Assembly: GCF_000444995.1 (NCBI RefSeq)
Contig: NC_022041.1
Location: 284,001-348,000 of the forward strand
DNA: 64,000 bases
Direction: 5' to 3'
Source: Paracoccus aminophilus JCM 7686
Lineage (GTDB): Bacteria; Pseudomonadota; Alphaproteobacteria; Rhodobacterales; Rhodobacteraceae
Shown here: positions 1-64,000 of the stretch, piece by piece
Layout: every line of letters starts with the position of its first letter
How positions within the stretch are numbered: the stretch's first letter is position 1
Program-made: the position numbers and the translations under genes
The notes under the pieces: generated by a model
The model's database searches: none
What the model was told of the DNA's origin: nothing
What the model saw: only the letters and a program-made list of their open reading frames with translations

Positions 1-412
1 CGGCGCTGTCGAGGCCCGCGCGCGTGCCCACCCCATGATCAAGCATCGCGGCGGCGCGGGTGCGCGCCTGCGCCGATTGATCGCGGCTGGCCTCTGCCGA
101 GGCAAGCTTCGCTTGCGCCACATTGAGCGCCTGTTCCTGCTGCAGCGCGTCGGTGCGTGCGAGCGGCTGATCCTTGGTGACGTGATCGCCCTCGGAGACC
201 ATGACTTCGGCAATGCGCCCGCCCTGGCGAAAGCCGATATTCACAGTGTCGCGCGCCTGAATCGAGCCGGCCAATGTGGTGTCAAAGGTCAGCGGGGCCT
301 CTTTGACGGTCACGATCTCGACCAGCAGCGGGACCTCGACCTGCGCCGGAGCCTCGGCGCGCAGGGGCGTCGCGGCCAGCAGAAGGAGAAAGGGCAGGAT
401 GAGCGACTTCAT
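1..412 (-). CDS. RND efflux periplasmic adaptor (HlyD/MFP family), 5' part only
   Basis: This is the first 137 codons of a gene that runs off the left edge. The ATG at 412 opens a Sec signal peptide (about residues 1-19, ending LRAEA). A biotinyl-lipoyl/barrel-sandwich segment follows around residues 55-88 (IGFRQGGRIAEVMVSEGD), then the first helix of a Gln/Ala-rich coiled-coil hairpin (about 92-125). This order is typical of membrane-fusion adaptors that join an inner-membrane RND pump to an outer-membrane channel. The pump gene would be expected beyond the edge. The substrate cannot be inferred. It is transcribed in the same direction as the kynureninase-like gene, 83 bases away. Confidence 0.85.
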   Translation of the reverse strand, partial: MKSLILPFLLLLAATPLRAEAPAQVEVPLLVEIVTVKEAPLTFDTTLAGSIQARDTVNIGFRQGGRIAEVMVSEGDHVTKDQPLARTDALQQEQALNVAQAKLASAEASRDQSAQARTRAAAMLDHGVGTRAGLDSA

Positions 413-495
413 ATCCAAGGCACGGTTTCCATCATGGCCGCGATTGACCTCAGCTTCGCGGCGATTGTCCAGCCTCTCCCGGTCGTGAGCCCGCG

Positions 496-1674
496 TCATA
501 GGGTCGCGAGCGCCTGTTCCAGCGCGCGCACCGCAGGATCTATGTCTGAGAAATCATTGTAAAGAGGCGCGAAGCCGATGCGCAACCGATCCGGGGCAGG
601 GCAGTCAGCGATAACGCCCTGTGCTTGCAGGCTTTGCGTCAAATGAGCGGCTTTGGGGTGGTGATAGATCAGCTCGGCCCCGCGCGCCGCCGCGATTCGC
701 GGCGAAATCAGCGTGAGGCCCGGGCAATGGGCATCGACCTCTGCCAGAAAGGCCTGCCCGAGCGCGCCCGCGCGTTGGCTGATCGCCGTCAGATCCAGCC
801 CGGCCCAGAGATCGAGAGCCGCGTCGAGCGCGGTGAGCGCGATCAGCGACGGCGTGCCCAGCCGCAGGCGGTCAATCTTGCGCGGCGGGTGAGGATCCGC
901 AGCCGTTTGATCCGGAGAGGATGGCCGGTCGGCCTTTTGTCCCTGCAAAGCGGGGGTGACGCGGTCGATGAAGCGGTTTGACGCCCAGAGAAAGGCCGGG
1001 GCTCCGGGGCCGCCGTTCAGATATTGCTCGGTGCGTCCGACCGCAAAATCGGCGCAGGCACCAGCAAGATCAATCTCCAGCGCCCCGACCGCATGGGAGA
1101 GATCCCAAACCGTCAGCGCGCCCGCCTCATGTGTAAGCCGCGTCAGCGTGGCGATGTCGCGCCGCTCGGCGGTTTGGACATTGACCGCCGACATCGCCAG
1201 CACAGCCACGTCATCGCACAGGCAATAGCAGATCCGCGTGGGATCAATGACGCGCAGACGGCAACCCAGCGCCCGGGCGATCCCCTCCATCACCGCGAGA
1301 TCCGAGGCCGAATTGCTGGTGTCGGTCAGAACGACGGTCCGTTTCGGTCCGGTGTACAGCGAGACCGCCGCGGAAATTGCCTGAAAAAGCTGGAGCTGGA
1401 GCGTTTCCCCCAGCGTGACCTCGCCCTGTCTCACACCGATCAGGGGCGCAATCTTGTCCCCGATCCGGCCCGGCAGATCCTCCCAGTCCGCCGTGAACCG
1501 CTCAGAGCCCAGATCCGCCGCTCCACCCGGCATCATCAGGCGACAGAGCCGCTCTTTCGCCGACCGTGGCATCAGGCCAAAGCGGGAACCCGCAAGATAG
1601 ACCAGCCCGTCGGGCAGATCGAAAGCGGCCTTGCTGCGCGCGAAAATGCTGCCGTCTTCGCTCACCCTTGTCAT
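496..1674 (-). CDS. Kynureninase-like protein lacking the PLP lysine
   Basis: The 392-residue protein aligns by eye with kynureninase (KynU), a PLP enzyme of tryptophan catabolism. Retained features are WDLSHAVGA (Asp191 and His194, PLP contacts), QYLNGGPGAPAF, LRLGTPSLIALTALD, and a C-terminal RIGFAPLY with the substrate-carboxylate Arg. The active-site Lys of the family motif YKYLNGGPGAPAF is here Gln217 (codon CAA at 1024-1026), preceded by Glu instead of Tyr. The GWxGH loop that supplies Trp and His is replaced by an unrelated Pro/Asp-rich stretch, and the N-terminal DGNSLG motif is AGSRFG. The reading frame is intact and AGGAGG precedes the ATG, so it looks expressed. It is probably not a PLP-dependent kynureninase. 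Its actual role is unknown. Confidence 0.8.
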   Translation of the reverse strand: MTRVSEDGSIFARSKAAFDLPDGLVYLAGSRFGLMPRSAKERLCRLMMPGGAADLGSERFTADWEDLPGRIGDKIAPLIGVRQGEVTLGETLQLQLFQAISAAVSLYTGPKRTVVLTDTSNSASDLAVMEGIARALGCRLRVIDPTRICYCLCDDVAVLAMSAVNVQTAERRDIATLTRLTHEAGALTVWDLSHAVGALEIDLAGACADFAVGRTEQYLNGGPGAPAFLWASNRFIDRVTPALQGQKADRPSSPDQTAADPHPPRKIDRLRLGTPSLIALTALDAALDLWAGLDLTAISQRAGALGQAFLAEVDAHCPGLTLISPRIAAARGAELIYHHPKAAHLTQSLQAQGVIADCPAPDRLRIGFAPLYNDFSDIDPAVRALEQALATL

Positions 1675-1870
1675 GCCTCCTGCCGGGAGCTCTCTCGGAA
1701 AGGCTAGGGGCGAATGATGAAGAAAATCGGAAATTAAGGCAGACCGTGAAAATGCACGGCATTAACGCGACCAGCGTGCCGCTGAAACGACTTGCCGCCC
1801 CGCCTTGGGGCCGGGCGGCTTTCGCAGTCCGCGACCGCTGAAACAAGAAGAGGGTCGCGGTTGCGGGGGC

Positions 1871-2698
1871 TTAGGTGGCGCCGAACTCGTCGGGATTGGG
1901 GCCAAAGCGATGCGCGCGATCCATCTGGTCGAGCTTGGTCATCTCGTCATTCGACAGATGAACCTTGAGCGCGCCGAAATTCTCGGCAAGCCGGGTTGCG
2001 CGCAGGGTTTTCGGGATCACCGAGAGGCCATGGCCCAGATGCCAGGCCAGAATAAGTTGCGCCGGCGTGACGCCATGAGCCTTGGCCATCTCGACGATGT
2101 CGGGGTCCGAGAGCAGAATGGACTGACCAAGCGGGCTCCAGCTTTGGGTGATGATGCCCAAAGCGTCATCCTTCGCGCGCATCGCCGTCTGAATGAGATG
2201 CGGATGCAGCTCGATCTGGTTCAGAACCGGCACGATCCCGGTCGCGTCGATCAACTGGTCCAGATGGGCGGCATGGAAATTGGCCACCCCGATCGAGCGG
2301 ACACGGCCTGCGTCGCGCAGTTCGATCATCGCCTTCCAGCTTTCGACGGCCAGATTCTGGGCCGGGACCGGCCAATGGATCAGATAGAGATCGAGGTAAT
2401 CGAGCCTCAGCGCGGCCATCGATTCATCGAAGGCGCGCAGGGTCTTGTCGCGTCCCTGATCCGCGTTCCAGAGTTTCGTGGTGATGAAAACCTCGTTACG
2501 CGGGATGTCCGAACCGGCCAGCCCTTCGCCGACGCCGCGCTCATTGCCATAGATCTTCGCGGTATCGATCAGGCGATATCCCGCCTCGAGCGCCGCGCGC
2601 ACGAGGGCGGGCGTATCGCTGTCGGGCACTTGCCACACGCCCGCGCCGAGCTGGGGCATCCGGTGGCCATCATGAAATTTGAGATAGGGTTGGGTCAT
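1871..2698 (-). CDS. Aldo/keto reductase (AKR5-like)
   Basis: This is a 275-residue NADPH-dependent oxidoreductase of the 2,5-diketo-D-gluconate reductase type. The AKR tetrad is visible: Asp45 and Tyr50 in LIDTAKIYGNE, Lys75 in TTKLWN and His108 in LIHWP. The NADP-binding IPKTLRATRLAEN segment is near the C-terminus. The start is the ATG at 2698; the frame stays open further upstream only because it overlaps fliP antisense. The gene lies 107 bases after fliP on the same strand and may be read through from the flagellar operon, but nothing links it to motility. The substrate is unknown. Confidence 0.88.
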   Translation of the reverse strand: MTQPYLKFHDGHRMPQLGAGVWQVPDSDTPALVRAALEAGYRLIDTAKIYGNERGVGEGLAGSDIPRNEVFITTKLWNADQGRDKTLRAFDESMAALRLDYLDLYLIHWPVPAQNLAVESWKAMIELRDAGRVRSIGVANFHAAHLDQLIDATGIVPVLNQIELHPHLIQTAMRAKDDALGIITQSWSPLGQSILLSDPDIVEMAKAHGVTPAQLILAWHLGHGLSVIPKTLRATRLAENFGALKVHLSNDEMTKLDQMDRAHRFGPNPDEFGAT

Positions 2699-2805
2699 TC
2701 GCTGTCCTTCCGTTCCGCTCGCCGCAGATCTTCGGCCCGGTCTCAACGCGGCGCGGGCCGGAGCGTTCCGCAGTTCAGTTTCGCGGCTCTCATCCGTGGC
2801 GGCGG

Positions 2806-3549
2806 TTATTGATAACTTCGCACCAAGGCAGTGGCGATCATTTCCCAACCGTTCACCGTCACGAAAAACGCCAGTTTGAAGGGCAGCGCGACCACGGCGG
2901 GGGGCACCATCATCATCCCCATCGACATGAGCACGGCCGAGACGACAAGGTCGATGATCAGGAAGGGCAGCGCGATCAGAAAGCCGATTTCGAAGGCGCG
3001 TTGAATCTCGCTGATCATGAAGGCCGGGATCAGCGTGGCGAGATTTTCGGGGTCTGCGGCGCCGCCCGGCGCGATCTCGGCAAAGCTTGCGAGCGTTTCG
3101 GGATCGGTGCGCTTTTCCATGAAGCCGCGGAACGGAGGAATGCCGCGCTCGATGGCCTGATCGAGCGTGATTTCGCCATTGCGCAACGGCGCCCCGGCGA
3201 CCTGCCAAGCTTCGGTCAGCACCGGATTCATCACGAACCATGTCAGGAAGATCGACAGGCTGACGATCAGCATGTTCGGGGGCGATTGCTGCAGCCCCAG
3301 CGACTGGCGCAGGATCGAAAGCACAGTCACGATAAAGGGAAAACAGGTGACGGTGATCGCGATCCCGGGCGCGAGCGACAGTGCGGTCAGCAAAAGCACC
3401 ATGCTGATCGCATTGCGCCCAACGCCGCCGGTCATGGCCTCGAGGCCCGCGCCGGCCGGACCAAGCGCGTCTTGTGCGGTGGCAAGCCCGGGCCAAGCGC
3501 CGATGGCCAGCGCGGCGGCGAACCCGAGACCGAGGGAAAGCCGGTTCAT
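2806..3549 (-). CDS. fliP: Flagellar export gate protein FliP
   Basis: FliP is a core membrane subunit of the flagellar type III export gate (FliP5-FliQ4-FliR1). The 247-residue protein starts with a cleavable signal peptide (about 1-25, ending ATAQ), as is usual for FliP. Then come TM helices around 47-70 and 90-110, a periplasmic loop with GIPPFRGFMEKR, and the conserved C-terminal pair with EIQRAFEIGFLIALPFLIIDLVVSAVLMSMGM. The start overlaps the end of fliN by 4 bases. fliQ does not follow; the next gene is an aldo/keto reductase. Confidence 0.96.
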   Translation of the reverse strand: MNRLSLGLGFAAALAIGAWPGLATAQDALGPAGAGLEAMTGGVGRNAISMVLLLTALSLAPGIAITVTCFPFIVTVLSILRQSLGLQQSPPNMLIVSLSIFLTWFVMNPVLTEAWQVAGAPLRNGEITLDQAIERGIPPFRGFMEKRTDPETLASFAEIAPGGAADPENLATLIPAFMISEIQRAFEIGFLIALPFLIIDLVVSAVLMSMGMMMVPPAVVALPFKLAFFVTVNGWEMIATALVRSYQ

Positions 3550-3803
3550 CCGTTCTCTGCCGGGCCAAGGATGCGCACGCAGAGCCGGTCTTCGGCGCCC
3601 TCCATCGTGGTCAGCTCGCCGCGCGCGATGATCTTTTCGCCGATGCAGAGCTCGACGCCCTGCGTCATGTCCTGATCGAGCGCGACGACATCATCCGGCC
3701 TCAGCCGCGAGATTTCCGCGACGGTCAGCCGGGTCGCCCCGAGGCGCACGGTCAGCTCGACCTGAATGTGATCGGTCGCGATCAGTCCTGTAACTTCGCT
3801 CAT
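3546..3803 (-). CDS. fliN: Flagellar motor switch protein FliN
   Basis: This 85-residue protein consists almost only of the SpoA (surface presentation of antigens) domain of FliN. IQVELTVRLGATRLTVAEISRLRPDDVVALD is the typical first half, and VELCIGEKIIARGEL is the second strand region. FliN forms the C-ring base with FliM and receives the FliH-FliI complex. It is short compared with enterobacterial FliN (about 137 residues) because the N-terminal extension is missing. It overlaps fliH and fliP by 4 bases on each side, which implies translational coupling. Confidence 0.93.
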   Translation of the reverse strand: MSEVTGLIATDHIQVELTVRLGATRLTVAEISRLRPDDVVALDQDMTQGVELCIGEKIIARGELTTMEGAEDRLCVRILGPAENG

Positions 3804-4366
3804 TCCGGGTTCTCCTCGAGGAGATCATTGATCCGCGCGGCAATGCGCGCCATGACGATACGGGGGTCGAAGGCGATGACACCGCCGTCGACGGAAAGCT
3901 CGAGCCCGTCGAAACCGGCGTCTTCCTCGACCCGGATCTGCGCCGGGCCAATCTGGTCGACGCAGCTTTGGACGACGGCGGCGAGATCGGGATTGCAGCG
4001 GATCGTGCAACGCTTGTAGGGCGCATTCTCGACCAGCCGCGACAGCTCGGTCATCAGCATCTCTTGCAGCCGCTCCAGAACGCCCCGGGGACCGACCGCG
4101 CCAAGGATCGCGGCCAGAATCGGCGTCAGCGCGGCTAAGGCCGCCCGGCGTCCGTCCTGAGCCTCCTCGCGCGTGGCGTCGAGCTGCCGAGACAGCTGCG
4201 CGATCTCCAGCGTCAGCGTGGCGATTTCGCTGGATCGGCCCTGCTCGAACCCCTCGGCCAGACCGAGTTGATAGGCGCGGTCCAGCGCTTCGGGGTCGGG
4301 CGGAGCCTCGACGGGAGCGGGCTCTGGGCTTGAGAAACAGTCGAGGCGCAGGACATTCGGGGTCAA
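3800..4366 (-). CDS. fliH: Flagellar export protein FliH (predicted)
   Basis: The 188-residue protein sits between fliF and fliN, the place expected for FliH, the regulator of the export ATPase FliI. It has a Pro-rich acidic N-terminus and a GLAEGFEQGRSSEI segment of the GxxxG type found in FliH. A predicted helical region follows (about 40-80), then a C-terminal domain (KRCTIRCNPDLAAVVQSCVDQIGPAQIRVEEDAGFDG) resembling the FliH/YscL C-terminal domain. Sequence similarity in this family is weak, so the call rests partly on context. It overlaps both neighbours by 4 bases. Confidence 0.82.
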   Translation of the reverse strand: MTPNVLRLDCFSSPEPAPVEAPPDPEALDRAYQLGLAEGFEQGRSSEIATLTLEIAQLSRQLDATREEAQDGRRAALAALTPILAAILGAVGPRGVLERLQEMLMTELSRLVENAPYKRCTIRCNPDLAAVVQSCVDQIGPAQIRVEEDAGFDGLELSVDGGVIAFDPRIVMARIAARINDLLEENPE

Positions 4367-5943
4367 ATCGCGTCCTCCGGCTTTTCAATCCAGCCCGAGA
4401 GAACCTTGAGGCTTTCCTCTTGCCGTGCCTTCATCAGTTCCTTCAGGCGCGACACCGGATCTTGCGGCGTGGCATCCATCGGCACGAAGTCGAATTCAGG
4501 AGTCGAAATCGAGATCGAGGCCATGTCGTCATTGTCGAAGCTCACCGTATCGAAGCTGTTCATCGGCATGGCGTCAGGCGGCGGCAGGCTGGTGTCGAGC
4601 GCCGGAGCTGGGGTTCCCGCCAGCTTGGCGCGCAGGATCGGACGGAACACGAGCAGGGCGAGCGCAAGAGCGAAAATGCCGACCAGCGCGATTTTCGCCA
4701 GCGTGTTCAGATCGAGCCCGGCCATCAGGCTGTTCGTGGCGGTGGTGCCTTCGTCGCCAAATCCCGCGAAGGGCAGCGATTTCACCGTGAGCTGATCGCC
4801 ACGGTTTTCATCCAACCCGACCGCCGAACTCACCAGCTCGCGGATCGTCTCGAGCTCGGCATCGCTGCGTTGCGCCGGGGTGCCATCGGCTGCGGCTGGC
4901 GCTCCGGTCGTGCCATTTACCAAAACCGCGACCGAGAGGCGGCGGATATCGCCGGGCTGCTTGCGGATTTCGCGCGTCAGCTTGCTCACCTCGTAATTCG
5001 AGCGTTGGCGGGTCTCCGAGCGCGCGGATTTGTTCTGCTGGTTGCCAGAGTTCTGGCCTTCCGGCAGGTTCGAGGCCGCCGTCACCGCGCCAGAGCCGGA
5101 GTTCGTGTTCTGATCCGAAGATTCCTCGTTCTCCTGCGACAGCAGCGCGCGGCTGGCGGGATCGAATTTCTGCTCGCTCAGCAGCTCGGTTTCGGTGACG
5201 AGATCGAGATGCAGCTCTACGATCGCATTGCCCGGACCGACATGGGCCTCAAGGATGCGCTCGACGTTGCGCTTCATCTCGCTTTCGCGGTTTTCCGAGG
5301 CCATGTCGTCGGCTGAAGCAATGATCCCGCGCGCGCTGTCGATGACGGCGACCTGCTCGCTGGCCATGCCGGGCACGCCCGCCGAGATCAGATAGCGCAA
5401 GGCGCGGGCCTGAACCGGAGAGATCGGCGTGCCGGTCGTCGTGATCGTGACCGAGGCAGAGGGCGGCGCTTCGCGGCGATAGCCGCGCCCGCCCGGCACC
5501 GCGAGATGAACCCGCGCCGTCTTGACGTTGGGCAGAGCCAGAATGGTGCGGGCAAGCTCGCCCTCCTTGGCACGCCAGTAGGCCGCGTCAAACATCTGCG
5601 AGGTCGTGCCGAAGCCCGACATGCCGTCGAGCAGCTCATAGCCGCTGCCGCCGGTTTGCGGCAGGCCCTGACCGGCCAGCTGCATCCGCAGCTCATCGCG
5701 GCGCGTCTCTGCGACCCAGATCGAGTCGCCGCGGATCTCGTAGGGCACGCCCTCTTTCTCGATCGCGGAAATGATCACGCCGGATTGCTGTGGTTCGAGA
5801 CCGGAATAAAGCAACGCCATCGAGGGGCGCGCCGCATACCAGGCGAAGGCGATCACGCCCAGGAATGTTGCGATAAACGCGCCGGCCATGATGGCTTTTT
5901 GCCTCATGCTTTGCCCGCGCAGGAAGTCTTGCAGTTTCAGCAA
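4363..5943 (-). CDS. fliF: Flagellar MS-ring protein FliF
   Basis: FliF (526 residues) forms the inner-membrane MS ring on which the flagellar basal body is built. TM helices lie at about residues 17-36 and 423-445. The periplasmic ring-building motifs include GLEPQQSGVIISAIEKEGVPYEI and the YscJ-type KEGELARTILALPNVKTARVHLAVP, and the C-terminal cytoplasmic tail contacts FliG. The start is a TTG codon at 5943, chosen because AGAGGA lies 7-8 bases upstream; the first ATG, 36 bases inside, has no clear ribosome binding site and would remove the N-terminal region. It is first in the minus-strand operon fliF-fliH-fliN-fliP. Confidence 0.96.
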   Translation of the reverse strand: MLKLQDFLRGQSMRQKAIMAGAFIATFLGVIAFAWYAARPSMALLYSGLEPQQSGVIISAIEKEGVPYEIRGDSIWVAETRRDELRMQLAGQGLPQTGGSGYELLDGMSGFGTTSQMFDAAYWRAKEGELARTILALPNVKTARVHLAVPGGRGYRREAPPSASVTITTTGTPISPVQARALRYLISAGVPGMASEQVAVIDSARGIIASADDMASENRESEMKRNVERILEAHVGPGNAIVELHLDLVTETELLSEQKFDPASRALLSQENEESSDQNTNSGSGAVTAASNLPEGQNSGNQQNKSARSETRQRSNYEVSKLTREIRKQPGDIRRLSVAVLVNGTTGAPAAADGTPAQRSDAELETIRELVSSAVGLDENRGDQLTVKSLPFAGFGDEGTTATNSLMAGLDLNTLAKIALVGIFALALALLVFRPILRAKLAGTPAPALDTSLPPPDAMPMNSFDTVSFDNDDMASISISTPEFDFVPMDATPQDPVSRLKELMKARQEESLKVLSGWIEKPEDAI

Positions 5944-6001
5944 AACCGGTTCCTCTCGAATCGATGCCGTTCTTCTTTCGTCCGAGATTGCACAGAGGCG
6001 C

Positions 6002-6016
6002 TTAATTATTGGTTAG
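6002..6016. promoter_or_regulatory. CtrA-box-like site (TTAA-N7-TTAG)
   Basis: TTAATTATTGGTTAG matches the CtrA recognition pattern TTAA-N7-TTAA with one mismatch. It lies about 60 bases upstream of the fliF start, in the divergent fliF/fliL promoter region. CtrA controls flagellar genes in many Rhodobacterales and Caulobacter. Binding is inferred from the pattern only. Confidence 0.45.
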
Positions 6017-6127
6017 CTCTGATGATTTGGGCAGAGCCTGGCCGAACTCTTTCGCGGCGCCGCTATCCAGTCCTGGAAACGCACCGGATTTTCTTTGGCC
6101 TTCGCCCGGGCGCTTTCTCGGGCAGCC

Positions 6128-6142
6128 TTAAGCTTTGATTAG
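6128..6142. promoter_or_regulatory. Second CtrA-box-like site (TTAA-N7-TTAG)
   Basis: TTAAGCTTTGATTAG repeats the same half-sites and 7-base spacing as the site at 6002-6016. It lies about 42-56 bases upstream of the fliL start codon, in the right range to act on the fliL promoter. No clear sigma-28 or sigma-54 promoter was found in the gap. Confidence 0.45.
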
Positions 6143-6183
6143 CGGGTCGCTGCTAATCCTGCTCCAGAAGATGGAGAATCAGG

Positions 6184-6657
6184 ATGACTGACCTAGCCGA
6201 TGTCGAAGGGGAAACCGGGAAGAAGGGCAGGGGCGGCCTATTGATGATCGCGCTGCCCGTGCTTCTGTTGGGAGCGGGGTTCGGGACGACCTATCTCGGG
6301 TTGTGGTCGCCACTGTCGCTTTTTGCCAAAAGCGAAGCCGAGCCCGCCGCTTTTGCGCCGACGGCTGTCTTTGTCGATTTGCCGACAATCGTGACCGCGC
6401 TGCCCGGAGGCCGCGGGCGCAGCGTCGTGCTCTCGGCCAAGATCGAAACCGATGCGGCCCATCAGGCGCAGGTGCAATATTTGCAGCCGCGCATTCTCGA
6501 TGCGTTCAACACATTCCTTGCCGATATCGATCCCGCCGCTTTCGAGCGTCGCGGCATTCTCGACATCCTGCGCGCCGAACTGACGACGCGGCTCGGCTTC
6601 ATTCTGGGCGACAAGGCCTTCTCTGACCTCCTCATCACGGAGTTCCGGATTCAATGA
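6184..6657 (+). CDS. fliL: Flagellar basal-body-associated protein FliL
   Basis: This is a 157-residue single-pass inner-membrane protein of the FliL family, which encircles stator units and supports torque. It has a short cytoplasmic N-terminus, one TM helix (about 19-40, GGLLMIALPVLLLGAGFGTTYLGL), and a periplasmic domain with FVDLPTIVTALPGGRGRSVVLSAKIE and the C-terminal ILRAELTTRLGFILGDKAFSDLLITEFRIQ typical of FliL. It is the first gene of the plus-strand flagellar operon and overlaps the next gene by 4 bases. Confidence 0.93.
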   Translation: MTDLADVEGETGKKGRGGLLMIALPVLLLGAGFGTTYLGLWSPLSLFAKSEAEPAAFAPTAVFVDLPTIVTALPGGRGRSVVLSAKIETDAAHQAQVQYLQPRILDAFNTFLADIDPAAFERRGILDILRAELTTRLGFILGDKAFSDLLITEFRIQ

Positions 6658-7004
6658 CAATTTTTCAAATGCTCGAAGCCCTTTTGCTCGTGGGTTCCGC
6701 CGTTTTGGGTTTCTTCTGTTTCTCGCTCTCGCGCAAATTGCGGCGGCTCAACGATCTGGAAAACGGGATCGGCGGGGCGATTGCCGTGTTGATCAGCGAA
6801 TGCACGCGACTCGAGCAGGCGATGGCCCATGCGCGCAGCGAGGCGACCCGCGCCTCGGCCGCTCTGGCCGCCGATATCGAACGCTCGAAACAAGAGCGTG
6901 CCTATTGGGTGCTGCAACAAAGCTTCACTCCCCCCGCCGAGGCTGGCCATGGGCCGCGCCTGCGTCGGCGGCGCGCCTCGGCGACGGAGGGGCTTGATGC
7001 GTAA
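6654..7004 (+). CDS. Small membrane protein of the flagellar operon, unknown function
   Basis: The 116-residue protein has one predicted N-terminal TM helix (about 7-25, ALLLVGSAVLGFFCFSLS). A basic stretch (RKLRRLN) and a long soluble helix (about 45-90) follow, then an Arg-rich tail. I do not recognise a family. It overlaps fliL by 4 bases and the motE-like gene by 8, so it belongs to the flagellar transcript. A single-pass protein with a cytoplasmic or periplasmic coiled helix between FliL and a MotE-like chaperone suggests a stator or export accessory role, but that is inference from position. Confidence 0.75.
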   Translation: MTIFQMLEALLLVGSAVLGFFCFSLSRKLRRLNDLENGIGGAIAVLISECTRLEQAMAHARSEATRASAALAADIERSKQERAYWVLQQSFTPPAEAGHGPRLRRRRASATEGLDA

Positions 7005-7536
7005 ACACGTCCTTTCGGCGCTCGGCTCGACGCTGTTTTTGCTCGCGGCGGCTCAGGCGGTCTTTCTCTTTGGCAGCCCGCGCTTCAGCGCCGTCGCCGC
7101 GCCGGTCGATCTGCTCAAGGGCTGCGCCGATGTCCCCGAGGCGGTCGCGCTGGCCCAGACCCTGCAAGAGCGCGCACTGCGGATCGAGCGCTATCTCCAG
7201 GATATGCAGGCGCAAAAGGCCGAGATCGCCACGGCGCGCGAGGCTTTGACCGCCAAGCTGGTCGAGCTGCGTCAGCAAAAACAAAAGGGCGGCGAGCAGA
7301 AGACGGCGAATGTGCAAACCGTCACCGATGAAATCGACAAGATGGTCGCGCTTTACGACCAGATGAAACCTGATCTGGCCGCGGGGGTGATCTCGAATAT
7401 GCCGCCCGAAGTCGCGGCCGAGCTTTTGATGCGGGTGCGTCCCGAAAACGGAGCGCGGATTCTGGCCGGGATTGACCCGAAACAGGCCGCTCTTTTGACC
7501 TCTTACATGGGCGCGAGCAGCGCTGCCAGAAAGTGA
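6997..7536 (+). CDS. MotE-like flagellar protein (MgtE-N domain)
   Basis: The 179-residue protein has an N-terminal signal or anchor (about 5-28), a Cys-containing periplasmic segment (LLKGCADVPEAVALA), a long coiled coil (about 55-115, rich in Gln, Glu and Lys) and a C-terminal MgtE-N-like repeat (MVALYDQMKPDLAAGVISNMPPEVAAELLMRVRPENGARILAGIDP). This architecture matches MotE, the periplasmic chaperone of MotC in alphaproteobacteria, and the related FliG-N/MgtE-N helical repeats. The ATG at 6997 is chosen because it overlaps the preceding stop. Position before motA supports a stator-related role. Confidence 0.8.
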   Translation: MRKHVLSALGSTLFLLAAAQAVFLFGSPRFSAVAAPVDLLKGCADVPEAVALAQTLQERALRIERYLQDMQAQKAEIATAREALTAKLVELRQQKQKGGEQKTANVQTVTDEIDKMVALYDQMKPDLAAGVISNMPPEVAAELLMRVRPENGARILAGIDPKQAALLTSYMGASSAARK

Positions 7537-7545
7537 GCTACGGCG

Positions 7546-8412
7546 ATGATGGGATTTATCGGCATCGCGCTCACCTTTGTCATGGTCTTTGGGGGCTATG
7601 TTCTGGCGGGCGGCAAGATGGGGGTCATCCTCCATTCACTGCCCTTCGAATTGATGATGATCGGGGGCGCGGCGGCAGGGTCCTATGCGCTCTCGAATGA
7701 CAGCTCGACGATTAAACACACGATCTCGGACATTATGCGCGCCTTCAAAGGGCCGAAATGGAGCGAGGCCGATTATCAGGACATGCTCTGTCTGCTCTTT
7801 CAGCTGCTGCGCATGGCGCGCAACAGCCCGGTCGAGCTGGAGGAGCATATCGAGAATCCCGAGGCTTCGGTGATTTTCCAAGCCTATCCGAAGCTGCTTG
7901 GCGATCACGAGGCGATCGAGCTCATCACCGACACCCTGCGCTCGGCCAGTCTGAACTATGACGACCCATATCAGGTCGAGGATATGCTGGCGCGCCGGAT
8001 CGGGTTGATGAAAGACGAAACGCTGCATGTCTCCCATGCGCTGCAGAATATGGCCGATGCCTTGCCGGCGCTGGGAATCGTCGCGGCGGTGCTGGGGGTC
8101 GTGAAGACCATGGCCTCGATCGACCAGCCGCCCGAGGTTCTGGGCAAAATGATCGGGGGCGCGCTGGTTGGCACCTTTCTTGGGGTCTTTCTGGCTTACG
8201 GACTTGTGGCACCGTTGGCGCAGCGCCTGACCGCGGTGGTCAAGCAGGACCAGTCGTTTCTTGATGTGATCAAGGCCGCGCTGATCGCGGGGCTGCACCA
8301 ACATGCGACCAATCTTTGCGTCGAAGTGGGGCGGCAAGCAGCCCCGAGCCATGTTCGGCCAAGCTTTGTCAGCGTCGAAACCGCGCTGCGCGAGATCAAG
8401 AGAACGCCATGA
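7546..8412 (+). CDS. motA: Flagellar motor stator protein MotA
   Basis: MotA (288 residues) is the proton-channel stator subunit. Four TM helices are visible, at about 4-22, 33-50, 170-192 and 203-222. The conserved channel prolines lie in ADALPALGIVAAVLGVV and YGLVAPLA. The cytoplasmic loop with LLRMARNSPVELEEHIENPEAS contains the charged residues that contact FliG. Its partner MotB is not the next gene; an unrelated 90-residue protein takes that place. The stop overlaps the next start by 4 bases. Confidence 0.94.
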   Translation: MMGFIGIALTFVMVFGGYVLAGGKMGVILHSLPFELMMIGGAAAGSYALSNDSSTIKHTISDIMRAFKGPKWSEADYQDMLCLLFQLLRMARNSPVELEEHIENPEASVIFQAYPKLLGDHEAIELITDTLRSASLNYDDPYQVEDMLARRIGLMKDETLHVSHALQNMADALPALGIVAAVLGVVKTMASIDQPPEVLGKMIGGALVGTFLGVFLAYGLVAPLAQRLTAVVKQDQSFLDVIKAALIAGLHQHATNLCVEVGRQAAPSHVRPSFVSVETALREIKRTP

Positions 8413-8681
8413 TCGCCGCGCTGCTGCTTCCCGTTTTTCTGCTGGCGGACGCGCCTTTGGGCGATGCGGGGCCACGTGAGGCCCTGATTGCCGAGGCGCT
8501 TGAGGCCCTGCTGGACGGTCGGTCTCTGCCCGCGGACACCGATGAGCAGCTTCGCGCGCTGTCCCCTGCTGATCGGCTTGAGGTCCTTGTTTTCCTGCGC
8601 CGCTCTGGTCTGCTGATCGGCCCGACCTGGCCTGTCGAGCGCCTGCTTGCGCCCGGTTCTTCGGAAGGGAGCGGCGAATGA
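8409..8681 (+). CDS. Small secreted or anchored protein between motA and flhA, unknown
   Basis: The 90-residue protein overlaps motA and flhA by 4 bases each. It begins with a hydrophobic signal-like stretch (MIAALLLPVFLLADAPLG), then a short helical domain (ALIAEALEALLDGRSLPADTDEQLRALSPADRLEVLVFLRRSGLL) and a Gly/Ser tail. I recognise no family. Tight coupling on both sides and normal codon use for this genome argue that it is real. It stands where motB is usually found but has no peptidoglycan-binding domain. Confidence 0.72.
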   Translation: MIAALLLPVFLLADAPLGDAGPREALIAEALEALLDGRSLPADTDEQLRALSPADRLEVLVFLRRSGLLIGPTWPVERLLAPGSSEGSGE

Positions 8682-10762
8682 GCGCTTTGTCTCGGTTCCT
8701 GCCGCAAGGCGCGGCGATGCGTCCGCTCGCGATCACCGGCGCCTTGGTGCTGATCGTCATGTCGATGGTCGTGCCGATGCCTGCATCGGTGCTCGACGCG
8801 GGCTTTGCGCTGTCGATCGCGACGGCCATGCTCATTCTGGTCATGGCCTCTCTGGTCGAGCGCCCGACCGATTTCCAGGCCTTTCCGGTGCTTTTGCTGA
8901 TCTCGCTGGTGATCCGGCTGTCGCTGACCGTGTCATCCACCCGGCTGATCCTGACCGAGGGCGACAAGGGCAAGGAGGCCGCGGGCCATGTCATCAGCGG
9001 CTTCGCGCAATTCGTTGCGGGCGGATCACTGCTGATCGGGTTGACGGTCTTTGCCGTGATCTCGGTGGTGAATTTCATGGTCATCACCAAGGGCTCGGGC
9101 CGGATGGCCGAAGTCTCTGCGCGCTTTGCTCTCGATTCGCTGCCGGGCAAACAGCTCGCGATTGACGGCGACCTGAACTCTGGCGCGATTGATCACGAGG
9201 ACGCCAAGCGCCGCCGCGTGCAGGAACAGCGTGAGATCAGCTTTTACGGCTCTCTGGACGGCGCCTCGAAATTCGTCAAAGGCGATGCGATTGCCGGTCT
9301 GGTGATCACCGTCATCAACCTGGTGGTCGGTTTGGCAGCCGGGATTATCGTCCACGGAATGCCTGCCTCTGAAGCGCTTTCCACCTATTCGCATCTGACC
9401 ATCGGCGACGGGCTCGTGGCCCAGATCCCCGCGCTCATCACCTCGATGGCGGCGGCGCTTTTGCTGTCGCGCGGCGGCGCGACCGAGACGACGGCGGATC
9501 TTCTCTCGCGGCAGTTTGGGCGCAACTGGCAGGCCCCCGCCGTCGTCAGCTGCGGCCTTGCGATGATGTCGATCATCCCGGGAATGCCGACCCTGATCTT
9601 CCTGATCTTCGCAGGCATTCTCGGCACCAGCGCCTATTTCGGCTATCGGCGCTCGACGGTTGCTCCGCCCGAGGAGACCCCACTTCCCGAGCCCGTCCTG
9701 CGCGAGCCGGAAAGCAGCATGGGTGATCTCCTCGATACCGATGATATCAACGTCGAGATCAGCCCCTCTCTGGTGACGATCGCCCTCGACGAAGGGCGTG
9801 GTCTCGGCGTGCGCATCAACAATCTGCGGATGCATATCGCGCGCAGCTTTGGCCTGATCCTGCCCGATGTGCGCATCACCGACAGCAAGGCCTTCATGGG
9901 CGGAGATTATCTCATCCGCATTCAGGGCGTCGTGCGGGGACGCGGGTCGCTCGAACGTGACGGCGTGCTGGCTTTGGGCAGCACCGAAGTGCTCGACACG
10001 CTGCCGGGCGAGACGATTCAGGAGCCGGTCTATGGCACGACCGCGAAATGGATCGACCCCGAGCTGCAAGAGGATGCTTCGATCGCCGGGGCGACCGTGG
10101 TGACGCCGATGGAGGTGCTCTCGACCCATCTGCTTGAGGTCGTGCGTGCCAATCTGCCGGCCCTTCTGACCATGTCGGGCCTTCAGCGGCTGTTGCAAGA
10201 GCTGCGCCAGGTCTCGGACGAACACCGCGCCCAGCTCAACCAGCGCTTTTTTGACAGCATGATCCCCGACAAGGTCGCGCCCGAATTGCTGCTTTCGATC
10301 CTGCGGATGCTTCTGGGTGAGCGGCTGTCGATCCGCAACCTCAACCTGATCGTCGATGCGATCTATGAATCGCGCAGCGCCGAGGCTCCGGCAGCCATTT
10401 ATGAGCTGGTGCGTCGCCGCCTGCGCGGCCAGATCACCGAGCAATTCACGACCGAGGACGGACGGCTCGAGATCTTGCAGCTGCATCCGCAATGGGAGGC
10501 CGAGTTCGCCCGTGCCGAGACCGATCAAAGCCGACAAAGCCAGCTGCCGATCCTGCAGATCCAGCGCCGCCTTGCCGAAGCGGTCCGGACCACCGTCTCG
10601 ACGGTCGAGACCCGCGCGCCCGCGGTCCTCGCGGTTGCCGATCACCGGCGCAGGCTGATCCGCTCGCTGCTCGATACCTCCGATCTGGGGCTTTCGGTGC
10701 TGGGCCTCGACGAGATCGATCCGGCCGTGCGCGTCGAGGTCGTGGGCGTGGTCGCGGCATGA
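8678..10762 (+). CDS. flhA: Flagellar biosynthesis protein FlhA
   Basis: FlhA (694 residues) is the large export-gate subunit. It is the proton-driven part of the flagellar type III system and docks substrate-chaperone complexes. Eight TM helices fill about residues 15-320. The FHIPEP-family signature region is ARFALDSLPGKQLAIDGDLNSG, followed by the conserved charged loop DHEDAKRRRVQEQREISFYGSLDGASKFVKGDAIAG. The cytoplasmic nonamer-forming domain occupies about 350-690. Length is normal. The gene overlaps the preceding ORF and the 13-codon ORF after it. Confidence 0.97.
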   Translation: MSALSRFLPQGAAMRPLAITGALVLIVMSMVVPMPASVLDAGFALSIATAMLILVMASLVERPTDFQAFPVLLLISLVIRLSLTVSSTRLILTEGDKGKEAAGHVISGFAQFVAGGSLLIGLTVFAVISVVNFMVITKGSGRMAEVSARFALDSLPGKQLAIDGDLNSGAIDHEDAKRRRVQEQREISFYGSLDGASKFVKGDAIAGLVITVINLVVGLAAGIIVHGMPASEALSTYSHLTIGDGLVAQIPALITSMAAALLLSRGGATETTADLLSRQFGRNWQAPAVVSCGLAMMSIIPGMPTLIFLIFAGILGTSAYFGYRRSTVAPPEETPLPEPVLREPESSMGDLLDTDDINVEISPSLVTIALDEGRGLGVRINNLRMHIARSFGLILPDVRITDSKAFMGGDYLIRIQGVVRGRGSLERDGVLALGSTEVLDTLPGETIQEPVYGTTAKWIDPELQEDASIAGATVVTPMEVLSTHLLEVVRANLPALLTMSGLQRLLQELRQVSDEHRAQLNQRFFDSMIPDKVAPELLLSILRMLLGERLSIRNLNLIVDAIYESRSAEAPAAIYELVRRRLRGQITEQFTTEDGRLEILQLHPQWEAEFARAETDQSRQSQLPILQIQRRLAEAVRTTVSTVETRAPAVLAVADHRRRLIRSLLDTSDLGLSVLGLDEIDPAVRVEVVGVVAA

Positions 10763-10800
10763 CGGGCGCGGAGATCAAGGACCGGATGGGGACGGCATGA
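10759..10800 (+). CDS. 13-codon ORF coupling flhA to fliR
   Basis: MTGAEIKDRMGTA is encoded by an ORF whose ATG overlaps the flhA stop (ATGA at 10759-10762) and whose stop overlaps the fliR ATG (ATGA at 10797-10800). It therefore keeps ribosomes moving between two genes that would otherwise be 34 bases apart. Whether the peptide has a function is unknown; it may only be a coupling device. Confidence 0.4.
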   Translation: MTGAEIKDRMGTA

Positions 10801-11552
10801 TCCCAGCCGTCACGCCAGAGATCGAGCTGTGGTTTATCGGCGCCCTGCTGGTCTATTGCCGGATTCAGGCCTGCCTGATGGCAATGCCCGCTTTCTCGGA
10901 AAAGCTGCTGCCCGCGCGCATCAAGATCGCGCTGGCGCTGGCGCTGACCCCGGCTTTCGCGAGGCTCGGCGTCGGTGCGGTCGCCCCCGAGGATCTGATG
11001 ATGCTGGCCGTGGCCGCCGGGGCCGAGATGGTGACCGGGCTGGTCCTCGGGCTTTTGGTGCGGCTGATGGCGCTGGCGCTGGATGTTGCCTCATCGGTGA
11101 TCGCGACCACCTCGTCTTTGTCGCAGCTGGTCGGGGTCACGAATGAATTCGCGCCCCATCCGATTGGCAACCTCCTTCACTTGGCTGGGCTCGCCGTCCT
11201 GATGGCACTCGGCTTTCCGCTGCTTGTCTGCGACCTGATCGGGCAAAGCTTCACGCTGCGTCCCGTCGGCGGCATGGTCGAGATCCAGGCGATCTTGACG
11301 ACCGTTGTCACGCTCACCGCTGACAGCTTCACGCTGGCCCTCTTGCTGGCGGCGCCCTTCATTCTGGGCGGGTTTCTCTTTCAGGCGCTGTCGGGCGTGG
11401 TGAGCAAGGTCATGCCCGCGCTGCCGGTGGTCTTCATCGGCGCGCCCGCCGCCATTCTGATGGCGCTCATCGGGCTCATGCTGCTAGCCCCGGCGATCGT
11501 GGCCGTCTGGTCGGATCGGATCATGAGCTTTCTCGTGCCGGTGCTGCGATGA
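10797..11552 (+). CDS. fliR: Flagellar export gate protein FliR
   Basis: FliR (251 residues) is the single-copy subunit of the FliPQR export channel. About six hydrophobic segments are seen. Family features include an early RIQACLMAMPAFSEKLLPARIKIALALALT, the SLSQLVGVTNEFAPHPIGNLLHLAGLAVL region and GGFLFQALSGVVSKVMPALPVVFIGAPAAILMALIGLMLLAP. Its start overlaps the stop of the 13-codon ORF, and its stop overlaps flhB by 4 bases. Confidence 0.95.
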   Translation: MIPAVTPEIELWFIGALLVYCRIQACLMAMPAFSEKLLPARIKIALALALTPAFARLGVGAVAPEDLMMLAVAAGAEMVTGLVLGLLVRLMALALDVASSVIATTSSLSQLVGVTNEFAPHPIGNLLHLAGLAVLMALGFPLLVCDLIGQSFTLRPVGGMVEIQAILTTVVTLTADSFTLALLLAAPFILGGFLFQALSGVVSKVMPALPVVFIGAPAAILMALIGLMLLAPAIVAVWSDRIMSFLVPVLR

Positions 11553-12703
11553 GCGAGAGCAGCGACGAAGAAAAGACCTTCGACCCGACCGAGCAGAAGC
11601 TTCGCCGCGCGCGCGAGGAAGGCGATGTCCCGCGCTCGATGGAGCTCAATTCGGCGCTGCTCTATCTCGGATTATGGGCTGCGGTCGGGGTGATCGGCGC
11701 GGTGGCTGTGCCCTCTTGGACGCGAATGGCGGCGCGGGCGCTTGGTGATGAGCCTTGGCCTGCGGCGGGTCCGCGTCGCATCTTCGATCTCGGTTGGGCG
11801 ATGGGCGGGCAGGCGGCGCTGGCTGTCAGCGGCGCGATTGGAATGATCGGCGTGCTGATCTTGCTTGGGATTTTGGCCCAGCAGGCCTTTACCTTCACGC
11901 CAAAAAAGCTCGTGCCCGATCTCAAACGGATCAACCCGCTCAAGAACGCCAAGCAGAAATTCGGCAAGACCGGGCTCGTGACCTTCGCGATCTCGCTTGG
12001 CAAGGTCTCCCTGGTCTGCATCGGGGGCGCGCTGCTCTATCGCTCGCTGCTGGGCTATCTGCTCACGGCGGATTTCACCCAGGACCGGCAATGGCTGCTC
12101 GGGCTCGGCACGATTTTGCGGCAGGTGATCTTGCTGGCGCTGGCGGTGTCGCTGCTTTTCGCCGGGGTCGATCTTCTGTGGAAGTTTCTCGAGCATCGGC
12201 GGCGCAACCGGATGTCGCGCAAGGAGATGCTGGACGAGCACAAGGAAAGCGAGGGCGATCCGCATTTCAAGGCGGCGCGAAGGCAGAAGGGGGTCGATAT
12301 CGTCCTGAGCCAGATGCTCGCGGATGTCGAAAAGGCCGATGTCGTGATCGTCAACCCGACCCATTACGCGGTGGCCTTGGAATGGAAACGGGGCAGCGGC
12401 AAGGCGCCGGTCTGTCTGGCCAAAGGCGTGGACGATCTGGCCCGCCGCATCCGAGAGCGCGCGCGCGACCATGACGTGCCGATCTTCTCGGATCCGCCCG
12501 CCGCGCGCGCGCTTTATGCGACCGTCGAGATCGGCGAAGAGATCCGGCAAGATCATTTCGCGCCGGTCGCCGCCGCCATCCGTTTCGCGGAAATCATGCG
12601 GCGCAAGGCCCGTGCCGGATGGGGCGGCGGGCTTCGCTTGTCTGAAAGCCGCGGGACTTCTGGCCCGGGCGCGGGTTCTGGGCGCAAGGGGCGTCGGCGA
12701 TGA
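11549..12703 (+). CDS. flhB: Flagellar export switch protein FlhB
   Basis: FlhB (384 residues) controls the change from rod/hook to filament export. The N-terminus DPTEQKLRRAREEGDVPRS is typical. Four TM helices lie within about 35-210, followed by the cytoplasmic domain. The self-cleavage motif NPTH begins at Asn269 (12353-12364), so autoproteolysis between Asn and Pro is expected. The C-terminal tail is Gly/Arg-rich and probably disordered. It overlaps fliR and the following fliJ-like gene by 4 bases. Confidence 0.97.
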   Translation: MSESSDEEKTFDPTEQKLRRAREEGDVPRSMELNSALLYLGLWAAVGVIGAVAVPSWTRMAARALGDEPWPAAGPRRIFDLGWAMGGQAALAVSGAIGMIGVLILLGILAQQAFTFTPKKLVPDLKRINPLKNAKQKFGKTGLVTFAISLGKVSLVCIGGALLYRSLLGYLLTADFTQDRQWLLGLGTILRQVILLALAVSLLFAGVDLLWKFLEHRRRNRMSRKEMLDEHKESEGDPHFKAARRQKGVDIVLSQMLADVEKADVVIVNPTHYAVALEWKRGSGKAPVCLAKGVDDLARRIRERARDHDVPIFSDPPAARALYATVEIGEEIRQDHFAPVAAAIRFAEIMRRKARAGWGGGLRLSESRGTSGPGAGSGRKGRRR

Positions 12704-13089
12704 GGCTAGATCAGCGCGCGCTCGCGCGGCTTGAACGTCTGGCGCGACTGCGCTCGGATATCGAGATGCGCCGGTTTTCGGCCTTCCGCACCTCTGTCGA
12801 GGCGGCGCGCGGTCGGATTTCGGCACGCGAAGAGGAGCTCGGCGCCCTGTTTCGCAGCGACGCTCCCTTTTCGCTGGCCGAAGCCCGGCTCACGAATGCC
12901 ATGACGATTGACCATCTGCGCGAAATTCGCCGCGAAGAAGAGGAGCTGCGCCGGATCTTGCCTCGCTATGAGACCGCGCGGCAGGCGGCCTTGCGTGCGT
13001 TCGGTCGGGCCGAGGTCATGGGCAAGATCCGGCAGGATTTGGTTACCGACGAACGGGCGCGGAAAAATGACACCGATTCCTCGCTGTAA
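12700..13089 (+). CDS. FliJ-like coiled-coil protein of the flagellar operon
   Basis: The 129-residue protein is almost entirely charged helix (LERLARLRSDIEMRRFSAFRTSVEAARGRI and REIRREEEELRRILPRYETARQAALRAFGRAEVM). It is last in the flagellar run and overlaps flhB by 4 bases. Size, charge and two-helix character resemble FliJ, the central stalk of the FliI ATPase, but there is no diagnostic motif, and other small coiled-coil flagellar proteins would look the same. Confidence 0.72.
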   Translation: MRLDQRALARLERLARLRSDIEMRRFSAFRTSVEAARGRISAREEELGALFRSDAPFSLAEARLTNAMTIDHLREIRREEEELRRILPRYETARQAALRAFGRAEVMGKIRQDLVTDERARKNDTDSSL

Positions 13090-13432
13090 TCTGGCGCTTT
13101 TGCCGGTTGTCCGCCCCGGTGTTCGAGGCGGGCAGGGCCGCGCAAGCAGCGCCTTCCGTCATGCAAATGCAACAGTTTGAGCGCGGCATTTCATCCATCG
13201 CGGTGCCGAATCGGCGCGGCTCGGGGCCGGGAGAGGCGTTGGGCCGCGACACCGGGGCGCGAGGCTTCGATAAACTGCTCGCTGTGTCGTTGTGCGCTTT
13301 GGCCCGAGATCGCGCGCATGAGCAGATTAGCGCCCATGCTTGTGACCCTGCCGCAGGGTGGTTCCGGGTCTCGACGAAAAATGACGCTGCGGAAATTCGG
13401 GACATGGTTGAGAAGTGGATTTGTTTTATAAG

Positions 13433-13443
13433 GACAATTTGTC
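13433..13443. promoter_or_regulatory. Palindromic site GACAATTTGTC upstream of tetR
   Basis: GACAA-T-TTGTC is an odd-length perfect palindrome 157 bases upstream of the TetR start. The core ACAATTTGT recurs at 13537-13545. Both are candidate operators for the adjacent TetR regulator; assignment is by proximity only. Confidence 0.3.
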
Positions 13444-13536
13444 TAGAGCAATTCCGCGCACATCCGGGAGCTGATCAGACCGTTTAAGGCGCCAAAAAAC
13501 AGAACCGTTCAACTCGCCGGGCCGCGCCTGTTATGC

Positions 13537-13545
13537 ACAATTTGT
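13537..13545. promoter_or_regulatory. Second ACAATTTGT site upstream of tetR
   Basis: This is the same 9-base core as at 13434-13442, placed 55 bases before the TetR start codon in the likely promoter. It fits autoregulation, but the palindrome is short and could be chance. Confidence 0.3.
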
Positions 13546-13599
13546 ATTAACGTAGAGTGGGTGTGTTTAGAGTTATGGTCGAAAGAGAGGTTGTTCTCG

Positions 13600-14259
13600 A
13601 TGCCAAAGGTTTTGCCCGTCACACGTGGGCGCAAATTCACGCAGGTGCTGGAAGGTGCCAGAAGCGTATTCCTGCGTGACGGCTTCGAGGGCGCAAGTGT
13701 CGATGATATTGCCCGCGAGGCTGGCGTGTCCAAGGCGACACTCTACAGCTATTTTCCCGATAAGCGCCTGATGTTCATCGAGGTCTTTCGCGCCGAACTG
13801 GCGCGCGATTCCACCGATATCAGCGCTTTGATCGAGGTTGATCTGCGCATCGAACAGGTTTTGCCCTTCATCGTGCAGATGATTTCAGCCCATTTGATTT
13901 CCGATCTGGGGGTGCGGGTGTTTCGGGTCAGCGTCGGCGAGGCCGAACGTTTTCCCGCACTCGCCCGTGAATATTACGAGGGCGGTCCGGCGCGGCTGCG
14001 CGATCAGCTGATCCAGTATTTCCAACGCTGCGTCGAGCGCGGCGAATTGGCGATTGCCGATTTTGAGTTGGCAGCCGAGCAGTTGATCGAATTGGCGAGC
14101 GTTTCCGTCCATCACCGCGCGCTCTTTCTGGGCTCTGAGACGGTGGACAAGGACAGCTTGCGCCGGGTCAATCGCGGGGCGGTTCAGATGTTTTTGTCCT
14201 GCTACGGTGTCGTGGATCCTGAAAACGCGACTCCGGCAGGGAGGCTGCGTGTGACCTGA
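13600..14259 (+). CDS. TetR/AcrR family transcriptional regulator
   Basis: The 219-residue protein starts at the ATG at 13600, with AGAGAGG nine bases upstream; a GTG-started frame from 13561 is possible but less likely. The DNA-binding domain has the classical TetR helix-turn-helix at about 33-52 (SVDDIAREAGVSKATLYSYFPDK). The ligand domain (60-219) resembles the AefR/TetR_C_7 group, which often controls efflux or lipid genes. No divergent target gene adjoins it. The effector is unknown. Confidence 0.92.
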   Translation: MPKVLPVTRGRKFTQVLEGARSVFLRDGFEGASVDDIAREAGVSKATLYSYFPDKRLMFIEVFRAELARDSTDISALIEVDLRIEQVLPFIVQMISAHLISDLGVRVFRVSVGEAERFPALAREYYEGGPARLRDQLIQYFQRCVERGELAIADFELAAEQLIELASVSVHHRALFLGSETVDKDSLRRVNRGAVQMFLSCYGVVDPENATPAGRLRVT

Positions 14260-14457
14260 GCCTTTGGCCTGGGGCAATGCGGCCGCCTCTGTCATCCCGC
14301 AGCGGCTGCTGCGCGTCCGGTTGAGTCTCTGGCGACACAATCGGCAAAATCCGGCTGGACGGCCGTCATTCCGGGTTCTCAAAACCGGTCTAGGCTCCTA
14401 TAAGTGCTGCGGTTTTACGACATCCCGCCCTCACCTCCCGATCTGGATTAGCGAAGA

Positions 14458-14787
14458 ATGAACAAAGTTCTGATTGCACTCTTGGCGATTTCGCCGCTCG
14501 CAGCCTGCGCCCCGGCCCCGGCGCCCGAACCGATCGCTGTTCAGCCGGCCCCGATTGCGCAGGTTGCCGGGATCAGCGGCCTTGAATCGCGTGAGCCCGA
14601 TGCCTGCCACGCCAAGACCTACACCTCGTCGCTGGGTCAGCCCGGCTCGATCATCCCGAGCCTTGGCGTGACGCGTCAGTTCCGCGTCGTCGAATATCGC
14701 GGGATCGAGCCGCAGGAATACAATCCCTTGCGCATCGTTTTCCGTCTCGACCAAGCTGGAAACATCTATAACATCGACTGCGGCTGA
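14458..14787 (+). CDS. I78-family protease-inhibitor-like lipoprotein (first of a pair)
   Basis: The 109-residue protein has a lipoprotein signal (MNKVLIALLAISPLAAC, lipobox LAAC, Cys17), an Ala/Pro-rich linker and an I78-type domain. The domain shows DACHAKTYTSSLGQPGS, an Arg-containing middle strand and a final NIYNIDCG with the paired Cys. I78 members are small potato-inhibitor-like serine protease inhibitors. Here the central strand differs from the usual form (REYRGIEPQEYNPLRIVF-like), so inhibition is not certain. A paralogue follows 26 bases later. Confidence 0.8.
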   Translation: MNKVLIALLAISPLAACAPAPAPEPIAVQPAPIAQVAGISGLESREPDACHAKTYTSSLGQPGSIIPSLGVTRQFRVVEYRGIEPQEYNPLRIVFRLDQAGNIYNIDCG

Positions 14788-14813
14788 TCCTGTAACCGCG
14801 TTGGAGTTCGTCC

Positions 14814-15092
14814 ATGCTGCGTCTGATGTGTATTGCCCCGCTTCTGCTGCTTGCCGCCTGCGTCAAGCCAGAGCCTGAATCCATCCTGCTCGATCCGGGC
14901 ACCGATGCCTGTCACGCCGCACAATACCAGTCGCTGATCGGCCAGAAGGCCGGCGTGCTAGGCAAGACGGCTTTGCCTGCAGGCACCCGGATCCTGAAGC
15001 CGAATATGGCGGTGACGGCTGATTACCGCGCTGACCGTCTGAACGTCGAGATTGGTCGGAACGGCACGGTCACCAAGGTGAGCTGCTTCTAA
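14814..15092 (+). CDS. I78-family protease-inhibitor-like lipoprotein (second of a pair)
   Basis: The 92-residue protein has a short lipoprotein signal (LLLLAAC, Cys16), then DACHAAQYQSLIGQKAG and the family's typical TADYRADRLNVEIGRNGTVTKVSCF ending. This is the more canonical I78 domain of the two. It would be anchored in the envelope and could protect against periplasmic or foreign serine proteases. The pair probably forms one transcript ending at the hairpin at 15119-15142. Confidence 0.85.
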   Translation: MLRLMCIAPLLLLAACVKPEPESILLDPGTDACHAAQYQSLIGQKAGVLGKTALPAGTRILKPNMAVTADYRADRLNVEIGRNGTVTKVSCF

Positions 15093-15118
15093 GCGCCATC
15101 TGACGCGAGTTTGAGTGA

Positions 15119-15142
15119 GGGCGGCCATAGGGCCGCCCTTTT
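15119..15142 (+). terminator. Rho-independent terminator after the I78 pair
   Basis: An 8-bp perfect stem (GGGCGGCC, loop ATAG, GGCCGCCC) is followed by TTTTC. It lies 27 bases after the second lipoprotein gene. Confidence 0.75.
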
Positions 15143-15180
15143 CAGTTGAAAGCGCGGCGCGCTGCTGTCACCATCCTGTC

Positions 15181-15516
15181 ATGCTTGACCCGCAGCCCCC
15201 CGGCCAGCCCGATTTCGACCGCGTGGTCTTTGACCGCCATGAGCTTGGCGTGATCCTGTCGGTCTACGGGCGCATGGTCGCGGCCGGAGAGTGGCGCGAT
15301 TACGGCATGTCCTTCCTGCGCGACGTTGCGATCTTTTCGGTCTTCCGGCGTGCGACCGAACATCCGCTTTACCGCATCGAAAAGCGCCCCAAGCTGCGCG
15401 CGGCCCAAGGGCTTTATGCGGTGATCGGGATGGACGGGCGGATCCTCAAGCGCGGCCATGATCTGCGCGCGACGCTGCGGGTGCTGGAGCGCAAGCTGAT
15501 CCGCTCGGTCGAATAG
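15181..15516 (+). CDS. DUF2794 domain protein
   Basis: This 111-residue protein matches the DUF2794 family of alphaproteobacteria: VVFDRHELGVILSVYGRMVAAGEWRDYGMSFLRDVAIFSVFRRATEHPLYRIEKRPKL, then GLYAVIGMDGRILKRGHDL. The function is unknown. The ATG at 15181 is used because the longer frame begins inside the terminator hairpin at 15119-15142. There is no good ribosome binding site before this ATG. Confidence 0.88.
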   Translation: MLDPQPPGQPDFDRVVFDRHELGVILSVYGRMVAAGEWRDYGMSFLRDVAIFSVFRRATEHPLYRIEKRPKLRAAQGLYAVIGMDGRILKRGHDLRATLRVLERKLIRSVE

Positions 15517-15526
15517 GCTTTCATCC

Positions 15527-16453
15527 TCAACCGGTGATCCAATGGATGACCAGCGGGATCGTCACGATGCTGGCGGCGGTCGAGATCAGGATTGCGGTCG
15601 AGACCCGCTGCACCGCCACGCCGAAATATTGCGCGAGAATATAGACATTCCCGGCCACCGGCAAAGCGGCGGCGGCGATCATCACGCCAGCTGCGAAGGG
15701 CTCGACCGCGAAGACCCCAAGCGCGGCGAGGCCGACCGCCAGCGGGTGCAAGACCAGCTTCTCGACACTCAGCCAGATCGCCGGGCCAAGGCGCTCGGCT
15801 GACTTTCCGGCAAGGCTCGCGCCGATGGCAAAGAGCGCGCCCGGCGTTGCCGCCGCGCCAAGAAGCGTCAGGAACTCGTCAAGCGGTTGCCACATGCCGA
15901 GGCCGAGCCCCGACCAGATCAGCCCCGCGACCATGGAGACGATCATCGGATTGCTGACCAGCCCGCGCGCAAGCTGGGGCAGCACCGCCAAGGACAGCCG
16001 CCCGCTGCGCGCACCGGTCACGATCAGCGTCACCAGCGTCGAGAAGACGATCATGTCGATGATCAGGATCATCAGGACCGGGCCAATCGCGCGCTCGCCC
16101 AAGATGACGACCAGCATCGGCACGCCGAGAAAGCCGGTGTTGCCGGTCATGCCGGTATGGGCCTCCATCGCGCAATCCGCGAGCGGCAGGCCGCGCGCCC
16201 GGGCCACCGCAAAGCCAAGTGCCCAGACGACGAGCGAGCCGGTCAGATAGGCGAGTGCGAAGTGCAGGTCGAAGAGCTCGGACAGGTGCAAGGTTCCGGC
16301 AAAGCGGAAGAGCATGGCCGAGAGCGCGAAGAAAAAGACGAATTTCGTGAGCCAAGCGGTCGCTTCGGGCGGGAAGATGCGGAAGCGTCCGGCGCCCCAG
16401 CCAAGCCCGATCAGGGCAAAGAAGGGCAGGGTCTTCAGGAAGATGTCGAGCAT
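15527..16453 (-). CDS. AEC-family (auxin efflux carrier type) transporter
   Basis: This is a 308-residue membrane protein with about ten TM helices. The N-terminal FLKTLPFFALIGLGWGAGR and the mid-protein MTGNTGFLGVPMLVVILGERAIGPVLMILIIDMIVF are typical of the AEC (membrane transport protein, PF03547-like) family. Members carry organic acids or similar anions. Its ATG shares a base with the tusA stop (TGATG), so it is coupled to the tusA-DUF2478 group. The substrate is unknown. Confidence 0.88.
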   Translation of the reverse strand: MLDIFLKTLPFFALIGLGWGAGRFRIFPPEATAWLTKFVFFFALSAMLFRFAGTLHLSELFDLHFALAYLTGSLVVWALGFAVARARGLPLADCAMEAHTGMTGNTGFLGVPMLVVILGERAIGPVLMILIIDMIVFSTLVTLIVTGARSGRLSLAVLPQLARGLVSNPMIVSMVAGLIWSGLGLGMWQPLDEFLTLLGAAATPGALFAIGASLAGKSAERLGPAIWLSVEKLVLHPLAVGLAALGVFAVEPFAAGVMIAAAALPVAGNVYILAQYFGVAVQRVSTAILISTAASIVTIPLVIHWITG

Positions 16454-16722
16454 CAGCCGATCTCGCCGCTTCCTTTGACGGCGCGCTCGGCGGCGGCGGG
16501 GCCGCGGGCAACGGTATAGGCGGTGGCGCCGTTCCCCTGTGGCTCGGTCGCGATCAGGCTGTGACCGGCCTCACGGCAGAAATGCGGCACGTCGATCACC
16601 GCCGCCGGATCGGTCGCAATCAGCCGCACCAGCGCGCCTTGCGGCAGCGCCAGCAGGCGTTTGCGCAGCTTCAGAACCGGCAGCGGGCACAACAGGCCCC
16701 GTGCGTCGATGTCGAGGGTCAT
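16453..16722 (-). CDS. tusA: TusA-like sulfurtransferase
   Basis: This is an 89-residue SirA/TusA-fold protein. The active-site Cys is in DARGLLCPLPVLKLRKRL (residues 6-23), and the second half VRLIATDPAAVIDVPHFCREAGHSLI is standard. TusA proteins carry persulfide sulfur to tRNA thiolation, molybdenum cofactor or other sulfur pathways. The neighbours are a DUF2478 gene (a family found in molybdate-related operons) and cobA, so a role in cofactor-linked sulfur supply is possible. The ATG at 16722 overlaps the end of the DUF2478 gene. Confidence 0.87.
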   Translation of the reverse strand: MTLDIDARGLLCPLPVLKLRKRLLALPQGALVRLIATDPAAVIDVPHFCREAGHSLIATEPQGNGATAYTVARGPAAAERAVKGSGEIG

Positions 16723-17231
16723 TGCGCGGCGACACGCACCGCGCCGAGGCACCAGTCGCGGGCTGCTTCATGTGAAACAGCCTCGGCGAAATCGCCTGCG
16801 AATTCGGAAAAGGCGTCCTCGTAGCCCTCGGGGACATAGGTCAGGACCGGCACGCCGCGTTCGAGCGCCGCGGCGATGACCTCGCGAAAGCCGCGCCCGA
16901 AGGCTTCCTGTTTCGCGAATTTGTTGAGAATGACCAGTTCGGCGCCTTGATCGAGCACGCGCTGGACCCGCGCCACCGCGGTTTCAAGCGCGCCCGCATC
17001 AAGCCGGCAACCCTCCGATCCCGAGCCGAGCGATTGCGAGATGCGGACAGGCGGGCCGTCGTCGCCCAAAACCTCAAGGTCCATGTCGCAGGCGCAATCC
17101 GGGCCGAGGTCGATGTTGATCTGGACCGCGCCCGCGACGCGCAGCCCCTCGGCGCAGAGCCCCTGAGCAAGCCCAGTCAGCAGCAGATCAGCCTCACCCG
17201 GCGTTCCGCTCATCGAAATATAGCCCAGCAT
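16719..17231 (-). CDS. DUF2478 family protein (molybdate-operon associated)
   Basis: The 170-residue protein matches DUF2478: LGYISMSGTPGEADLLLTGLAQGLCAEGLRVAGAVQ at the start, then Cys-rich CACDMDLEVLGD and a central ELVILNKFAKQEAFGRGFREVIAAALERGVPVLTYV resembling NTPase-type Rossmann proteins. The family is known from Rhodobacterales, often near molybdenum transport genes; biochemistry is unknown. It overlaps tusA by 4 bases and follows cobA by 36 bases. Confidence 0.82.
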   Translation of the reverse strand: MLGYISMSGTPGEADLLLTGLAQGLCAEGLRVAGAVQINIDLGPDCACDMDLEVLGDDGPPVRISQSLGSGSEGCRLDAGALETAVARVQRVLDQGAELVILNKFAKQEAFGRGFREVIAAALERGVPVLTYVPEGYEDAFSEFAGDFAEAVSHEAARDWCLGAVRVAAQ

Positions 17232-17267
17232 TGTCGCACTCCGCCCTTGGTTGCGCCAGAATACGCC

Positions 17268-18041
17268 TCAGCTTGCGGAAGGCAACCGTTGAGCATGGCC
17301 GGGAAGATCGGCCAAGGGGCCGTAAAAGATCAGCGCGGGATGGGGGCTTGGCCCTTCGGCGGCCAAAAGGGCGGCGAGCTCTGCCACAGTCAGACGCAAG
17401 ATGCGCTGATGGGGATGGCCGACGGCCTCGGCCAGAAGCGCGGGCGTGGTCGGGGGCAGGCCGCGCGCGATCAGCTCGGCCGCCATGGCGGGGAAGGTGC
17501 GCTGGCCCATGAAGACCGCCGTCGTCGCCGCCGGATCGGCCAGAGCGGCCCAGTTCTGGTTCTCGGGTAGATCGCCGGTGACATCCGCCCCGGTGACGAA
17601 TTGCAGCCGCCGCGAGGTCAGCCGCCGCGTCAGCGGAATGCCCGCCGCCGCCGCCGCCGCCAAGGCAGAGGGCACGCCCGGCACGATCTCGAAGGCGACA
17701 TCGGCGGCGAGAAGCGCGGTGATCTCTTCTTCGAGCCGCCCGAAAATCCCGGCATCGCCCGATTTCAGCCGCACCACGCGGCGCCCGGCCTGCGCATGTT
17801 CGACCAGCAGCGAATTGACCTCGTCCTGCCGCGCCGAGGGGCGCCCGGCGCGTTTGCCGACGCTGATCAGCTCGGCCCCCGGGCCTGCCTGCTCGAGAAT
17901 CGGACCGGCGGCCAAGGCGTCGTAAAGCACGACATCGGCCTCGGCCAGACGGCGCACGGCGCGGACGGTCAGCAGCTCGGGGTCGCCGGGACCCGAAGAC
18001 ACGAAAGAGACAAAGCCAGAGGCAGGGCGCAGATCACTCAT
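17268..18041 (-). CDS. cobA: Uroporphyrinogen-III C-methyltransferase (CobA/SUMT)
   Basis: The 257-residue enzyme methylates uroporphyrinogen III at C-2 and C-7 to precorrin-2, the entry to siroheme and cobalamin. The SAM-binding VSSGPGDPELLTVRAVRRLAEADVVLYD is at the N-terminus. VVRLKSGDAGIFGRLEEEI and FEIVPGVPSALAAAAAAGIPLTRR are also typical. It lacks the CysG-type dehydrogenase/ferrochelatase half. It probably starts the minus-strand run cobA-DUF2478-tusA-AEC transporter. Confidence 0.92.
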   Translation of the reverse strand: MSDLRPASGFVSFVSSGPGDPELLTVRAVRRLAEADVVLYDALAAGPILEQAGPGAELISVGKRAGRPSARQDEVNSLLVEHAQAGRRVVRLKSGDAGIFGRLEEEITALLAADVAFEIVPGVPSALAAAAAAGIPLTRRLTSRRLQFVTGADVTGDLPENQNWAALADPAATTAVFMGQRTFPAMAAELIARGLPPTTPALLAEAVGHPHQRILRLTVAELAALLAAEGPSPHPALIFYGPLADLPGHAQRLPSAS

Positions 18042-18175
18042 GCCAAATCCGTGATCGAAATGCCGCGCTGATGCAAGTCGAATAGGAGGCGGCTCACAGA
18101 GAAGGACCAGCCGCGACTTGCCCGCGAGAGCGTCATTTGCGATAGAGAGCGGAACCGCACCGGGGGACCCATACC

Positions 18176-19135
18176 ATGTTTCGCGCCCGCCACCTTCTGG
18201 GGATCGAACCGCTCGCCCCGGCCGAGATCACCACGCTTCTTGATCTGGCCGAGACCTATGTCGAGCTGAACCGCCGCACCGTCAAACGCTCGGATGCTTT
18301 GGCGGGGATGACGCAGATCAACCTGTTCTTTGAAAATTCGACCCGGACCCAATCCAGTTTCGAGCTGGCGGGCAAGCGTCTGGGCGCCGATGTGATGAAT
18401 ATGGATGTCGCCCATTCCAGCGTGAAGAAGGGCGAGACGCTGATCGACACCGCGCTGACGCTGAATGCGATGCATCCCGACCTTTTGGTCGTGCGCCATC
18501 CGCAATCGGGCGCGGTCGATCTTCTGGCGCAAAAGGTCAATTGCGCGGTCCTGAACGCGGGCGACGGGCGGCACGAGCATCCGACGCAAGCGCTGCTCGA
18601 TGCGCTGACCATCCGCCGCGCCAAGGGGAGGCTGCACCGCCTGACCGTCGCGATCTGCGGCGACATCGCCCATAGCCGGGTTGCGCGCTCGAACATGCTG
18701 CTCTTGGGCAAGATGGAGGCCCGTCTGCGCCTTGTCGGCCCCGCGACCCTGATGCCCTCCGGCGCGCGCGAGCTGGGTGTCGAGGTTTACGAGGACATGC
18801 GTGAGGGGCTGAAGGGCGCCGATGTGGTGATGATGCTGCGCTTGCAGAAAGAGCGCATGGATGGCGGTTTCATCCCCTCGGAGCGCGAATATTACCACCG
18901 CTGGGGGCTCGACGCCGAAAAGCTGGCGCTCGCCGCGCCCGATGCCATCGTCATGCATCCCGGCCCGATGAATCGCGGTGTCGAAATCGACGGCACGATT
19001 GCCGATGACATCAATCATTCGGTGATCCGCGATCAGGTCGAGATGGGGGTCGCCGTGCGCATGGCCGCGATGGACCTTCTCGCCCGCAACCTGCGCGCCG
19101 AGCGTGGCCGCGCCGCCTCTGGGGTCATGGCTTGA
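18176..19135 (+). CDS. pyrB: Aspartate carbamoyltransferase catalytic subunit
   Basis: PyrB (319 residues) makes N-carbamoyl-L-aspartate, the first committed step of pyrimidine synthesis. The carbamoyl-phosphate motif STRTQSS starts at Ser55. The loop [13 protein letters not shown] and [13 protein letters not shown] are present, as is the late [18 protein letters not shown] lies just upstream of the ATG. No pyrI is seen. The gene opens an operon with two PH-like membrane proteins, a PyrC-like protein and plsY. Confidence 0.96.
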
Positions 19136-19812
19136 GCCAGACCCGCTCCTCCTCTGGCCCCTCGGCTGGCCCCGTCATGGGCGTCAGCGCCCCGGGCCTT
19201 GGTCCGACGCCGGAGGATTGGGCGCTGATGCTCGAGCCGGGCGAGACCATGCTCTGGTGGGGGCGACCGCTGTCGGAGGGGCGCGCAGATAGCGGCACCC
19301 GGATCCTGACGCTGATCGGCGGGCTGTTCTTTCTGATTGGTGCGCTCTTCACACCAATCGGGATCTTGGCCGATGCAGAGCTCATGTTCCGGCTGATCTT
19401 TTCCGGGCTCGGCCTGATCTTCGCGATCACCGGCGCGGGGCTTTTGATCGTGCCGCGTCTCCAGCGCCGCCGCCGCGCCGCGCTGACGCAATATGCGCTT
19501 TCCGATCGGCGCGCTTTGGTCTTTGACGGTGAAACCTTTCAGAACTGGCCGATCCAGCCCGGAATGCGTCTGGACTATCAGCCGGGTCAGCCCGGCTCGC
19601 TGATCTTTGGCGAAGAGCGTCAGGCGCTGATGGTCAACGACCGCCCGACCTACCGCCCTTGCGGGTTTCTCAATATCGCCGATGCCGCTCAGGTGCTCGG
19701 CCAGATCCGCGCGCTTCAGGCCAATCAGCTTCAGGCCAACCAGCTTCAGCGGACCGGCGCCGCGCCCGAAAACCCGCCCAAGACCGATCAGGACGAGACC
19801 CATTATGGCTGA
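19132..19812 (+). CDS. PH-like membrane protein in the pyrB-pyrC operon (first paralogue)
   Basis: The 226-residue protein has an N-terminal [14 protein letters not shown] motif, two close TM helices (about 58-78 and 84-105), an Arg-rich turn and a soluble C-terminal domain of the bacterial PH type ([21 protein letters not shown]). The C-terminal tail has a [11 protein letters not shown] repeat. The start given is a TTG overlapping the pyrB stop; an in-frame ATG at 19177 is the alternative. The next gene encodes a paralogue. Function is unknown; membrane location beside pyrimidine genes is notable. Confidence 0.75.
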
Positions 19813-20329
19813 CGCACCCGGCTGGCAGGGCCTTCTCGACGACGGCGAACAGATCCTGTGGCAGGGCCGTCCGTCCAGCCGGATCGATTGGCTGGATGGC
19901 GACTGGCGCTCTGCGCTCATGGGTCTGGTCATGGTCGCCTTCGCGCTGTTCTGGATGTTTCAGGCCGCGAAATCCGGGACGGGCATGTGGGTCTTCGGGA
20001 TGCTGTTTCTCGTGATCGGCCTGCGCACCGCTTTGTCCGAAAACGTCCTGCCCGCCTATATCCGCTCGCGCAGCTGGTACACGCTGACGAACCGCCGCGC
20101 GATTGTTGCGACCGATATGCCGGTGCGCGGCCGCAGGCTCGCCTCCTTTCCCATCACCGCCGCGACGCCGGTGGTGCTCGAGCCCGGCGACCCCGGTTCG
20201 ATCTTTTTCGGCCCGCTCGCGCTTTCCGAACGGAAGGGCGAGGGCTTTCTGCTGATACCCGAGGCCGACAAGGTCATGCGGATCATCCGCAAGATCCAAT
20301 CCGGCGAAGAGACGAAAGACGCGCCATGA
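19805..20329 (+). CDS. PH-like membrane protein in the pyrB-pyrC operon (second paralogue)
   Basis: The 174-residue protein repeats the plan of its neighbour: LLDDGEQILWQGRPSSR, two TM helices (about 38-55 and 60-80), then WYTLTNRRAIVATDMPVRGRRLASFPI and GSIFFGPLALSERKGEGFLLIPEADKVMRII of the bacterial PH-like fold. It overlaps the first paralogue by 8 bases and the PyrC-like gene by 4. Function is unknown. Confidence 0.8.
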   Translation: MADAPGWQGLLDDGEQILWQGRPSSRIDWLDGDWRSALMGLVMVAFALFWMFQAAKSGTGMWVFGMLFLVIGLRTALSENVLPAYIRSRSWYTLTNRRAIVATDMPVRGRRLASFPITAATPVVLEPGDPGSIFFGPLALSERKGEGFLLIPEADKVMRIIRKIQSGEETKDAP

Positions 20330-21597
20330 TCCAGCATTTCCACAATGTCCGCCTGATCGACCCCGAAAGCCAGACCGACGCGCCCGGCAGCCTGACCCTC
20401 GCCGATGGGCTGATCGTGGCGCGCGACGAGGAGGCACCCGCCGAGGCCCGGATCATCGACGGCGGCGGCAAATGCCTCGCGCCTGGGCTGATCGACTGGG
20501 GCGTCAAGATCGGCGAGCCGGGCGAGCGCCACAAGGAAAGCTTCCGCTCGGCCGGGCTCGCAGCGGCGGCAGGCGGGGTCACCACGGTGATCGCGCGCGC
20601 CGATACTCTGCCCGCGATCGACGACCCCGAGGCGCTCGAATTCGCCACCCGCCGCGCCGCCGATGCCCCGGTCCATATCCGTCATATGGCTGCGCTGACC
20701 CGGGGCCGCGAGGGCCGCGAAATGGTCGAGATGAGCTTTCTGCAGGACGCGGGCGCGGTGGCCTTCAGCGATGGCGTGCGCGTGGTGCCCGAAACCCGGC
20801 TGCTCTCGCGCTGCATGACCTATGCCAAAGGGCTCAATGCGCTGATCATCGGCCATCCGCAGGACCGCAGCCTCTCGCAAGGCGCAGTGGCGACCTCGGG
20901 CAAATTCGCCTCGCTCTACGGGCTCTCGGCGGTCTCGCCGCAGGCCGAGGTCATGGGGCTCGACCGCGATCTTAGCCTGGTGCGGATGACCGGCTGCCGC
21001 TGGCATGCCGATCAGATCACGGTCGCGGCGAGCCTGCCTGCGCTGCGCCGCGCCAAGGAGGAACGCCTCGACGTGACCGCGGGCACCTCGATCCACCACC
21101 TGACACTCAATGAATTCGACATCGGCGGCTATCGGACCTTCTTCCGCTTCACGCCGCCCCTGCGCGCCGAGGACGACCGTCTCGCCATGATTGAGGCGGT
21201 GGCCGAGGGGCTGATCGACGTGATCGCGAGCTTCCACACCCCGCAGGACGAGGAATCCAAACGCCTCCCCTTCGCCGAGGCGGCACCGGGTGCGGTCGGG
21301 CTGCAAACCCTGCTGCCGGCGGCGATGCGGCTCTATCATCAAGGCGGGCTCACGCTGCCGCAGCTCTGGCGCGCGATGTCGCTCAACCCCGCCCGCCGCC
21401 TCGGTCTGGCCGCAGGCCGGCTGAGCCTCGGCGCCCCCGCTGATCTGGTGCTCTTCGACCCCGACGCGCCGTTCATCCTCGACCGTTTCAAGCTCCTGTC
21501 GAAATCGAAGAATACCCCCTTTGACGGCGCGCGCATGGAGGGCAAGGTGCTTGGCACCTGGGTCGCGGGAACCCAGGTCTTCGGAGAACACGCATGA
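20326..21597 (+). CDS. pyrC: Dihydroorotase-like protein PyrC without the metal-binding residues
   Basis: The 423-residue protein belongs to the type I dihydroorotase family and sits beside pyrB. The zinc motif DxHxH is DWGVK here (His to Gly59 and His to Lys61), and the catalytic Asp of the family's TDHAPH is Phe303 in SFHTPQ. TSIHH and IIGHPQD are kept. It therefore probably lacks dihydroorotase activity. It may act as a structural partner of PyrB, as the inactive PyrC' does in Pseudomonas. Related alphaproteobacterial PyrC proteins share this loss as far as I recall. An active dihydroorotase should be encoded elsewhere. Confidence 0.85.
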
Positions 21598-22178
21598 CCC
21601 TCATCCTCTGGGCCGCGATCGGCTACCTGCTCGGCTCGATCCCCTTCGGCCTCGTCATCACCCGCGCGCTGGGTCTGGGCGATCTGAGACAAATCGGCTC
21701 GGGCAATATCGGCGCGACCAATGTGCTGAGAACCGGCAACAAGGGTGCCGCTCTGGCGACGCTCCTGCTCGATTCCGGCAAGGGCGCGATCGCCGTCCTG
21801 CTCGCACGCTGGCTCGCCGGTCCCGAGGCCGCGCTCTTCGCCGGGGCCGCCGCCTTCCTCGGCCATCTCTTCCCGGTCTGGCTGGGCTTCAAGGGCGGCA
21901 AGGGCGTCGCGACCTTCCTCGGCACGCTGCTCGCACTCGACTGGCGGGTCTGCCTCGCCGCCTGCGCGATCTGGTTGGTCACTGCGGCGCTTTTGCGGAT
22001 CTCATCGCTCTCGGCGCTGGTCGCCGCAGCCATTGCCCCGATTGTCGCGCTGTGGCTCGATGGCTGGCCGCTCGCTTTGACGACGGCGCTGATGTCGGTG
22101 CTGATCTATATCCGCCACCACGCGAATATCGCGCGCCTGATTGCCGGGACCGAGCCCCGGATCGGCAAGAAGGGCTGA
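21594..22178 (+). CDS. plsY: Acyl-phosphate:glycerol-3-phosphate acyltransferase PlsY
   Basis: PlsY (194 residues) transfers the acyl group from acyl-phosphate to glycerol-3-phosphate, the first step of phospholipid synthesis at the inner membrane. About five TM helices are seen. All three family motifs are visible: [23 protein letters not shown] and [18 protein letters not shown]. It overlaps the PyrC-like gene by 4 bases and closes the operon. A repeated 3' element begins directly after its stop. Confidence 0.96.
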
Positions 22179-22200
22179 TTTCTTCATCACCCAAATACCC
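22179..22200 (-). repeat. Short 3'-end repeat element, copy 1
   Basis: On the minus strand it reads GGGTATTT, three variable bases, then TGATGAAGAAA. It lies between the convergent plsY and 3-hydroxyacyl-CoA dehydrogenase genes, directly after the plsY stop. Three further copies are at 23271-23294, 51526-51548 and 54610-54632. Confidence 0.65.
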
Positions 22201-22207
22201 AAATGAA

Positions 22208-22230
22208 AGGGCGCGCCAAAGGCGCGCCCT
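22208..22230 (-). terminator. Hairpin terminating the 3-hydroxyacyl-CoA dehydrogenase gene
   Basis: A 10-bp perfect stem (AGGGCGCGCC, loop AAA, GGCGCGCCCT) is followed on the minus strand by TTTCATTT, 24 bases after the stop at 22255. Confidence 0.65.
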
Positions 22231-22254
22231 AGGACATTCGAGCGGGTCGCACGC

Positions 22255-23130
22255 TCAGCGCGTCGGAACCGGAACCTCGCCCGAGTAATCGTAGAAGCCG
22301 CGCCCGGTCTTGCGGCCAAGCCAGCCAGCCTCGACATATTTCGTCAGCAGCGGGCAGGGGCGATATTTGGTATCGGCGAGCCCTTCATGCAGCACGTTCA
22401 TGATCGCAAGGCAGGTGTCGAGACCGATGAAATCGGCCAGCTCGAGCGGGCCCATCGGATGGTTCGCCCCAAGCTTCATCGATTCGTCGATCGACTTGAC
22501 CGAGCCCACGCCCTCATAAAGCGTATAGACCGCCTCGTTGATCATCGGCATCAGGATGCGGTTGACGATGAAGGCCGGGAAATCCTCGGCGCTGGCGGCG
22601 GTCTTGCCAATCTTCTCGACGACCTCGTGCAACTGACGATAGGTGTCTTCATCGGTGGCGATGCCGCGAATGAGCTCGACAAGCTGCATCACCGGCACCG
22701 GATTCATGAAGTGGAACCCCATGAACTTGTTCGGGCGGTCGGTGCGGCTGGCGAGCCGGGTGATCGAGATCGACGAGGTGTTCGAGGTCAGGATCGTCGA
22801 GGGTTTGAGATGCGGGACGAGATCCTCGAAAATCGCCTGTTTGACGGTCTCGCGCTCGGTTGCGGCCTCGATCACCAGATCGCATTGACCGAGATCGGAA
22901 AGCTGCAGCGTCGTCGAGATCCGCTTGAGCGCGGCGTCTTTATCCGCAGCGGTGATCTTGTCGCGGCTCACCTGGCGGTCGAGATTGCGCCCGATCAGCC
23001 CCACGGCCTTGTTGAGCGAATCGCTTGAGATATCGGTGATCAGCACATCATAGCCGGCGAGCGCGAAAACATGGGCAATGCCATTCCCCATCTGTCCTGC
23101 GCCGATTACGCCCACTGATTGAATCGCCAT
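22255..23130 (-). CDS. hbd: 3-hydroxybutyryl-CoA / 3-hydroxyacyl-CoA dehydrogenase
   Basis: This 291-residue NAD-dependent dehydrogenase oxidises L-3-hydroxyacyl-CoA. The Rossmann motif [20 protein letters not shown] is at residues 10-29. Catalytic [19 protein letters not shown] and the C-terminal domain with [33 protein letters not shown] match the short-chain 3-hydroxybutyryl-CoA group. It lies downstream of etfB-etfA on the same strand; in Paracoccus-type genomes these occur together and serve fatty acid and polyhydroxybutyrate turnover. A terminator-like hairpin separates it from etfA, so it may have its own promoter. Confidence 0.94.
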
Positions 23131-23192
23131 GTCTCATCCTTTCGTCGATCAGCGCGGACGATAGGCGCAAGCGCCCTCGTACTACAATGACA

Positions 23193-23219
23193 AAACTGCC
23201 CGTGGGTTGCGGGCAGTTT
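23193..23219 (-). terminator. Hairpin after etfBA
   Basis: A 10-bp stem AAACTGCCCG / CGGGCAGTTT with a 7-base loop lies between etfA and the dehydrogenase gene. On the minus strand the last stem bases and flank read CAGTTTTGTC, only partly T-rich. A second hairpin (GAGGGGC-GCT-GCCCCTC, 23234-23250) is adjacent. Confidence 0.5.
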
Positions 23220-23270
23220 CGATCTTTTTCGATGAGGGGCGCTGCCCCTCGGCGCGTTGCGCCTCACCCC

Positions 23271-23294
23271 GGGGTATTTCTCGTGATGAAGAAA
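23271..23294 (+). repeat. Short 3'-end repeat element, copy 2
   Basis: GGGGTATTT, four variable bases, then TGATGAAGAAA. It lies 26 bases after the etfA stop, and its GGGG is the 3' arm of a small CCCC/GGGG palindrome. Same family as the elements at 22179, 51526 and 54610. Confidence 0.65.
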
Positions 23295-23320
23295 GCCGGG
23301 GCGAGGGGAGGTTTTGCCGA

Positions 23321-24247
23321 TCAGACCTTGCTGGTCAGTTCGGGAACAACCTGGAAGAGATCGCCGACGAGGCCGAAATCCGCGATCTGGAAGATCGGGG
23401 CTTCTTCGTCCTTGTTGATCGCGACGATGACTTTCGAGTCCTTCATCCCTGCAAGGTGCTGGATCGCGCCCGAGATGCCGATGGCGACATAAAGCTCGGG
23501 GGCGACAACCTTGCCGGTCTGGCCGACCTGCCAGTCGTTCGGGGCATAGCCCGAGTCGACTGCGGCGCGCGAGGCACCAACCGCTGCGCCGAGTTTGTCG
23601 GCGAGCTGCTCGATGATCGCGAAGTTTTCCTTCGAGCCAAGCGCGCGGCCACCCGAGACGACTTTGCCGGCCGAGGTGAGTTCCGGGCGGTCGGATTTCG
23701 CGACCTCATCGGCGACCCAGGACGAGAGGCCCGGATCGGCGGCGGCAGCGGTTGCCTCGACCGGGGCCGAGTTGCCGTCTGCGGCGGCGTCGAAGCTGGC
23801 GGTGCGGACCGTCAGGACTTTTTTGCCATCCGAGGACTTCACCGTCTGGATCGCGTTGCCGGCATAGATCGGGCGTTCGAACGTGTCGGCATCGACAACT
23901 TTCGAGACATCCGGGATCACCATGACATCCAGAAGCGCCGCGACGCGGGGCAGGACGTTTTTGGCATCCGTGGTCGAGGGCGCCACGATATGGCTGTAAT
24001 TGCCCGCGAGGCTCACGATCAGCGCTGCGGTCGGCTCGGCCAGACGGTGGCCATAGAGCGCGTCCTCGGCGAGCAGCACTTTCGAGACGCCGGCAATTTT
24101 CGCGGCTTCTTCGGCGGCGGCTTTGGCGGAGGCGCCTGCGGCCAGAACCGTCACATCGCCAAGGCCCTTGACCGCATTGACCGCTTTCGCGGTCGCGTCG
24201 TGGTTCAGCTCGCCATTGGTGACTTCTGCAAGAAGGAGAACGGCCAT
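23321..24247 (-). CDS. etfA: Electron transfer flavoprotein alpha subunit
   Basis: EtfA (308 residues) binds the FAD that takes electrons from acyl-CoA dehydrogenases and passes them to ETF-ubiquinone oxidoreductase. The C-terminal FAD domain is clear: [40 protein letters not shown], then [23 protein letters not shown] and [22 protein letters not shown]. Its ATG shares a base with the etfB stop. Confidence 0.96.
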
Positions 24248-25005
24248 CAGATCACCCCTGCTTCTTTGAGTTTCGAGACCAGCTCATCAACCGAGCCGAC
24301 CTTGATCCCGGCCTTGCGGCCTTCGGGTTCGCGGGTCGAGACGACGGTCAGGCGCGGGGTGACATCGACGCCGTAGTCGGCGGCGGTCTTTTCATCCAGC
24401 GGCTTTTTCTTCGCCTTCATGATGTTCGGGAGCGACGCATAGCGCGGCTCGTTCAGGCGCAGGTCGGCGGTGACGATGGCCGGAAGCTTGACCTCGATCG
24501 TTTGCAGACCGCCGTCGACTTCGCGCGTGACTTTCGCTTTGTCACCCTCGATTTCGAGCTTCGAGGCAAAGGCCGCCTGGCCCCAGCCCAAGAGCGCCGA
24601 GAGCATCTGGCCGGTCGCGTTCATGTCGTTGTCGATCGCCTGTTTGCCAGCGATGACCAGACCCGGCTGTTCCTGATCGACCACGGCTTTCAGGATTTTG
24701 GCAACCGCAAGGGGCTCGATGTCTTGATGGACATCATCGGCGGCGACCACGAGGATCGCGCGATCCGCGCCCATCGCCAGAGCCGTGCGCAGCGTTTCCG
24801 CCGCCTGCTTGACCCCGATCGAGACGACCACAACCTCTTCAGCCTTTCCGGCCTCTTTCAGACGGATCGCTTCCTCAACCGCGATCTCGTCGAAGGGGTT
24901 CATGGACATCTTTACGTTCGCAAGATCAACACCCGAACCGTCGGCCTTCACCCGGGCCTTCACGTTGTAGTCGATCACGCGCTTGACTGGCACGAGAACC
25001 TTCAT
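24247..25005 (-). CDS. etfB: Electron transfer flavoprotein beta subunit
   Basis: EtfB (252 residues) is the AMP-binding partner of EtfA. It starts [16 protein letters not shown] at 25005, with AGGGAGAGGAG just upstream; a longer frame to 25032 has no good start. [18 protein letters not shown], the AMP loop region [16 protein letters not shown] and [24 protein letters not shown] are typical. It is the first gene of etfB-etfA. Confidence 0.96.
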
Positions 25006-25124
25006 CGGCTCCTCTCCCTTGATTTGCGTCATGTCGAGAGATTTGTTAGCGGGACTGTACAGGCTTGCACAGAGTAAAAGCGACCATCCCCTGTCGGGAA
25101 CGACGCTTTGGCGAAATGTTATGG

Positions 25125-25697
25125 CTAACGACTGCCGCCGGGCACCCAGAGCACGTCGTCATGGCCGTCGTTATTCGCGATCCGGCCTGCGACGAACATC
25201 CAGTCTGACAGCCGGTTGAGATATTTCACTGCGGCCGGGTTGGCATCCTCGGTTTCGGCGAGGGCGGTGGCGGCGCGCTCGGCGCGGCGGGCGACCGTGC
25301 GGCACAGATGAAGATGGGCCGCGAGCACCGAGCCGCCGGGCAGGATGAAGCTGCGCAAAGGCGTCAGCCGGGCATTCATCACGTCGATTTCCGCCTCAAG
25401 CCGGTCGACCTGGCTGTCGATGATGCGCAAAACCGGATAGGGCGCGTCGGCATCTTCCTGCATCCGGGGGCGCGACAGATCGGCGCCGAGGTCGAAAAGG
25501 TCGTTCTGGATCGTCGCGATCTGGCCCGCAAGCTCACCCGTGGCATGAAGCCGGGCCAGCCCGAGCGTCGCATTGAGCTCGTCCACAGTGCCATAGGCAT
25601 CGACCCGGGCCGAGTGTTTCGCGACACGCTCGCCATTCGACAGAGCAGTTTCGCCCTTGTCGCCGGTGCGGGTGTAGATCTTGTTGAGAACGACCAT
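25125..25697 (-). CDS. Cob(I)yrinic acid a,c-diamide adenosyltransferase (PduO type)
   Basis: The 190-residue enzyme moves the adenosyl group of ATP to cob(I)alamin. The N-terminal ATP motif [14 protein letters not shown] and the C-terminal [18 protein letters not shown] and [14 protein letters not shown] are characteristic of the PduO/MMAB fold. The ATG at 25697 overlaps the stop of the small membrane protein gene before it (TGATG). Location near etf and acyl-CoA genes fits supply of adenosylcobalamin to a mutase encoded elsewhere. Confidence 0.94.
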
Positions 25698-25897
25698 CAA
25701 AGCCCCCTCGACCACAGATAGGTCATCATAATGACAATGGCGATCGCTTGGGCGATCAGGCGCCAGCGCATCAGGCGGTTGCCATTGCGGCGGTTGAATT
25801 CTCCGCCTTTTGCAAAGCCTCCGACCCCGGTCATCAGAACGGCGAGGACGACAAGGCAGGAAAAGGCGGCGAGGTAGAATAGGGGATCTTTATGCAT
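25697..25897 (-). CDS. Twin-transmembrane small protein (HIG1-like)
   Basis: The 66-residue protein has two TM helices (about 7-26 and 44-63) around a basic loop GGEFNRRNGNRLMRWRLIAQ. This is the pattern of the alphaproteobacterial twin-transmembrane/HIG1-like family, some members of which accompany respiratory complexes. The function here is unknown. It is coupled to the cobalamin adenosyltransferase gene. Confidence 0.82.
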   Translation of the reverse strand: MHKDPLFYLAAFSCLVVLAVLMTGVGGFAKGGEFNRRNGNRLMRWRLIAQAIAIVIMMTYLWSRGL

Positions 25898-25906
25898 CTG
25901 ACAGAC

Positions 25907-26728
25907 CTAGCTTCGGCGTGCGAACCAGTCCAGAGCGCGCGTCGACAGGATGCGGCGCCCGATGCCGGACAAATAAGTGGGCGTGGTCACATAATAGCGA
26001 GCACGCGGATGGGCGCTTTCCAGCGCCTGCGCAATCTTTTCACTAACCGCGCGCGGAGGCAATTCAAATCGGTCCTTCTTGGCGGCGGGCTGGTACAGCC
26101 GTTTGAGCAGCGTCGCGCGGTATTGTTCGCGGCGCGGGCTGTTTTCCCAATCAATCCAACGCTCGAAATGGGGGATTGATTTGAGCCGGATGTCGGTGCC
26201 GATCGGGCCGGGCTCGATCAGCACGATCTTGATCGGCGTATCGGCCATTTCGAGGCGCAAGATATCGGTCAGCCCCTCCAGCGCGAATTTCGTCGCGGCA
26301 TAGGCGCCGCGCCACGGCACGCCGACCAGACCGAGGACCGAGCTGATGGTAACGACGCGGCCCTCTCCGATCTCGCGAAATTGCGGGATCAGGCGGCGGG
26401 TCAGGTCATGGGTGCCAAAGAGATTGGTCTCGAAGATCTCGCGCAGGCCGCCGCGTGGCAGGTCTTCGACCGCGCCGGGCAGGGCATAGGCGCCGTTGTT
26501 CACCAGCGCATGGACCGGCCCCAAGGACAGCGCATGGGCGACGCCGTCGGCTACGCTGGTGTCCGAGGCGAGATCGAGTGCGAAGCTTTCCAAGCCCTCG
26601 GCGCGCAGGGTGGCGGCATCCTCCTCGCGCCGGCAGGTGGCGAGAACGTGCCAGCCGCGGGCTTTCAGCAGATGCGCGGCATCCCGCCCGATCCCGGACG
26701 AGCAGCCGGTCAGAAGCGCAGTCTTCAT
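25907..26728 (-). CDS. SDR family oxidoreductase
   Basis: This is a 273-residue classical short-chain dehydrogenase. TGCSSGIG (7-14) binds the cofactor. NNGA is at 77-80, catalytic Ser130 is in TISS, and YAATK gives Tyr143 and Lys147. A basic residue after the first strand (TCRRE) suggests NADP. The C-terminal part ([32 protein letters not shown]) is of the retinol/steroid-dehydrogenase-like subgroup. The substrate is unknown. It overlaps the small gene upstream by 4 bases. Confidence 0.92.
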
Positions 26729-26916
26729 TTCTCGCTCGAAACCCGCAGGATGTGCATATTCGCATGGTTGGGGTTGTCGGATGCGGAAAAGCCGTAGCTG
26801 GACAGGGTCGGGGTGCTGGCAGGCGTCATCACACGTTCGCGGTTGAATTCAGGAGCATTTGCCAGCGCGACTACAATGAAAAGGCCGATCAGGGTCAACA
26901 AGATAACGCGATACAT
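26725..26916 (-). CDS. Small single-pass membrane protein, unknown
   Basis: The 63-residue protein starts at the ATG at 26916 with ACGGAG upstream; two TTG codons further out are less likely. It has a TM segment (about 3-20, [20 protein letters not shown]) and a short polar tail. I recognise no family. It is coupled to the SDR gene by a 4-base overlap. Confidence 0.6.
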
Positions 26917-27099
26917 CAACAAACTCCGTCATTTCGCCTGAGTGCCAGCGCCGGGCGAGGGTGTGGCGGCCCAGACGGGCCTTTCATCACAAACCCGCCC
27001 CAGCCGGGCTTTGTTCCATCAGCAGATATTGGACCTTGGTCGCCCTCCGGCGAAAAATCCCGCTGGACCGAAGCGCGGCCCGGCCCTATTCACGAGCCT

Positions 27100-29328
27100 A
27101 TGTCAGACGATCCGAACCGCCCCGAAGGCGAGACCGAGAACACCGTTTCCGAACAGCTGTCGCGCGCCATTGGCGAGCGCTACCTGACCTATGCGCTCTC
27201 GACGATCATGAACCGCGCGCTGCCCGATGCGCGTGACGGTCTGAAGCCGGTGCATCGGCGCATTCTCTATGCGATGCGCGAGCTTCGGCTGTCGGCAACC
27301 GGTCCGTTCCGGAAATCGGCGAAGATCTCGGGCGATGTCATGGGCAATTATCACCCCCATGGCGACAGTGCGATTTATGATGCGATGGCGCGCCTCGCCC
27401 AGCCTTTCGTCATGCGCTACCCGCTGGTCGATGGTCAGGGCAACTTCGGCAATATCGACGGCGACAACCCGGCCGCCTCGCGCTACACCGAGGCGCGTCT
27501 GACCGCTGCCGCCGAGGCCCTGCTGGAAGGGCTCGCGGAAGATGCCGTCGATATGCGCGCGAACTATGACGGCACGCTTGAAGAGCCGGTGGTGCTGGCG
27601 GCGGCTTTCCCGAACCTGCTCTGCAACGGCGCTTCGGGGATTGCGGTCGGCATGGCCACGAACGTGCCGCCTCATAACCTCCATGAAGTCGTCGATGCCT
27701 GTCTGCATCTGATCAAGGCCCCCGATGCGCGCGACGAGACGCTGATCTCGATCATGCCGGGCCCCGATTTCCCGACCGGCGGCGTGCTGGTCGAAAGCCG
27801 CGATGTCATTGCCGAGGCCTACCGCACCGGACGCGGCAGCCTGCGCCTGCGCGCGCGATGGGCGGTCGAGGATCTGGGGCGCGGCCAATGGCAGATCGTC
27901 GTCACCGAGATCCCCTATCAGGTCGCGAAATCCAAGCTGATCGAGCGTCTGGCCGAGCTTATCCAGATCAAGAAGGTCCCGATTCTCGCCGATGTCCGCG
28001 ACGAATCGGCGGAAGACATCCGCATCGTGCTGGAGCCCAAGACCCGCGCGGTCGATCCCGAGCAGCTGATGGCGGCGCTCTTCCGCACCTCGGATCTCGA
28101 AGTGCGATTCGGGCTGAACATGAACGTGCTGATCGACGGACGGATGCCCAAGGTCTGCTCGCTGAAAGAGGTCCTGCGCGCCTTCCTCGACCACCGCCGC
28201 GAGGTTCTGGTCCGGCGCTCGAACTTCCGGCTCGCCAAGATTGCGGCCCGGCTCGAGGTGCTCGAAGGCTATATGATCGCCTTCCTCAATCTCGACCGCG
28301 TTATCGAGATCATCCGTTACGAGGAGGATCCGAAAGGGGTGATGGTCGCCGAGTTCAAGCTGACCGAGGTGCAGGTCGAGGCGATCTTGAACATGCGCCT
28401 GCGCGCCTTGCGCCGCCTCGAGGAAATGGAGCTGCGCGACGAGCAGAGCCGCCTTCTCGACGAACGCGCGGGGCTCGAAGGAATGCTCGCCGACGAAAGC
28501 CTGCAATGGGCCGAGATCTCGAACCAGCTGCGCGACGTGCGCAAGCAATTCGGGAAATCCGCGCCCGGCGGCCAGCGCCGCACCGAGATCGCTGAGGCCG
28601 AGGATGTCGGCCCGATCGACATGGATTCGATGATCGAGCGCGAGCCGATCACCGTGATCTTGTCGAAAATGGGCTGGATTCGCGCGATGAAGGGCCATCA
28701 GCCGCTCGATGCCGAGATCAAGTTCAAAGATGGCGACGGCCCGTTCATGGCCTTCCATGCCGAGACCACCGACAAGCTGATGGTCTATGGCGCGAATGGC
28801 CGCTTCTACACGCTGATCGGCGCGAACCTGCCAGGCGGGCGCGGCATGGGCGAGCCTTTGCGCCTGATGATCGACCTGCCGAATGACGCCGCTGTCATCG
28901 ACATGTTCGCCTGGCGCGACGGCGTGAAATATCTGGTTGCCTCGAAAGAGGGCGATGGCTTCATCGTCGGTGCCGCCGATATTCTGGCGCAGACCCGCGC
29001 GGGCAAGCAGGTGCTGAACGGCGAGGCGCTGCTTTGCAAGGTCGTGTCGGGCGATCACGTCGCGGTCGTCGGCGAGAACCGCAAGGTGCTGGTCTTCCCG
29101 CTCGACGAGCTGCCGGAAATGGCGCGCGGCAAGGGTGTGCGGCTTCAGAAGTTCAAGGACGGCGGGCTCTCGGATGCGAGCTTCATCACCTTGGCCGCGG
29201 GGCTATCGTGGAAAGACCCGGCGGGGCGGACCCGGCGCGAAGAAGATCTGACCGAATGGCTGGGCAAGCGCGGCACGGCGGGCCGGATGGCACCGCGCGG
29301 CTTCCCGCAGGACAACAAGTTCAACTGA
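27100..29328 (+). CDS. parC: DNA topoisomerase IV subunit A (ParC)
   Basis: ParC (742 residues) decatenates daughter chromosomes with ParE. The ATG at 27100 gives the normal N-terminus ([40 protein letters not shown]). The catalytic Tyr129 is in SRYTEARL, and the quinolone region [12 protein letters not shown] has Ser90 and Asp94. The C-terminal beta-pinwheel is short and of the ParC rather than GyrA type, without a GyrA box. The frame is open much further upstream, but that part is non-coding. A terminator follows. Confidence 0.96.
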
Positions 29329-29355
29329 TCTTTGCCCTTATGGGCGTTGAAAACG

Positions 29356-29390
29356 AAGGCGCGGGGAAGCTTTTCCACCGCGCCTTTTCT
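29356..29390 (+). terminator. Terminator after parC
   Basis: A 9-bp stem (AAGGCGCGG / CCGCGCCTT) encloses a 13-base loop and is followed by TTCTTTT, 27 bases after the parC stop. Confidence 0.7.
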
Positions 29391-29406
29391 TTTGGGAATG
29401 GCCCGC

Positions 29407-29598
29407 TCAGTTCGAGCTGGTGAAGGGCATTCTCAGCCCCGAGGTTTTGGTCGACGGCTTGAAGATCGGGCTTTCGCTGCTCGGCGCAGAGATCGAGGAT
29501 TGCTCAAGCGAACCCTTCTTCGCGCCGCTGCAGGCAAGGGCCGGGACGGCGGTCAAGGCCGTCACGGTCAGGGCAACGGCGAGGGTCTTCATCTTCAT
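29407..29598 (-). CDS. Small secreted protein, unknown
   Basis: The 63-residue protein starts at 29598 with AAGGAG seven bases upstream. The N-terminus MKMKTLAVALTVTALTAVPALAC is a good Sec signal ending ALA; a lipoprotein reading with the following Cys is possible but the lipobox is imperfect. The mature part is a short Ser/Lys-rich, low-complexity peptide. No family is recognised. Confidence 0.6.
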   Translation of the reverse strand: MKMKTLAVALTVTALTAVPALACSGAKKGSLEQSSISAPSSESPIFKPSTKTSGLRMPFTSSN

Positions 29599-29716
29599 GG
29601 ACAGGCTCCTTCGGGTTGCGGACCCGCAGGGCAGGCGCCCCTTGGGTCGGTGGATCGAAGTCTTCAGTCTGACACGGGCAGGCCATCGGATCAATTCCGC
29701 CTGCCCGGATCGGGGA

Positions 29717-30331
29717 TCAGTCGCGCTTGACGTCTTTCCAGCCGGTGAGCATCGGTTTGACCAGATCCTCACGCTTCCAGAAGCAGTAATAAAGGATCAC
29801 CGCCAGATGCAGCAGCACGAGGACCAGTATGACCGAGCCGCCAAGCTCGTGCAGGCCGACCGCCTTGGACCGTGTGGCCGAGCTGACATAGCTCGCGAGC
29901 GGGCCGACGTTGATATAATCGTCGGGGTCAGAGATCAGCCCGGTCGTGACCTGCGCGATCAGCGCGGCCAGCATGGCAATGACCGAGAGCGCGCCAAGCG
30001 GGTTGTGACCGGGCCAATGGCTCGGCTCCCGCGCCAGAAAGCCGCGCGCATAGGTCAGCACCGTGCCCGGCCCGCGCAAGAAGGTGGAAAACCGCGCCGG
30101 TTTCGGCCCGAGAAAGCCCCAGATCAGGCGGAAGGCCAGAAGACCGATCACGACATAGCCGCACCAGAAATGCAGCGTCATTTTCAGCGGGCCGAACTGG
30201 CCCAGACACCAGGCGGCAATGACGAAAAACGCCAAAAGCCAGTGAAACCCGCGCAAAAGCGGGTCCCAAAGGCGGATCTTCTGGCGCTCGTCCGGGCCGG
30301 GACCCGCGTTGGGACCCAGATCGGGCATCAC
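29717..30331 (-). CDS. Cytochrome b561 / b-type membrane cytochrome
   Basis: This is a 204-residue four-helix membrane cytochrome. Heme-ligand histidines lie in RGFHWLLAFFVIAAW (helix 1), in the periplasmic and second-helix region (KMTLHFWCGYVVIGLLAFRLIWGFLGPKPARF), and in GLHELGGSVILVLVLLHLAVIL (helix 4). Such proteins pass electrons between the quinone pool and periplasmic c-type partners. It is coupled by a 4-base overlap to the cytochrome c' gene, a common pair. Confidence 0.92.
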   Translation of the reverse strand: MMPDLGPNAGPGPDERQKIRLWDPLLRGFHWLLAFFVIAAWCLGQFGPLKMTLHFWCGYVVIGLLAFRLIWGFLGPKPARFSTFLRGPGTVLTYARGFLAREPSHWPGHNPLGALSVIAMLAALIAQVTTGLISDPDDYINVGPLASYVSSATRSKAVGLHELGGSVILVLVLLHLAVILYYCFWKREDLVKPMLTGWKDVKRD

Positions 30332-30780
30332 TGTTTCTCGCGATAGGCGTCGTGGCAGGCCTTGCAGGCAGCGCCAAGCTTGCCGAGGACCGGCCCGACA
30401 TTGGCCTGCCCGCCCTTGACCGCCTCTGAGGCACCGGTCGCGGCTTCGCCGAGGGCGGCATATTTCGCCTTGAAATCGTCCATATTGGCCCAGATCTCGG
30501 ATTTCGCGGCAGTGTTCTTCACGTCTTTGAGCGACGAGCCTTCGACGAAATGCATCGGCAGCGTGTATTTGGTCAGAGCCTCGATATTGGCCGCCGAGGT
30601 CGAGGCCAGCATCTCATCATAGGCGATCTCGCCCTTTGCCATGCCCGCAAGCGGCGCCATATTGGCCCCCAGCATCTCGAAAAAGCCTTGCCGGGCTTTC
30701 ACATTGTCTTCGATCTTGTCATCGGCAAACGCCATGAACGGCAGGGCAATCAGGGTCGCGGTGGTCAGGATAAGACGCAT
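30328..30780 (-). CDS. Cytochrome c'
   Basis: This is a 150-residue periplasmic class II cytochrome c. A signal peptide (1-19, ending AFA) precedes a four-helix bundle, and the heme-binding motif CKACH (139-143) is near the C-terminus as in all cytochromes c'. The family binds NO and is linked to nitrosative stress and denitrification. The first gene of a pair with cytochrome b561. Confidence 0.94.
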   Translation of the reverse strand: MRLILTTATLIALPFMAFADDKIEDNVKARQGFFEMLGANMAPLAGMAKGEIAYDEMLASTSAANIEALTKYTLPMHFVEGSSLKDVKNTAAKSEIWANMDDFKAKYAALGEAATGASEAVKGGQANVGPVLGKLGAACKACHDAYREKQ

Positions 30781-30910
30781 TGGCTGTCCTCTTTGTCGGG
30801 GATGGCTGGATCAGCTTGAAGCGTTGCACAGGGTTTTCGGCGGCGCAACCACGCGCGCCGCGCACACGCAAAACTGTGATCGCAAAGGAGATTCGCGTCC
30901 GCGTCTTGCC

Positions 30911-31972
30911 CTAGGGCCAGTCGAGGTCCAGCCAGACCAGCCGGTGGCGCGAGGCCAGCGCGACGGTCTCGGCAACGGGATCGTCCGGCGTGGGCCAGAG
31001 CACGGCCGAATCGCGCACCCGCAAGCCGGGGGCGGGCAGCACGACATCGACGCGCAGATTGCCCGCCTTGTCGGGACGCCATTGCGCGGTGTCTTGCGCC
31101 GGATCGCCGCGGTGGCTGGCGTTGACGCCGGTTTGCGGCGCAAGCCTGCCGCCCTCGCTGACCGGAGCGGGGTCCTGCACCTGCGCCAGCAGCGCGGTGA
31201 TCGCCTCATGTGCGCCGTCACCGTCCAGCGGGTCGAGATTGGTGTCGCCCAGCACGACGAAAGGCGCCTCGGGCAGGTGCTGCAACCAGAAAGCGGTCTC
31301 ATCATGGTTGCGGCGGCGGTTGCGGTCCTTATGGCCAAAGACCGGGGGCGAGGCAGAATAAGCCAAAAGATGCAAGGGCTTGCCCGCGACGATCACCGGC
31401 ACATCCCAATGCGCCACCGAAGAGAGGCGCTGGACCGCGCTGATCTCGGCGGGCAGGTCCGGCATCCGGTTGCCCGGCAGATCTCGCCAGAGAAAGGCGC
31501 TGTAATCAGTGATCTCGCCGAAAGGATGGCGCGAGAGCAGCGCCATGCCGCTTTGGCCGGAAAACGAGCCATAGCCCTGCGCATCATCCGCCGTGCCCAG
31601 CCGCCCGTTCTGGTCGAGATCGAGCCCGGTCGCCATACCGCTGTTCGGGCGCGCGGCGAACAGATGGGGATAATCCGCGCCCGCCTTGGCCAGCTGGGCC
31701 TGAAGCTCTTTCAACGCCAGCAGGTCACGGTCCCAGTCCATCCCGGTCAAGAGCAGGATGTCAGGATCGGCCCGCGCGATCACCGCAACCACCGCCCCAA
31801 TCTGCTTGTCCTTGCCGCTAAGCAGATCGCGGTAAAGCAGTCCCGGCCCGTCTCGGGTCAGGTCGGGCGTATAAGTGGCGATTCGCAGCCGCTCGGCCCA
31901 AGCGGGGCTCGATGCGCAAAGGGCGACGCCAAGCGCCGCCCCGACCGAAAGGATGCGAGACCGCCAGGTCAA
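30911..31972 (-). CDS. Secreted EEP-fold (endonuclease/exonuclease/phosphatase) protein with altered active site
   Basis: The 353-residue protein has a signal peptide (1-26, ending AWA) and an EEP domain. The phosphodiester-cleaving family keeps Asn near the start, a Glu in LQE, D-x-N and a final D-H. Here the start is ATYTPDL (Asn absent), the second site is LLLTGMD (Glu absent), VVLGDTNLDP is intact, and the end is SRHRLVW (Asp to Arg). The related Rhodobacteraceae proteins I can recall look similar. Activity is doubtful. The ATG follows the leuD stop by 2 bases, so it is probably cotranscribed with leuD. Confidence 0.78.
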   Translation of the reverse strand: MTWRSRILSVGAALGVALCASSPAWAERLRIATYTPDLTRDGPGLLYRDLLSGKDKQIGAVVAVIARADPDILLLTGMDWDRDLLALKELQAQLAKAGADYPHLFAARPNSGMATGLDLDQNGRLGTADDAQGYGSFSGQSGMALLSRHPFGEITDYSAFLWRDLPGNRMPDLPAEISAVQRLSSVAHWDVPVIVAGKPLHLLAYSASPPVFGHKDRNRRRNHDETAFWLQHLPEAPFVVLGDTNLDPLDGDGAHEAITALLAQVQDPAPVSEGGRLAPQTGVNASHRGDPAQDTAQWRPDKAGNLRVDVVLPAPGLRVRDSAVLWPTPDDPVAETVALASRHRLVWLDLDWP

Positions 31973-31974
31973 GC

Positions 31975-32580
31975 TCAGACCCAGGGACGGCTTTGCGCCA
32001 TCTGGCCTTCGAAGCTGTCGATCTTCGAGGATTTTTCGAGGGTCAGGCCAATGTCATCGAGACCGTTGATCAGGCAATGCTTGCGGAACGGATCCATCTC
32101 GAAGGCGAAGCTTTGGCCGTCCGACGTAGTGACCTGCTGATTCTCGAGATCAACCGTCATGCGAGCATTGGCACCTTTGCGGGCGTCCTCCATCAGCACG
32201 TCGACGGCTTCTTTCGGCAGAATGATCGGCAGAATGCCGTTCTTGAAGCAGTTATTGTAGAAAATATCCGCGAAGCTTGTCGAGATCACCGCGCGGATGC
32301 CGAAGTCGAGCAGCGCCCAAGGCGCATGTTCGCGCGACGAGCCGCAGCCGAAATTGTCACCGGCGACGATGATCTGGCTGTCGCGATAGGCGGGCTGGTT
32401 CAACACGAAATCAGGCACTTCCTGCCCATCGGGGGTAAAGCGCATCTCGTCGAACAGGTTCTTGCCAAGGCCGGAGCGATGGATCGTTTTCAGGAACTGC
32501 TTGGGGATGATCATATCGGTGTCGATATTGACCAGGGGCATGGGGGCGGCAATACCGGTCAGTGTGGTAAACTTGTCCAT
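31975..32580 (-). CDS. leuD: 3-isopropylmalate dehydratase small subunit
   Basis: LeuD (201 residues) with LeuC isomerises 2-isopropylmalate in leucine synthesis. The start [31 protein letters not shown] is standard, as are [17 protein letters not shown] and [18 protein letters not shown]. The ATG at 32580 has AGGA seven bases before it; the upstream in-frame GTG is less likely. It is separated from leuC by an opposing membrane-protein gene. Confidence 0.96.
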
Positions 32581-32667
32581 ATTAGTCCTCACGGTTTGGG
32601 TTGGCGGCGTTCACGTCTGTGTGCATATTAGACATGAACTGTGCCGAACTCTTTTTCTGGTGTCTCT

Positions 32668-33270
32668 ATGGTTGAAACGATGACCCCCGCAACGTGGTGG
32701 GGATGTATTGGTTATGGCTGGACGCCGGAGATCGGCGATCCGAATATCTGGGGATGGCTGACCGTGCTGTCCTATCTGATCTGCTGCGGGCTTTCCCTTG
32801 CCGCAGCGGGGCGATTGCGGGGCCGAGGCGGACGCGGCCTGTGGTGCACGATATCGGGGCTGATGCTTTTTCTCGGCATCAATAAGCAGTTGGATCTGCA
32901 AACGGCGTTGACCGATACCGGCCGCTGCCTTGCCCATCTTCAGGAATGGTATGAAGGGCGTCAGCTGATCCAGATGCTGTTCATTGGCGGTCTCTTCGTG
33001 ATCATTTCGGCGATCTTCGCGCTGGCGCTGGCCAATATGCGCGGCAAGCTGCGCGCGAATCTGTTGGCGTTTCTCGGCCTGTTCGTTCTGCTGACCTTCG
33101 TGATGGTGCGCGCTGTGGGCTTCCATCATATGGATGCCCTTATCAGCGCCCAGATCGCGAGCGTCTCGCTGAACTTCGTGTTCGAGAACGTCGGACTGCT
33201 CATGATCGCTGCCAATGCCGTCGCCATCCTGCGAGCAACCGCGCCAGAGCGGCGCGGTCAGCCCGCCTGA
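32668..33270 (+). CDS. Membrane protein inserted between leuC and leuD, unknown
   Basis: The 200-residue protein has about five TM helices (GWLTVLSYLICCGLSLAAAGR, GLWCTISGLMLFLGINKQL, LIQMLFIGGLFVIISAIFALALA, ANLLAFLGLFVLLTFVMVRAVGF and a last one near VFENVGLLMIAANAVAIL). LNKQLDLQ-like and HHMD motifs resemble small integral membrane proteins seen beside isopropylmalate genes, but I cannot name a family. It runs against both leu genes. The ATG at 32668 is used; an upstream GTG frame from 32641 is possible. Confidence 0.75.
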   Translation: MVETMTPATWWGCIGYGWTPEIGDPNIWGWLTVLSYLICCGLSLAAAGRLRGRGGRGLWCTISGLMLFLGINKQLDLQTALTDTGRCLAHLQEWYEGRQLIQMLFIGGLFVIISAIFALALANMRGKLRANLLAFLGLFVLLTFVMVRAVGFHHMDALISAQIASVSLNFVFENVGLLMIAANAVAILRATAPERRGQPA

Positions 33271-33273
33271 GGC

Positions 33274-34713
33274 TTAGGCGACCTCTGCGGCCAGAACCTC
33301 GCGCACGTCGGTCAGATGACCGGCGATGCCCGCGGCAGCTGCCATGACCGGCGACATCAGATGGGTGCGGCCCCCGCGGCCCATCCGGCCCTCGAAGTTG
33401 CGGTTCGAGGTCGCGGCGCAACGCTCGCCCGGCGCAAGCTGGTCGGGGTTCATGCCCAGACACATCGAGCAACCGGCCAGACGCCATTCAAAGCCCGCAT
33501 CGGTGAAGATCTTGTCGAGACCTTCTTCTTCGGCCTGAATCCGCACCAGACCCGAGCCCGGCACGATCATGCCGCGCACGCCATCCGCCAGATGCTTGCC
33601 CTTGAGGATACCGGCTGCGGCGCGCAGATCCTCGATCCGGCCATTGGTGCACGACCCGATGAAGACCGCGTCGATCTTGATCTCATTGAGCGGTGTGCCC
33701 GGGATCAGGCCCATATAGTCGAGCGAGCGGCGCGCGGCTTCGACCTTGCCGCCTTCGAAGTCCTCGGGCGCGGGCACTTTATCGGTGATCGCCAGAACAT
33801 CCTCGGGCGAGGTGCCCCAGGTCACGACCGGCGCGATGTCTTCGCCACGAATGGTCACGACCTTGTCCCAATGCGCGCCTTCGTCGGTGAAGAGCGTTTT
33901 CCACCAGCTGACGGCGGCTTCCCAAGCGGCGCCCTTCGGCGCATGGGGGCGGCCCTTGCAATATTCGTAGGTCTTGTCGTCCGGCGCGATCAGACCGGCG
34001 CGGGCGCCGCCTTCGATCGCCATGTTGCAAACGGTCATGCGGCCTTCCATCGAGAGATCGCGGATCGCTTCACCGCAATATTCGATGACATAGCCGGTGC
34101 CGCCCGCGGTCCCGGTCTTGCCGATGACGGCAAGCGTGATGTCCTTGGCGGTCACGCCAGGGCGCAGTTTGCCGGTGATTTCCACCTTCATGTTCTTCGA
34201 TTTCTTCTGGATCAGCGTCTGGGTCGCCAGAACATGCTCGACCTCAGAGGTGCCGATGCCATGGGCCAGAGCGCCGAACGCGCCATGGGTCGCGGTGTGG
34301 CTGTCGCCGCACACGACGGTCATGCCGGGCAGGGTCCAACCCTGCTCGGGGCCGACGATATGGACGATGCCCTGACGGACATCCGACATCGGATAGTAGT
34401 TCAGCCCGAATTCACGGGCGTTCTTGTCGAGCTCGGCGACCTGAATGCGGCCCTCGGGGTTCTCGATCCCGTTCACGCGGTCGGCGGTCGTCGGCACGTT
34501 GTGGTCCGGCACGGCAATCGTGCGCTCGGGCGAATGGACCTTGCGGCCCGCCATGCGCAGGCCCTCGAAGGCCTGAGGCGAGGTCACCTCATGGACCAGA
34601 TGGCGGTCGATATAGAGCACGCAGGTGCCGTCCTCGGAACGGTCGACCACATGGGCGTCGAAAATCTTGTCATAGAGCGTGCGGGGCGCGCCCGCTTTGG
34701 TGTTGCCGGTCAT
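33274..34713 (-). CDS. leuC: 3-isopropylmalate dehydratase large subunit
   Basis: LeuC (479 residues) carries the [4Fe-4S] cluster of isopropylmalate isomerase. Cluster cysteines are seen in [22 protein letters not shown] and [23 protein letters not shown] and [32 protein letters not shown] are standard. The ATG at 34713 gives the normal N-terminus. A 30-codon ORF and two hairpins precede it. Confidence 0.96.
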
Positions 34714-34800
34714 GGCTGTCTCTTTCTCAAAGAGTAGCTTGGGAAACTGGAGAGGCCGCAGCTTGCGGCGAAGGGCACAACGCCGTGCCCGCCACAACGA

Positions 34801-34893
34801 TCAAAGTCGGGCGGTAATCGAGAGGCTTTCGCCATAGAACCGGCCCGGCAGGCGGGCGCGATCATGAATGTCGAAGTAGATGAATCCTCGCAT
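34801..34893 (-). CDS. 30-codon ORF upstream of leuC (possible leader peptide)
   Basis: An ATG at 34893 opens a 30-residue frame (MRGFIYFDIHDRARLPGRF...) ending at a TGA 87 bases before leuC. Between them lie two hairpins, GGGCAC/GTGCCC (34773-34790) and CCGCA/TGCGG (34756-34768). The layout resembles an attenuator, but the peptide has only three Leu codons and five Arg, so it is not a classical leucine leader. Its ribosome binding site is weak. Codon choice looks coding. Confidence 0.4.
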   Translation of the reverse strand: MRGFIYFDIHDRARLPGRFYGESLSITARL

Positions 34894-35010
34894 GGCGGAT
34901 TATTTAAGCCCGAAAGGCATTTCGCGCAATATCCGTAAATCCGAAGTGACCTTTTCGTCCCCTTGCCGAGCGTCGAGGTCGGTGCGCAAGATGGGACGGG
35001 CAGGAATGGG

Positions 35011-36360
35011 ATGAAGCCTTTGTCACCAGATGTCTTTGATGCGGCGCAGGCGCTCTGGCTGCAGATTCGCATGTTTGCCAAGGGGATGCTGCTGCCTTGG
35101 CGGCTGAACCAGCTTCTTGCCATCGCCGCGCTGTTTCTCATCGCGCATTTCGCTGCCAAACCGATTGGCCATTGGCTGACGACCTGGCTGCGCAAGCGGC
35201 AGGGCTGGACGAAATGGAAGCTGCGGCTCGGGATCTTGATCCAGCAGCGGGTGCGGGTGATTCTCTTCGCGCTGCTGGCGTGGATTCTGGTCGCGGTGAT
35301 GCGCGAGCTGACCTGGCCCTCACGCAGTCAGCTGATCGCGCTGGCCGCCTCGATTGCGACCGCTTGGGCGGCGATCGGCTTTGTCACGCGCATCATCCGC
35401 ACCCGGCTGCTGCGGCGGCTCGTGCGCTGGTTTGCCTGGATTTTCGCGACGCTCTATTTCCTCGATTTCCTGACGGTCGCCGAGAATCTGCTCGACAGTC
35501 TCGCGCTGAGTTTCGGCGAGTTCCGCCTCTCGGCGCTGACGGTGATCAAGGCGGTGGTGGTCACGGTGGTGATGATCGTCGCCGCGCGGCTCTTTTCGCG
35601 CTTCGTCACGCGCAAGCTGGCCAAGAACTCGGATATCGCGCCCGAGGTCCAGATCCTGATCTCGAAGGTCTTGCAAGGCGTGCTGATCACGCTGGCGATC
35701 CTGATCGGGGTCAAGGCGGCGGGGTTCGATCTGACCGGCTTCACGGTCTTTACCGGCGCGCTTGGCGTCGGTCTGGGCTTTGGTCTGCAAAAGGTGATCT
35801 CGAACCTGATGTCGGGCTTCATCATCCTGATGGACAAGTCGATCAAGCCCGGAGACGTGATCTCGATCGGCGACACCTTCGGCTGGATCGAGGAACTGGG
35901 TGCACGCTATACCTCGGTGGTGACGCGCGACGGGCGGGAATATCTGGTGCCGAACGAGGATCTCGTCACCGGGCAGGTGGTCAACTGGTCGCATACCAAT
36001 GACTTCGTCCGGCTGGATCTGTTCTTCGGCGCCTCATATCGCGACGATCCCCATGAGGTGACGAAAATCGCAATCAATGCCAGCCTCAGCGTCAAGCGCG
36101 TGCTGGCGCAGCGCACCCCGGTGTGCTGGATCACCGGCTTTGGCGAGCGCTCGGTCGAATATATCCTGCGCTTCTGGATTTCCGACCCGACGGCGGGGAT
36201 CACCAACGTCAAGGGGCAGGTCTATATGGCGATCTGGGACGCGTTCAAGAAAAACGGGGTCGAGCTGCCCTATCCGCAAATGGAGGTGCGAATGCTGCGC
36301 GCCAATCGCGATGAGGAAAATGCTCCGCATTTTCAGATGACGACCAGCCTCAAGGACTAA
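35011..36360 (+). CDS. MscS-family mechanosensitive channel
   Basis: This is a 449-residue small-conductance mechanosensitive channel homologue. About four extra N-terminal TM helices come first. The pore helix (TVFTGALGVGLGFGLQKVISNLMSGFIILMDKSIKPGD) has the Gly/Ala packing of TM3, followed by the beta domain (GDTFGWIEELGARYTSVVTRDGREYLVPNEDLV) and the alpha-beta C-terminal domain. The ATG at 35011 has AGGA upstream. These channels release solutes on osmotic downshock. Confidence 0.93.
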   Translation: MKPLSPDVFDAAQALWLQIRMFAKGMLLPWRLNQLLAIAALFLIAHFAAKPIGHWLTTWLRKRQGWTKWKLRLGILIQQRVRVILFALLAWILVAVMRELTWPSRSQLIALAASIATAWAAIGFVTRIIRTRLLRRLVRWFAWIFATLYFLDFLTVAENLLDSLALSFGEFRLSALTVIKAVVVTVVMIVAARLFSRFVTRKLAKNSDIAPEVQILISKVLQGVLITLAILIGVKAAGFDLTGFTVFTGALGVGLGFGLQKVISNLMSGFIILMDKSIKPGDVISIGDTFGWIEELGARYTSVVTRDGREYLVPNEDLVTGQVVNWSHTNDFVRLDLFFGASYRDDPHEVTKIAINASLSVKRVLAQRTPVCWITGFGERSVEYILRFWISDPTAGITNVKGQVYMAIWDAFKKNGVELPYPQMEVRMLRANRDEENAPHFQMTTSLKD

Positions 36361-36450
36361 GAAAGCCCGGGCGATCTTTACCGGTCGTTAACGCTTTGGT
36401 CCTAGCCTGACTGCGGAGAATTGACCGTGGCTAGGCAGGAATCGGACGGG

Positions 36451-36843
36451 ATGAGAGTGCAAGAAGACGTGATCGGCGGGATGCGCGCGGTGTTGGGCCT
36501 TGTCGCTGTGGTGATGCTTGCGGGGTGCTTTCCGACTGATCTGACCGGGGTGCGTCCCGATGGCACGAAAATCACGATGATGTTCTATCCGGGCGGCAGC
36601 CGGCTGGACGATCTGACCATCATCGAAGGGCGGAATTACTTCGGTAAGGGCCAGTATCAGATGGACGATCCCCTTGCCGATGTTGGCTTTCGCATGAAGG
36701 ACGGGCCTCGGATTCAGGCGGAATGCACGCTGAAGGGCAAGGACATCATGGATCAGCCGGAATGCAAGGAATATACCGTCTACCGTTCGGATTTCGCCCT
36801 CATTCCCGAAGGCACCCGCTTTGCCCGACCCGAGATGTTCTGA
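36451..36843 (+). CDS. Lipoprotein, unknown
   Basis: The protein has a lipobox LAGC after MRAVLGLVAVVM. With the start at 36451 (AGGA ten bases upstream) the lipid Cys is residue 26 of 130; with the ATG at 36481 it is residue 16, a more usual length. The mature part (PTDLTGVRPDGTKITMMFYPGGSRLDDLTIIEGRNYFGKGQYQMDDPLADVGFRMKDG) is small, beta-rich and without a family I recognise. A final Cys pair (AECTLKG, PECKEYT) may form a disulfide. Confidence 0.75.
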   Translation: MRVQEDVIGGMRAVLGLVAVVMLAGCFPTDLTGVRPDGTKITMMFYPGGSRLDDLTIIEGRNYFGKGQYQMDDPLADVGFRMKDGPRIQAECTLKGKDIMDQPECKEYTVYRSDFALIPEGTRFARPEMF

Positions 36844-36994
36844 CCCGAAAGCGGTGCTTTCAGCAGATTTCAGGGGAATCTTCGCGTTTACGGGCGGGGC
36901 GGCCTGCGGCGGGGCATTGAGAAAACGCGAATCCATGCTATCTTGATCCTATCCCGGCGCCGGGGCTATCGGCGTGTTGTTTGGAGTATGACCC

Positions 36995-37444
36995 CTGTCC
37001 AATCTCGTCTCGCCGGCCGCATCGCCGGCAGCGACCGCCGCGCCCACCAAGGAACTGAGCAGCGACCAGTTATTGGAGCGTGTTCTCGCCTCTCTCGATG
37101 ATGACAAAGCCGAGGATGTCGTGACCATCGACCTCCGCGGTCGTTCGGCTATGGCCGATCACATGGTGATCGCCTCGGGCCGCTCATCGCGTCAGGTGGC
37201 CTCGATCGCCGACAAGCTTGTCGAGCGTCTGAAGGAACAGACCGGCCGTTCGGCCCGGATCGAAGGCAAGGAAACCGGCGACTGGGTGCTGATCGACACC
37301 GATGATATCATCATCCATGTCTTCCGCCCCGAAGTCCGCGAGTTCTATCAGCTCGAAAAGATGTGGATGCCCGCCGATGCCCTGCGTTCGGCGACGCTCG
37401 ACCGCATCCGGGCTGAACATGCGGCCGCGCAGATCACCAACTGA
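36995..37444 (+). CDS. rsfS: Ribosomal silencing factor RsfS
   Basis: RsfS binds ribosomal protein L14 and blocks subunit joining in poor growth. The core DDDKAEDVVTIDLRGRSAMADHMVIASGRSSRQVASIADKL...GDWVLIDTDDIIIHVFRPEVREFYQLEKMWM is unmistakable. The start is a problem. The only upstream in-frame candidate with a ribosome binding site is CTG at 36995 (GGAG eight bases before), giving SNLVSPAAS after the first residue; TTG at 37073 has no such site. The ATG at 36988 is in another frame. rlmH follows 3 bases later. Confidence 0.9.
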   Translation: MSNLVSPAASPAATAAPTKELSSDQLLERVLASLDDDKAEDVVTIDLRGRSAMADHMVIASGRSSRQVASIADKLVERLKEQTGRSARIEGKETGDWVLIDTDDIIIHVFRPEVREFYQLEKMWMPADALRSATLDRIRAEHAAAQITN

Positions 37445-37447
37445 TCC

Positions 37448-37915
37448 ATGCGTCTTGTGCTCGCCGCAGTCGGGCGGCTGCGGAAGGGGCCGGAAGCGAC
37501 GCTGATCTCGGACTACCTTGACCGCTTTGCAAAGGCGGGCCGATCACTTGGCCTGCCTCCGGTCTCGGTGCTCGAGGTCGAGGATAAGCGCGGCGGCGGT
37601 ATGGCCACCGAAGCCGAGCTTTTGCTGCGCGCCATCCCGGACGGGGCGGCGCTGATCATTCTGGACGAACGCGGCCAGATGCTCACCTCGCCTGAATTCG
37701 CAACCCGTCTTGGCAATTGGCGCGATCAGGCGCGCGATGTCTGCCTGGTCATCGGCGGCGCGGATGGCATCGACCCCAGCCTGCGCGCCCGCGCCGATCT
37801 GGCGATCAGTTTCGGCAAGATGGTCTGGCCGCATATGCTGGTCCGCGTCATGGTGGCTGAGCAGCTTTACCGCGCTGCGACCATCCTGTCGGGCAGCCCT
37901 TACCACCGCGAATAG
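37448..37915 (+). CDS. rlmH: 23S rRNA (pseudouridine1915-N3) methyltransferase RlmH
   Basis: RlmH (155 residues) is a SPOUT methyltransferase that modifies helix 69 of 23S rRNA. The C-terminal knot is clear: VIGGADGIDPSLRARADLAISFGKMVWPHMLVRVMVAEQLYRAATILSGSPYHRE. LDERGQMLTSPEFA is also typical. It is coupled to rsfS in the usual order. Confidence 0.96.
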   Translation: MRLVLAAVGRLRKGPEATLISDYLDRFAKAGRSLGLPPVSVLEVEDKRGGGMATEAELLLRAIPDGAALIILDERGQMLTSPEFATRLGNWRDQARDVCLVIGGADGIDPSLRARADLAISFGKMVWPHMLVRVMVAEQLYRAATILSGSPYHRE

Positions 37916-38227
37916 ACCCAAGCCCGCTGCGGATTGACGCGGCGGGGGGCGCGAATTTTCCCGCGCCGGCCCCGGTCTGGACAGATCGACCGTGTCGGGC
38001 CATGATGCCCGCTGGCGTTCAGGCGGGTGCAAACAGGATCATGGCGAAAATCAGGGCTGCCTTTTCCCATCCTTCGGCGCTTTTTCCCCTGCTGATCGGT
38101 CTTAGGGCCAACAATGGCATGGGGTTGCGCGGCCATTAACCGCCGGCAACCCATAACCCCCGCCTGACCTTGACCGAAAAACCCCACAGCCTTGCGCGTG
38201 GGGAAACGTTCCTTTTGGGGAAAAGCC
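37916..38227. other. 312-base intergenic stretch after rlmH
   Basis: A weak GC hairpin (GGCGCG / CGCGCC, 37948-37967) may end rsfS-rlmH. A 45-codon frame (38002-38139) has no domain or good start context. A hairpin with CCCCAC (38182-38187) and GTGGGG (38198-38203) lies 25 bases before the next gene and could sit in its 5' leader. Nothing else was found. Confidence 0.5.
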
Positions 38228-38920
38228 ATGACGATCTGGACCGAACTGGCCCGCGCCGCAACGGCGTCGGGCGACGAGATCCTGCTGCGCCAGCGCGGTG
38301 CGCTTTACGAAATCCGCTATAACGGCATGGAGCTCATGTCGAACCTGAACCACCATTCCGAGGACCTTCTGGCCGCGAAGGCTCTGCGCAAATGCCCCCA
38401 TCCCGCGCGTCAAGTGCTGATCGGCGGGCTGGGGCTTGGCTTTACGCTGCGCGCGGTCCTGGACCATCTTGGCCCCGAGGCCCGCGTCACCGTCTGCGAG
38501 TTGATCCCCGAGATCGTCGCATGGAACCGTGGCGTGCTCGCGCCTTTGGCTGGGCATCCGCTGAACGACCCGCGTGTGCGGGTGATTACTGGCGATGTGC
38601 AGGCGCATCTGGCAGAGGTCGCGGGCGGTTATGATGTCATCTTGATGGACACCGACAACGGCCCCGATCTGACCGTGCGGCCCGAAAACGGCGCGATTTA
38701 TGGCGCGAACGGGCTGGCTCAGGTCGGGCGCGCGCTGAAGCCGCAGGGGCTCGCGGCCTTCTGGTCGGCGACGGTCTCGCCTGATTTCGAGGCGGCTTTG
38801 GCCGGTTGGGATCCGGGCTGGACGCGCGAGGATGTGGCTTTGGTCAGTGGCCGCGTCGATGCCATGCACCACATCTATTACGCCGCACCGAATGCCGTGG
38901 CTTTGCGGTTGGCGAGCTGA
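38228..38920 (+). CDS. Spermidine-synthase-fold (SpeE-like) protein
   Basis: The 230-residue protein has the Rossmann methyltransferase fold of spermine/spermidine synthases. LIGGLGLGFTLRAVLDHLGPEARVTVCELIPEIVAWNRG is the nucleotide-binding part, and GDVQAHLAEVAGGYDVILMDTDNGPDL corresponds to the catalytic Asp region. The N-terminus RGALYEIRYNGMELMSNLNHHSEDLLA resembles the SpeE tetramer domain. Many such stand-alone proteins are not true polyamine synthases. The acceptor is unknown. Confidence 0.8.
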   Translation: MTIWTELARAATASGDEILLRQRGALYEIRYNGMELMSNLNHHSEDLLAAKALRKCPHPARQVLIGGLGLGFTLRAVLDHLGPEARVTVCELIPEIVAWNRGVLAPLAGHPLNDPRVRVITGDVQAHLAEVAGGYDVILMDTDNGPDLTVRPENGAIYGANGLAQVGRALKPQGLAAFWSATVSPDFEAALAGWDPGWTREDVALVSGRVDAMHHIYYAAPNAVALRLAS

Positions 38921-38927
38921 CGACAGG

Positions 38928-38955
38928 GCCCGTCCCAAAAGGGGCGGGCCTTTTC
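38928..38955 (+). terminator. Terminator after the SpeE-like gene
   Basis: A near-perfect stem (GGCCCGTCCC / GGGGCGGGCC, loop AAA) is followed by TTTTCC, 8 bases after the stop. It may also serve the convergent LOG-family gene. Confidence 0.7.
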
Positions 38956-38971
38956 CTTGCGCGAAGGGGGC

Positions 38972-39802
38972 TTACTCTTCCGGCAGATCCTGCCAGTTGT
39001 CGATGATCGCGACGGCCTCATCGGCGGTTTCGACGAAGCTGATAAGGTCGAGATCCTCGGGGCTGATCGTGCCCGCCTCGGCCAGGGCCTGCCAGTTGAT
39101 GACCTTTTCCCAAAAAGCGCGGCCAAAGAGGATGAAGGGGATTTTCCGCATCCGCCCGGTCTGAATCAGGGTCAGCGCCTCGAACATTTCATCGAGCGTG
39201 CCGAAACCGCCGGGGAACACTGTGACGGCGCGGGCGCGCATCAGGAAATGCATCTTGCGGATGGCGAAGTAATGGAAGTTGAAGCACAGATCGGGCGTCA
39301 CATAGGCATTCGGCGCCTGCTCATGCGGCAAGACGATCGAGAGCCCGATCGAATGGCCGCCCGCTTGATGCGCGCCAAGATTGCCCGCCTCCATCACGCC
39401 AGGGCCACCGCCGGTGCAGATGACAAAGTCGCGCCCCGTGGTCTTGAGGCTGCGCAGCGTCATCTGACGCGCGAATTCGACCGCCTCGGTGTAATATTTC
39501 GACAGCTCGCCCAGAGCCGGGGTGCGCGCGCTCGCTTTTTCCTCGGGCGAGGGGATGCGCGCGCCGCCAAACAGCACCACGGTCGAGTCGATGCCGCGCT
39601 CGTCGAGCATCATCTGCGGCTTGAGAAGTTCCAGCTGCAGCCGCACCGGACGCAGTTCCTCGCGCAGCATGAAGTCGTTGTCGACAAAGGCCAGCCGATA
39701 GGCCGGGGCGCGGGTCTGGGGCGTGTCGGGCGTGTTGTGCAAAGCCCGCACATCTTGCTGGCTGTCGCGGAAGGGATTGTTGCGCTCTTCTTCTTCAGTC
39801 AT
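38972..39802 (-). CDS. LOG-family (TIGR00730-type) Rossmann protein
   Basis: The protein (276 residues from the ATG at 39802, AGAGG five bases upstream; ATG 39817 is the alternative) belongs to the LOG/'lysine decarboxylase-like' family. The motifs are [19 protein letters not shown] and PGGFGTLDE. Members are cytokinin riboside 5'-monophosphate phosphoribohydrolases or related nucleotide hydrolases. The 80-residue N-terminal extension marks the longer bacterial subgroup. Confidence 0.88.
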
Positions 39803-39896
39803 CGAAACCTCTGACATAGGCCCGGCGCGCATTGCACCGGAGGTCCCCCACGCTTATAGCCCGATGACGACAGTTTCCACCCGTGAGAGGCCCCAC

Positions 39897-40721
39897 ATGA
39901 CCTATGCCGCGCTAGAGACCGCCATTGAAGCCGCCTGGGAGATCCGCGACCAGATCACTCCCGCCACCCAGGGCGAAACCCGCGAAGCCATCGAGGCGAC
40001 GCTGGAGGCGCTGGACAAGGGCGAGCTGCGCGTTGCTGAAAAGCGCGGCAAGGACTGGCATGTGAACCAATGGGCCAAGAAGGCCGTTCTGTTGAGCTTC
40101 CGCCTCAAGGATATGGAAATCCTCGAAGGCGGCCCGCAGCATGGTGGCTGGTGGGATAAGGTCGACAGCAAATTCAAGGGCTGGGGCGAGAACCGCTGGC
40201 GCGAGGCCGGTTTCCGCGCCGTTCCGGGCAGCATCGTGCGCCGCTCGGCCTATATCGCCAAGAACGTCGTGCTGATGCCGTCCTTCGTCAATATCGGCGC
40301 CTATGTCGATGAGGGCTCGATGGTCGATGGCTGGGCCACGGTCGGCTCTTGCGCGCAGATCGGCAAGAACGTCCATCTCTCGGGCGGCGTTGGCATTGGC
40401 GGCGTGCTGGAGCCGATGCAGGCTGGCCCGACCATCATCGAGGACAATTGCTTCATCGGTGCGCGCTCGGAAGTGGTCGAGGGCGTGATCGTGCGCGAGG
40501 GCTCGGTTCTGGGCATGGGCGTGTTCATCGGTCAATCGACCAAGATCGTCGACCGTGAGACCGGCGAAGTCTTCTATGGCGAAGTGCCTGCCGGTTCGGT
40601 CGTGGTCGCAGGCTCGTTGCCCTCGAAAAACGGCGTGAACCTTTATTGCGCTGTGATCGTGAAGCGTGTGGATGAAAAGACCCGCTCGAAAACCTCGATC
40701 AACGAGCTTCTGCGCGACTAA
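39897..40721 (+). CDS. dapD: Tetrahydrodipicolinate N-succinyltransferase DapD
   Basis: DapD (274 residues) uses succinyl-CoA in the lysine/diaminopimelate pathway. The N-terminal helical domain ([45 protein letters not shown]) and the left-handed beta-helix with hexapeptide repeats ([51 protein letters not shown]) are clear. The ATG at 39897 is used. No other dap gene adjoins it here. Confidence 0.97.
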
Positions 40722-40728
40722 GGGAATA

Positions 40729-40761
40729 TTTGGTTCACGCGACTCAAGTGCGTGAACCAAA
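40729..40761. promoter_or_regulatory. 12-bp perfect inverted repeat between dapD and the GlsB-like gene
   Basis: TTTGGTTCACGC, a 9-base loop, then GCGTGAACCAAA, starting 8 bases after the dapD stop. The next T-run (CTTTT) comes 5 bases later. It could be the dapD terminator or an operator for the next gene; the flanking AAA/TTT symmetry fits either. Confidence 0.55.
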
Positions 40762-40817
40762 TGGGCTTTTCCGCGTTGTCCCTGCACCTGAACTTGTACC
40801 CAAAGGGGGACTTCACC

Positions 40818-41069
40818 ATGCAGGGACTAGGCTGGATTGCTGCGATCGTCGTCGGTGGGCTTGCCGGATGGATTGCCAGCATCATTATGAAGGCCGACAC
40901 CGGGTTGATCACCAATGTGATCATCGGGATCGTCGGAGCTGTCATCGCGAATGCTTTGCTGAGTTTCTTCGGAGTTTACACGCAGGCCGGAAGCTGGCTC
41001 GCGCAAGGTGTCGCGGGGTTGATCGGTGCGATCATCCTAATCTGGCTGTATCGGGCCGTCGCCCGATGA
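40818..41069 (+). CDS. GlsB/YeaQ/YmgE family stress-response membrane protein
   Basis: The 83-residue protein has three hydrophobic helices and the Gly-rich pattern of the family: GWIAAIVVGGLAGWIASIIMK, GLITNVIIGIVGAVIANALLSFFGV, and GLIGAIILIWLYRAVAR. The start at 40818 has AAAGGGGGA upstream. Members are transglycosylase-associated or stress-induced proteins of unknown mechanism. Confidence 0.9.
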   Translation: MQGLGWIAAIVVGGLAGWIASIIMKADTGLITNVIIGIVGAVIANALLSFFGVYTQAGSWLAQGVAGLIGAIILIWLYRAVAR

Positions 41070-41090
41070 AACTGGCCCAAACGGAATGAA

Positions 41091-41116
41091 AAAACCCGCG
41101 CCTTGGCGCGGGTTTT
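41091..41116 (+). terminator. Bidirectional terminator after the GlsB-like gene
   Basis: A 12-bp stem (AAAACCCGCGCC / GGCGCGGGTTTT, loop TT) is followed by CGTTTTG on the plus strand. Its A/T flanks would also work for the convergent YqhA-like gene. Confidence 0.8.
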
Positions 41117-41158
41117 CGTTTTGGGGGTGGCGGGACTGCCAGCGGGTCCGCGCATCGC

Positions 41159-41683
41159 TCAGTCGCGGGCGGGTTTGACCTTTTTCAGCGTCTTGCCGTG
41201 CTGGGTGATCCAATCCATCAGCGCCAGCAGGACGCCTGAGAGCAGAAAGACCAGATGGATGATGACCATCCAGCGGATTTTCTCGGGCGGGTAGCTGCCG
41301 ACATCCATGAAGACCTTGAGCAGATGGATGCTCGAAATCGCCACGATCGAGGCGACGAGCTTCAGCTTCAGCCCCGAGAAATCGACCTCGCCCAACCAGT
41401 CCGGGCGGTCCTTGTGGTCCAGCAGATCCATGCGGCTGATGAAGTTTTCATAGCCCGAGAGGATCACGATCAGCAAAAGATTGGCCGCGAGGCTGAGGTC
41501 GATCAGCGCCAGCGCGCTGAGGATCGCGTCATTGACGGTCAGGTTTGGCAGCGCCAGCACCAGATGGCCAAGCTCGGACAGAAAGACCCAGACCAGAATG
41601 AGCAAAGAGCCGGCAAGCCCGAGATACATGGGGGCCATGAGCCAGCGAGAGGCAAAGAGAAGGCGTTCGACGTTTCGTTCCAT
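41159..41683 (-). CDS. YqhA/UPF0114 family membrane protein
   Basis: The 174-residue protein starts MERNVERLLFASRWLMAPMYLGL and contains SLAANLLLIVILSGYENFISRMD and the late LKVFMDVG, typical of the TIGR00645/YqhA family. Four TM helices are predicted. Function is not established. Confidence 0.92.
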   Translation of the reverse strand: MERNVERLLFASRWLMAPMYLGLAGSLLILVWVFLSELGHLVLALPNLTVNDAILSALALIDLSLAANLLLIVILSGYENFISRMDLLDHKDRPDWLGEVDFSGLKLKLVASIVAISSIHLLKVFMDVGSYPPEKIRWMVIIHLVFLLSGVLLALMDWITQHGKTLKKVKPARD

Positions 41684-41802
41684 GGGGTTCCGTGCGAGGT
41701 GCGGGGCAAAGTGCCTGCGCTCCTCTCGGGCATGCGCGCGCCCCGCGCAAGAGTGTGACCTCCTGCCCGATTGTCGCAGGGCGCCGGGCAGGTGGGCGCG
41801 GC

Positions 41803-42273
41803 TCAGGCGGTGAAATCGGCCTCGGTCGCGCCGGTGATGCGCAAGAGATCCGCAGGCGCAATGGCAAAGACATGGTTCGGCGTGCCCGCCGCCGCCCAGA
41901 CTTCGGCAAATTCGCCCAAACGCGGGTCGAAAAAGGCGGTGATCTCGCTCAGATGGCCGACGGGGGCGACGCCGCCGATGGCAAAGCCGGTCTCGGCCCG
42001 GATGAGCGCGGCATCGGCCTTACCCAGAGGCTGGCCCGCGACCGCCGTCGCCTTGGCCGCATCGACGCGATTGCCGCCCGCCGTCAGAAACAGCACGACA
42101 TGGCCGCTGTCCTCGCCCCGGAAGATGATGGATTTCGCGATCTGATCGACCTCGCAGCCGACGGCGCGGGCGGCATCCTCGGCGGTGCGGGTGCTCGCCT
42201 CCATCTCTTTGACCTCGGCGGCGATCCCGGCGGCCTCCAGCGCCGATTTCACGCGATTCAAGCTCTTGCTCAT
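41803..42273 (-). CDS. YbaK/EbsC-type aminoacyl-tRNA deacylase
   Basis: The 156-residue single-domain protein matches the YbaK/ProX-like editing fold. The sequence CEVDQIAKSIIFRGEDSGHVVLFLTAGGNRVDAAKA contains the conserved Lys of the family, and TGFAIGGVAPVGHL is the GXXXP loop region. It probably removes mischarged amino acids from tRNA. The exact specificity (YbaK, ProXp-ala or other) cannot be told. Confidence 0.9.
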   Translation of the reverse strand: MSKSLNRVKSALEAAGIAAEVKEMEASTRTAEDAARAVGCEVDQIAKSIIFRGEDSGHVVLFLTAGGNRVDAAKATAVAGQPLGKADAALIRAETGFAIGGVAPVGHLSEITAFFDPRLGEFAEVWAAAGTPNHVFAIAPADLLRITGATEADFTA

Positions 42274-42326
42274 TGCGTCTTTTCCTCCCTCGCGGAATAA
42301 GCTTGCCGCGTAAGGAAGGAAAAATC

Positions 42327-42677
42327 ATGGCGGAACACAAGGTCTATACGCTGCTGGTCGAACTTGGCCGCAAAGAGGGTGACGGCTTGCCCGAGGACGC
42401 GACCGGCGGCGCGATGCTGATCTATGCCTCGGGCGTCGATCAGGACGAGGCCGTGCGCGAGACCGTCGCGATCCTCAAACAGGCCGGGCTCAATCCGGTC
42501 GAGGTCACCGGCCATGGCTCGATTGAAGAGCGCCTCGCTGAAGGGCACGAGATCCCGGAGGAAGAGCGCGAGTTGATGGAACGTGCTTTGGCCGAAAATT
42601 CGGTGATCGTCGTCCAGACCGAGCCGCTTTATGGCCCGCTCGAGCAAGACGATGACGAGGATGACGACGAGGCCTGA
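42327..42677 (+). CDS. Small acidic protein, unknown
   Basis: The 116-residue cytoplasmic protein starts at the ATG at 42327, which has AAGGAA upstream. It has an alternating beta-alpha start (HKVYTLLVELGRKEGDGLPEDATGGAMLIYASGVDQDEAVRETVAIL) and ends in a run of Asp/Glu. I do not recognise the family. It is divergent from the YbaK-type gene, 53 bases apart. Confidence 0.72.
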   Translation: MAEHKVYTLLVELGRKEGDGLPEDATGGAMLIYASGVDQDEAVRETVAILKQAGLNPVEVTGHGSIEERLAEGHEIPEEERELMERALAENSVIVVQTEPLYGPLEQDDDEDDDEA

Positions 42678-42705
42678 TGCCGGCGCCTGAAACGGGCATC
42701 TGCAT

Positions 42706-42723
42706 CCGGGGCCTGAGCCCCGG
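42706..42723. terminator. GC hairpin between convergent genes
   Basis: A 7-bp stem CCGGGGC / GCCCCGG with loop CTGA lies between the small acidic protein gene and the monooxygenase gene. There is no T-run, so termination is uncertain. Confidence 0.4.
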
Positions 42724-42735
42724 CTTGCATGGCGC

Positions 42736-43932
42736 TTAGGCCGAGGCTTCGGCCTTGCGCTGCTGAAGATGCTCTTCCATCCACGCCAGTCCGAATTCGC
42801 GCGAGCGGTGCGACAACTCGGTCGCGGCGCCTTCGGCGGAAAAGCGGGCAGGCTCTTCGACACGCTCGAACATCTCGGCCTCATAGGCTGCGACCGCAGA
42901 CCGCCAATCTGGCGTCGTGGTCAGATGCCGCGCCAGCTCTGCGGCATCAAAGAGCGCCGCATTCGCGCCCTCGCCGCCAAAGGGCGACATGACATGGGCG
43001 GCATCGCCGATCAGGGTGATGCCGGGCCGGTTCGGCCAGTGATGCCCGACCGGCAGTGCAAAGATCGGGCGCGGCACGATCTGGTCATTGCTGGCGCGGA
43101 TGAAGGCGAGCACCTTGGGCGACCAGCCCAAAAGCTCGTCCTCAAGCGCCCGTCGCACCGAGGCCGGATCGCTGAAATCAAAGCGTTTTTCGGCCCAATC
43201 CAGCGGCACGCGAAAGATGACATAGCCGCGCAGATGGGCATGACCGTTGCGCTGGATGATCATGGCGCGGGCGTCGTTGCTTTCGATGCCGAGCTTGCCC
43301 TTGCCGACAAGCGCGGCCAGCTCGGGATGGGCGTGATCGACATCGTCGATGCCGAATTCGATGAAGGTCAGGCCGCTATAGGCGGGCTGATAGCGCGAGA
43401 CGAGCGGGCGGACCTTGGACCAGGTGCCATCGGCGCCGACCACGAGATCGAAGGTCTCGCGGCCCGCGGTCGTCACGACATCATAGCTGCCGTCGGGATT
43501 GGCCACGACCTCGCGCAGCGCCTGTCCCCAGCGGATCATCTCGGCGGGCAGGGCGCCCAGCAGCAGATCGCGTAGGGCGCTGCGGTCGATCTCGGGGCGA
43601 TCGCCGTCTTCGGCATCGTCATCGGCCAGAAGCAGGCGCCCGGTTTCGTCGCAGAGCCGCGAGCCCTGATCCTCATAGCGCGCAAGCTTTTGGAATTCGG
43701 CCTCAAGTCCGGCGCGGCGCAGCGCGAGTTGGCCGGTCTCGGCGTGAAGATCGAGCGTGCCGCCCTGAGCGCGGGCATGTGGATCGGTTTCCCGCTCAAA
43801 GAGCGTCGTCGCGATGCCCTGCACATGCAGGATTCGGGCAAGGGTCAGGCCACCGGGGCCTGCGCCGATAATCGCGATGCGTAGCGGCGTCTGGGGGGCG
43901 GTCTGCGCGGGGGCGGCAGAAGAGAGGGTCAT
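42736..43932 (-). CDS. FAD-dependent monooxygenase (TetX-like)
   Basis: This is a 398-residue class A flavin monooxygenase. The FAD motifs are IAIIGAGPGGLTLARIL (19-35), the DG motif VVGADGTWSKVRP and the GD motif LIGDAAHVMSPFGGEGAN. RAQGGTLDLHAETGQLAL matches the TetX/tetracycline-destructase side of the family, although most members act on other aromatics. The start at 43932 has GAGG eight bases upstream. It is divergent from a MarR gene, with two operator-like sites between, so MarR control is likely. Confidence 0.9.
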   Translation of the reverse strand: MTLSSAAPAQTAPQTPLRIAIIGAGPGGLTLARILHVQGIATTLFERETDPHARAQGGTLDLHAETGQLALRRAGLEAEFQKLARYEDQGSRLCDETGRLLLADDDAEDGDRPEIDRSALRDLLLGALPAEMIRWGQALREVVANPDGSYDVVTTAGRETFDLVVGADGTWSKVRPLVSRYQPAYSGLTFIEFGIDDVDHAHPELAALVGKGKLGIESNDARAMIIQRNGHAHLRGYVIFRVPLDWAEKRFDFSDPASVRRALEDELLGWSPKVLAFIRASNDQIVPRPIFALPVGHHWPNRPGITLIGDAAHVMSPFGGEGANAALFDAAELARHLTTTPDWRSAVAAYEAEMFERVEEPARFSAEGAATELSHRSREFGLAWMEEHLQQRKAEASA

Positions 43933-43957
43933 GGACAAGACCTCGGCGTTAAGATAC

Positions 43958-43969
43958 ATAGGTGACTAT
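43958..43969. promoter_or_regulatory. MarR operator-like site 1 (ATAGGTGACTAT)
   Basis: This imperfect palindrome lies 26 bases upstream of the monooxygenase ATG. It shares ATAGGTG-N-CTAT with the site at 43979-43990, exactly 21 bases (two helical turns) away. Confidence 0.55.
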
Positions 43970-43978
43970 GCATTAAAT

Positions 43979-43990
43979 ATAGGTGCCTAT
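43979..43990. promoter_or_regulatory. MarR operator-like site 2 (ATAGGTGCCTAT)
   Basis: This better palindrome (ATAGG/CCTAT) ends 4 bases before the marR ATG. Protein bound here would block initiation of marR, which fits autorepression together with control of the divergent monooxygenase gene. Confidence 0.55.
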
Positions 43991-43994
43991 TTAA

Positions 43995-44468
43995 ATGTCA
44001 AGCGGGATGGATTGGGACCTGTTCGAAAACCCGGTGCCCTTGATCAATATGGCGGCGCGCAGCTTTTCGCGGCTGGGCGAGCGGCGGGTGAAGCCTTTGG
44101 GCTTCAGCGTCGGGCAATTGCCGGTGCTCTATCTGCTCAAGGATGGCCGGGCCTTGGCGCAAAAAGAGCTCGCTCGGCTTGCCAAGATGGAACAGCCCTC
44201 GATGGCCCAGCTTCTGGCGCGGATGGAGCGCGACGGGCTGATTGCGCGCAGCCCCGATCCCGAGGACCGGCGCAGCAGCTTGATTTCTCTGACGGAGTCG
44301 GCGCGTGGACGGATCGGCGCGGTGCGCGCGGCCTTGGATGCGGGCAATGGCGAGAGCTTTGCCGATTTCTCGGCGGAAGAGCTTGCGCTTTTCGTGGGGT
44401 TGCTGCGGCGGCTGAACAGTCGTCTGGACCGGCTGGTGGTAGAGGACCAAGCGGGCGCTTCAATCTGA
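43995..44468 (+). CDS. MarR family transcriptional regulator
   Basis: This is a 157-residue winged-helix regulator. The HTH and wing are FSVGQLPVLYLLKDGRALAQKELARLAKMEQPSMAQLLARMERDGLIARSPDPEDRRSSLISLT, with the family's DxRS wing motif (EDRRSS). The ATG at 43995 has no ribosome binding site and lies 4 bases after an operator-like site, so the mRNA may be leaderless or start at the ATG at 44007. Its target is probably the divergent monooxygenase. Confidence 0.92.
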   Translation: MSSGMDWDLFENPVPLINMAARSFSRLGERRVKPLGFSVGQLPVLYLLKDGRALAQKELARLAKMEQPSMAQLLARMERDGLIARSPDPEDRRSSLISLTESARGRIGAVRAALDAGNGESFADFSAEELALFVGLLRRLNSRLDRLVVEDQAGASI

Positions 44469-44612
44469 TCGACGGCAAGCTGACCTGCAGGGCCGGGTCG
44501 GCAAGGATCCCCCCGCGACAGATTGGCGCAACAATCTTGCCCTATCCATAGTTTGGGCCTTGGGCTAGACTTCTGGCAAAACGCCCAAAAGCAAAAACGG
44601 ACAGGCAGTGAC

Positions 44613-45878
44613 ATGACCATTTCCCTTACCCGCATTTCGACCTCGGCCCTGCTGATCGGTGCTCTTTCAAGCTGCGGCGTTGCGATGAACCGGGCGCCCG
44701 GCATGATCGGGACGGGGCCGGTCGCGATCGCGCCGATCCCGCAGGCCTCGGCCGGAGACGAGGCCGGGCTTCAGCGCTTCGTGCAAAGCTTCAAACCGCG
44801 CGCGCTGGCTTCGGGCGTTTCGCCCGCGACCTATGACCGCGCGATGCGGATTGCGCGCTACAACCCCGATGTCATCCGGCTCGACCGCAAACAGGCCGAA
44901 TTCTCGCGCCCGGTCTGGCTTTACCTCGACAGCGCCGTTTCGGATGTGCGCGTCACCACCGGGCGCCAGAAGGCCGCGCAGCTCAACAGCACCCTGTCGG
45001 CGATCGAGGCCCGCTACGGCGTCCCGCGCGAGATCGTTCTGGCCGTTTGGGGCATGGAATCGAACTTCGGCGCGAACCGCGGCAAGATGCAGATCATCCC
45101 CTCGCTCTCGACGCTCGCCTATGACGGGCGGCGCGGCGAGATGTTCCAGAACCAGCTGATCGCGGCGCTGAAGATCATTCAGGCGGGCGATACCGATCCC
45201 GAGCATCTGGTCGGCTCTTGGGCGGGGGCGATGGGCCACACCCAGTTCATGCCGACCTCCTATCTGGAATATGCGGTCGATTTCAACGGCGACGGCCGTC
45301 GCGACATCTGGTCGGACGATCCGACCGATGCTTTGGCCTCGACGGCGGCCTATCTCTCGCGCATGGGCTGGCAGCGCGGGCAGGCTTGGGGCGCCGAGGT
45401 GCAGGTGCCCTCGGGCTTCAATATGAAGCAGATCGGCAAGGGCACGCGCAAATCGACCGGAGATTGGGCGGCGCAGGGCGTGCGCCGGATCGGCGGCGGC
45501 GCGCTGCCTTCGGGCAATGGCTCGATCATCATGCCGGCGGGGGCGAATGGCCCGGCCTTCCTGATTCTCGACAACTTCCGCACGATCCTGCGCTACAACA
45601 ACTCGGACAATTACGCGCTTGGCGTCTCGTTCCTCGGCGAGCGTATCGCAGGCCGCGCCGGAGTGCAGGGCGCCTGGCCGCGCAATGACCGCACGCTGAC
45701 CACCAATGAGCGCCAGGAGATCCAGCAGCGTCTGACGCAGAAGGGTTATTATCAGGGCGAGATTGACGGGCTGTTCGGCTCGGCGACGATGGAATCGGTG
45801 GCGAATTATCAGCGCTCGATCGGGGTGACGCCGGACGGCTATCCGACCTCGATCCTGCTCGATCAGCTGCGCCGCTGA
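44613..45878 (+). CDS. Lytic murein transglycosylase (MltB type) with peptidoglycan-binding domain
   Basis: The 421-residue lipoprotein has lipobox LSSC (Cys21). The SLT_2/MltB catalytic domain follows, with catalytic Glu149 in VWGMESNFG and the GAMGHTQFMPTSYLEYAVDFNGDGRRDIW motif. A C-terminal PG_binding_1 repeat (ERQEIQQRLTQKGYYQGEIDGLFGSATMESVANYQRSIG) completes it. It cleaves glycan strands to anhydro-muropeptides in the periplasm. The ATG at 44613 fits the signal peptide; the longer frame does not. Confidence 0.95.
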   Translation: MTISLTRISTSALLIGALSSCGVAMNRAPGMIGTGPVAIAPIPQASAGDEAGLQRFVQSFKPRALASGVSPATYDRAMRIARYNPDVIRLDRKQAEFSRPVWLYLDSAVSDVRVTTGRQKAAQLNSTLSAIEARYGVPREIVLAVWGMESNFGANRGKMQIIPSLSTLAYDGRRGEMFQNQLIAALKIIQAGDTDPEHLVGSWAGAMGHTQFMPTSYLEYAVDFNGDGRRDIWSDDPTDALASTAAYLSRMGWQRGQAWGAEVQVPSGFNMKQIGKGTRKSTGDWAAQGVRRIGGGALPSGNGSIIMPAGANGPAFLILDNFRTILRYNNSDNYALGVSFLGERIAGRAGVQGAWPRNDRTLTTNERQEIQQRLTQKGYYQGEIDGLFGSATMESVANYQRSIGVTPDGYPTSILLDQLRR

Positions 45879-45904
45879 CGCGCGTATCATCGCCAAAATG
45901 AAAG

Positions 45905-45933
45905 GACCGCTGACCACGGATGTGGCGGCGGTC
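45905..45933 (-). terminator. Hairpin after rppH
   Basis: GACCGC / GCGGTC with an inner CCAC/GTGG stem; on the minus strand it is followed by CTTTCATTTT. It lies 36 bases after the rppH stop. Confidence 0.6.
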
Positions 45934-45969
45934 TTCTTCATGTCACGAGAGAGATGGCGGGCCTGAGCC

Positions 45970-46467
45970 TCAGGCAAGAGTGTCGCGGAAATCCGCGACG
46001 ACCTGCTCATAGACTGCGCGTTTGAAAGGCACGATCTTGGCGAGAAGCTCGTCGACCGAGGTCCATTGCCAGCGGTCGAATTCGGGATGTTCGGTCGCGA
46101 TGTCGATGTCGCTGTCCGCGCCTTTGAAGCGCAGCAGGAACCATTTCTGGCGCTGGCCGCCGTATTTGCCCTTCCAGACCTTGCCGACGAGCTCCTCGGG
46201 GAGATCGTAGTAAAGCCAGTCCGGGCTTTCGCCGATCACCTCGACCAGATCGGGCGAGACGCCGGTTTCCTCGACCAGCTCGCGCAGGGCCGCGGTGCGG
46301 GGATCTTCGCCCTTGTCGATCCCGCCCTGCGGCATCTGCCACGCCTCGGAGGCGCTGTCGATGCGGTGGCCGGCGAAAACCAGCCCCGCTTCGTTGATCA
46401 GCACGACCCCGGCGCAGGGGCGATAGGGCAGGCCCTGCGGGCCCGTCCGTTCATCGCTCTTGCTCAT
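45970..46467 (-). CDS. rppH: RNA pyrophosphohydrolase RppH
   Basis: RppH (165 residues) removes pyrophosphate from 5' triphosphate RNA and opens decay. The Nudix box [22 protein letters not shown] is at about 48-69, and the N-terminal [17 protein letters not shown] and the late [29 protein letters not shown] are family-typical. It overlaps ctpA by 4 bases at the end of gpmI-envC-ctpA-rppH. Confidence 0.95.
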
Positions 46468-47891
46468 TGGGTCTTGGTCCCTGCGGCGGGTTTGTCAGTG
46501 GCGGCCTTGTCGGTGGCCGGGGTGGCGGCGGCGGTATTGGCCTTGCCGTCCAGCTCCATCGCCGAGAGCCCCTTCAGGATATCGACCGCATAGGCGAGCT
46601 GATAATCCTCTTCGCGCAGCTTGGCGGTGGCCTCGACCTGCTTGGCCTCTTCTTCCATCTGCTTGCGCTCGTCATCGGTCACGGCGTCATTGTTCAGCGC
46701 GCCGCGCAGATCCGCTTCCGAATTCAGGAATTTCGAGGCGGTTTTCGGCTTGTTGTCCTCGCCATTGGCATCCGCCGCCGGGGGCTTCGGCTGCTCGACG
46801 ATGATGTCAGGCTGGATGCCGAGCGCCTGGATCGAGCGGCCCGAGGGCGTGTAATAGCGCGCCGTGGTCAGGCGGATGGCGCTGTCGGCGGTGACCGGCA
46901 TCACCGTCTGAACCGAGCCCTTGCCGAAGCTTTTCGTGCCGACAACCACCGCGCGGCGGTGATCTTGCAGCGCGCCGGTGACGATTTCCGAGGCCGAGGC
47001 CGAGCCGCCGTTGATCAAGACGACCATGGGCTTGCCTTCGGCGAGATCGCCCGGCTTCGCGTTCCAGCGCTCGCTGTCTTCGGCCTTGCGGCCCCGGGTC
47101 GAGACGATTTCGCCCTTGTCGAGGAAGGCATCCGAAACCGCGATCGCCTGATTGAGCAGACCGCCCGGGTTGTTGCGCAGATCAAGAACGATGCCCGAAA
47201 CCTTGTCCATGCCACCGGCCTCTTTGACCGCTTTGGCGAGCTCGGATTTCATCGTGTCATAGGTTTCGTCGTTGAAGGTGGTGACGCGCAGAACCACGGT
47301 GTGGTTGATGACGCGGGTCTTGACCACGGTCAGCTTGATCGTGTCGCGCACGACTTTCACGTCGAAGGGCTCTTTTTCGCCCTGACGCAGAATGGTGATC
47401 GTCAGCTCGGAGCCGATCGGGCCGCGCATTTTCTCGACGGCCTCGTCCAGCGTCAGCCCCATCAGCGACTCGCCGTTGACATGGGTGATGAAATCGCCCG
47501 CCTTGATCCCGGCTTCGGCCGCAGGGGTGTCGTCGATCGGCGAGATGACCTTCACCAGCCCGTCTTCCTGCCCGACCTCGATGCCGATGCCGCCGAAGCT
47601 GCCCCGGGTCTGGGTCTGCATATCCTCGTAATCCTTGGCCGAGAGGAACGAGCTATGCGGGTCGAGCGAGGTCAGCATGCCATTGATGGCCGCCTCGATC
47701 AGCTTTTTGTCATCGACCTTTTCGACGTAATCGGCGCGCACGCGCTCGAAGACATTGCCGAAGAGATCGAGCTGCTCATAGACCGAAGCATTCTTTCCTG
47801 CTTCCTGTGCGATCAAGGGCGCGGCCAGCTGTGTCGTCACCAGAGCGCCAGCCAAAGTGCCGATGGCGCCTGCAAGAAGATAATGTTTCAT
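46464..47891 (-). CDS. ctpA: Carboxy-terminal processing protease (S41)
   Basis: This is a 475-residue periplasmic or membrane-anchored S41 protease. A signal/anchor (about 5-28) is followed by the PDZ domain (about 92-180, [37 protein letters not shown]). The catalytic domain has the Ser in [10 protein letters not shown] (297-301) and Lys324 in SFGKGSVQ. Such proteases trim envelope proteins and murein hydrolases. It lies directly after the envC-like gene, a usual order. Confidence 0.95.
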
Positions 47892-49087
47892 TCGGTCGAT
47901 CCGTCCTGACCTGTGTCACCAACAATTGGATTCATCATGAACCAGTCTGCCGGGTCCAGTGTTTCCTTACCTTTGCGCAGTTCAAGATAGAGTGTTTGCG
48001 TCAGGTCGGCATCACTGCCCGAGGCCGCGCCCTGCACAAACCCGATCCCGAACTCCTGCGCCGAGCCCTCTTTGCCACCCATCAAGCCCACCGGCTCGCC
48101 CGCGGCCAGCACGTCGCCAACCTCGCCGAACACCTGCGAGAGACCCGCGAAAATCATCAGATAACCCTGTCCCGGCTCGACGATCACGACATTGCCGTAG
48201 TCGAGCAGCGGGCCGCGATAGCGAATCGTTGCGGGCCAAGGCGTCGTGACCAAAGCCCCGGGGCTGGTCGAGACCACAAGGCCCGGGCGGCGCACGCCCG
48301 CGGCATCGGGCTGGTCATAGCCGCGCAGCACATGGCCGACGACGGGCAGGGGCAGGCTGCCCTGCGCGCCCTCGAAATCGGCCATCGGCGCGCCGACATC
48401 CTTTTCCATCCCGATAATGCCGGTGGCAAAGCCGTCAAGCGTCTCGGCCGATTGCACCAGAATCTTCAGCTCTTCGGGATCGGCACCATAGCGCACCGGC
48501 AGGTTCGAGCGGTCGGTGACGGCGCTCGCGAGCAGCCGGCGCGCCTCTTGCACCTGCGCCAAGCCCTGCGCCAGCGTATTGGCGGCGCTTTCTTCCAGCG
48601 CGCGCACGGTGTGGATTTCCTTCAGCTGATCGCGCAGCCCATCGGCCTCGGCCTTCAACGCGGGCGCAATCGAGGCAAGGATCATGCCCGAACGCGCGGT
48701 CGCCTCTGGTCCGGCGGGGTGCAGCAGAAGCGCGGTTTCCGGCGATTGCTCCATCGTGGTCATCACGCCGAGAACCCGGCTCAGACGCGCGCGGCGGGCC
48801 TCGAAATCGGCGGTGATCTGCTGCTCGCGCATCCCCGCACGGCGCAGACCCGAGCGCAGCGCGCCCAGACCCTTTTCATAGGCGCGGATCATCTCGGTCA
48901 GCGCGACGACCTGATCATTCGCGGTCAGCGCCTTGTCGAGCTCATTTGTCGCAGCCCGCAGCTGCGCCGCCGCCGCCGCCGCTTCTTCGGCAGCCTGATT
49001 GACCGGAGAGGCCGCGAGGGACGGGGCCTCGGCCAGAACCAGCGACAGAGAGAGCGACAGGGACAGCAGCGCGGAGGTCAGTTTCAT
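47888..49087 (-). CDS. EnvC-like murein hydrolase activator with degenerate LytM domain
   Basis: The 399-residue protein has a signal peptide (1-26), two long coiled-coil stretches (about 30-115 and 135-200) and a C-terminal LytM (M23) domain. The zinc ligands are missing: the usual HxGxD region reads RRPGLVVST, the HxH equivalent reads LYLELR. That is the EnvC/NlpD situation, in which the domain activates amidases without cutting itself. It overlaps gpmI and ctpA by 4 bases. Confidence 0.9.
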   Translation of the reverse strand: MKLTSALLSLSLSLSLVLAEAPSLAASPVNQAAEEAAAAAAQLRAATNELDKALTANDQVVALTEMIRAYEKGLGALRSGLRRAGMREQQITADFEARRARLSRVLGVMTTMEQSPETALLLHPAGPEATARSGMILASIAPALKAEADGLRDQLKEIHTVRALEESAANTLAQGLAQVQEARRLLASAVTDRSNLPVRYGADPEELKILVQSAETLDGFATGIIGMEKDVGAPMADFEGAQGSLPLPVVGHVLRGYDQPDAAGVRRPGLVVSTSPGALVTTPWPATIRYRGPLLDYGNVVIVEPGQGYLMIFAGLSQVFGEVGDVLAAGEPVGLMGGKEGSAQEFGIGFVQGAASGSDADLTQTLYLELRKGKETLDPADWFMMNPIVGDTGQDGSTE

Positions 49088-50607
49088 CTGGGCTCGATCA
49101 GGCTTTGGCCGGTCATCTCGACGGGTTTGGCGAGGCCCATCAGATCCAGCACCGTGGGGGCAATATCGGCAAGCCGCCCCGACCGCAGCCGGGTCTGGGC
49201 AGGGCCGTTATGGACGATCACCGGGACCGGGTTGGTCGTATGCGCGGTATGCGGCCCGCCCGAGACCGGATCAACCATGGTCTCGCAATTGCCGTGATCG
49301 GCGATCACCACCGCCGCCCCGCCAACGCGGTCCAAAGCCTCGATCATCAGGCCAATCCCCTTGTCGACCGCCTCGCAGGCGAGAATCGCCGCCGACAGCT
49401 TGCCGGTATGGCCGACCATATCAGGATTGGCGAAATTGACGACGATCAGATCATAGCCCGCCTCAATCGCGCCGACGAGCCGCTCCGAGACCTCGGCTGC
49501 CGCCATTTCAGGCTGCAGATCATAGGTCGCGACCTTGGGGCTGGCGGGCATATAACGGTCCTCGCCCGGCTCGGGCGTTTCCTTGCCGCCGTTGAGGAAG
49601 AAGGTCACATGCGGATATTTCTCGGTCTCGGCCAGACGGAACTGGCGCAGGCCCTGCGCCGCGACCCAGGCACCCAAAGTATTGACGACCTGATGCTTGG
49701 GATAGGCCGCCTGCATGTATTTGTCGTGCTCGGTCGAATAATCGACCATGCCCAGCATCGCCGCCCAATTCGGACGCGGCCCGGTCACAAAGCCCGAGAA
49801 ATCGGGTTGGGCCAGCGCCGCCAGAATCTCGCGCGCGCGGTCGGCGCGGAAATTGAGGCAGAAGAAGCCGTCACCGTCCTTCGCCCCGGCATAATCGCCG
49901 ATCACCGTGGGCTGGATGAATTCATCGGTCTCGTCGCGGGCATAGGCGTCGACCACGGCCTGAGCGGCGTCAGGCGATTGCTTGCCTTCGGCTCGGGTGA
50001 TCGCGGCAAAGGCGCGCGCGACACGCTCCCAGCGGTTGTCGCGGTCCATGGCGTAATAACGCCCGATCACCGTGCCGATGCGCGCACCGGCAGGCAGGTT
50101 GCCGGTCAGCTCTGTCATAAAGCCAAGGCCGGATTTCGGCGGCACGTCGCGGCCATCGACAATCGCATGGACGACGGTCGGAATGCCCTTTTCGGTCAGC
50201 GCACGCAGCACCGCCTCAAGATGGGCAATATGGCCATGGACGCCCCCGTCCGAGACGATGCCCATGACATGGGCGGTGCCGCCGCTGGCGCGCAGAGTCT
50301 CGACGAAAGCGCCGATCGCGGTGTTGTCGTAAAAGCTGCCATCCTCGATCGCGAGATCAATCTGGCCCAGATCCATCGCCACCACGCGGCCCGCGCCGAT
50401 ATTGGTATGGCCGACCTCGGAATTGCCCATCTGCCCGCGCGGCAAACCGACATCGGGACCGAAGGTGATCAGCGTGGCATGGGGGTCTTCGGCCATCAGC
50501 CGGTCGAAATGCGGGGTCCGCGCTTGATCCGGAGCGCTCTGCCCGGGGCGGTCGGAAACACCCCAGCCATCGAGGATACAGAGAACGACAGGTTTGGGAT
50601 GGATCAT
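49084..50607 (-). CDS. gpmI: 2,3-bisphosphoglycerate-independent phosphoglycerate mutase
   Basis: GpmI (507 residues) interconverts 3- and 2-phosphoglycerate with two Mn ions. The phosphatase-domain start VVLCILDGWG has Asp13, and the phosphoserine is Ser63 in GNSEVGHTNIGAGR. IVDGRDVPPKSG and the metal-binding NFANPDMVGHTG and VIADHGNCETM are present. The ATG at 50607 gives the usual N-terminus. It is the first gene of the four-gene operon. Confidence 0.96.
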   Translation of the reverse strand: MIHPKPVVLCILDGWGVSDRPGQSAPDQARTPHFDRLMAEDPHATLITFGPDVGLPRGQMGNSEVGHTNIGAGRVVAMDLGQIDLAIEDGSFYDNTAIGAFVETLRASGGTAHVMGIVSDGGVHGHIAHLEAVLRALTEKGIPTVVHAIVDGRDVPPKSGLGFMTELTGNLPAGARIGTVIGRYYAMDRDNRWERVARAFAAITRAEGKQSPDAAQAVVDAYARDETDEFIQPTVIGDYAGAKDGDGFFCLNFRADRAREILAALAQPDFSGFVTGPRPNWAAMLGMVDYSTEHDKYMQAAYPKHQVVNTLGAWVAAQGLRQFRLAETEKYPHVTFFLNGGKETPEPGEDRYMPASPKVATYDLQPEMAAAEVSERLVGAIEAGYDLIVVNFANPDMVGHTGKLSAAILACEAVDKGIGLMIEALDRVGGAAVVIADHGNCETMVDPVSGGPHTAHTTNPVPVIVHNGPAQTRLRSGRLADIAPTVLDLMGLAKPVEMTGQSLIEPR

Positions 50608-50666
50608 GCGGGCCTCGGAAGTGGTCGCCCCGGTTCTACGCTGCACAGGCGGCGCGGGCAAGGATC

Positions 50667-50712
50667 GGGGCTAAAACTTCAACCGAGCGTGATTTTTTGG
50701 ACTCGGAGCCCC
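50667..50712. other. Long stem structure in the gpmI upstream region
   Basis: Two nested pairs are visible: GGGGCT (50667-50672) with AGCCCC (50707-50712), and CCGAG (50683-50687) with CTCGG (50702-50706). They enclose a T-rich loop. It could be a structured 5' leader of gpmI or an unusual terminator; no known riboswitch is recognised. Confidence 0.35.
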
Positions 50713-50839
50713 GCCAAGGAGCCCGCCGACACAGCCGTCAAGCCGATCACGAACCGATCACCGACAATCGGGAAAAGTTGAGAAGCCTATCGCAAAAACG
50801 CGGCGTATGACTTGGCTTACGATCAACCCGGAGCACAAC

Positions 50840-51397
50840 ATGAAGCTCAGAACCACCCTGACGGTCGCCCTCACCCTGACAGCATTGACCAGCGCCATGC
50901 CCGTTTTCGCAGAAACGGTCGCGCCGAAAGCCGTGACCGCTCAGACTGCCACGGCAGAGGCCGCGACGACGGTCCAGAAAACCGTCAAATCCGCGGCTCA
51001 GACCTCCGCCCAAACCACGGCCAAGACCGCCGCGCGTCAGGCGGTCAAGCCGGTGCAGCACCATGCGGCAACGGCGAAACAGGCGCCCCATCCGCGCGCC
51101 CATGTCGGAGATGTGCTCAAAACCGCAGATTATACCGCGATCAAGGATCCGTCGGTCTATAAGCTCAAAACCCAGGCGGGTTGGACCTATTACCGCGGCA
51201 ATGACCAACGCATTTACCGCACCGATGTCAAAAGCGGCAAGGTGCTCGCGGTGCTGACCCCGGTCAAAGCTCCGGCCAAAGGCGAAAGCCACAAGGTCGC
51301 CGCGAAAACGACGACCCATGCCAAGGCCGCGCCGCAAAAGGCCAAGCTCCCGGTTGCCCCGACCAAAGCCGCGACCGCCCCGGTGGTTGCCGACTAA
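50840..51397 (+). CDS. Secreted Ala/Lys/Thr-rich protein, unknown
   Basis: The 185-residue protein has a signal peptide (1-24, ending VFAE), an Ala/Thr/Gln-rich linker with repeated AQT and KTA units, and a small folded domain (HVGDVLKTADYTAIKDPSVYKLKTQAGWTYYRGNDQRIYRTDVKSGKVLAVL) loosely like RcnB-type periplasmic domains. A Lys/Ala-rich tail follows. The ATG at 50840 has CGGAG upstream. The low-complexity flanks suggest a flexible envelope protein. Confidence 0.75.
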   Translation: MKLRTTLTVALTLTALTSAMPVFAETVAPKAVTAQTATAEAATTVQKTVKSAAQTSAQTTAKTAARQAVKPVQHHAATAKQAPHPRAHVGDVLKTADYTAIKDPSVYKLKTQAGWTYYRGNDQRIYRTDVKSGKVLAVLTPVKAPAKGESHKVAAKTTTHAKAAPQKAKLPVAPTKAATAPVVAD

Positions 51398-51430
51398 TCC
51401 CGACCCCTTATCCCTGACCCCGGAAACAGC

Positions 51431-51460
51431 CAGAGGCGGGAGAGTTTTCTCCCGCCTCTG
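51431..51460 (+). terminator. Strong hairpin after the Ala-rich secreted protein gene
   Basis: A 13-bp perfect stem (CAGAGGCGGGAGA / TCTCCCGCCTCTG) with loop GTTT is followed by CTTTATC. Confidence 0.75.
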
Positions 51461-51525
51461 CTTTATCGTTCCAGTCGTGTCGCCGAAGGCCAGACCCGCG
51501 AAAATCCGCGCGGCTGTGCTCCCGC

Positions 51526-51548
51526 TTTCTTCATCACCCAAATACCCC
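51526..51548 (-). repeat. Short 3'-end repeat element, copy 3
   Basis: On the minus strand it reads GGGGTATTT, GGG, TGATGAAGAAA. The GGGG is the 3' arm of a hairpin (GCAGGGG at 51560-51566 with CCCCTGC at 51545-51551). It lies between two convergent genes, 33 bases after rlmN. Confidence 0.65.
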
Positions 51549-51581
51549 TGCAAGCGTGCGCAGGGGCACAGGTCCCGCCGC

Positions 51582-52760
51582 TCAGGCCCCGGCTTCGGCG
51601 GCGATCTCGGCCTTGGATTTGCGCCCGCGCTCGGTCGCTGATTTCAGCTGACCGCACGCCGCCATGATATCCTCGCCGCGCGGCGTGCGGATCGGGCTCG
51701 CATAGCCCGCCTTGTGCACGATATCGGCGAAGGATTCGATGCGCTCCCAGCTCGAACGGCGATAGGGCGAGCCCGGCCATTCGTTGAAGGGGATCAGGTT
51801 GATCTTGGCGGGGATGCCCTGAATGAGCTTCACCAGACGGCGCGCATCGGCATCGCTGTCATTCACCCCGTCGAGCATGACATATTCGAAGGTGATGCGC
51901 TCGGAGTTCGACAGGCGCGGATACTCGCGCAAGGCGCCCAGAAGGGCCGCGATATTCCATTTCTTGTTGATCGGCACCAGCTTGTCACGGGTCTCGTCGG
52001 TGGTCGCATGGAAGCTCACCGCCAGCAGACAGCCGATTTCCTCGGCGGTCTTGGCGATCTCGGGGACGACGCCGCTCGTCGACAAAGTGATGCGACGACG
52101 CGACAGGCTGATGCCCTCGCCATCCATCACCACTTTCATGGCGTTGCGGACATTGTCGAAATTGTAAAGCGGCTCGCCCATGCCCATCAGCACGACATTC
52201 GACACAAGGCGCGTTTCATCCTTGGGCGCGCCGGGTTCCGGCCATTCGCCGAGATCGTCGCGCGCGACCATGACCTGACCGACGATCTCGCCCGCCGTCA
52301 GGTTGCGCACCAGCTTTTGCGTGCCGGTATGGCAGAAGGAACAGGTCAGCGTGCAGCCGACCTGGCTCGAGACACACAGCGTACCGCGGGTTTCCTCGGG
52401 GATATAGACGGTCTCGACCTCATGGCCGCCCGCGATTTTCAGCAGATATTTGCGCGTGCCATCGGCCGAGATCTGACGCGTCACGATCTCGGGCAGAGCG
52501 ACCTCGAAATGCTCGGCCAAGAGCGCGCGGTAATCCTTGGCGAGATTGGTCATCTGAGCAAAGTCGCGCAGACCCCAATGGTAAACCCATTGCCAGATCT
52601 GGCCGACGCGCATTTTCGCCTGTTTCTCGGGCGTGCCCGCCTCGATCAGCGCCTCGCGCAACTCGTCCCGGGTCAGGCCGACGATATTCTTCTTCGCAGC
52701 TTCGGGAAGCTTGCGGGGGATGGTCAGAACATCCTGCGTGATCGGAGCGGCAACGGTCAT
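51582..52760 (-). CDS. rlmN: 23S rRNA / tRNA adenine C2-methyltransferase RlmN
   Basis: RlmN (392 residues) is a radical SAM enzyme that makes 2-methyladenosine in 23S rRNA and some tRNAs. The cluster motif CTLTCSFC is followed by [20 protein letters not shown]. The conserved [17 protein letters not shown], the Cys in MAACGQL near the end and [11 protein letters not shown] are present. The ATG at 52760 is used; the longer frame would start at a TTG. Confidence 0.97.
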
Positions 52761-52849
52761 GACAATATCCGGAACAAGGGCGGCCAAAGGGCAACGTCAG
52801 GGGAAGGCCAGCCAAATATGGGGTCTTTCCCTGCATTTCAATGAAAAAA

Positions 52850-52869
52850 CCCCGGCAAAAGAGCCGGGG
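52850..52869 (-). terminator. Terminator after ialB
   Basis: A 7-bp stem CCCCGGC / GCCGGGG with loop AAAAGA; on the minus strand it is followed by TTTTTTC. It lies 24 bases after the ialB stop. Confidence 0.8.
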
Positions 52870-52893
52870 CTTCGGATTGTGATCGCGCGGCGC

Positions 52894-53424
52894 TTATTTC
52901 GCGCAGCGTTCCTTGGAGGCATTGGTTGCCGCCGTAATGCCCGAAAGCGAGAAGGTGTCAGCGGTTTGCGTGCCGCGCGCCGAGCGCCCGGTGACAATCG
53001 CGGACGAGCCGCCGCGCAACGCGGCAACCAGCTTCTGATCCTCGGCAGGCGAGCCGGCCCAGGCGTTTTCGCCCTCGGTGAAGAGGTTGAACTTGTTGCC
53101 GCCGATATTGAGCTCGACCGTCGAATCAGGGGCGAAAGGATAGCCGCCCGAGAACGACACTTCCGCGGCCTGACCCGGACGATAGGTCACATAAAGACGA
53201 ATATCGCCGCGATTCACCTGGGCGGGTTTGCCGTCCTTGGTGTTCTGGGACGATTTCGGTGCCGAGACAGCCCAGCACTCTTTCGGGCTGGCGGCCGCGA
53301 AAACGGTCCAATCGCCCTCGGTGGCGACGACATTGGTCGAATCCTGTGCGAGCACCGGTGCGGTCTGTGCAGCGATCGCGATCAAAGTGGCTGCCGCTGC
53401 TCTGCGCAGCGAGGGGATAGTCAT
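52894..53424 (-). CDS. Invasion-associated locus B (IalB) family protein
   Basis: The 176-residue periplasmic protein has a signal peptide (1-26, ending VLAQ) and the IalB pattern: GDWTVFAAASPKECWAVSAPK near the start, DIRLYVTYRPGQAAEVSFSGGYPF, and a late SARGTQTADTFSLSGITAATNASKERCAK with the paired Cys. The family was named in Bartonella but is widespread in alphaproteobacteria with unknown function. Confidence 0.92.
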   Translation of the reverse strand: MTIPSLRRAAAATLIAIAAQTAPVLAQDSTNVVATEGDWTVFAAASPKECWAVSAPKSSQNTKDGKPAQVNRGDIRLYVTYRPGQAAEVSFSGGYPFAPDSTVELNIGGNKFNLFTEGENAWAGSPAEDQKLVAALRGGSSAIVTGRSARGTQTADTFSLSGITAATNASKERCAK

Positions 53425-53566
53425 GCCTGGCCTCCTGCCAATATCCGTTTACCGGACTTGTTTCGGATTACGGTGGTCTTTTCAACCGTCTGGCCGCAGA
53501 ATAGCGCCAATCCGCAGGCAGACAAAAGCCCTGCGAGCAGAAAATCGCGCAATTGTCAGAGGAAAA

Positions 53567-54559
53567 ATGACAACAAAAGCTGCCGAACTGATCGAATTGT
53601 GGCGTGGCGGGCTCAAGGAGAGCACGCATCACGGCCATATCGTGATTTCTGACGCCCATGGGATCGTCGAAGCCTGGGGCGATCCGACGGCGGTGATCTT
53701 CCCGCGCTCTTCGTGCAAGATGCTTCAGGCGCTGCCTCTGATGGAAAGCGGGGCGGCCGATCAGGCCGGGCTTTCCAGCCGCGAATTAGCACTCGCCTGC
53801 GCCAGCCACAGCGGCGCCGCGATCCACACCGAGGGCGTTGCGCGCTGGCTGGGTGGGCTTGGCCTTGCCGACGGCGATCTGCGCTGCGGCGTTCATATGC
53901 CGCGCGATCCGGTCGAGAACAAACGCCTGACCTGCTCGGGCGAGGCGCCATGCCAGATCCACAACAATTGCTCGGGCAAACATGCGGGGTTCCTGACGCT
54001 GAACCAGCATTTGAAGGGTGGCTCGGAATATGTCGAGCTGGACCATCCCGTGCAAAAGGCCGTGCGCGCGGCCTTTGAAGAGATGACCGGCGAAACCGCC
54101 AAGGGCTGGGGCATCGACGGTTGCTCGGCGCCGAATTTTGCCTGCACGATCGAGGGGCTTTCCCGTGCCATGGCACGCTTTGCCACGCCGGGCGCAGGCG
54201 CGCGGGGCGAGGCGATCCGGCGGCTTTACGACGCGATGGTCGCCCATCCCGAGCTGGTCGCGGGCGAGGGCCGGGCCTGCACCGAGCTGATGCGCGCGAC
54301 GGCGGGCCGGGTTGCGGTGAAGACCGGGGCCGAAGCGGTCTTTGTCGCGGCGATTCCCGAAATGGGGCTTGGCATCGCCCTGAAGATCATCGACGGCGGC
54401 ACGCGCGGCTCGGAGGCGGCGATTACAGCGCTTCTGGTCCATCTCGGGCTGCTCGACAAAGCCCATCCGATGGCGATGAAACATCTTTATGCGCCCCATA
54501 CCAATTGGCGCGGCAAGAAGACCGGCGAGATGCGCACGGCACCGGGCTTTCCGAGCTGA
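53567..54559 (+). CDS. Asparaginase (Rhizobium type)
   Basis: This 330-residue protein belongs to the asparaginase II family found in Rhizobium etli, unrelated to E. coli AnsA/AnsB. IFPRSSCKMLQALPLMESGAAD has the conserved Ser/Lys, LACASHSG follows, CQIHNNCSGKHAGFLTL is the core motif and WGIDGCSAPNF another. The ATG at 53567 has AGAGGAAAA upstream. It releases ammonia from L-asparagine; related substrates are possible. Confidence 0.92.
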   Translation: MTTKAAELIELWRGGLKESTHHGHIVISDAHGIVEAWGDPTAVIFPRSSCKMLQALPLMESGAADQAGLSSRELALACASHSGAAIHTEGVARWLGGLGLADGDLRCGVHMPRDPVENKRLTCSGEAPCQIHNNCSGKHAGFLTLNQHLKGGSEYVELDHPVQKAVRAAFEEMTGETAKGWGIDGCSAPNFACTIEGLSRAMARFATPGAGARGEAIRRLYDAMVAHPELVAGEGRACTELMRATAGRVAVKTGAEAVFVAAIPEMGLGIALKIIDGGTRGSEAAITALLVHLGLLDKAHPMAMKHLYAPHTNWRGKKTGEMRTAPGFPS

Positions 54560-54609
54560 CGCGCCGGGGTGGGGGCATCGGGTGGGGGCTGCGCGCCCCC
54601 ACACCCCGC

Positions 54610-54632
54610 GGGGTATTTCCGTGATGAAGAAA
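54610..54632 (+). repeat. Short 3'-end repeat element, copy 4
   Basis: GGGGTATTT, CCG, TGATGAAGAAA. The GGGGT closes a short hairpin (ACCCC-GC-GGGGT, 54603-54614). It lies between the convergent asparaginase and TSUP genes and ends 2 bases before the TSUP stop. Confidence 0.65.
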
Positions 54633-54634
54633 GA

Positions 54635-55399
54635 TCAGGCGGCGAGGAGTTGCCAGATCAGGCGCAAAGCGAGCGCCGATGAGGTCACGACCAGCAGCGG
54701 TTTGATCACGCGCGCGCCGATCTTCATGGCGAGATGCGAGCCAAGCGTTGCGCCTGCGACCTGCGCCGCCGCCATGGCAAAGCCCAGAAGCCAGAGCGGT
54801 TTGGTCACCGCGGCGAAGGCGATCAGCCCGCCGAGGTTCGAGGCGAAGTTCAGCAATTTGGTATGGGCGGTCGCCTTGAGCACGCCGTAGCCCGCGAGCG
54901 TGACGAAAGCGATCATGTAGAAGGCGCCTGCGCCCGGGCCGAGGAGGCCGTCGTAAAAGCCGACAGCCGGCACGATCAGGGCGGCGAAGGCGAGCGGGGG
55001 GATGCGCTCGGTGCGGTCGAGGTCGTCGAGCCCGGGCTTCAGCGCGAAGAAGAGCGCGGTCGCGATCAGCAGCACCGGCAGGATATAGCGCAGCGCATCG
55101 GTCGGGATGAAGCTGACCATGAGCGCGCCCGCAAGGCCCGCAACGAAGGCGATCAGCGCGGCACCCAGCTGTTTGCGCGGGTCGACGAGGCCGCGCCGGG
55201 CATAGCGGATGGCCGCTGTCGCCGCCCCGAAGGCGCCTTGCACCTTGTTGGTTGCCAGCGCCTGTACCGGCGGGATCCCGGCGAGCAGGAGGGCCGGGAC
55301 GGTGACGAGGCCGCCGCCTCCGGCAATCGAATCGATGAAGCCTGCGGCAAAGGCTGCGGCGACGAGCAGGATCACGATCTGGGGGTCTAGTCCGAACAT
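54635..55399 (-). CDS. TSUP (TauE/SafE) family sulfite/anion exporter
   Basis: The 254-residue protein has eight TM helices with the duplicated TSUP motif: AGFIDSIAGGGGLVTVPALLLAGIPPVQALATNKVQG in the first half and GFYDGLLGPGAGAFYMIAFVTLAGYGVLKATAHTKLLNFASN in the second. The ATG at 55399 has GGGAG upstream; ATG 55411 has not. Members move sulfite, sulfonates or similar anions. Confidence 0.92.
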   Translation of the reverse strand: MFGLDPQIVILLVAAAFAAGFIDSIAGGGGLVTVPALLLAGIPPVQALATNKVQGAFGAATAAIRYARRGLVDPRKQLGAALIAFVAGLAGALMVSFIPTDALRYILPVLLIATALFFALKPGLDDLDRTERIPPLAFAALIVPAVGFYDGLLGPGAGAFYMIAFVTLAGYGVLKATAHTKLLNFASNLGGLIAFAAVTKPLWLLGFAMAAAQVAGATLGSHLAMKIGARVIKPLLVVTSSALALRLIWQLLAA

Positions 55400-55458
55400 G
55401 GGCTCTCCCATGCGCTTTGGTCTCGCGCTTGTAAAGGGAGGCGCGCCGAGGGTCGGGC

Positions 55459-56394
55459 TCAGGCGCGGGGATGGGCGGCGCGGTAGACCGCCAGCAGATG
55501 CGCGTCATCGACCCCGGTATAGACCTGCGTGGTCGAGAGGCTGGCGTGGCCGAGCAGCTCTTGGATCGTGCGCAGATCGCCGCCCGCTGCCAGCAGATGG
55601 GTTGCGAAGGAGTGGCGCAGCGCATGGGGCGTCGCGGTCTGGGGCAGGCCCAGACGTTCCCGCGCCAGCCGCATGGCGCTTGCGATGATATTGGCGCCGA
55701 CGCGGCCGCCGCGCACGCCGCGAAACAGCGCCTCATCCGCAAGACGCGGCCAAGGGCAAAGGGCGAGGTAGTCCTCGATCGCGCGGCGGGCGACCGGCAG
55801 GACCGGGACCTGACGCTCGCGCCCGCCCTTGCCGCGGATCAGCAGTGCCTCTGGGAAGGGCCAGTCGCGGCCATTGAGGTTCAGTGCCTCGGAGATGCGC
55901 AGGCCCGAGCCATAAAGCAGCGTCAGCACTGCAAGATCGCGCGCCGCGACCCAAGGCGTCTCATGGCCTTCCGCCGCCATATCGAGCAGGTTGCGCGCCT
56001 GTGCGGGCGCGAGTGGGCGCGGCAGCGAGCGGGTGTAGCGTGGCCCGCGCGAATTCAGGACTTTCGAGGCCTCGAAGCCTTCGCGGTCCGAGAGCCAGCG
56101 GATGAAGCTGCGCACCGCCGAGAGCCTGCGCGCGAGCGAGCGGGCGCCAAAGCCGCGCGCGCGTTCGCTGGCGGCAAAGGCGCGCATATCGGTCTGGTCG
56201 AGATCGGCGAGATTGCCCGGCAGCGCCGGTTCTCCGCGATGCTGGCCGATGAAGGCGAGAAAGGCCAGAAGGTCGCCCTGATAGGCGGTGATCGTATGGT
56301 CCGAGCGGTCGCGGGTCGAGCGCTCGCTGTCGAGCCAGCGCTTGAGCGCCTCGGACATGGCCGGGGCCAGCGCGAGCTCTGGCCCGAAAGTCAC
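55459..56394 (-). CDS. xerC: Tyrosine recombinase XerC
   Basis: XerC (311 residues from a GTG at 56394; 299 from ATG 56358) resolves chromosome dimers at dif with XerD. The catalytic residues are Arg in YGSGLRISEAL, HALRHSFATHLL (His, Arg), His in LLGHASLSTTQVYTG and the nucleophilic Tyr in the same motif. It lies 7 bases after the DUF484 gene, the usual partner. The GTG is preferred because it keeps the full N-terminal helix domain. Confidence 0.94.
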   Translation of the reverse strand: MTFGPELALAPAMSEALKRWLDSERSTRDRSDHTITAYQGDLLAFLAFIGQHRGEPALPGNLADLDQTDMRAFAASERARGFGARSLARRLSAVRSFIRWLSDREGFEASKVLNSRGPRYTRSLPRPLAPAQARNLLDMAAEGHETPWVAARDLAVLTLLYGSGLRISEALNLNGRDWPFPEALLIRGKGGRERQVPVLPVARRAIEDYLALCPWPRLADEALFRGVRGGRVGANIIASAMRLARERLGLPQTATPHALRHSFATHLLAAGGDLRTIQELLGHASLSTTQVYTGVDDAHLLAVYRAAHPRA

Positions 56395-56401
56395 AGCGCG
56401 C

Positions 56402-57139
56402 TCATTCGCTGAGCCAGTCGAGCAGGACCAGCCGGAAGACCTGCGAGAAGAAGCGCAAGAGATCGGTGCCATGGCTCGGCGCGAAGCGGCCCGCCTCGGT
56501 CGAGCCCATCAGCAAAAGCGCGGGCCAACGGCCGGGGCCGAGATCGATCGGCAAAAGCGCCTCGGTCAGGATCGGGGCATGGGTCGGGCCGTGCAGCGGC
56601 TGCGTCTCGGCCACGGCATCGCGCAGCACGATATTGTCGCCGCGCGGTGCCCGGCGCCCGCCGTGGATCAGCGCCGCGATCGTGCCGGGCGCCACAATGT
56701 CGAGCGCGCCGTCGATGCCCTTGGGCTGCGAGCCCTCGGCGCCGGTCTCGAAAATCAGCCGCAAGGTCTCGATGCGCAGGATCGGCGCAACCGCGAGATT
56801 GAGATTTTCGAGGAAGGATTGGAAATCCACCGGTTCGAGCAGCGCAAGCACGGCCCGGTGGATCATATTCATGCCCGACTGGTTCTCGTAGGCATTCGAG
56901 ATCACCGTCTCATGGGCGGTTTCCAAGCGGTCGAGGCGCTCTTCCAGCGCCTGCATCGCGCGGCCGCGGATATCGATGACATTGGCGCCGAAATCCGCTT
57001 CGCGCGCATCGACCAGCGCGCGCATCACATCGCGATCCCCGAGGATCAGCTCGGGATGCGAGAGCAGATATTGCCGGATCTCCCCGGCCAGCAGGTCCTT
57101 GCTTTCGGTCGGGGCGGCGCTGCTCTCGCTCTCGGTCAT
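56402..57139 (-). CDS. DUF484 family protein
   Basis: The 245-residue protein has a GAF-like fold of the DUF484 family. An acidic N-terminus is followed by IRQYLLSHPELILGDRDVMRALVDAREADFGANVIDIRGRAMQALEERLDRLETAHETVISNAYENQ, then a sensor-like domain. Function is unknown, but the gene adjoins xerC in most proteobacteria. Its ATG shares a base with the fsa stop. Confidence 0.9.
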   Translation of the reverse strand: MTESESSAAPTESKDLLAGEIRQYLLSHPELILGDRDVMRALVDAREADFGANVIDIRGRAMQALEERLDRLETAHETVISNAYENQSGMNMIHRAVLALLEPVDFQSFLENLNLAVAPILRIETLRLIFETGAEGSQPKGIDGALDIVAPGTIAALIHGGRRAPRGDNIVLRDAVAETQPLHGPTHAPILTEALLPIDLGPGRWPALLLMGSTEAGRFAPSHGTDLLRFFSQVFRLVLLDWLSE

Positions 57140-57792
57140 CAGACGATCTTCTGGCCGGTTTTCGCCCAGTCGGCGTTGAACTGCGCCAGACCCTTGTCGG
57201 TCAACACGTGGCTGACCATGGATTTGATGACGGCGGGCGGAGCGGTGATGACATCGGCGCCGATGCGGGCCGCGTCGGTGATGTGGTTCACCGAACGGAT
57301 CGAGGCGGCGAGGATTTCCGTCTTGAAGTCGTAGTTGTCATAGATCTCGCGGATCTGGGCGATCAGCTCCATCCCGTCGAGGTTGATGTCGTCCAGACGG
57401 CCAATGAAGGGGCTGATGAAGGTCGCGCCAGCTTTCGCGGCCAGAATCGCCTGCGCTGCCGAGAAGCACAGCGTGACGTTCAGCTTGTGGCCTTCGTCCG
57501 AGAGCACTTTGCAGGCTTTCAGGCCGTCCCAGGTCAGCGGCACCTTGATGGTGATGTTGTCGGCGATCTTGGCGAGGTGGCGCCCTTCGCGGATCATGCC
57601 CTCGGCGTCATTGGCGACGACTTCGGCGCTGACCGGACCTGCGACGATGCCACAGATCTCGCGGGTGACTTCCTCGATATTGCGGCCGGATTTCAGGATC
57701 AGCGAGGGGTTGGTGGTGACGCCATCCACCATGCCCAGATCGTTGAGTTCGCGGATCGCGTCGACGTCTGCGGTATCGACAAAGAATTTCAT
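57139..57792 (-). CDS. fsa: Fructose-6-phosphate aldolase / small transaldolase
   Basis: This 217-residue protein is of the small TalC/FSA family. Schiff-base Lys83 is in [15 protein letters not shown], and [32 protein letters not shown] opens the barrel. [28 protein letters not shown] is typical. It acts in the non-oxidative pentose phosphate network or on fructose-6-phosphate; sequence alone does not tell transaldolase from FSA. Confidence 0.93.
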
Positions 57793-57948
57793 GGGGGAGG
57801 CCCTTGTGCAAAAAACTCACGCGCGGGTTTAGCGCAGAATGGCGCGCGCGGAAAGGGGAAGGCGCGCGGCTTGCCGCCGGAGGGGCGGACGTGGCAGGAT
57901 CGCGGCGGTCGGTCTGGACCTTCACAGCATGAATGGGAAAAGCGAGAA

Positions 57949-58080
57949 ATGGAAGCCGTAGCCTCACCCGCTATCTATAGCGTCAGCGATCTTTTCTCGT
58001 TCCTGGTGGGCGTTCCTCTGGCTTCGGCCGGCTGGCCGGCCTTGGCCTTGGCGAGCTATCTGGGCATTCCCAGCTATTGA
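57949..58080 (+). CDS. 43-residue hydrophobic ORF, uncertain
   Basis: An ATG at 57949 opens a 43-codon frame (MEAVASPAIYSVSDLFSFLV...) with a hydrophobic centre and end (about 15-40). GAGAA stands just before the start. It is alone between fsa and priA. It could be a small membrane protein or chance; no family is recognised. Confidence 0.35.
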   Translation: MEAVASPAIYSVSDLFSFLVGVPLASAGWPALALASYLGIPSY

Positions 58081-58133
58081 GTGCTTGAAGGGCAGCAGCA
58101 CCGGCGCCACATCAGGCCGTCGGGGCGAGGCGT

Positions 58134-58162
58134 TTGCCGAGAGAGCGCGTGCTTTCTATAAG
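58134..58162 (+). promoter_or_regulatory. Sigma-70-type promoter for priA
   Basis: TTGCCG (58134-58139), a 17-base spacer and TATAAG (58157-58162) form a good housekeeping promoter. Transcription would start near 58169, about 30 bases before a six-codon ORF. Confidence 0.5.
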
Positions 58163-58197
58163 GCCGCATCACGGGCCTATCGAAAAGGAATTCTCCC

Positions 58198-58218
58198 ATG
58201 TGCCGCTTGCAGGCCTGA
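58198..58218 (+). CDS. Six-codon upstream ORF before priA
   Basis: AAGGA and an ATG at 58198 open MCRLQA, stopped by TGA nine bases before the priA ATG and in the same frame. The ribosome binding site for this ORF is much better than that of priA itself, so it may be translated and could govern priA initiation. Confidence 0.35.
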   Translation: MCRLQA

Positions 58219-58227
58219 CAGACCCAT

Positions 58228-60435
58228 ATGCCCGAGGCAATCCAGACATATTTCCCGCATGGCAGCCGCATTGCGGTGCTGACTCAAGAGCCGGTGGGGA
58301 TGCTCGATTATCTGGCACCTGAAGGGGGCGTTCGGGTCGGGCAGTTGGTCATCGTGCCCTTGGGGCCGCGTCGGGTGATGGGCGCGGTTTGGGGGCCGGG
58401 GTTGGGCGGTTTCGATGCGGCCAAGCTGCGTCCCGTCCAAAGGCTGGTCGAGGCCGAGCCCTTGAGCCTCGAGATGATGGAATTTCTGGGCCGTATGGCC
58501 GAATACACGCTGACGCCCATGCCGATGATGCTGCGCATGGCGACGCGGGCGCCTGACATCGACCAGCCGCCGGGCGCGCGAAAGATCCTTTATCGCGGCA
58601 AAGTCACGCCCGAGCGGATGACCGAAGCGCGGACCTCGGTCCTGCGGGTGATCGAGGATCACGGCGGCGCGGGTTTTGCGCCCTCGGAACTCGCGCAGCT
58701 CGCCGGGGTCTCGGCTGGCGTGGTCAAGGGGCTGATCGAGCAGGGCGCTTTGGTCGAAACGCTCGCGCCGCGCGATCTGCCCTATCCCCATCTTGATCCC
58801 GAGCTTCCGGGCAAGCCGCTCGCCCCCGATCAGGCGAGCGCCGCCGAGGAGTTGCGCGCCGCCTTGCGTGCCAAGAGCTACGGCACGACCATGCTGCGCG
58901 GCGTCACCGGCTCGGGGAAAACCGAGGTCTATCTGGAGGCCGTTGCCGAATGTCTGCGGCAGGGGCGTCAGGCCTTGGTGCTTTTGCCCGAAATCGCGCT
59001 CTCGTCCGAATTCCTCGACCGGGTGGATCGCCGCTTTGGCGCGCGCCCCGGAGAGTGGCATTCCGGGATCACCCGGGGCGAGCGCCGACGCCTGTGGCAG
59101 ATGGCCGGGCGCGGCGATGTCCAGCTTGTCGTCGGCGCGCGCTCGGCGCTGTTTTTGCCCTTCCGCGATCTTGGCCTGATCGTCATCGATGAAGAGCATG
59201 ACAATTCCTACAAGCAGGAAGACGGGGTGTTTTACAGCGCGCGCGATATGGCGGTGCTGCGCGCCTCGATCGCCAAGGCGCAGGTGGTGCTGGCCTCGGC
59301 CACGCCCTCACTGGAAACTTGGGTGAATGCGCAAAGCGGCAAATATGCGCGGATCGACCTGCGCTCGCGCTATGGCGGGGCCGAGCTGCCCGATATGGCC
59401 GCGGTCGATCTGCGCGCCGAAGAGCTGCCCTCGGGGCGCTGGATCTCGCCGACCTTGGCCAAAGCGGTGACCGCGCGGCTGGAGAAGGGCGAGCAGTCGC
59501 TTCTGTTTCTCAACCGTCGCGGCTATGCGCCGGTCACGGTCTGCCGCGCCTGCGGCCAGCAGATCGGCTGCGATCACTGCGACGCGCGCATGGTCGAGCA
59601 CCGTTTTCAGAACCGCCTTGTCTGCCACCAATGCGGCGAGACCAAACCGATCCCGCAGGCCTGCCCGTCGTGCGGGGTCGAGGGCAAGTTGGCCGCGGTC
59701 GGGCCGGGGGTCGAGCGGCTGGCCGAAGAGGTCCAGGAACGCTTCCCCGAGGCGCGGATGGCGGTTCTCTCGTCGGATCTCTTCAACTCGGCGCGGGCGC
59801 TGAAAGAGGCGATTGCCGAGATCTCGAGCGGCGCGACCGATATCATCATCGGCACGCAGATCGTCGCCAAAGGCCATAACTTCCCGCGCCTGACCCTGGT
59901 CGGCGTGATCGACGCGGATCTGGGCCTGCAAGGCGCCGATATGCGCGCGGCAGAGCGCAGTTTCCAGCTGATGCGTCAGGTCGCGGGGCGCGCTGGGCGG
60001 GAGGGCGGCGATGCGGCGGGGGTGGCGCTTTTGCAGACCCACCAGCCCGGCCATCCGGTGATCCGCGCGATTCTGTCGGGAGAGGATGAGGATTTCTGGG
60101 ACGCCGAGGCCGCCGCGCGTCGCGGGGCAGGGATGCCGCCGTTCGGGCGGCTCGCGGGGATCATTCTGTCCCATCCCGATGCGGGGGTGGTCGAGGCCTA
60201 TGCCCGCGACATGGCCCGCCGGATCGAGCCTCTGCGTCAGGTCGGGGCCGAGGTCTTTGGCCCGGCACCTGCGCCGATTGCACGGGTGCGGGGCCGTCAC
60301 CGCGTGCGGATGCTGATCAAGGCGCCGCGTCAGGCGCCTTTGCAGACGGCGATCTCGGATTGGCTCGCGCGATTGCCGAAGCCGCCGTCGAATTTACGCC
60401 TCTCGGTTGATATCGACCCGCAAAGCTTCTTCTGA
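58228..60435 (+). CDS. priA: Primosomal protein N' (PriA helicase)
   Basis: PriA (735 residues) restarts stalled replication forks. The 3'-binding domain (1-100) leads into a winged helix and helicase lobes. Walker A is GVTGSGKTEV and Walker B is VIDEEHDNSYKQ. The zinc-binding cysteines lie in CRACGQQIGCDHC and CHQCGETKPIPQACPSCG. The C-terminal helicase motif RQVAGRAGREG is present. Length and motif order are normal. Confidence 0.97.
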   Translation: MPEAIQTYFPHGSRIAVLTQEPVGMLDYLAPEGGVRVGQLVIVPLGPRRVMGAVWGPGLGGFDAAKLRPVQRLVEAEPLSLEMMEFLGRMAEYTLTPMPMMLRMATRAPDIDQPPGARKILYRGKVTPERMTEARTSVLRVIEDHGGAGFAPSELAQLAGVSAGVVKGLIEQGALVETLAPRDLPYPHLDPELPGKPLAPDQASAAEELRAALRAKSYGTTMLRGVTGSGKTEVYLEAVAECLRQGRQALVLLPEIALSSEFLDRVDRRFGARPGEWHSGITRGERRRLWQMAGRGDVQLVVGARSALFLPFRDLGLIVIDEEHDNSYKQEDGVFYSARDMAVLRASIAKAQVVLASATPSLETWVNAQSGKYARIDLRSRYGGAELPDMAAVDLRAEELPSGRWISPTLAKAVTARLEKGEQSLLFLNRRGYAPVTVCRACGQQIGCDHCDARMVEHRFQNRLVCHQCGETKPIPQACPSCGVEGKLAAVGPGVERLAEEVQERFPEARMAVLSSDLFNSARALKEAIAEISSGATDIIIGTQIVAKGHNFPRLTLVGVIDADLGLQGADMRAAERSFQLMRQVAGRAGREGGDAAGVALLQTHQPGHPVIRAILSGEDEDFWDAEAAARRGAGMPPFGRLAGIILSHPDAGVVEAYARDMARRIEPLRQVGAEVFGPAPAPIARVRGRHRVRMLIKAPRQAPLQTAISDWLARLPKPPSNLRLSVDIDPQSFF

Positions 60436-60545
60436 GCGCAGCAAATCATCGGATTTCGCCGCGAATTTGCCTGATTGGTCTTGGCTTCCTCGCGGCTTTG
60501 TGAGCTTTTGACGCAAAGTTCAGTTTCACGTTTTGCGAGGTCCCC

Positions 60546-61034
60546 ATGGCGTTCAAATCTGCGCCCCGTCCGGCGTCTGTTCCGCTGCTTCTGGCCGTCT
60601 ATCTGGGCGCGCTGATCGGCGGGATCATCCTGCTCTACATTCTGATCTATGTGATCGAGGATGTCCTGAAGACTCCCTTCCCGAACAACAATGCGATGGG
60701 CTTCATCCTGATCGCGGTCTCGGCGATGACCACCGGCACTTTCTGGTTCAACCGCGAGCAGGCCGCCCCGTCGAGCGCGCGGAAATGGGGGCTGGCCCTT
60801 GTTTTGAGCATCGCGACTTTCGTGCTTCAGGGCGGTTTCCTCTATCTCATCGCCTCGGCTGCGGGCGAGGTCCAGCAGCTTGCCCGCGAATTCGGCGGTC
60901 AGGATCAAATGCTCATCATCGCCGTCTTTGGCGTGCTCGCGCTGGTCGAGCTTTTGATGATCCGTGCCAGCATCTGGTCGGGCGTGCGCAGCGCGGTCAA
61001 ACAGGCGGCGCGCAAGGCCGCCAAGGCCGGCTAA
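60546..61034 (+). CDS. Four-TM membrane protein, unknown
   Basis: The 162-residue protein has four TM helices (about 13-38, 47-65, 80-103 and 122-142) and a basic C-terminus. The length and the FWFNREQAAPSSARKWGLALVLS linker between helices 2 and 3 resemble the ABZJ_00895-type family, but I am not sure. Upstream is TTGCGAGGTCCCC, with GAGG as ribosome binding site. Confidence 0.72.
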   Translation: MAFKSAPRPASVPLLLAVYLGALIGGIILLYILIYVIEDVLKTPFPNNNAMGFILIAVSAMTTGTFWFNREQAAPSSARKWGLALVLSIATFVLQGGFLYLIASAAGEVQQLAREFGGQDQMLIIAVFGVLALVELLMIRASIWSGVRSAVKQAARKAAKAG

Positions 61035-61088
61035 GGCCACGCACGCCCGCACAGGCAACAAGGCACAGGCAACAAACACGAGCAGCAA

Positions 61089-61114
61089 AAAGGGCCGGGA
61101 TTTCCCGGCCCTTT
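61089..61114. terminator. Bidirectional terminator
   Basis: A 12-bp stem (AAAGGGCCGGGA / TCCCGGCCCTTT, loop TT) lies between two convergent genes, with A-runs and T-runs on both sides. Confidence 0.8.
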
Positions 61115-61144
61115 CCTGTTGGCGGATCTCGCCCGACGGCCCGT

Positions 61145-62068
61145 CTATTCGGCCCAGTCGAGGTCGGTCGTGAAGGCGATCGTCAGCCAGCGGTCGGGGC
61201 CTTCATCGCCGATCTCATGGCCGATGTCGTCGCGGATGCGGTCCCATTCCTCAAGACGGCGCGGCGGCTCGCCTTGTGGGACGATGAAGTAAAGCTCGAT
61301 CTGCTTGCCGCGCCCGACGCGGGCGACATAGGCGCGGTAGGTCAGAAAGCCGTAGCGCGAGACGATCCGGGCGGCGACCTCATCGACGTGGTTTTTCATA
61401 TCGGCGGGCGTCACCAGCAAGATGTCGGACAAAGCCTGCACCACGGTCGAGATCGGCATCGGGATCACGAAGAGACAGACCACCGCCAGCACGGCGGGGT
61501 CGACATAGGGCGTCATCCAGTCGTAGCTCGTGCCGCGGATCGCCCAGCCGAAGATAAAGGCGATGAGCAACGCGCCGGTCAGCGCCGCCGAGATCATCCA
61601 GGCCTTGGAATCGAGCTCGATGAAGTTCGAGCCGATCTGGCGATTGGCGCGACGGGTGAAGACGATCATCGTCACCGCAACGGCAAGCTGGATCACCGCA
61701 AAGATCATGGCGCGGCCGAATTCGACCTCGTGGCCATTGTGCAAAAGGCTGCCGACCGCGCCGATGAAGGCGGTCAGCGCGGTGCCCATCAGAAGAACGC
61801 CGCTCAGCGCCAGAACCATCGGTTCGAGATGCCAAAAGCCCATGGTGAAATGTTTGACCAGCTTGGCGCGGGTGTTCTCGCCAAGCGAGGCGGTGATGAG
61901 CTTTGACACCAGCAGCGCGACCAGCGTCATGCTGGCATCCATCAGCGAATAAATGCCGTCGAAGATGATCGAGCCCGATCCGATGAAGAGCCCGTAAAGC
62001 ACGCCAAAGGCCGCCAGCAGGAAGGTCATCACGATCGAAATGCGCAGGACGGCCTGCTCGGTTCTCAT
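61145..62068 (-). CDS. Cation diffusion facilitator (CDF) transporter
   Basis: This is a 307-residue CDF-family metal exporter. Six TM helices are predicted. The metal-site pattern in helix 2 is DGIYSLMDASMTLVALLVSK (Asp-x6-Asp), and helix 5 has ELDSKAWMISAALTGALL with YVDPAVLAVVCL after it. The C-terminal cytoplasmic domain is longer than usual (KNHVDEVAARIVSRYGF to the end). The ATG at 62068 has AAAGGA upstream. The metal is unknown; the helix 2 pair differs from the HxxxD of zinc exporters. Confidence 0.88.
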   Translation of the reverse strand: MRTEQAVLRISIVMTFLLAAFGVLYGLFIGSGSIIFDGIYSLMDASMTLVALLVSKLITASLGENTRAKLVKHFTMGFWHLEPMVLALSGVLLMGTALTAFIGAVGSLLHNGHEVEFGRAMIFAVIQLAVAVTMIVFTRRANRQIGSNFIELDSKAWMISAALTGALLIAFIFGWAIRGTSYDWMTPYVDPAVLAVVCLFVIPMPISTVVQALSDILLVTPADMKNHVDEVAARIVSRYGFLTYRAYVARVGRGKQIELYFIVPQGEPPRRLEEWDRIRDDIGHEIGDEGPDRWLTIAFTTDLDWAE

Positions 62069-62227
62069 GGGTTCAGTCCTTTGGTCATCGCGAACCCGAC
62101 CCCGGAACCGGGGTGGGTGCAATCCTGAAATCTATGCCATCATTGGCTCGTCCGGATGACAGAGGCGCGAGGGCGCGCAGAGCCCCGGAAGGGGCGGAAT
62201 CCGTCGCTCCGGCGGAAGGGGTTTCCG

Positions 62228-62968
62228 CTAAAGACCCTGTATCTCTAGCAGATCTTGCAGCACCTCCGCCAGCCTCTCGGCCCATTCCGCCTGTCCGGCG
62301 GCGTCGCGGATCAGATCGTTGCGGATCTCGATCAGCACATTCGGGCGGCCATGGGCCAGCGCGTGCTGGTCGATGGAATCGCCTTCGAGATGGCCGGAAT
62401 AGGGCTCATTGTCGCCCGTGACCCAGCCCCTGTCGCGGCAGATCTGGATCAGCGGCTGGCCCAGACGCTCGTCACGATGCGAGTAAAGGACGCCGACCTG
62501 CCAGGGGCGCGGCGGGCGGCCCTTGAGCTGCGGCGTGAAGCTGTGGATCGCGCAGATCGCCCGGTCGGGGCGCGCGCCTGCCAGCGCCGCATAGGCGTCG
62601 TGATAGGGGCGGTAAAGCCGCGCGATCCGCTCGGCCCGGCCTGCGGTGTCGAGCGCGCGATTGGCCGGAATGACCGTGCCGTCATAGATGCGCATGAGCA
62701 GCGTCGGATCGTCCTCGCCCCGGTTCGGGTCGATCACGAGCCGCGAGAAATCCGACAAAAGCGCGGGCGCGTCGAGCCGCTCGGCCAGGGCGCGGGTCAG
62801 CTCCGCCGCGCCCACGTCATAGGCGATATGGCGGGCCATATCCTCGGGGGCGATGCCCAGATCGCCGCCGCCCACCCAGTCGGGCACGCGGTTGGTGGCA
62901 TGGTCGCAGGTCACGAGCCAGCGCGAGGGGCGCCCCTCGCCATAGGTCTGATAAGGCAGTTCTGTCAT
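62228..62968 (-). CDS. N-formylglutamate amidohydrolase
   Basis: This is a 246-residue protein of the HutG-like N-formylglutamate amidohydrolase family (late histidine or formyl amino acid breakdown). VTCDHATNRVPDWVGGGDLGI near the start, SRLVIDPNRGEDDPTLL, ICAIHSFTP and VLIEIRNDLIRD are typical metal and substrate motifs. The ATG at 62968 is used; the long open frame beyond it is antisense to the pyruvate kinase gene. Confidence 0.92.
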   Translation of the reverse strand: MTELPYQTYGEGRPSRWLVTCDHATNRVPDWVGGGDLGIAPEDMARHIAYDVGAAELTRALAERLDAPALLSDFSRLVIDPNRGEDDPTLLMRIYDGTVIPANRALDTAGRAERIARLYRPYHDAYAALAGARPDRAICAIHSFTPQLKGRPPRPWQVGVLYSHRDERLGQPLIQICRDRGWVTGDNEPYSGHLEGDSIDQHALAHGRPNVLIEIRNDLIRDAAGQAEWAERLAEVLQDLLEIQGL

Positions 62969-63091
62969 TTTCCGGTCGCGCTTTCCGGTGCAAGTTAGCT
63001 GCGAGCAATATGGATCTGCCAGTTGCCGCAGCGCAAGCAATCGGCCATAGATAACACGCACGATAGCGCAAACATGAGAAGGAAGAACGGG

Positions 63092-64000
63092 ATGAGACGT
63101 CATCGCAAGGTCAAGATTGTAGCAACCCTTGGGCCTGCATCGAGCGACCATGCGACGATCAAGGCGCTCTTTGAAGCGGGCGCCGATGTGTTCCGCCTGA
63201 ACATGAGCCACGGCACCCATGCCGAGCAGAAGGCGCGCTATGACATCATCCGCCAGATCGAGGTCGAGACCGGCCGCCCGATCGCGGTTCTCGCCGACCT
63301 TCAGGGCCCGAAGCTGCGCGTCGGCGTCTTTGCCGATGGCGCGCATGAGCTGAAAGAGGGCGATTCGTTCCGCGTCGATCTCGATGACGCGCAGGGCAGC
63401 GCCGCCCGCGTCCAGCTGCCCCATCCCGAGATTTTCGCAGCCCTCGAACCGGGCGCGACGCTTCTGGTCAATGACGGCAAGATCCGCCTGCGCGTCGAGA
63501 CCTGCGGCCCCGATTTCGCCGATTGCACCGTGACGGTGGGCGGCACGATTTCGAACCGCAAGGGCGTGAACGTGCCCGATGTGATCCTGCCTTTGGCCGC
63601 TTTGTCCGAGAAAGACCGCGGCGATCTGGAATTCGCCTGCGAGCTGGGCGTCGAATGGCTGGCGCTTTCCTTCGTGCAGCGCGCCGAGGATGTGATCGAG
63701 GCCCGCAATCTGGCCAAGGGTCGCGCCGCGATCCTCTCGAAGATCGAGAAACCTGCGGCGGTTCGCTCTTTTGCCGAAATCCTCAAGGTCTCGGACGGGA
63801 TCATGGTGGCGCGCGGCGATCTCGGCGTCGAGCTGCCGGTCCATTCGGTGCCGCCGATCCAGAAACGACTGGTGCGCGCCTGCCGCTCGGCGGCAAAGCC
63901 GGTGATCGTCGCGACCCAGATGCTCGAATCGATGATCGACAGCCCGATGCCGACGCGCGCCGAGGTCTCGGATGTCGCCACCGCGATCTATGAGGGCGCG
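63092..64000 (+). CDS. pyk: Pyruvate kinase, 5' part
   Basis: The first 303 codons of pyruvate kinase, which makes ATP and pyruvate from phosphoenolpyruvate; the gene runs off the right edge. [38 protein letters not shown] begins the barrel. The B domain lies at about 65-165, and the catalytic Lys and metal ligands are in [18 protein letters not shown] and [36 protein letters not shown] is intact. The ATG at 63092 has AAGGAAG upstream; ATG 63074 is less likely. Confidence 0.95.

What the first reader, a model, noticed from the sequence alone, without database searches (positions are those of the whole stretch)
496..1674. Kynureninase homologue with glutamine in place of the PLP lysine
The diagnostic motif keeps YLNGGPGAPAF but the Schiff-base Lys is Gln217 (CAA at 1024-1026), the preceding Tyr is Glu, and the Trp/His loop is replaced. 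Asp191, His194 and the substrate Arg are kept, and the 392-codon frame is intact. A conserved fold without the covalent PLP anchor suggests a binding, regulatory or non-PLP catalytic function.
Basis: partly seen in the sequence, partly recalled or inferred. Interest (0 to 1): 0.7.

Follow-up and report, generated by a model that had tools for sequence, protein, structure and literature searches.

The report
Lysine-less kynureninase relative in Paracoccus
A bacterial gene descended from the vitamin-B6 enzyme kynureninase has lost the lysine and much of the pocket that hold the cofactor yet stays intact, in a small group where the lysine was probably lost twice while another copy keeps the normal enzyme, so it may do a non-enzymatic job that is still unknown.

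Summary
The gene is on the minus strand (496-1674; 392 codons, or 389 from a GTG) and reads GRTEQYLNGGPGAPAF where kynureninases read GCTYKYLNGGPGAPAF. Gln217 (CAA, 1024-1026) replaces the PLP lysine; Ser122, Glu216, Gln246 and Asp249 replace the canonical Phe, Tyr, Trp and His. Asp191, His194, Thr274 and Arg365 remain.
It is not a lone oddity. It belongs to a clade (100/100) with P0121 (Lys to Gly) and with P0004 and P0006/P. cavernae, which keep Lys but have lost the Tyr, Trp, Phe and His. Joining the two lysine-less members is rejected (p-AU 0.009), so Lys was probably lost twice. All four frames are full length, and they score 132-150 bits against the kynureninase model (cut-off 246.4).
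The gene sits where 55 other similar Paracoccus kynU places lie: just upstream of an RND adaptor gene. This genome and P. cavernae each have a second, canonical kynU elsewhere. In 15 of 20 further loci read, kynU is absent at this place.
Best reading: a retired kynureninase kept as a non-catalytic pseudoenzyme. Its job (ligand or partner binding linked to the pump operon) is inferred, and decay cannot be excluded.

The parts
496..1674 (-). Kynureninase-like pseudoenzyme gene (392 codons from ATG 1674; 389 if the GTG at 1663-1665 is the start)
1024..1026 (-). Codon CAA, Gln217, in place of the PLP Schiff-base lysine (Lys227 in 1qz9 numbering)
1027..1029 (-). Codon GAG, Glu216, in place of the invariant Tyr (Tyr226 in 1qz9 numbering)
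928..939 (-). Gln246-Lys-Ala-Asp249 in place of Trp-x-Gly-His (Trp256...His259 in 1qz9 numbering)
1306..1311 (-). Ser122-Ala123 in place of the invariant Phe-Pro (Phe129-Pro130 in 1qz9 numbering)
1093..1104 (-). Kept pocket residues Asp191 and His194 (WDLSH)
580..582 (-). Kept arginine, Arg365 (Arg375 in 1qz9 numbering; its role with the substrate carboxylate is recalled)
2..499 (-). 5' part of the first RND periplasmic adaptor gene (mfp1). Start at 499 by longest frame, more likely at 412 where a signal-peptide-like stretch begins (judged by eye); continues left of the window (L062:13342-14499)
1871..2812 (-). Aldo-keto reductase, DkgA-like (316.8 bits, under the 425-bit cut-off; likely start 2698). 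57% identical to a DkgA-like gene near the canonical kynU of G018; that gene was seen in 5 of 12 canonical-kynU loci compared
2806..3549 (-). fliP, edge of the flagellar block that flanks this operon in this genome and in P. cavernae

Best explanation
This is the positional descendant of the ordinary Paracoccus kynureninase (KynU) that stands at the head of a kynU-mfp1-mfp2-RND pump operon, now a pseudoenzyme. With a kynureninase of another lineage present elsewhere in the genome (contig C5), the pocket of the operon copy eroded in steps: the positions of the stacking Phe-Pro, the Tyr and the loop His are changed in all four members of the clade, and Lys went separately in this lineage (Gln) and in P0121 (Gly). 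The protein keeps the fold and part of the pocket (Asp191, His194, Thr274, Arg365). It is most likely retained as a non-catalytic binding protein: either a ligand sensor or chaperone for an aromatic amino-acid-like compound handled by the RND pump, or a non-catalytic dimer partner. Shown by computation: identity, position, second copy, pocket losses, clade, full-length frames; double Lys loss supported by one test. Inferred: loss of kynureninase activity, the order of events relative to gaining the second copy, continued selection on this particular copy, and the binding role.
For: Pocket: five invariant positions lost at once, 237 of 237 canonical rows keep each. Clade: this protein, P0121, P0004 and the P. 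cavernae copy are one clade, 100/100; window plus P0121 as one clade rejected, p-AU 0.009. Scores: TIGR01814 139.7 bits here, 132.3, 147.5 and 150.4 for the other three, against 290.1-294.6 for the three normal Paracoccus copies tested and a cut-off of 246.4. Position: 57 of 70 kynU places at least 46% identical to P0006 (this genome and P. cavernae among the 57) lie within 600 bases 5' of mfp1 on the same strand, 0 of 40 less similar ones do (from the lists). G063 has a canonical kynU at kynU-mfp1-mfp2-RND-recQ, P. cavernae and this genome have the divergent one there, and 15 of 20 further loci, chosen by me mostly from the best mfp1 matches, have fliP directly beside mfp1 with no kynU. Second copy: canonical motif, 340.8 bits. 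Constraint: P0004 and P0006 differ at 29 of 65 of the most variable columns but 7 of 88 of the most conserved. In a neutral simulation of this gene (substitutions only), a drift to 66% identity leaves 1.5% of 400 runs free of stops.
Against: No function has been measured, and nothing shows ligand or partner binding. The window copy has lost 31 of 89 near-invariant canonical columns (one of them a C-terminal gap), and the losses are not concentrated in the pocket (7 of 14 pocket versus 51 of 75 other columns kept, p 0.23; p 0.55 to 1 for the other three), which also fits generally relaxed constraint. Window against P0121, the two lysine-less proteins, differ at 45 of 88 conserved columns, a weak gradient (46 of 61 at variable ones), and the P0004/P0006 gradient is not smooth (14 of 57 in the second most conserved class, 10 of 96 in the third). 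P0121, P0004 and P0006 come from a library of predicted proteins, which would not show broken copies. Selection on the window copy itself could not be measured because no close relative's DNA was available. The Lys-bearing members might still be enzymes.
Confidence: 0.6

Rival explanations
1. Dying relic: the gene has no function and is drifting; it is intact only because loss of constraint is recent in each lineage.
For: A canonical kynU is present. In 15 of 20 further loci read the gene is absent at this place. Broad losses at conserved columns outside the pocket, and a weak gradient between the two lysine-less proteins. Long end branch, 1.25. Another genome, G123, carries an internally deleted second kynU elsewhere, so spare copies do decay.
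Against: Pocket departures shared by four lineages look old, yet all four frames are full length. A conserved/variable gradient persists between P0004 and P0006. Neutral drift over such distances would leave stops (indels not modelled).
Confidence: 0.25
2. A lysine-less PLP or PMP enzyme: cofactor bound without a Schiff base, doing altered chemistry, as in the sugar dehydratase ColD where His stands for Lys (recalled).
For: Asp191, His194, Thr274 and Arg365 are kept (roles recalled).
Against: The Tyr, Trp and stacking Phe are lost as well, Gln and Gly offer no obvious base, and the two Lys losses gave different residues (roles recalled).
Confidence: 0.08
3. Non-catalytic subunit that pairs with the canonical KynU of the same cell and tunes it, as LCB1 (no PLP lysine) does with LCB2 in serine palmitoyltransferase. 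This is one form of the best explanation, so the odds overlap.
For: Kynureninase is a fold-type I dimer (PMC7461572, section 10 read). Both genomes of the clade that could be read carry a canonical KynU. The LCB1/LCB2 precedent is in PMC3794620 (passages).
Against: The two proteins are only 38% identical and, in this genome, lie on different contigs. Interface retention was not tested.
Confidence: 0.12
4. Sequencing or assembly error.
For: Gln (CAA) is one base from a Lys codon.
Against: Changes at many pocket positions, intact frame in a 3.6-Mb contig, and related pocket losses in three other sequences.
Confidence: 0.01

Closest known systems
Kynureninase KynU, EC 3.7.1.3 (P. fluorescens 1qz9; Paracoccus KynU)
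   Different: No Schiff-base Lys; Tyr, Trp, Phe and His of the pocket lost; TIGR01814 score 139.7 against a cut-off of 246.4
LCB1/SPTLC1, the lysine-less subunit of serine palmitoyltransferase (PMC3794620, passages read)
   Same: Fold-type I homologue (fold recalled) that lacks the PLP lysine and works beside a catalytic relative
   Different: LCB1 is a known heterodimer partner; nothing of the kind is shown here
ColD-type lysine-less PLP enzymes (recalled, nothing read)
   Same: Fold-type I protein without the lysine
   Different: ColD keeps cofactor binding and a catalytic His (recalled); here several cofactor-side residues are gone

Membership tests
Kynureninase (EC 3.7.1.3) | Schiff-base lysine | tested here: not met
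   Gln217; 237 of 237 canonical rows have Lys; 80 of 80 loci from named genomes have Lys (the best 80 of 395)
Kynureninase (EC 3.7.1.3) | Pocket Phe, Tyr, Trp and His (129, 226, 256, 259 in 1qz9 numbering) | tested here: not met
   Ser122, Glu216, Gln246, Asp249
Kynureninase (EC 3.7.1.3) | Asp, His, Thr and Arg (201, 204, 282, 375 in 1qz9 numbering) | tested here: met
   Asp191, His194, Thr274, Arg365
Kynureninase (EC 3.7.1.3) | Score over the TIGR01814 equivalog cut-off | tested here: not met
   139.7 of 246.4 bits
Kynureninase (EC 3.7.1.3) | Cleavage of kynurenine to anthranilate and alanine | not testable with these tools
   needs purified protein
Kynureninase fold superfamily (Aminotran_5 + KYNU_C) | Domain content and fold | tested here: met
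   Pfam KYNU_C 79.7 and Aminotran_5 44.8 bits, both over cut-off; model against 1qz9
Pseudoenzyme under selection | Intact frame long after loss of the active site, with residual constraint | tested here: inconclusive
   Clade-level support; this copy's own dN/dS could not be measured
Lysine-less PLP/PMP enzyme (ColD type) | Cofactor-binding pocket kept apart from the lysine | tested here: inconclusive
   Asp, His, Thr and Arg kept; stacking Phe, Tyr and Trp lost (residue roles recalled)
Heteromeric non-catalytic subunit (LCB1 type) | Physical pairing with a catalytic homologue | not testable with these tools
   only co-occurrence shown

The most novel reading that the evidence does not exclude
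Paracoccus has turned an old kynureninase into a cofactor-free protein with a new, selected role tied to an RND efflux operon (ligand sensor or pump/enzyme partner). The lysine was discarded twice in parallel, and clade-specific residues (Cys138, Cys149-Tyr150, Cys207, Glu90, Arg172) belong to the new function.
Probability: 0.3. Interest if true: 0.65.

Novelty: new variant of a known kind. Interest (0 to 1): 0.45.

Why it matters
The genus offers a readable series at the head of one pump operon: canonical KynU, KynU with the pocket changed but Lys kept, Lys gone (probably twice), and no kynU at all. That makes it possible to test when a PLP enzyme stops being one and why the protein is sometimes kept. 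It also warns against annotating such proteins as kynureninase, and it flags a conserved neighbourhood of kynU and an RND pump in Paracoccus.

Tried and rejected
Sequencing error or chance: rejected. 'Gln clade': rejected; among 311 database proteins Gln occurs only in P0001, which is this gene itself. One shared Lys loss: rejected at p-AU 0.009, but I named the group after seeing the tree, both rows are on long branches, and P0121 has an odd amino-acid make-up. Translational coupling of kynU and mfp1 as the reason for the intact frame: considered, then dropped, because the apparent ATGA overlap depends on an mfp1 start 29 codons before its signal-peptide-like start. A promoter near this gene: no sigma-70-like site in the 601 bases scanned, L062:15500-16100, which is window 1500-2100. 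Pocket-concentrated loss: not significant in any of the four proteins (the list of pocket positions is partly recalled). kynB as pathway support: the TIGR03035 search found weak matches in 6 of 12 genomes and none over cut-off, so it says little. Literature on lysine-less kynureninases: 'kynureninase + pseudoenzyme' (1 paper, by title and abstract start a tumour-therapy review), 'kynureninase + Lys227' (0), 'kynureninase-like + lacks + lysine' (0), 'kynureninase + Paracoccus' (3 papers) and a search for kynureninase with pocket residue names (4 papers, none holding 'kynureninase') gave no report of such a protein in what I saw, which was listings and abstract starts. Searches were listings with abstract starts. 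This covers only open-licence PMC papers. PMC6522883 was opened for one passage and was not useful.

Full report

Pocket. On an alignment of 243 rows (222 database proteins, 20 proteins read from genome stretches including the window gene and the P. cavernae copy, and 1qz9), 237 rows outside the divergent group all carry Phe129, Pro130, Asp132, Tyr226, Lys227, Trp256, His259 and Thr282 (1qz9 numbering; a few rows are identical or near-copies). The window protein has Ser, Ala, Asp, Glu, Gln, Gln, Asp and Thr there. The roles of these residues are recalled; the two kynureninase papers that I tried to open are not held. Among 311 database proteins (the top-120 lists of three searches with 1052, 7436 and 1878 hits) only P0001, which is this gene, and P0121 lack the lysine. 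Of 196 loci in which the column could be read, 191 have Lys and 5 have Gln; the 5 are copies of this same gene, other loci are also fetched more than once, and the 80 loci from named genomes (the best 80 of 395) all have Lys.

Clade. P0121 (Gly at the lysine; Tyr to His, Phe to Ala, His to Gln, Trp kept) and P0004 and P0006 (Lys kept; Tyr to His, Trp to Gly, Phe to Ala, His to Arg) group with the window protein, 100/100. Holding the window protein and P0121 together as one clade is rejected (p-AU 0.009), so Lys was probably lost twice; the group was named after the tree was seen, both branches are long, and P0121's amino-acid make-up is odd. A clade of these four plus 20 ordinary Paracoccus-type rows is not rejected (p-AU 0.52). 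All four score 132-150 bits against TIGR01814, while the three normal Paracoccus copies tested score 290-295. Eleven positions are shared by all four and rare (under 5%) in canonical rows, among them Cys138, Cys149 and Cys207; the four have 8-13 cysteines against a canonical mean of 2.8.

Place. To the left of the window the gene is followed on the same strand by two RND adaptor genes and an RND permease, and then recQ on the other strand. In the genus lists, 70 kynU places are at least 46% identical to P0006; 57 of them, this genome and P. cavernae included, lie within 600 bases upstream of mfp1 on the same strand, and none of 40 less similar places does (places as listed; the 46% line was set after seeing the list; some of the other 13 are near contig ends or in genomes with no mfp1 match). 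G063 has a kynU 73% identical to a canonical one at kynU-mfp1-mfp2-RND-recQ. P. cavernae has fliP, a hormone-sensitive-lipase-family gene, the divergent kynU, mfp1, mfp2, RND and recQ; this genome has fliP, a DkgA-like reductase, the Gln version, mfp1, mfp2, RND and recQ. Of 20 further loci read (chosen by me, mostly from the best mfp1 matches), 15 (L203-L209 and L211-L218) have fliP beside mfp1 with no kynU between; the other five are L201 (the G063 locus), L210 and L220 (canonical kynU beside mfp1), L202 (a 2.6-kb gap between fliP and mfp1 without a kynU match) and L219 (mfp1 with neither). The P. cavernae assembly is 79% complete and shows frame breaks in several genes of this stretch, so its neighbours' frames should not be over-read; its kynU match has no stop inside.

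Second copy. This genome has a canonical kynureninase on contig C5 (GCSYKYLNGGPGAPAF, GWWGH, SFPTD; 340.8 bits) and P. cavernae has another, on the same contig as its divergent copy (341.0 bits). Of 104 genus genomes with a match, only these two carry both a copy at least 46% identical to P0006 and one of at most 41%. Tryptophan dioxygenase is also present in this genome, over its cut-off; it was over the cut-off in 3 of 12 genomes searched. So a tryptophan-to-kynurenine route is plausible. Whether the second copy came before or after the erosion of the first is not shown.

Is it kept by selection? P0004 and P0006, whose common ancestor presumably had already lost Tyr and Trp, differ at 29 of 65 most variable columns but at 7 of 88 most conserved ones, with an uneven slope between (14 of 57 in the second most conserved class, 10 of 96 in the third). 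Six ordinary pairs compared the same way differ at 0 to 2 of 89 conserved columns. So constraint is weaker than in enzymes but present. Window against P0006 gives 46 of 61 and 33 of 88; window against P0121, 46 of 61 and 45 of 88, a weak gradient. The window protein has lost 31 of 89 near-invariant columns (canonical rows: median 0 lost, worst 18), not concentrated in the pocket (all). A simple neutral simulation of this gene (400 runs a step, substitutions only) leaves 37% of runs without a stop at 90% identity, 13% at 81% and 1.5% at 66%. Three of the four proteins come from a library of predicted proteins, where broken copies would not show. I therefore hold 'retained pseudoenzyme' at 0.6 and 'dying relic' at 0.25.

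How it would work. Without Lys, Tyr, Trp and Phe, covalent PLP chemistry is not expected. The kept Asp, His, Thr and Arg could still hold a carboxylated aromatic ligand (inference). The recurrent company of an RND pump suggests a compound that is exported or sensed (inference). The alternative is a non-catalytic partner of the second KynU, with LCB1/LCB2 as precedent (PMC3794620, passages); kynureninase is a dimer (PMC7461572, section 10).

Verdict. The finding is real and somewhat richer than stated: a small lineage of kynureninase relatives with lost pockets, two of them without the lysine, rather than one odd gene. Pseudoenzymes as such are well known (established knowledge), so it is a new variant of a known kind.

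Noticed in passing
L062:9171-14499 (left of and into the window, 1-499): Two RND adaptor genes and an RND permease follow kynU. mfp1 matches (E up to 1e-40) were found in 113 of 125 genus genomes, and 57 of 70 kynU places of the similar type sit just upstream of mfp1. A pump linked to kynurenine metabolism would be worth testing.
   Followed up: partly
L225:6533-7264 (genome G123): A second kynU-like gene of that genome with an internal deletion: residues 2-211 of a canonical query match, then residues 356-395. A decaying copy for comparison; described only.
   Followed up: partly
window 496-1674, residues 138, 149, 207: Three cysteines shared by the divergent clade and rare in canonical rows; cysteine count 8-13 against a mean of 2.8.
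   Followed up: no
L066:11292-12080 and relatives (cluster c3): A hormone-sensitive-lipase-family hydrolase lies beside canonical kynU in 9 of 12 canonical-kynU loci compared and beside the P. cavernae copy; it could be an arylformamidase-like enzyme (inference). No match at the window's locus (L062).
   Followed up: no
L202 (genome G035), between fliP and mfp1: A 2.6-kb stretch between fliP and mfp1 without any match to the kynU queries; contents not read.
   Followed up: no
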